Below, in pieces: positions 1 through 18,763 of a stretch of DNA of 18,763 bases. The position numbers and the translations under genes are program-made. The notes below the pieces were generated by a model that had not been told where the DNA came from, searched no databases, and saw only the letters and a list, made by a program, of their open reading frames with translations. Each line of letters starts with the position of its first letter. Position 1 is the first letter of the stretch. The stretch is from Discostella pseudostelligera (lineage: Eukaryota; Bacillariophyta; Thalassiosirophyceae; Thalassiosirales; Thalassiosiraceae): assembly GCA_036940085.1 (NCBI GenBank), contig JALLBK010000210.1, forward strand, positions 1 through 18,763. The letters run 5' to 3'.

Positions 1-449
1 GAACCTGCCGATGGACTCCCCACAACTAAAACTGACATTCCCATCCGTGCCGCAAAGAGAGCAGATGTTAGGCCCGTGGGGCCACAGCCGACAACAATCA
101 CATCGAATCGGTGAGTTGATGATTGAAGTTCATTGAGATTTACATATTTTATAGGACGAGTCTCTCGTCGGTGATAAAGCGCACTGGCTTGATGATGAAG
201 CCATAGTGACTTTTGTTGCCTTCCAAGTAGTAATTGATCAGATGAACCCAAATTCACCATAATAAACAACCAAACCGCAACGATGAAGAGCAGCGACGAG
301 AGAAGTATTCTTGCACCAAAGCCAAAGCTGGCATCTATTATGTTGCTGCTCTTTGCGGATTCAAGAATGCCTTTTGATTTAGATAATGAAAGCCGCGCTT
401 GCTCATGATATCCATTGCTTCGCCTCCTCAGATCGGTGGGGCATGTCAT
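1..449 (-). CDS. Membrane-anchored FAD/NAD(P)-binding oxidoreductase, N-terminal part, runs off left edge
   Basis: An open minus-strand frame from ATG 449 to the window edge gives about 150 residues without a stop. Residues 1-45 are basic and Ser-rich. Residues roughly 46-68 form one hydrophobic helix (LLFIVAVWLFIMV), which looks like a signal anchor. After a linker of about 45 residues comes FDVIVVGCGPTG (residues 115-126), a GxGxxG dinucleotide-binding fold start, followed by LTSALFAARMGMSVLVVG, a typical first beta-alpha-beta unit ending in the strand that contacts the ribose. This resembles thioredoxin-reductase-like and related class II flavoproteins, but the catalytic part lies outside the window, so substrate and exact family are unknown. 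An in-frame ATG at 467 would add six residues (MHHDHD). I see no intron in the visible part. It shares a short divergent promoter with the lipase at 753. The fold call is solid; the function is open. Confidence 0.72.
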   Translation of the reverse strand, partial: MTCPTDLRRRSNGYHEQARLSLSKSKGILESAKSSNIIDASFGFGARILLSSLLFIVAVWLFIMVNLGSSDQLLLGRQQKSLWLHHQASALYHRRETRPIKYVNLNELQSSTHRFDVIVVGCGPTGLTSALFAARMGMSVLVVGSPSAG

Positions 450-467
450 GTCATGGTCATGGTGCAT

Positions 468-752
468 GGTGCATGGTGCATTGCAAATAATAATGAGTAA
501 AGATGGCCGAAAAATGGCGGGAAGAAAGATTTTCTAGAGGTATTGGCGGGAATGTTCCCGCAAGATATCTGCGTGCATAGATCTAGAGGCAAAGAATTGC
601 GGGAAGCTTCCCGCTGAAACTCTATTGCGTGTTGGTAGGTCACTCTCGCCTCTCGGGATGCGGGATGAGAGGGTGGACGGACGACGTCCGACGTCTCCGC
701 CAGAACCAAAGACAAAAGTAGATAGGGCGAGGTAATAGTGATAGAAACGACG
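468..752. promoter_or_regulatory. Bidirectional promoter with clustered E2F-like palindromes
   Basis: These 285 bp separate two divergent genes and must hold both promoters. They contain GGCGGGAA at 516-523, GCGGGAA-TG-TTCCCGC at 546-561 and GCGGGAA-GC-TTCCCGC at 599-614. TTCCCGC matches the core of the E2F/DP consensus (TTSSCGC). Each palindrome is preceded by TCTAGAGG (533-540 and 582-589), so the block looks like a diverged tandem duplication. The flank near 455-480 is a short CATGGTG-type repeat. I see no clear TATA box. E2F control, and hence S-phase expression of one or both genes, is an inference. Confidence 0.6.
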
Positions 753-3298
753 ATGGCGCTGCCGCCGATGCTTATCATTGTCACCCTGTTGGCATCGTTC
801 GGCAATGCCAGATACGGTGGGCTCTACCCCGGCTCTGCCTTTGTCCATCCTACATTGAGAAATGTTCCACTGGTCGGATGTCGAAGACATCGTCGCGTCA
901 CTGCAAATAAATTTTCAAGTGATGATGACAATACCGAGCAGGAATCAAGAGGCGGTCAAGACTTCCCAGCGTGGCTTAAGGCCTTGCTTAAGTGGGATAC
1001 ATCGGACCAATCGCCTTCACCTTCACCATCGGCCACCATTGAACAAGATGAAGTTGGTGGGGGTAGTCCACTCGACATACTGAAATTTGCCGTGGGCGGC
1101 AACAGACGGAGTGCAACTATCCAAAATGGGTGGGAGGATGAGATGTCCCCAGTGGTTGCCTCCCTATCGGGTATGATTAATGTAGAAGCATTGATGGCAG
1201 CTGCGAATGAAACAGATGAGGGGATGGATTTATTGCTTCCCAACATGAATGATCTAAAAACAGCAATAGATATATCTGACGCAAATGGTACTGTGGCCGA
1301 GGAGGAGGCATCATCCACAGCAACACTTTTTCCCTTCCTGGACAATGCACTAAGATGGGAAGATTTTGCCAAGAATTTTCAACAGTTAAGTGATCTAGTA
1401 TTGGATGACAACAAGGGAATGAATGTTACCTTTGAAGAGCTAGTCAATATGGTGCCGAACGATGAATTGGTTATTAATGATGAAGCGATTGGATCGGCTT
1501 CATCATCAATACTCAAAGACGCTACAAAGAGGTTGGAGTTCCTAATCAACGCGACAAGTTCTGTCTTTACTCCATCCGCATTTCAGTCTTTGATTCTTCG
1601 TGCGAGCAATGCCTTGGCAATCCAAGAGGCATCTGGGAACCTTACTTCGGCTGCATATGCAATCTTCGAACAAGCAGGGAAGGCGCCCATCGCAACGGCA
1701 GAATACACAGCTGAACTAGTGAAATTTGCAAATGCAGTGCTCGTTGGTGGATATGCACCGCTGTTTAGCAACTACCCATCGGCGACAAGTATACCGATTG
1801 AAGAGCAGCAACAGAAAGTAATTAAAGGTGCTGAATTCGCGACGCTGTCGGGTGCTATCTATGAAAATACTATCCTCAAAACTCACATTGTCGAGCATTC
1901 TATCCTTGCGCAAGGGAAAACTGCTGATATTGGATGGATGGTAACGGATAGTATTCAATATGAAGAAGATTTTTGGCCAGACGGCAGTGGTCCAACTTTA
2001 GTCCGCACCTTCGTGATACGAGGCTATGATGCGAGCGACGAAGAGGTCGACAGAGAGGGCCTTTTGAACAATGTATGCACAGCATCTCCAGTTGTTTTGC
2101 AACAAAATGATATGAGTTTGATCAAGGTTCACAAAGGGATGCTCGCGATGGCGGAAAAACTTTTGCAGGAACTGCAGAGTTACATTGATCTGACTTCACC
2201 ATCGCACAAATTTGTGTTTACTGGGTGAGCAATTGTCAAGATCATTAGATACGGAAATGCAAACATTATTTCGCTAATCAACGTTCTCAATCTATTCCTC
2301 ACATTTTAAAATGCACCAGTCACTCCATTGGAGGGTCACTTGCAATATTGCTATCTATCCTCTTGGCCAATGACCGCGGAAGTGATTTTGTGGTGAGAAG
2401 TTATGGTGCACATTATTATTTACCCGTGAATGAGATGCTTGTTCTCATAATGCTTTGTTCATCGATTCAGAGGCGAAGAGTTCTTCGGGTCTTCACATAC
2501 GGTTCTCCTCCCATCTTTGAGATAGAATCCATCTCAAAAGTGAAAGTTAATTCCATTGGAGGCAGTAATGCTTGTCCGGTTCTTGATGCATTTGATTTAC
2601 CAACTGACTTTGTCTATTCATATAACCAGCCATGGGATCCGATCGTACGCTTGTTTTCACAGTACGATCCTTTGTATCCTCTCATTGATGATCTTGGTGA
2701 GCAAAATGATTACCTATTCATCTGTAATGACCGCAGTGATTTGATTCAATTTCTTGATTACTCATCACAAAATTTGCATTAATTGGTAGGAGAAGACGGA
2801 TACACACCTTGGGTCTCTGGTCCCAGTAGAACACTGAGGCCAATACTCAAAACAATTCTAGAATCATGGGAAGGATGGTAAGCCTTTCTATCTGCTGATG
2901 CATAATGCAGAAGGTGCTTTCTGATTGTCAACGTTTCTAATATCATCTGATGAACAATATTTCATGATTGATTGACGCTTAGGCCGCGATTTAGAGCCAA
3001 TGCTCGGGGAATCGGACAAAACTATAGAAGTGTCGGTGTACAATATCTTCTACTGCCCGATCCAGCCCGATACTTGACGGATCGGCTAGTCTCTGTCAAT
3101 ACGCAGGTTCCCGAAATCGACACAATCATACAAATTTCTTCGAATGAGGTACTTCCTGCTTTGAACGACGTGTTCACGCTGGATACTTTCACAATCAGTT
3201 ATGTTTCCGTGGCGGTACGAAGTTTCATCCATCATTTCTACCCTGCCTATGGGGCGCCAGTTGTTGATTATGCAGAAAAAATATCGCCAGAAGAATAA
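753..3298 (+). CDS. Class 3 (fungal-type) lipase, five exons, predicted plastid-targeted
   Basis: Proposed exons are 753-2224, 2320-2392, 2471-2696, 2790-2877 and 2983-3298, giving 724 residues. All introns are GT-AG (95, 78, 93 and 105 nt). Splicing intron 1 rebuilds the nucleophile elbow GHSIGG (Ser about 493) after VHKGMLAMAEKL, as in class 3 lipases. Further signatures are FTYGSPPI (about 523-530), YNQPWDPIV with the likely acid Asp571, and SFIHHFYPAYG with the likely His703 or 704. The family hydrolyses ester bonds of acylglycerols or galactolipids; the substrate here is not known. The N-terminus has a hydrophobic core (MLIIVTLLASF) and then GSAFVHP, close to the ASAF motif of diatom plastid preproteins. 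About 400 residues before the catalytic domain are variable and acidic. I start at ATG 753 because the in-frame GTG at 738 is not a usual nuclear start. It resembles plastid lipases of plants (PLIP type), but the comparison is from memory. Confidence 0.85.
2393..2470 (+). other. Lipase intron 2: 78 nt, in frame, no stop
   Basis: This segment begins GTGAGAAG and ends TTCAG. It is a multiple of three, lies in phase 0 and has no stop in the reading frame, so an unspliced message would add 26 residues just after the nucleophile elbow, between SDFV and RRRVLRVFTYG. Removing it gives the continuous helix-strand join expected in class 3 lipases, so I treat it as an intron. Confidence 0.75.
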
Positions 3299-3516
3299 CG
3301 GACTTTGTCCAACTACATATAAATTTACTCTCGATCTTGACTATGAACAGGTTCGCTGGTATTCACCGTTTTAAGCTTGTGCAAATTACCCACTCATGTA
3401 ATCATGACGATCCCTGGTAAATCACCACTGGTTTGTATCGAAGACAAAAACATATACTACTCCCTCAGCACACTCTGTTACCATCCTATTGGATTATGCC
3501 AGACATGGTCTGAGCA
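3299..3516. other. Convergent 3' region between lipase and paralog A
   Basis: These 218 bp lie between two stop codons that face each other. There is no ORF of note. It holds a TGTAA at 3397-3401, a possible 3'-end signal for the lipase, and AT-rich stretches. Nothing else is recognisable. Confidence 0.5.
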
Positions 3517-5274
3517 TTAAGACATCTCCCCACCCGAATAATCCGTATCAACGTGCCTCTTCCTTGAGGCCGCCTTGCAGCTGCGTCCAACACCCACAGC
3601 AATTAGAAGAACGGCAAGGACTGCAATGACAATACCAACAATAGCACCCGCCGACAATCCTTCCTTTTGTTGCGACTTTCCAGAAACAATGTTTCCAGAC
3701 CTGTCACGAGTGTACCAGCTGCCAGAGCTCTCCTGATCGTAAGCGTGAGAATAGTCGCCCGCTTGCTTTTGCTTCAGCATTTGACAAACGTCGGCGGCGT
3801 CATCGGCTTCTTCCATGTCGTAGGTGTACCAATTGTAGTTCGCGGCGTTTTCATTCTGGTTCTGCTGATCGTCCTGGTTGTCGGCGCCACAGTTTGCGAA
3901 GCTAACAGCATTCTCTTCAAGGACACCCTGGCAATAGTCGTTCATTTCGTTGTTCGCATCGTCTTCCTCCTCTTGTTCGCCATCTTCGTTGACATTAGCG
4001 AACTGAAGTTGAGCGCAGGGTGTGATCTCGCTGAAGGCAGACTTGATGAAATCCTCAGCGTACATGAGGTAGTTAATAGCATTCCCATCACCGTTGGCAT
4101 CACCGTCGGCATTGGCATTGAAAGAGTACACATCCGCAAATGCATACTGGTTGGTGTACCATGTACAATCTTCATTGGCAAAGACGGCAAGTTCGACACC
4201 ATCTCCGTAGGAATCACACATGGCACCAACGTAGAGGTTCATGACGTTGTCCCACATTTTACCAGTCTCCTGACATTCGGCAAGGTTGCCAATCCATTGC
4301 GAAACTTCCTCGTCGAGGTTCTCGTTGCGTTCGACTTTATCGTCGAGGTCCTCCTCGTTGACGTAGCACTCGTAGGCGGCGCATTGGTTACAGTCGATGG
4401 CGTTGGCAAGCTTTCGTTCAAAGAGCTTACGGCCGGCTGATGACGGAATGAGAATTACGAGGAGTGTGTGGAATTACATGTGTTGGGTTGAAAGTGGAAT
4501 GATTGTATTGTAGATAACCTGAGCACGATAATAATATAACGCACCTCCCTCTTGGGCATCTGCTTCTTCGCCTTCCTCTGGTTCTCCTTCTGTGGTCATA
4601 ATATTAGCATTGAATTTTAGGTACAAGCCGAGGTACAGATCCATTATTTGCTAGTCAATAAAATTCCACTCACCTTCGCCCTCTCCCTCTTGTTCAGGAT
4701 TCTCCTCTTCGGCAGCAGCATCTTCTTCCTCAGCAGCCGCCTCCTCCTCCTGCTGGGGGTTGCAATAGTCCTCAAACTCCTGGCACTGCTCGCAATAATC
4801 CGTTCGTTTGTTGGCATAATACTGAGCAATGTTTACCAAGTACGTGGACAAATCGACGAGGTACAAATCATCCTCACTCTCGAGGTAGCAAGAGTCCTTT
4901 TGGCAGACGTGGAAAAGGACGTAGCTCTTAGCAGCGACAATCTGACCATTCTTGACGTAGTTGATAATGTTCTCATCGAAGAGATCTTCATCGTAGAGCT
5001 TGACATCCATACACTCGGAGAATTGGATGTAGTAGCTGCCGTCGATGTTGTTGTTGTCCTCCAACCGACGTGGAGTCACCGCACTGTTGTTGCTGACGCC
5101 GCTACGTTTGTAGGGGATAGCCTTCTTGAGTAGAGACTCGGTGGCCGGATCGCCACGGCGGAGGTTGCGGTTGCCAAGCTTAATGTTCTTTTTGACGACG
5201 GCGGGGGAGGAGGCCGAAGCGGCACCGATGGTGGCGGCAGAGGCAGCCAACGCGAGGAAGGAGAATTTCACCAT
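3517..5274 (-). CDS. Secreted type I membrane protein, two Cys-rich domains, RXL sites (paralog A)
   Basis: Exons on the minus strand are 5274-4674, 4589-4545 and 4436-3517, with GT-AG introns of 84 and 108 nt, giving 521 residues. Layout: signal peptide (1-22); pro-segment; RRL at 69-71; first domain with six Cys (72-168), including SYVLFHVCQKDSC; a Glu-rich linker (about 170-216) spanning the tiny second exon; two RKL sites (218-220 and 223-225); a second domain with ten Cys, including AVFANEDCTWY; an Asn/Gln-rich patch; one membrane helix (about 477-499); and a 22-residue basic tail ending DYSGGEMS. RXL is the proteolytic site described in diatom silica-associated proproteins. The build matches SDV membrane proteins in outline, but I cannot claim homology to silicanins or SAPs. 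It seems to belong to a broad diatom family of unknown function. Its paralog lies at 15803-17407. Confidence 0.85.
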
Positions 5275-6857
5275 GATTGTTCTATTCTATTATCGATGAT
5301 CGTTCCGATAGGATGGGGTGGATAGACGCCGAGCGAGGTGCTGATATTGGTTTGGGATGAATTGATTCGGCGTTGCTGCAGATTTTGGAACTCCAAATCC
5401 AATGAAAGAGGGGTTGGATTCGTTTTGCCGCCCCCAACTTTCCGACCAAATCGCTGCAGTGGTAGTACCCCCTACAGATTCCTCACGTAGACATCGAATT
5501 CCCATGCCTTTCTTGTTCTCCAAGCCACAAGGGGGCAATGAGTCTTCATCGCAGAAAATAACTGACGGATTCTTTCTCGAGAAGAAGGCTTTTCTTGCAG
5601 TTCTGGAGAGAAAAATTGCGGGGGCTGGCGCGTCGGCGAACAATGTCTCGCCAAAGGACGCAGTTTGGTGTGACGGACAGAAGAGAGAAATCCAGAGAGC
5701 AAGAAAGAGCGAAGAAGAAAGACAGAGAAAATGTATGAATTCCCGCGTGAAAATTACTTCCACCCGTCCCATTTTTTGAAGCATCGCGCCATTTCATGTA
5801 CTGGATCCCAGCGTATGTTCATCCATTTGAGGAGCAACAAAATCAAAGCAACTGATGATCCAACAAGCAAGGTCCAGCAAAAAAGCGCGAGGACGAGTTG
5901 AAAAAATGTGAGGTGCCACTTCTTCACCCGCCTGCATTCAAGCAAGAGCTCTTGCTTTTGTGTGGTTCCTCCTTCGTGACTTTTTTGAAGTTGGTGGATG
6001 TGGACGCACTTCTTTGTTCGAGACAAGAAATCCCATGTGGTGTTGCGATCGCGGGTTGTTTGTTGGAGTTTGAGAGATCGATCTTTGCCCTGCTTGCTTG
6101 TTGCTTGGACTCTCACCTTCGAATTTGAACATGATTACTCAAAAGCTTTTGTGCGATGATCTCTTCCCCGTGCAAAAAATTCTTGTCGACGAAGCATTCC
6201 ACCTGCTGATGAGCCCTACGCCAACAGCACCGATACGATCCATACCGCAGCGCCTCAGCACCCATCGACACCGAATACCATTGAGCCCATCCAACGCTAC
6301 GGTGGAAGGCTCGAACAAGAGGCGCGGTTACTAGAACTACCGGCACTTGAACTGTCACCCAATTCATTTGGCTGTGATAGCCGGGTAGTACTGACATTCG
6401 TGGCCGCTACTCAGGTACGATAAGGTCCACCTGATGAAAATGACGGGGTTTTCAATTTTTCCATGGCATTGCATCTACTGGTGGCGGCAATGATATGACA
6501 CCTATGCGAGCAGCGGCGGGGGATCGGCGTTGGGGTGGGGACAACCACTCTCCGCCGGAGCTGGTGCTGCGGCGTTCCGCTGATGGTGATGGTGGTGGTG
6601 CTGCTGGTCGAACGGGGGGGGGGCTAGAGTGCCACGATCTCGATTGTCAGCATTGCCGATCCGATGAGCTACATTACCCCTTTCCCATCTGTTTGTCTGT
6701 TTTGCCGCCGCCCTTCGTGCTCGATTATGTTCGGGGAGATGACACATTAATTTCAAAGCATTGTCGCTCATGTTCTCGTTCGCATTATCATTATTTTCCA
6801 TTCTCAATAATAATTTCAAAGTGAAAGTCCAGACAATTGCATTAAACAACAGTGCAG
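5275..6857. other. 1.6-kb divergent intergenic region without a supportable gene
   Basis: The region lies between two genes that point away from each other. It holds several short overlapping ORFs on both strands with no conserved motif, mostly lacking an ATG. Visible elements are one TTCCCGC (5740-5746, E2F-like core), a small dyad TTTGGA-AC-TCCAAA near 5384-5397, a GA-rich stretch around 5680-5730, and a G-rich segment at 6515-6630 with a ten-G run and GGT repeats. Long 5' UTRs with introns are possible but not visible. Confidence 0.5.
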
Positions 6858-9800
6858 ATGGACTATTCCGACAGCGAAAGTTATGACTCCGATTCGTATG
6901 GGGCAGCACCGCATGCCCAGGCTAGTATGGGCGACAACAACATCATGACCACGGGGAACAGTCACGGTTATCATCCACAACACTCCAGTGACGAAGATAA
7001 CTACAGAGTTGATGACGATTCCAGTGAGGCCCGCTCGGTAGGCTCCGCTTCCAGCCGAGATGGTGCTTCGTCCAACGAGGAAGATAATGATGACGATGAA
7101 CCACCCACAGCAGTGGCTGCACCAGTTCAACCGCGGGGCAAAACATTCCGCCCTCCTGTGGGTGTGGGCGATGGGAATTCGAGCAGCAGCGAAGAGGAGG
7201 ACAATGCAAAGCCACCCGCTAGTCATACTGCAACTGCTACTGCTCAGGTGATTAATCCAAATCCTGGACCGAGGGGAAAAGAATTACGTCTCATTATGAA
7301 TAAGGAACCGACTAAAACAGGCACGAGATCGAAATCTTCTCGAGCAACTAAAGGCAATGCAGCAAAGAAAGTAGCAGCCAAGGCCACCACCACCACCACC
7401 AGCAACAAGAAGCGCAAGACACCTCCTGCCAACCATGACAGTGACTCTGGCTCCGACGACGACGATAACGCTTGCATCGCCACCATTGTTGGGGGGAGCG
7501 ATACCGAAGAAGTTATGGCCGTGGCAACAAACATCAGTAGCAGTACCAAGAGAATGAAGGGCAATAATGGATCTGCTGTAAAGAAGACTGCACCGAAAAA
7601 GGCTTCTGTGAAGAAAGGTGGTGCCGGATCCAATGCAAAGGCCAAGCCGAAGTCGACAGGGGTAAAGAAGTCACCTCCCACCACCAGCGCTTCCTCCGTC
7701 CAATATCGAATGCCGGTAATATCTGCTGAGAAAGCCGCAGCCGCACACGAGGCCCGGACCACCCTACAAGGGACCGTGTCGACTCTGCCATATAGGGTTA
7801 CTGACACGCATATCATCCGAAGCTTTGGCAGGATCAAGCCCGAATACAACACCACACCTTTGGACGCACAGTATTCCAGTCCTCACGCGATATACCCCGT
7901 GGGATTCTCGTATGATAGATTCGAGTTTAGCCCAATCCATGGTCGTGTTATCAAGATGCGTTGCGATATCCTGGATGGGAGCAGCTTGCGAGAGTATCGA
8001 GAGGAACGAATGAGGAAACTAAAAGCAGGAAAGTCGAAATCGGATAAGAGTAGCGAGCCATCCTTGGTGGACGAGAGGCTGTCGAGCGAGAATGGCACTG
8101 ACTTTGGAGATGGACCCGTCTTTCGTGTCACGTGGGGTGAGGGTGTGGAAGAGGACAAGATATTGGAGAAACCGTGTCCGTTTGATCCATACCTTGCGTC
8201 TGCTCACTTAGGGGGAGACGTCGATGCCATCGCTGTTCCTTTATCGTCAAAGAAGGGCAGTAAGCCAGTGGGACTACCAGAAGTTGGTATGAGGGTCAGC
8301 GTTCGATTTGACAAATGCAAATTGTACTGGGGCACCATTACCCACGTCAAGCCACTTGGGAGCCAAGCCAAGAACAAGAAGGCGGTATGCAATATTGCTA
8401 TACAATATGATGACGGGGTAACTGAGATTGCTGCTTTTCCTGATCCTGATATTATCTTGGCCTACCAAGGTGAGTCAAATGGCATATGGCAGTTTCCGTG
8501 TTTGTTAATTTCCAAGATAATATTATTGACTCGAATTTCCCTGTAATCATTATTTCCCCAGGATTTCCACCTGTCGAGACTGTGGACGGCTATGTGACAG
8601 AAATGAATGGCAAGCCAGTGCGGTCGGTGTTGGCGAAATCTCCTATCGAAGCTTGGGGAAAGACTCTACTCTCACTCGGGCTCATTGATGAAGTCATATA
8701 CGATGTGGCGCTGAATTCGCTACTCACTTCGCGCGATGCAGGATTCGATGACAAATACAAAATCAATATGGCCAATAAGAAACGCAGCGACGACAAAGGG
8801 AAAGAGACAGTGTTTCATCTAAACGATGTAGATGGCGATGTCCTGAAGAGCGAAGGCATGGCAAGTGGTGATCGCATGGATACCGATACTAAGGAACGAG
8901 CAGATGTATCGCAAGAGGAGTTGCATCTTCGGAAGCAGTTGAGGGAAATGCACGAGAAGCTTGACATCTCCAAGAGGCGATCAAAGCTTGCGTCGATGTC
9001 TCTTGCTAACGCGCGAATTGCTACCATATCACCATTTGCAGCAAATCCCTTCGTTTGTCGCGAAGATTCAGCCTCGTTAGAATCATCATGGTTGGCCGCC
9101 GCTATCAAGAGAGAAAAAGCGAAAATGGGCAACACTGGAAACAAGCGGAAAATTGTTACTCCAGCTACAATTATGGAGAAAAACGATACATTCTTCGTTG
9201 ATAAGATCGAGCGCCTTGTGGAGGGCCTGCCAGGAAGTGAATTCGCTCCTTCATATGTATTCCATGCCAACCGATCGTCGTCAAAAGGCAACCAGGCATG
9301 GATTCAAGAAGCGAAGATTCGCCATCAAAGGCGCCAGCAAAAGGAGCAAAAAGAGCAGGAGAAGTCAATTAAGATGTCGAAGCAAGGCCATGCCAAAGCG
9401 AAGGCTGAGGAACAGAAGGTACGCATTTCTAGGTTTGTTGTTTTATGCTACAATAGATCGCTGCTGAATTGAACCAACTGTTGTTGCTCGGATCAGGTAT
9501 TGAAACGGAAAATTCAGGAAGTAGCAGCAGCCGACAAGAAAAGACTTAAATCTGAAGAGGAGGAGCAGAAACGAAGGGAGCGAATAAACAAGAGATTGTT
9601 GCTGCTGAATACTCAAATGGAAGAACGTCTGTCCAAGGAGGCGAGTATGATGAGAGAAAAGAGTATAACGAATCTAGTGAGGGCGATGAGCAAGGAATTT
9701 GTCAGGCGCCGCAAGGCTGCAGAGCTGATTGTGGGCAACAATCTTGATCGTTTATCGTCGTCGTCGACTTCCATGAACTCGTCATCCAACGTTCTAGTTC

Positions 9801-12800
9801 CCTTCAATCAAATGCTTCCTCCGATTTCACGCGTTCACAACTTTGAAGTTGTTAAGCTTTGGGACTTCCTTCACTCGTTTTCAAATATTTTCTCCTTGTC
9901 GACCACACAAGTATCTCCATCCACATTGGACGATCTGCAAGATGCTTTCAATTGTTTACACACAAATGGATGTGATAAACAAATGCGCGCTAATGCAGTT
10001 CAGATGTTTACTGGAATCGCCATCGATCTTTGTAAAGTTATATCCCCTGGGTGAGTGTTCTTATGAGAATATTGTATTATGATCATGGACGTTGCACTCA
10101 TTTCTTATGCTGACATCTCTTTTTGTATCTACCAGCCTGACGAAATCCCTTTCGTCATCGACCCAGAACGTTGACGTTGTTGGCAAAAATGGCACTGACG
10201 GTGGACCGCAAGGAGATGCAGACGTCTCTTGTTTACCTGTAACCGAATGGAGTTGGCGAGAAATTGCTAGGATGGTAATTATCAACGATATCTTGACAGA
10301 CCTTGGCTTCTCTAAGCAGGAAGCCGCCAATTTAGTGAAAGGATATCGCAGCGGCGGACACCCAAACTCAAAAGAAGCTAAAAGGTGGAAAAAGATAGAA
10401 GAGTCCCCTGTGGCCATGATGTATCAAATTATTCTTGATGGTGACGCTTCCAATCAGTTTCGACGGCGAGTTATGAGAGCAACTCTAAGCACACCTTGCG
10501 CACCTTCATCTGTGCCCTCAGATTGGCGGTTTTTCCTTCACAACATCAAGTCTCGGTCCTCGACTCCATTGCCATACGTCAAGGACAATGTAGCAAAATC
10601 CCTGGTCGTTTTGAAACAAAATTTTTCTGACGATCAACAGGCACAATCACACGTCGAAAGCCTTGAATCTTGTCTGGCCATGTTGGAGTGTGAGAATGGC
10701 ACCGTAAGTACCCCTGAACTACACAAAGCGAAGCAACTTGCAATCAGCGTACTGGATTCATCTAGGGATACTCGAGCACCTCCGTCCTTCCATTGTAACC
10801 CGACTGATTCAACCCAAGAACCTGCCAGACAAAAGATGGGTTATCAGAAAATGTTCCAAATGTCAAGAGAGAAATTCAAAGCGTTAGAACAGTCTAAGGA
10901 AGAATACATGGCAGCTGCACTGAGGCTTAAAGAGGAACTCGAATTTAAGACCAGAGAAGGCGATGATGAAGATGACGAGGACGAGGACGAGGACGAAGAA
11001 GTGGAGGATTTTGCAGGAGAAACGGATGCTGACATTGATGTTTTAGATAGAGATTCTTCACCTCCAATTGACTCTGTGGACAATAGAGAGTCCACGCAGG
11101 GTGAGAGTAAAGGAGCTGCTAATGACAATCCAGGAGAATCAGAAGCTGACAAGGAAGTTACAGAGAGAGAATCTGCACTTTCATCTGACTCTTCGAACAA
11201 AAGGGACTTTGAGGACGAGGAGAAGAGTAGATGTTCTACTCTTGAATCTTCAGAAAAGATCGAGCGTGATGGAGCTGGCAATGTAGTGCAGGATTTAGAA
11301 GCTGATGCATCAATAGGTCCATCCACTGTTGAAGAAGCCTCCAACACAACTGGACATCCTACGGTGAGCGAAAAAGATTCACACCTCCCTACCGAACCTG
11401 CTGAAGATTTCCCGGATGGATGGGAGGTTCGCCGGATTCCAAGGCTTAATCCTACTGACAAACGAACTGATCGAAATTGGTATTCTCCGAAGCTGGGTCT
11501 GAAATTCAGAGCAAAATCTGACGCTTTGCGCTTCCTTGGACTTGTGGAAGCTGCCAACGGGGACGAGGCGGCTGCAATAATGGAGTTTCATGGAAAAAAT
11601 ACCAACGGGGCTGCTTCCAAAGTTGGGAATAAGCCTGCAAGTACTGTAGCAAGTACGGAGGATAGCAAAGCTGGCAGCAATAAAGCTGAATATGAATTTT
11701 GCGAAGACGATCCTCTTGCCCCGGATATCATCCGCCGATGTCTAGCAGTGATACGTTCACTTTGTGGAACAAACTCAGCTGAACAATTTATCTATCCCGT
11801 GGATCCGCAACTTTACCCAGGGTGAGTTTGATGATCAACTTTTTATTTGACTTGTGCCAACCTACGACTTATCACCCAATCCTTAATGGCAGCTACTATG
11901 AATCTGTAATGAATCCATGTTCATTGTATGATGTTGCGAAATTTCTTCAAGATGCCGGGCAGAAGTTCTCCTCTGATCATACCGACCCTGAGATAGAGGA
12001 GGTAGTGGCCGACGTCGGGAGAAAGGTTCGCACCATTGTCCAGAATTCCATCTGCGTCATGTCCTCCAACAATATCGTCAATTCCGCGGAAGAAATGCTG
12101 AGAATATTCGAGCGCTTATTTTTTGATTGGGTACTTGCGCCTTCGAAAGATAGACCTCAACTTGAAGATTTGGATGATGACATGTGCATTGACCACCACG
12201 AGAGTGATTTGCACTCCATGGTACTCCTTTGCGATGCGTGCGAGGGCAAGTACAATATGAGTCGGCTCAAGCCTGAATTAGATCACGTTCCTGATGGCGA
12301 CTGGTACTGTCCGCGATGCGTGGCAGGAAGGAGTTGGCTGACAGCGGATCCGCGCATTGGAAGACAAGTCCAGAATGAATCATTTTCTGGAATTGTCCAA
12401 TCATGTAAATTCCTTTTTACGGATGTCGGGAATCTCTCGATATTATATCGCCTAAAATCAATCAACTCTGGCCGAATCGAGTACTGGGGAGTAGAGGATG
12501 TCGATAAATCAATGTTGGGCGATCCAGTGGAGCCCATTCGCTGTCTGACGGCTCTATCAGAAAGCCCTGGTTATGGGTTTGGCCGGGATTTTAGTATTTT
12601 GGGGGGTGCCATTCCACTTGCCATTAATCCTCTCGTCGGGGACAAGGCGGCCCAAGCTGCTCTCTCAAATGTGGTTTTCAAGGATACAGTTTCTGCATGT
12701 GTTTCTCTGACTCACCCGCCAGAAGATTACTCGTCAGAAGAATGGATTACTATTCTATTGCTACTTGTCTCAAAATGTTCACAATCGGATGAACTCCAAG

Positions 12801-15304
12801 ATATTTCAAGTAAGCTCGAAAGTAAGGTAGCGGCTTCCCTCTCGACTAACATGATGACGTTCTGGAGGGCTAGGGCTGCAAAAAATATTGTTCCGAATGT
12901 TTCTGATGATGATTCGGTTTCGTCAGAAGAGTCGGAGCCGTGCGACGCTCCTGCTGATGTCCCTTCGGCTATCGAGAAGACGATCGAGTTCCCCACAAAA
13001 ACCGAATCACCTTCGACGGATATCGCTGTTAAATCCTCCGGAGAAGAAGAAGTCATTGCCGAGAATCGTCCTACCGATGCTACTGATATGGATATCAGTT
13101 TCAATAGTTCCCTTGAAGGACCTGATGAAGTCAGCAGCAATACTGTTGTGAACGCCTCCGTTCAACCCTCCAACGAAGAAGCCAGCAGTAATACTGCTGC
13201 GAACACCACCATGCAACCCCCTAACGACGTCATTCTGACAGAAGAAGAGATAATGCGAAGAAAGCGCGAGTCCAGCATCCTTGCTAAGTCCAAACGCGAG
13301 AGAAAAAGGGAGGAGGCATTGATAGGGTATTTTATTGGGACCCGATTAAAGTCAACTGCTGCGTCATTTGAAGAGGATTTCCTTTCAACCATAGTTAAGT
13401 CCACCCTCTGTAACCAAGAGGAAGGTCTTGACTTCTCTGCGGTTCGCTGTCGAGAGACGTGTCATTATTGCGGGCTTTCAGATGTCGCTCTTGGTGCCCC
13501 TCTTTGCCGCACTCCAGATGAAAGCGAGTGGAGAGAAATGTTTCCATATGCGTTGCATGGTAGAAACACTTTCATGATAGCTCAAGTTCCCGACAACGAC
13601 GGCGAAACTATTTCAGTTGAGCATGAGAATCGAGAGAACCAGTCGGCTGATGTCCTCTCGACAGAGCCAGCTACCAAAGTTAAGGTGTTCACCGTTCGAG
13701 TCCGTGTAGGTGGGGTTCTTGTCTCGTCGAGGCTCAAGAGTGACGACAGTGCCAAGAACTCCGACTCCGTCATGCAGCAGGTAAGCTCGCAAACACCATG
13801 GTATTGTTCATGATAAGTCAACTTGCCAATGACGATCCTTATTTATATTCCTCTTCGGAGCAGTTTCTACCAAGAAATCCTATTGGATTCCAATCGGAGC
13901 TTAAGTTTCGCCACCAATCGAGCTTAACCATCTTAACTGGATCCCTTTCTGCTCATGAAGTGTGCGCAATCGCTGCACACCGGAGTCTGAAGGACAAACT
14001 GCTTGCTGAGCGTCGAAATTTTTACCGATCAAACCTGACACGAGAAGCAGCACTAACTTGTGGGAAGTCTACTCCTATTGGAACCGACCCCTTTGGGAGA
14101 TCGTATTGGGTTTTCAGTGCCGATCCTACATCTCTCTTTGTGTGTGAAATGAATTCAACTCCTGATGCCGCATCTCCCACACTCAAGCGGCTACATAGAT
14201 TCCACAAGCCAGAAGAAATTGCATCCGTTATTGTATGCCTGGGCAGAGATCCATTATGTGAAACATTAAAAGAGATTTTCCCTGAAGCGACAAAGGTTGT
14301 TAACGATAGGTCTTGGTCTACTTTGTTGATGGAAAGGAGTTTGCGTCGTGACCCAGAAGCGACGGAGGCATTACCTATCTCGGACGAGACTAAGGTTGTC
14401 GAAGAAGAGCAAACTGATTTCGGTGCAGTGAGTGCAATAATATTTTTGTCTACCGTATCTCTGAAACACACGAATGCTAATCCTATCCATTTCGTCTTTT
14501 CAATGAAGCCATTTGTTGAAGACGAAGATGTTCTTGTCGAGTCAGCAAACGGCAAATTTCTTTGGGACGCTGTAATTGTTGATGTGTCTAAAGACCCCGA
14601 GACGGCGAAAGTTTATGAATACCTTGTCCACTACAAGAATTGGAGCAGCAGATTTGATCAATGGGTTGTGCCCGAACGGGTTGTCGAACCGAGCAAAGTC
14701 AATTTGGAGGTGCAGGTAAGAAGTCAGCTGTGCATATGTTCCAGGATATCTTAATTCGTTGCACATCTCTGATACCTATTGAACTCTCCATCCTGTTCCG
14801 CAGGAGGAAGTCATTCAAGACTTCACTTCCGCAAATGACGTCGCTCCTCCAGAGTTGGAGTGCATGTTTGCGTATAAGTTCTTGAATGCGAAGAAACGTG
14901 CTAGATCCACCCCTGTCTCAAAAGCGGAACTATTTGAGTGTTCTTTTACAAGGCCATCTGCATCTCACGACGAGAAGCTTCTTGGTTTGTTGAAAGGGGC
15001 CATACTACTCATTGAAGCAGCACTCCCTCGGGGCTCTGTCAATGGAGTATGGAATCCTCAGGCAGCTGCATTGTGGCGCAATTTTGTCAAGGATGCACAA
15101 GGTCCGGAGTCTCTGATGAAGTGCGTTCTCTTGCTAGAAAACGCTATTTCCCCTTTTTGGCTCCACTCTCAGGCCACTCAACTGTACTCATCCATTCCTA
15201 CGCAGTGGAGAGCCATGGGCGAGGCATCTTTATCAGCAATTGCTCTTCGGGTTGGAATTCTTGACCGGTGTTTGAAGTATCAGCAAAAAAAGAAGCAACC
15301 CTAG
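6858..15304 (+). CDS. Giant multi-reader chromatin scaffold (FYRN-Tudor-DDT-MBD-bromo-PHD-WSD-chromo barrel), BAZ/ACF1-like
   Basis: Exons are 6858-8469, 8562-9418, 9497-10050, 10136-11821, 11893-13780, 13864-14427, 14509-14715 and 14804-15304; the seven GT-AG introns are 71-92 nt; the product is about 2,622 residues. Segments in order: acidic/basic disordered N-terminus; FYRN-like (about 315-440: YPVGFSYDRF, GPVFRVTW) split by a basic insert; Tudor-like (474-537: VGMRVSVRFD, YWGTITHV); FYRC-like (about 540-600: SPIEAWGKTLLSLGL); long basic coiled coil (660-880); DDT (about 935-1006: VVKLWDFLHSFSNIF); WHIM1-like (about 1043-1090: TEWSWREIARMV); acidic repeats; MBD-like (1431-1495: FPDGWEVRRIP, NWYSPKLGLKFRAKS); bromodomain (1537-1650); PHD-like (1666-1712: LLCDACEGKY, DGDWYCPRC); second WHIM-like helix (about 1845); Cys cluster (2089-2108); WSD (about 2269: TPIGTDPFGRSYWVF); chromo barrel (2389-2456: FLWDAVIV, VHYKNWSSRFDQWV); helical C-terminus. 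DDT-WHIM-WSD proteins bind ISWI ATPases, so a nuclear remodeller subunit is the likely role. Start is ATG 6858; the GTG at 6852 is ignored. Confidence 0.85.
11016..11210 (+). repeat. Diverged acidic 26-residue repeat, two units
   Basis: Units at 11016-11093 and 11133-11210 start 117 nt apart and encode aligned 26-residue stretches of the form GE-x2-AD-x2-V-x2-R-x-S-x4-DS-x3-R. I count ten identities and about seven conservative changes. They lie in the acidic linker between the WHIM-like segment and the MBD-like domain of the chromatin protein. The linker also has an uninterrupted Asp/Glu run just upstream (around 10960-11010). Confidence 0.65.
13131..13232 (+). repeat. 51-bp tandem repeat, two units, in the chromatin gene
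   Basis: Units at 13131-13181 and 13182-13232 abut directly. They encode 17 residues each, VSSNTVVNASVQPSNEE and ASSNTAANTTMQPPNDV. The repeat keeps the frame and sits in a disordered Ser/Thr-rich linker before a basic coil. A recent in-frame duplication is the simplest reading. Confidence 0.8.
14428..14508 (+). other. Chromatin-gene intron 6: 81 nt, in frame, no stop
   Basis: It starts GTGAGTGC and ends in a pyrimidine-rich tract with CAATGAAG. It is phase 0, a multiple of three, and open. Retention would insert a hydrophobic 27-residue segment directly before the chromo-barrel strand PFVEDEDVLV. The strong donor and the odd inserted composition favour splicing. Confidence 0.75.
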
Positions 15305-15802
15305 AGCTGCATAGATACATAACCTACATAAATTACAGAAATCCGTTCGATTAAAGAAAATAGGCAGTTGATGCAGTGTAGATGGCGGTGTTCGAGCTGA
15401 TCGTAGATCGTTGATATCAAGATTGGAAGGCCACCGGCGGTGGATCTGTACAATTCCATTTTCCATTTGCCCAAACCGTCTCCCGAACCCATCCTTTTTT
15501 CGACCTTTTTGATTCTCTTGGGAGAAAGTGGTCCGTTTAGCCTCACACGTAGGAATTCGCTGACGAATTTCCGTTCGGAGAGATATTTTCTCTCCAAATT
15601 TCGGATTTGAGAGAAACGTACCAAAATTAAGAAAAATGCCGTCCGTTCCTCCTTCGTGGAAACGGACAAGAACACGCCACCGAATTCCCCAACACCAACA
15701 CCGCCACCATGACGACAAAGACGATAAAATATTATGGCAGGCAGGATACGGCACATTTTTTCAATAGGGTCAATGTAATTCAACCAACAACCATCATCCA
15801 CC
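15305..15802. promoter_or_regulatory. Intergenic region: chromatin-gene 3' end and paralog B promoter
   Basis: These 498 bp hold the 3' UTR of the chromatin gene and the upstream region of paralog B. Two adjacent dyads stand out: GGAATTCG-CTGA-CGAATTTCC (15552-15572) and GGAGAG-ATATTTT-CTCTCC (15577-15595). A TATA-like ATAAAAT lies at about 15724-15730, some 75 bp before the ATG. Minus-strand ORFs of 173 and 190 residues overlap here but show no family signature. Confidence 0.45.
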
Positions 15803-17407
15803 ATGAAGGCCAGAACATTATCATCATCATCTTCTGCTACAGCTTTGGCATGCACATTTCTATTCACCACCACACATCATGGCTCAGTATCAGCAAGCGC
15901 AATTCTGGCCGGTGGCAACCGCGAGATTCACCAAGGCGAGATACGAGCGGGGGCAGTCGCCGACGCACTCTTCCGACAGGCTCGTCCATACGAACAAATG
16001 CCTGGCGGTGTAGGAGTCATGAATGATTCCTCCTCCACATCGTCATCCTCTCGTCGTCGTCGCTTGGATGATTTTGAGATCGATGGTTCTTACAATATCA
16101 AGTTCTCCCAATGCGTCGACATAAAATTACGCAACGATGATTTGTTCAATGATGATGCTACTCTTGCTTACACCAAGGCGGGTCAAATTATCTCCACCAA
16201 ATCCTACGTCCTATTTCATGTCTGCCAAAAAGACGATTGTTACTATGAATCGGATGACGATCTCTACATGTTGGACCTACCCACATATGTGAGGAATCTT
16301 GCCTGGTACCATGCCACTGCGAAGAGCACATATTGCGAAGCATGCGACACATATTACGCGGATTATTGCGCCTCCAACCGCAAACTATCTACGACGGCGG
16401 CTACGGAACAGAATCAACGTCGGACATCGAGCTACATTACCTGTGACCAATGTGAAGCCTATGGCTGCGGCAATACCGACGACCAACAGAATAACGATGA
16501 TGAAGGAGATGACACAGTCGTGGAATTGATTAACGACATCTCTGAATGCCTAAACACAGGCCTGAACCTGAATGACAATCCCATGTATGTTGGATTCATG
16601 TGCAGCCCAAATGGTGGGAACGGCGTCGAGCTTGCTATCTTCCTGGATGATCAATGCACAATGTATACGAATATGAAGGCATTCAGCGACATCCCCTCCT
16701 ATTACATTTACAACAGCAATGATATTTTTACCAAGACGGAAACTTACATTAAGAAAGCCTTCACCGACACTACGTCTTGTCTGGAAGCAGAATTTGATGA
16801 TCCCGCTAATCAGAGCAACGGGGATGATGACAATGCCGCTGTAAATAATGGGGGGGAAGTGAACGAATACTGTTCCGGCATCTTCGAGGCAGGAGCACTT
16901 GCGTTTAGTAGCTGTGCTTCAAATAATGACGATCAAAACAATTATGGCAACAACCAAAACGACGATGATAAGTACAGCTTTTACGCATATGACATGAACT
17001 ACGATGGTGACGAAGATCTGAATGAGGTTTGCACTGTCCTTCAACAAATGGAAGGGGCATATACATATCATTATGACTCGACGAACTCCGGATCGTGGTA
17101 CAGTAGCAGCAGCTCGGGAAGTGGAAGCAGTGGAAGTTCCAGTAGCAGTCAGAGTAGTAAGGGAAGTTGGAATTTTTTTAGCCGCGGTGGCAGCAGCAGC
17201 AGTGAAGAAACGAGTGGGGGTTCCAATGCTAGCGCCAGCACTGCGAGCGCCACAGGTGCTGATGTCGTTGCCATTGTGCTCTATGTCTTGCTAAGCTGCG
17301 CCGTTATAATAATGACACTATTCTTTATCGGATGGCATGCGAGGAAGAAGAGGAGGGAGGGAAGAGTGCGAGAAGAGCCTGCTTACATTGGCGGCAGATT
17401 AGTTTGA
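15803..17407 (+). CDS. Secreted type I membrane protein, two Cys-rich domains, RXL sites (paralog B, intronless)
   Basis: A single open frame gives 534 residues. Layout: signal peptide (about 1-32); pro-segment with LFRQARPY, matching LLKKAIPY in paralog A; RRL at 86-88; first domain with six Cys, including SYVLFHVCQKDDC, nearly identical to paralog A; RKL at 193-195; a TCDQCEAYGC cluster; an acidic linker; second domain (FLDDQCTMY); an Asn-rich patch (about 400); SGSWY followed by a long Ser/Gly stretch; one membrane helix (about 488-511); and a basic tail ending AYIGGRLV. All 16 lumenal cysteines align with paralog A, so eight conserved disulfides are plausible. Differences are the lack of introns, a shorter acidic linker and the Ser/Gly stalk. 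The protein probably sits in the plasma membrane or a secretory/silica vesicle membrane with both domains outside the cytosol. Function unknown. Confidence 0.87.
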   Translation: MKARTLSSSSSATALACTFLFTTTHHGSVSASAILAGGNREIHQGEIRAGAVADALFRQARPYEQMPGGVGVMNDSSSTSSSSRRRRLDDFEIDGSYNIKFSQCVDIKLRNDDLFNDDATLAYTKAGQIISTKSYVLFHVCQKDDCYYESDDDLYMLDLPTYVRNLAWYHATAKSTYCEACDTYYADYCASNRKLSTTAATEQNQRRTSSYITCDQCEAYGCGNTDDQQNNDDEGDDTVVELINDISECLNTGLNLNDNPMYVGFMCSPNGGNGVELAIFLDDQCTMYTNMKAFSDIPSYYIYNSNDIFTKTETYIKKAFTDTTSCLEAEFDDPANQSNGDDDNAAVNNGGEVNEYCSGIFEAGALAFSSCASNNDDQNNYGNNQNDDDKYSFYAYDMNYDGDEDLNEVCTVLQQMEGAYTYHYDSTNSGSWYSSSSSGSGSSGSSSSSQSSKGSWNFFSRGGSSSSEETSGGSNASASTASATGADVVAIVLYVLLSCAVIIMTLFFIGWHARKKRREGRVREEPAYIGGRLV

Positions 17408-17551
17408 ATGGCTAAGGGCCGAATGTTTACTTTAATGCAATTTTGTGTAATACAAATAATATGATGTGTAAGGGAGTGCAAATATTAGATGGTGTGTAAA
17501 GAGAAATAATGCGATAGCCGAGATAATTGTTATCGGTCCTAGAGAAGTAGA
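17408..17551. other. Convergent 3' region with three TGTGTAA copies
   Basis: The 144 bp between two facing stop codons contain TGTGTAA at 17444-17450, 17465-17471 and 17493-17499, all in plus orientation after paralog B. TGTAA acts as a poly(A) signal in green algae; whether it does so here is an inference. A dyad-like GATAATTGTTATC lies near 17522-17534. Confidence 0.5.
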
Positions 17552-18499
17552 TCATATCCCATCGAACTCATCATCACTGTCATCATCATCAAAATCATTT
17601 GCTTCTTCTTCCAAGTCGAAGTAGTCATTTGACCCGTTCAAAGCTTCCGACTCAACCAGTGCCCTTCCACCAAACGTACCCACAATTTCTCTTGTTACCA
17701 ACGTCCTCTTCTTTCTTTTATTTCCATCCACTACTGCATCTTCCTTTACAGTTAGAATCGTCCCGTGGGTCATTCTCCCACGTATCCTACCATGCTTCAT
17801 GCCAATAGCTCTTCGTCCAGCACCTCCTCCATATCGTCCCCATACTTTACATCGCATCTCCACAGTTGCCTTTTCTATTATATTGGAACGACGACGATGA
17901 CGCATACGTGGTTCAGAAACGAGGAGGAGTGTATCATAATGACGATCGGTGACACAGTATGGATTCGGAGTTAAGTACCATTCTCCTCGGAGAGGTTGAT
18001 GTTGTTGTTGGTTTGATATCGATGTTGAATTATCGATTTGGTCATCATGTTCAAAGTTGTTGACAGATGATAGTTTCATGCCATTGCTACTTCTACCATC
18101 CTCCACTAGGATCAATGAGAATCTGCCATTCTTCTCTATATTCAATATGCATGAGACAGATCTGACAGATTTGGTTGTCGTATGTTGATGTTGGTTCAAT
18201 GCATTGTTATGTCTCGATGGCACCTCTGGAAATAGCAGCTGCAAATCGCCATCTTCCTTCTCCGTCTCTCTTGTGCCACTTCTCTTTGTTATCTTCTTCT
18301 GCACACCATTATCATTAACTAAGTCATCTGGCGTTGGTAAATACCATCGTCGTCGAGACAATACATGTCTCGACAATTGGATATCCCAACTTCCGTAGAC
18401 CTGGTCATAGGCACTCAGCAATTGTGCATGACATTTTCTACTGGCTACCATTGAAAATGAAACGTAAATGAATGCAAGGCAGTGTAGGTCTCGCATCAT
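17552..18499 (-). CDS. Secreted protein of unknown function with acidic C-terminus
   Basis: The minus-strand frame from ATG 18499 gives 315 residues without introns. The first 25 residues look like a signal peptide (LAFIYVSFSMVAS, then RKCHA before QLL). The mature part starts YGSWDIQLSRHV and later has GEWYLTPNPYCVTDRHYDTL, LLVSEPR and KVWGRYGGG, then GRMTHGTIL. The alternation suggests antiparallel beta strands, and two GxWxL-type strand starts hint at a lipocalin-like or jelly-roll fold; this is a guess. It contains poly-His/Gln patches, an Arg/Lys-rich middle and a very acidic tail (DDDDSDDEFDGI). The frame stays open to the window edge, but the extension lacks an ATG and is His/Arg-rich low-complexity sequence, so I start at the first ATG, followed at once by a second. 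It is convergent with paralog B. I do not recognise the family. Confidence 0.68.
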   Translation of the reverse strand: MMRDLHCLAFIYVSFSMVASRKCHAQLLSAYDQVYGSWDIQLSRHVLSRRRWYLPTPDDLVNDNGVQKKITKRSGTRETEKEDGDLQLLFPEVPSRHNNALNQHQHTTTKSVRSVSCILNIEKNGRFSLILVEDGRSSNGMKLSSVNNFEHDDQIDNSTSISNQQQHQPLRGEWYLTPNPYCVTDRHYDTLLLVSEPRMRHRRRSNIIEKATVEMRCKVWGRYGGGAGRRAIGMKHGRIRGRMTHGTILTVKEDAVVDGNKRKKRTLVTREIVGTFGGRALVESEALNGSNDYFDLEEEANDFDDDDSDDEFDGI

Positions 18500-18763
18500 G
18501 GCACGCGGATGAAGTGGCGATTGGTGCTTTGGTTGATAGTGCAGAAGATAGCATCGCCTGTGGATGCGGCGGCGATCATGGTGTCGTGTATGATGTTTGA
18601 GTTTGAGTCTGTTTGAGTGAAGAGGTGCTTGATGGTAAGATTTGTCTTCCCGCCATATTCGATTCTTCGCCAAAGTTTTCGCCAAATAGAGACCTCCAAT
18701 ATTCCACGCGTAAGCAACATAGAGGTTCCGAATCGACAGGTCATGAGCTCTCTTTCCAGCCAC
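18500..18763 (-). promoter_or_regulatory. Upstream region of the right-edge gene with an E2F-like site
   Basis: Reaching the window edge, this stretch has TTCCCGCC at 18647-18654, the same octamer (on the other strand) as GGCGGGAA at 516-523 and about 148 bp from the ATG. Two copies of TTCGCCAAA (18666-18674 and 18678-18686) lie next to it, 12 bp apart. No gene is supported here. Confidence 0.4.

Follow-up and report, generated by a model that had tools for sequence, protein, structure and literature searches.

The diatom Discostella pseudostelligera encodes a large, non-catalytic scaffold protein that is probably the diatom counterpart of the plant chromatin protein MBD9 (methyl-CpG-binding domain protein 9). 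The gene lies on contig C210 of a 23.0 Mb genome, within the window analysed here, which is the whole stretch of 18,763 nucleotides. By profile comparison, the protein and MBD9 share a core order of FYRN/GPVF, EGLPGSE segment, DDT, LPV block, bromodomain, PHD, WSD and C-terminal domain. Two predicted barrels are added to it: a Tudor-like one that separates the FYRN part from FYRC, and a chromo barrel with cage-type aromatics ahead of the C-terminal domain. The PHD and, in most family members, the bromodomain appear from their sequences to lack canonical binding residues. New domain combinations are to be expected in diatoms; among the titles and abstract starts of the literature matches listed, no report of this protein or of a diatom MBD9 counterpart was found.

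Domain content and binding pockets

Table 1. Features of the scaffold gene and protein. Positions count from the first nucleotide of the window; bit scores are for the scaffold protein, against the Pfam cut-off; MBD9 matches give residues here, MBD9 residues and the full-length hhalign score of the family profile.
Feature	Residues	Position	Strand	Evidence	MBD9 match
Whole scaffold gene	2,622 aa	6858..15304	+	8 exons	
Exons		6858-8469, 8562-9418, 9497-10050, 10136-11821, 11893-13780, 13864-14427, 14509-14715, 14804-15304	+		
FYRN	310-373	7785..7976	+	18/24 bits	310-425 to 404-465 (60)
GPVFRVT motif	418-427	8109..8138	+	MBD9 has GPVFKVT likewise after FYRN	
Putative Tudor	470-537	8265..8468	+	five strands in low-confidence model; weak Foldseek E	
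SPIEAWGKTLLSLGLIDE piece	548-585	8591..8704	+	conserved in family	
Conserved segment with IERLVEGLPGSE	726-776	9125..9277	+	conservation	753-776 to 678-701 (42)
DDT	941-979	9848..9964	+	28/22 bits	940-970 to 769-795 (31), weak
LPVTEWSWREIAR ... GYRSGGHPNSKEAKR block (LPV block)	1039-1095	10227..10397	+		1039-1058 to 933-952 (51)
MBD-like segment	1434-1476	11412..11540	+	13.1/21 bits; lineage-restricted	
Bromodomain	1535-1650	11715..12133	+	21.1/21.7 bits; intron inside	1570-1730 to 1176-1360 (133)
Degenerate PHD	1666-1715	12179..12328	+	16.1/24 bits; His to Asn, Cys6 to Arg	in the bromodomain match
Second putative Tudor-like beta segment	1720-1790	12341..12553	+	model strands, conservation	
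CxxC segment CHYCGLSD...PLCR	2089-2110	13448..13513	+	conservation	
WSD	2265-2336	14059..14274	+	12.8/25.4 bits	2271-2336 to 1638-1726 (52)
Chromo barrel, MSL3/MRG15 type	2389-2459	14512..14812	+	49/28 bits; Tudor-knot at same place, 26.1/20.8 bits; crosses intron	
C-terminal domain common to MBD9	2506-2617	14951..15286	+		2514-2616 to 2034-2133 (98)

The first-pass annotation of this DNA had joined FYR, Tudor-like, DDT, WHIM, MBD, bromodomain, PHD, WSD and chromo-barrel segments in one protein, and profile searches bear out this set only in part. In the scaffold protein itself the chromo barrel and the DDT pass their Pfam cut-offs; the bromodomain, FYRN, PHD, MBD and WSD fall below theirs, and Pfam FYRC gives no match. 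Among 20 relatives at E<=0.05, the bromodomain and PHD were each found in 20, the MSL3 chromo barrel in 16, FYRN (best E 1.9e-7) and WSD in 14 each, Tudor-knot in 13 and PTM_DIR17_Tudor in two, with DDT in a single relative and MBD in none. Of four proteins scanned against the cut-offs, two exceed that of FYRN, P0028 with 31 bits and P0014 with 24.7, and the latter also passes for MBD (21.3 against 21). The EGLPGSE segment, LPV block and C-terminal domain have no Pfam model at E below 0.1 in the scaffold protein.

Structure was predicted for two stretches of P0001, an annotated Thalassiosira sp. relative. The model of the C-terminal half (residues 1636-2716, mean pLDDT 72.5) matches bromodomains and MRG15/MSL3 chromo barrels, which make up most of a fold list that barely covers the PHD, WSD and C-terminal domain. 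The N-terminal-half model (residues 314-1327) is poor, with a mean pLDDT of 60. In Foldseek its barrel resembles the PHF1/PHF19 Tudor at E near 0.1, among unrelated rows; only Tudor matches were used, none of them at E<=0.001. The rows of a second fold listing for this model, mostly receptors, BRIL fusions and cytochrome b562-type bundles, were discarded. The strands modelled after the PHD suggest that this second segment, too, may be Tudor-like.

Acetyl-lysine-reading bromodomains are described as carrying the asparagine of an NCxxY/FN motif (PMC8638923). Met takes its place in the scaffold protein (V-M there), and the canonical position holds Asn in only three of the 59 readable rows among 64 (P0001, P0003 and P0004). 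Many members have a loop of the form NCxxY(A/T/S)N, with the Asn shifted one place late. Since the canonical Asn is mostly replaced, the proposed acetyl-lysine binding is doubtful. In the first helix of the bromodomain, a strict motif occurs in 35 of 120 MBD9 proteins listed (of 317), and 131 of 136 diatom family proteins have it in a slightly relaxed form, which is no more than suggestive.

The PHD fares similarly as a full reader. Cysteines 1, 3, 4, 7 and 8 are kept in 62 of 62 rows, yet Asn stands for the His in 61 of these rows and Arg for the sixth Cys likewise in 61, so that the family PHD departs from canonical C4HC3 at His5 and Cys6; the Asn/Arg pair recurs in 126 of the 129 readable proteins among 136. 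Between the PHD and the WSD a CxxCGLSD.ALG.PL.R block is conserved, followed, ahead of the WSD, by a conserved HExCA.AAH block; judging from the residues, the CxxC segment, together with this second block, is a possible metal site or zinc module.

The chromo barrel keeps its aromatics. At the positions that we take, after MSL3/MRG15, to form the aromatic cage, Y/F is found in 41 of 43 rows, F/Y in 35 of 38 and W in 35 of 37, incomplete rows included. In these cage-type residues it resembles MRG15 and MSL3, but here the barrel is one module of a 2,622-residue scaffold, and no MRG domain follows it in the Pfam scan of the scaffold protein at E<=10.

The MBD-like segment cannot be counted as a core feature, as had been proposed with a methyl-DNA reader. 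It reaches 18.8 bits in a six-frame search, and is found in the scaffold protein and three Thalassiosira/Skeletonema relatives (P0001, P0014 and P0015) only. Its pattern appears nowhere else among the 136 family proteins, a set that includes truncated sequences, and the alignment shows Cyclotella atomus P0003 to be without it. A comparison with MeCP2 by eye suggests that the scaffold protein retains the Asp and both arginines that contact DNA, whereas it has Asn in place of the Tyr. Against the MBD of MBD9 the match is not significant (P 0.06, with a profile of six rows, four of which contain the segment). Because the genome has four other MBD places over the cut-off, as well as DNA methylases, the segment may have been acquired from within the same genome.

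Comparison with plant MBD9

Arabidopsis MBD9, as described in a review, carries an MBD, a bromodomain, two PHDs, FYRN, FYRC, DDT and WSD, and bridges SWR1 and ISWI (PMC10451976). It co-purifies with ISWI and SWR1 subunits (PMC6659704, PMC10451976), ISWI being enriched with it (PMC6659704), and its MBD, in which key residues are absent, is not a conserved feature of the angiosperm proteins (PMC10451976). In the passages of that review that treat it, an MBD9-type scaffold is reported from plant SWR1 complexes only (PMC10451976). With nearly the same set in the same core order, MBD9 overturns the earlier view that no protein with such a combination was known.

A profile of 33 rows, the scaffold protein and 32 of its 63 relatives, was aligned by hhalign with 20 MBD9 proteins drawn from 120 listed of 317 matches. 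Seven matches preserve the order, with scores from 31 to 133; the bromodomain-PHD stretch has an hhalign probability of 97.8 and the C-terminal domain one of 95.9 at full length. Control alignments of MBD9, one reversed and three shuffled, scored no higher than 26.9. Two off-diagonal matches also exceed these controls, one of the PHD with the first PHD of MBD9 (63) and a short one (33). That all seven run in MBD9 order and exceed the controls points to an MBD9-related scaffold. The scaffold protein alone gives seven in order as well, scoring 35, 26, 24, 34, 106, 35 and 57, two of which are below the control level.

Segment-wise alignments, with segments picked at the expected places and rows covering at least half of each segment, agree with this picture. 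FYRN with GPVF (P 2e-8, probability 95.3), the EGLPGSE segment (P 8e-8), the LPV block (P 4e-8), the PHD (P 9e-20), the WSD against the MBD9 WSD (P 2e-7, probability 93.6) and the C-terminal domain (P 4e-14, probability 98.2) all match. The weak links are the DDT (P 0.0005 segment-wise, 0.09 at full length) and the bromodomain alone (P 0.004).

The comparison also helps to place FYRC. The GPVFRVT motif may be the start of it. The piece at residues 548-585, probably the FYRC-like segment of the first-pass annotation, is not significant against the MBD9 profile (P 0.31). For the end of FYRC, residues 753-776 are the strongest candidate, because the MBD9 stretch that they match overlaps the Pfam FYRC (669-695) of P0066, the Arabidopsis lyrata MBD9; the Tudor and a coiled stretch would then separate the FYRN part from FYRC.

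The likeness to MBD9 thus spans FYRN with GPVF, an EGLPGSE-like FYRC end, the DDT place, an LPV..W.E.AR block, bromodomain-PHD, WSD and C-terminal domain, and extends to the bromodomain loop, where no Asn follows the aromatic in the 75 pattern-readable proteins of 120 MBD9 listed (of 317). There are differences as well. The same Pfam scan finds PHD, MBD, WHIM1, WSD, FYRC, FYRN and a weak bromodomain in P0066, with a clear WHIM1 directly after the PHD; in the diatom family WHIM1 gave no significant match (P 0.06 segment-wise). Unlike MBD9, the scaffold protein shows neither a PHD nor an MBD before its FYRN (there is no Pfam match before residue 310 at E<=10), which is why it is labelled MBD9-related and not MBD9. 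The Tudor and the chromo barrel, neither of which has a segment-wise hhalign match in MBD9, are added, the PHD has lost its His and Cys, and the MBD-like piece, where present, lies elsewhere than the MBD of MBD9.

It is conceivable, if unlikely, that diatoms assembled this scaffold independently and that it resembles MBD9 through common chromatin domains. Such an origin would fit the weak DDT and bromodomain links, the undetected WHIM1, the unmatched Tudor and chromo barrel and the different place of the MBD-like piece. Furthermore, a second DDT/WSD protein of the genome, encoded on contig C85, matches MBD9 in order at the DDT (51), more weakly in the middle (30) and at the WSD (27), with a further match to MBD9 288-310 (37) and two of seven matches out of order, both low (22 and 18). 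As it shows the DDT-WSD order too, that order is not distinctive. Against independent assembly stand seven segments in one order and the match of the EGLPGSE segment, LPV block and C-terminal domain, for which the Pfam scan of the scaffold protein gave nothing at E below 0.1. The C85 protein has no match at the FYR, bromodomain or C-terminal parts of MBD9, and a diatom MLL-like protein matches only its PHD-bearing stretches. What is distinctive of the scaffold protein, on these alignments, are the FYR parts, EGLPGSE segment, LPV block, bromodomain-PHD and C-terminus.

A reshuffled ISWI subunit of the BAZ2/ACF1 type, the frame in which the protein had first been placed, is less likely still. 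The diatom protein does share DDT, WSD, PHD and bromodomain with BAZ2A/BAZ2B (TIP5) and with ACF1/WSTF (BAZ1), and with BAZ2 an MBD-like piece. But BAZ2 proteins have the MBD(TAM) before the DDT and the PHD before the bromodomain, and are not known to carry FYR or the MBD9 C-terminal domain; here the domains start in the order DDT 941, lineage-restricted MBD-like piece 1434, bromodomain 1543 and PHD 1674, and FYRN and the MBD9-type C-terminal domain are present. The domain order of ACF1/WSTF differs as well, and no WAC was found at E<=10. Domain order and the C-terminal domain already disfavour this type. What remains of the original description is a bromodomain ahead of the PHD, and a DDT and WSD accompanied by FYR, Tudor and chromo-barrel modules.

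The gene and its family in diatoms

The introns, 71-92 bases long, are GT-AG throughout, and the reading frame is stop-free over its full length. The gene is single in the genome: a six-frame search with P0001 found 16 places, ten of which are in the scaffold gene, and the other six matched no part of the query except its MBD-like or PHD region. P0001 is 61% identical to the scaffold protein over 96% of the query. A search with the full protein returned 64 proteins, 63 family members and P0064 (44 bits), a large MLL/trithorax-like protein with FYRN, SET, bromodomain and PHD, one PHD-like piece of which also seems by eye to be without its His. Most matches are nameless, and the family members with names are diatoms (Thalassiosira, Cyclotella, Skeletonema and Nitzschia), joined by Amphora, Epithemia, Fragilaria, Mayamaea, Cylindrotheca and Seminavis among the best 120 of 148 matches listed. 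The gene is real and conserved in diatoms, and the multi-domain scaffold first described here stands, on its gene model, on P0001 and on this conservation.

That two adjoining genes were joined by mistake deserves hardly any credence: the model comes from genomic DNA, but P0001 aligns almost throughout, each of the seven exon joins is identical to P0001 at 11-16 of 20 residues (for Cyclotella atomus P0003 the figure falls to 4 of 20 at the second join and at the last), and an ORF listed from MMETSP as a complete transcript (P0220, 2,184 residues) unites chromo barrel, bromodomain, FYRN and WSD, so that an artefactual fusion was rejected.

Possible role and genomic surroundings

As an MBD9-related scaffold, the protein is likely to belong to an ISWI/SWR1-type remodeller, as a subunit for docking and targeting. 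The DDT/WSD part would dock the ISWI ATPase, which is plausible from these domains and the partners reported for MBD9. Further partners, SWR1 in the case of plants, could be held by other core parts, and by analogy the core may link to an SWR1-type complex. The Tudor and chromo barrel would bring the remodeller to nucleosomes marked with methyl-lysine, and the bromodomain and PHD may serve mainly as structural or protein-contact modules. The genome encodes candidate partners, with SLIDE at three places and YL1_C at one. Two further WSD genes are present, one of them with a clear DDT, so the scaffold is not the sole possible ISWI partner; these two could indeed be the main ones. They lie at C85:15089-15487 and C161:42894-43121 (L022 and L023); the DDT of one scores 40.7 bits, and one is near a PWWP-like frame (24.2 against 25.6).

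More tentatively, the MBD9-type scaffold may be a eukaryotic remodeller subunit older than plants. Diatoms would then have kept a core bridging ISWI and SWR1 but changed what it reads: the acetyl-lysine and PHD pockets would have fallen silent, and Tudor and chromo barrel would have come in as readers of methyl-lysine. Some Thalassiosirales would also have gained a new MBD out of the MBD family already in their genomes; we would put the chances of this whole scenario somewhat short of even. If right, a diatom counterpart to the plant SWR1 scaffold implies that the link between ISWI and SWR1 may far predate plants. It would also exemplify a scaffold that kept its docking core and exchanged its reader modules, and offer a candidate ISWI/H2A.Z targeting subunit in a group with members open to genetics.

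The scaffold gene is flanked on both sides by paralogous genes of opposite orientation, at 3520-5286 (-) and 15779-17404 (+), which are 41% identical over 185 residues and 34% over 254 and match no Pfam families. A class-3 lipase-like stretch (Pfam 19.3 against a cut-off of 22) lies at 2249-2779 (+), probably together with the upstream frame 726-2225, for which there is no Pfam match. At 3-533 (-) is the start of an FAD-dependent oxidoreductase, the end of which is matched by several FAD/NAD-binding families.
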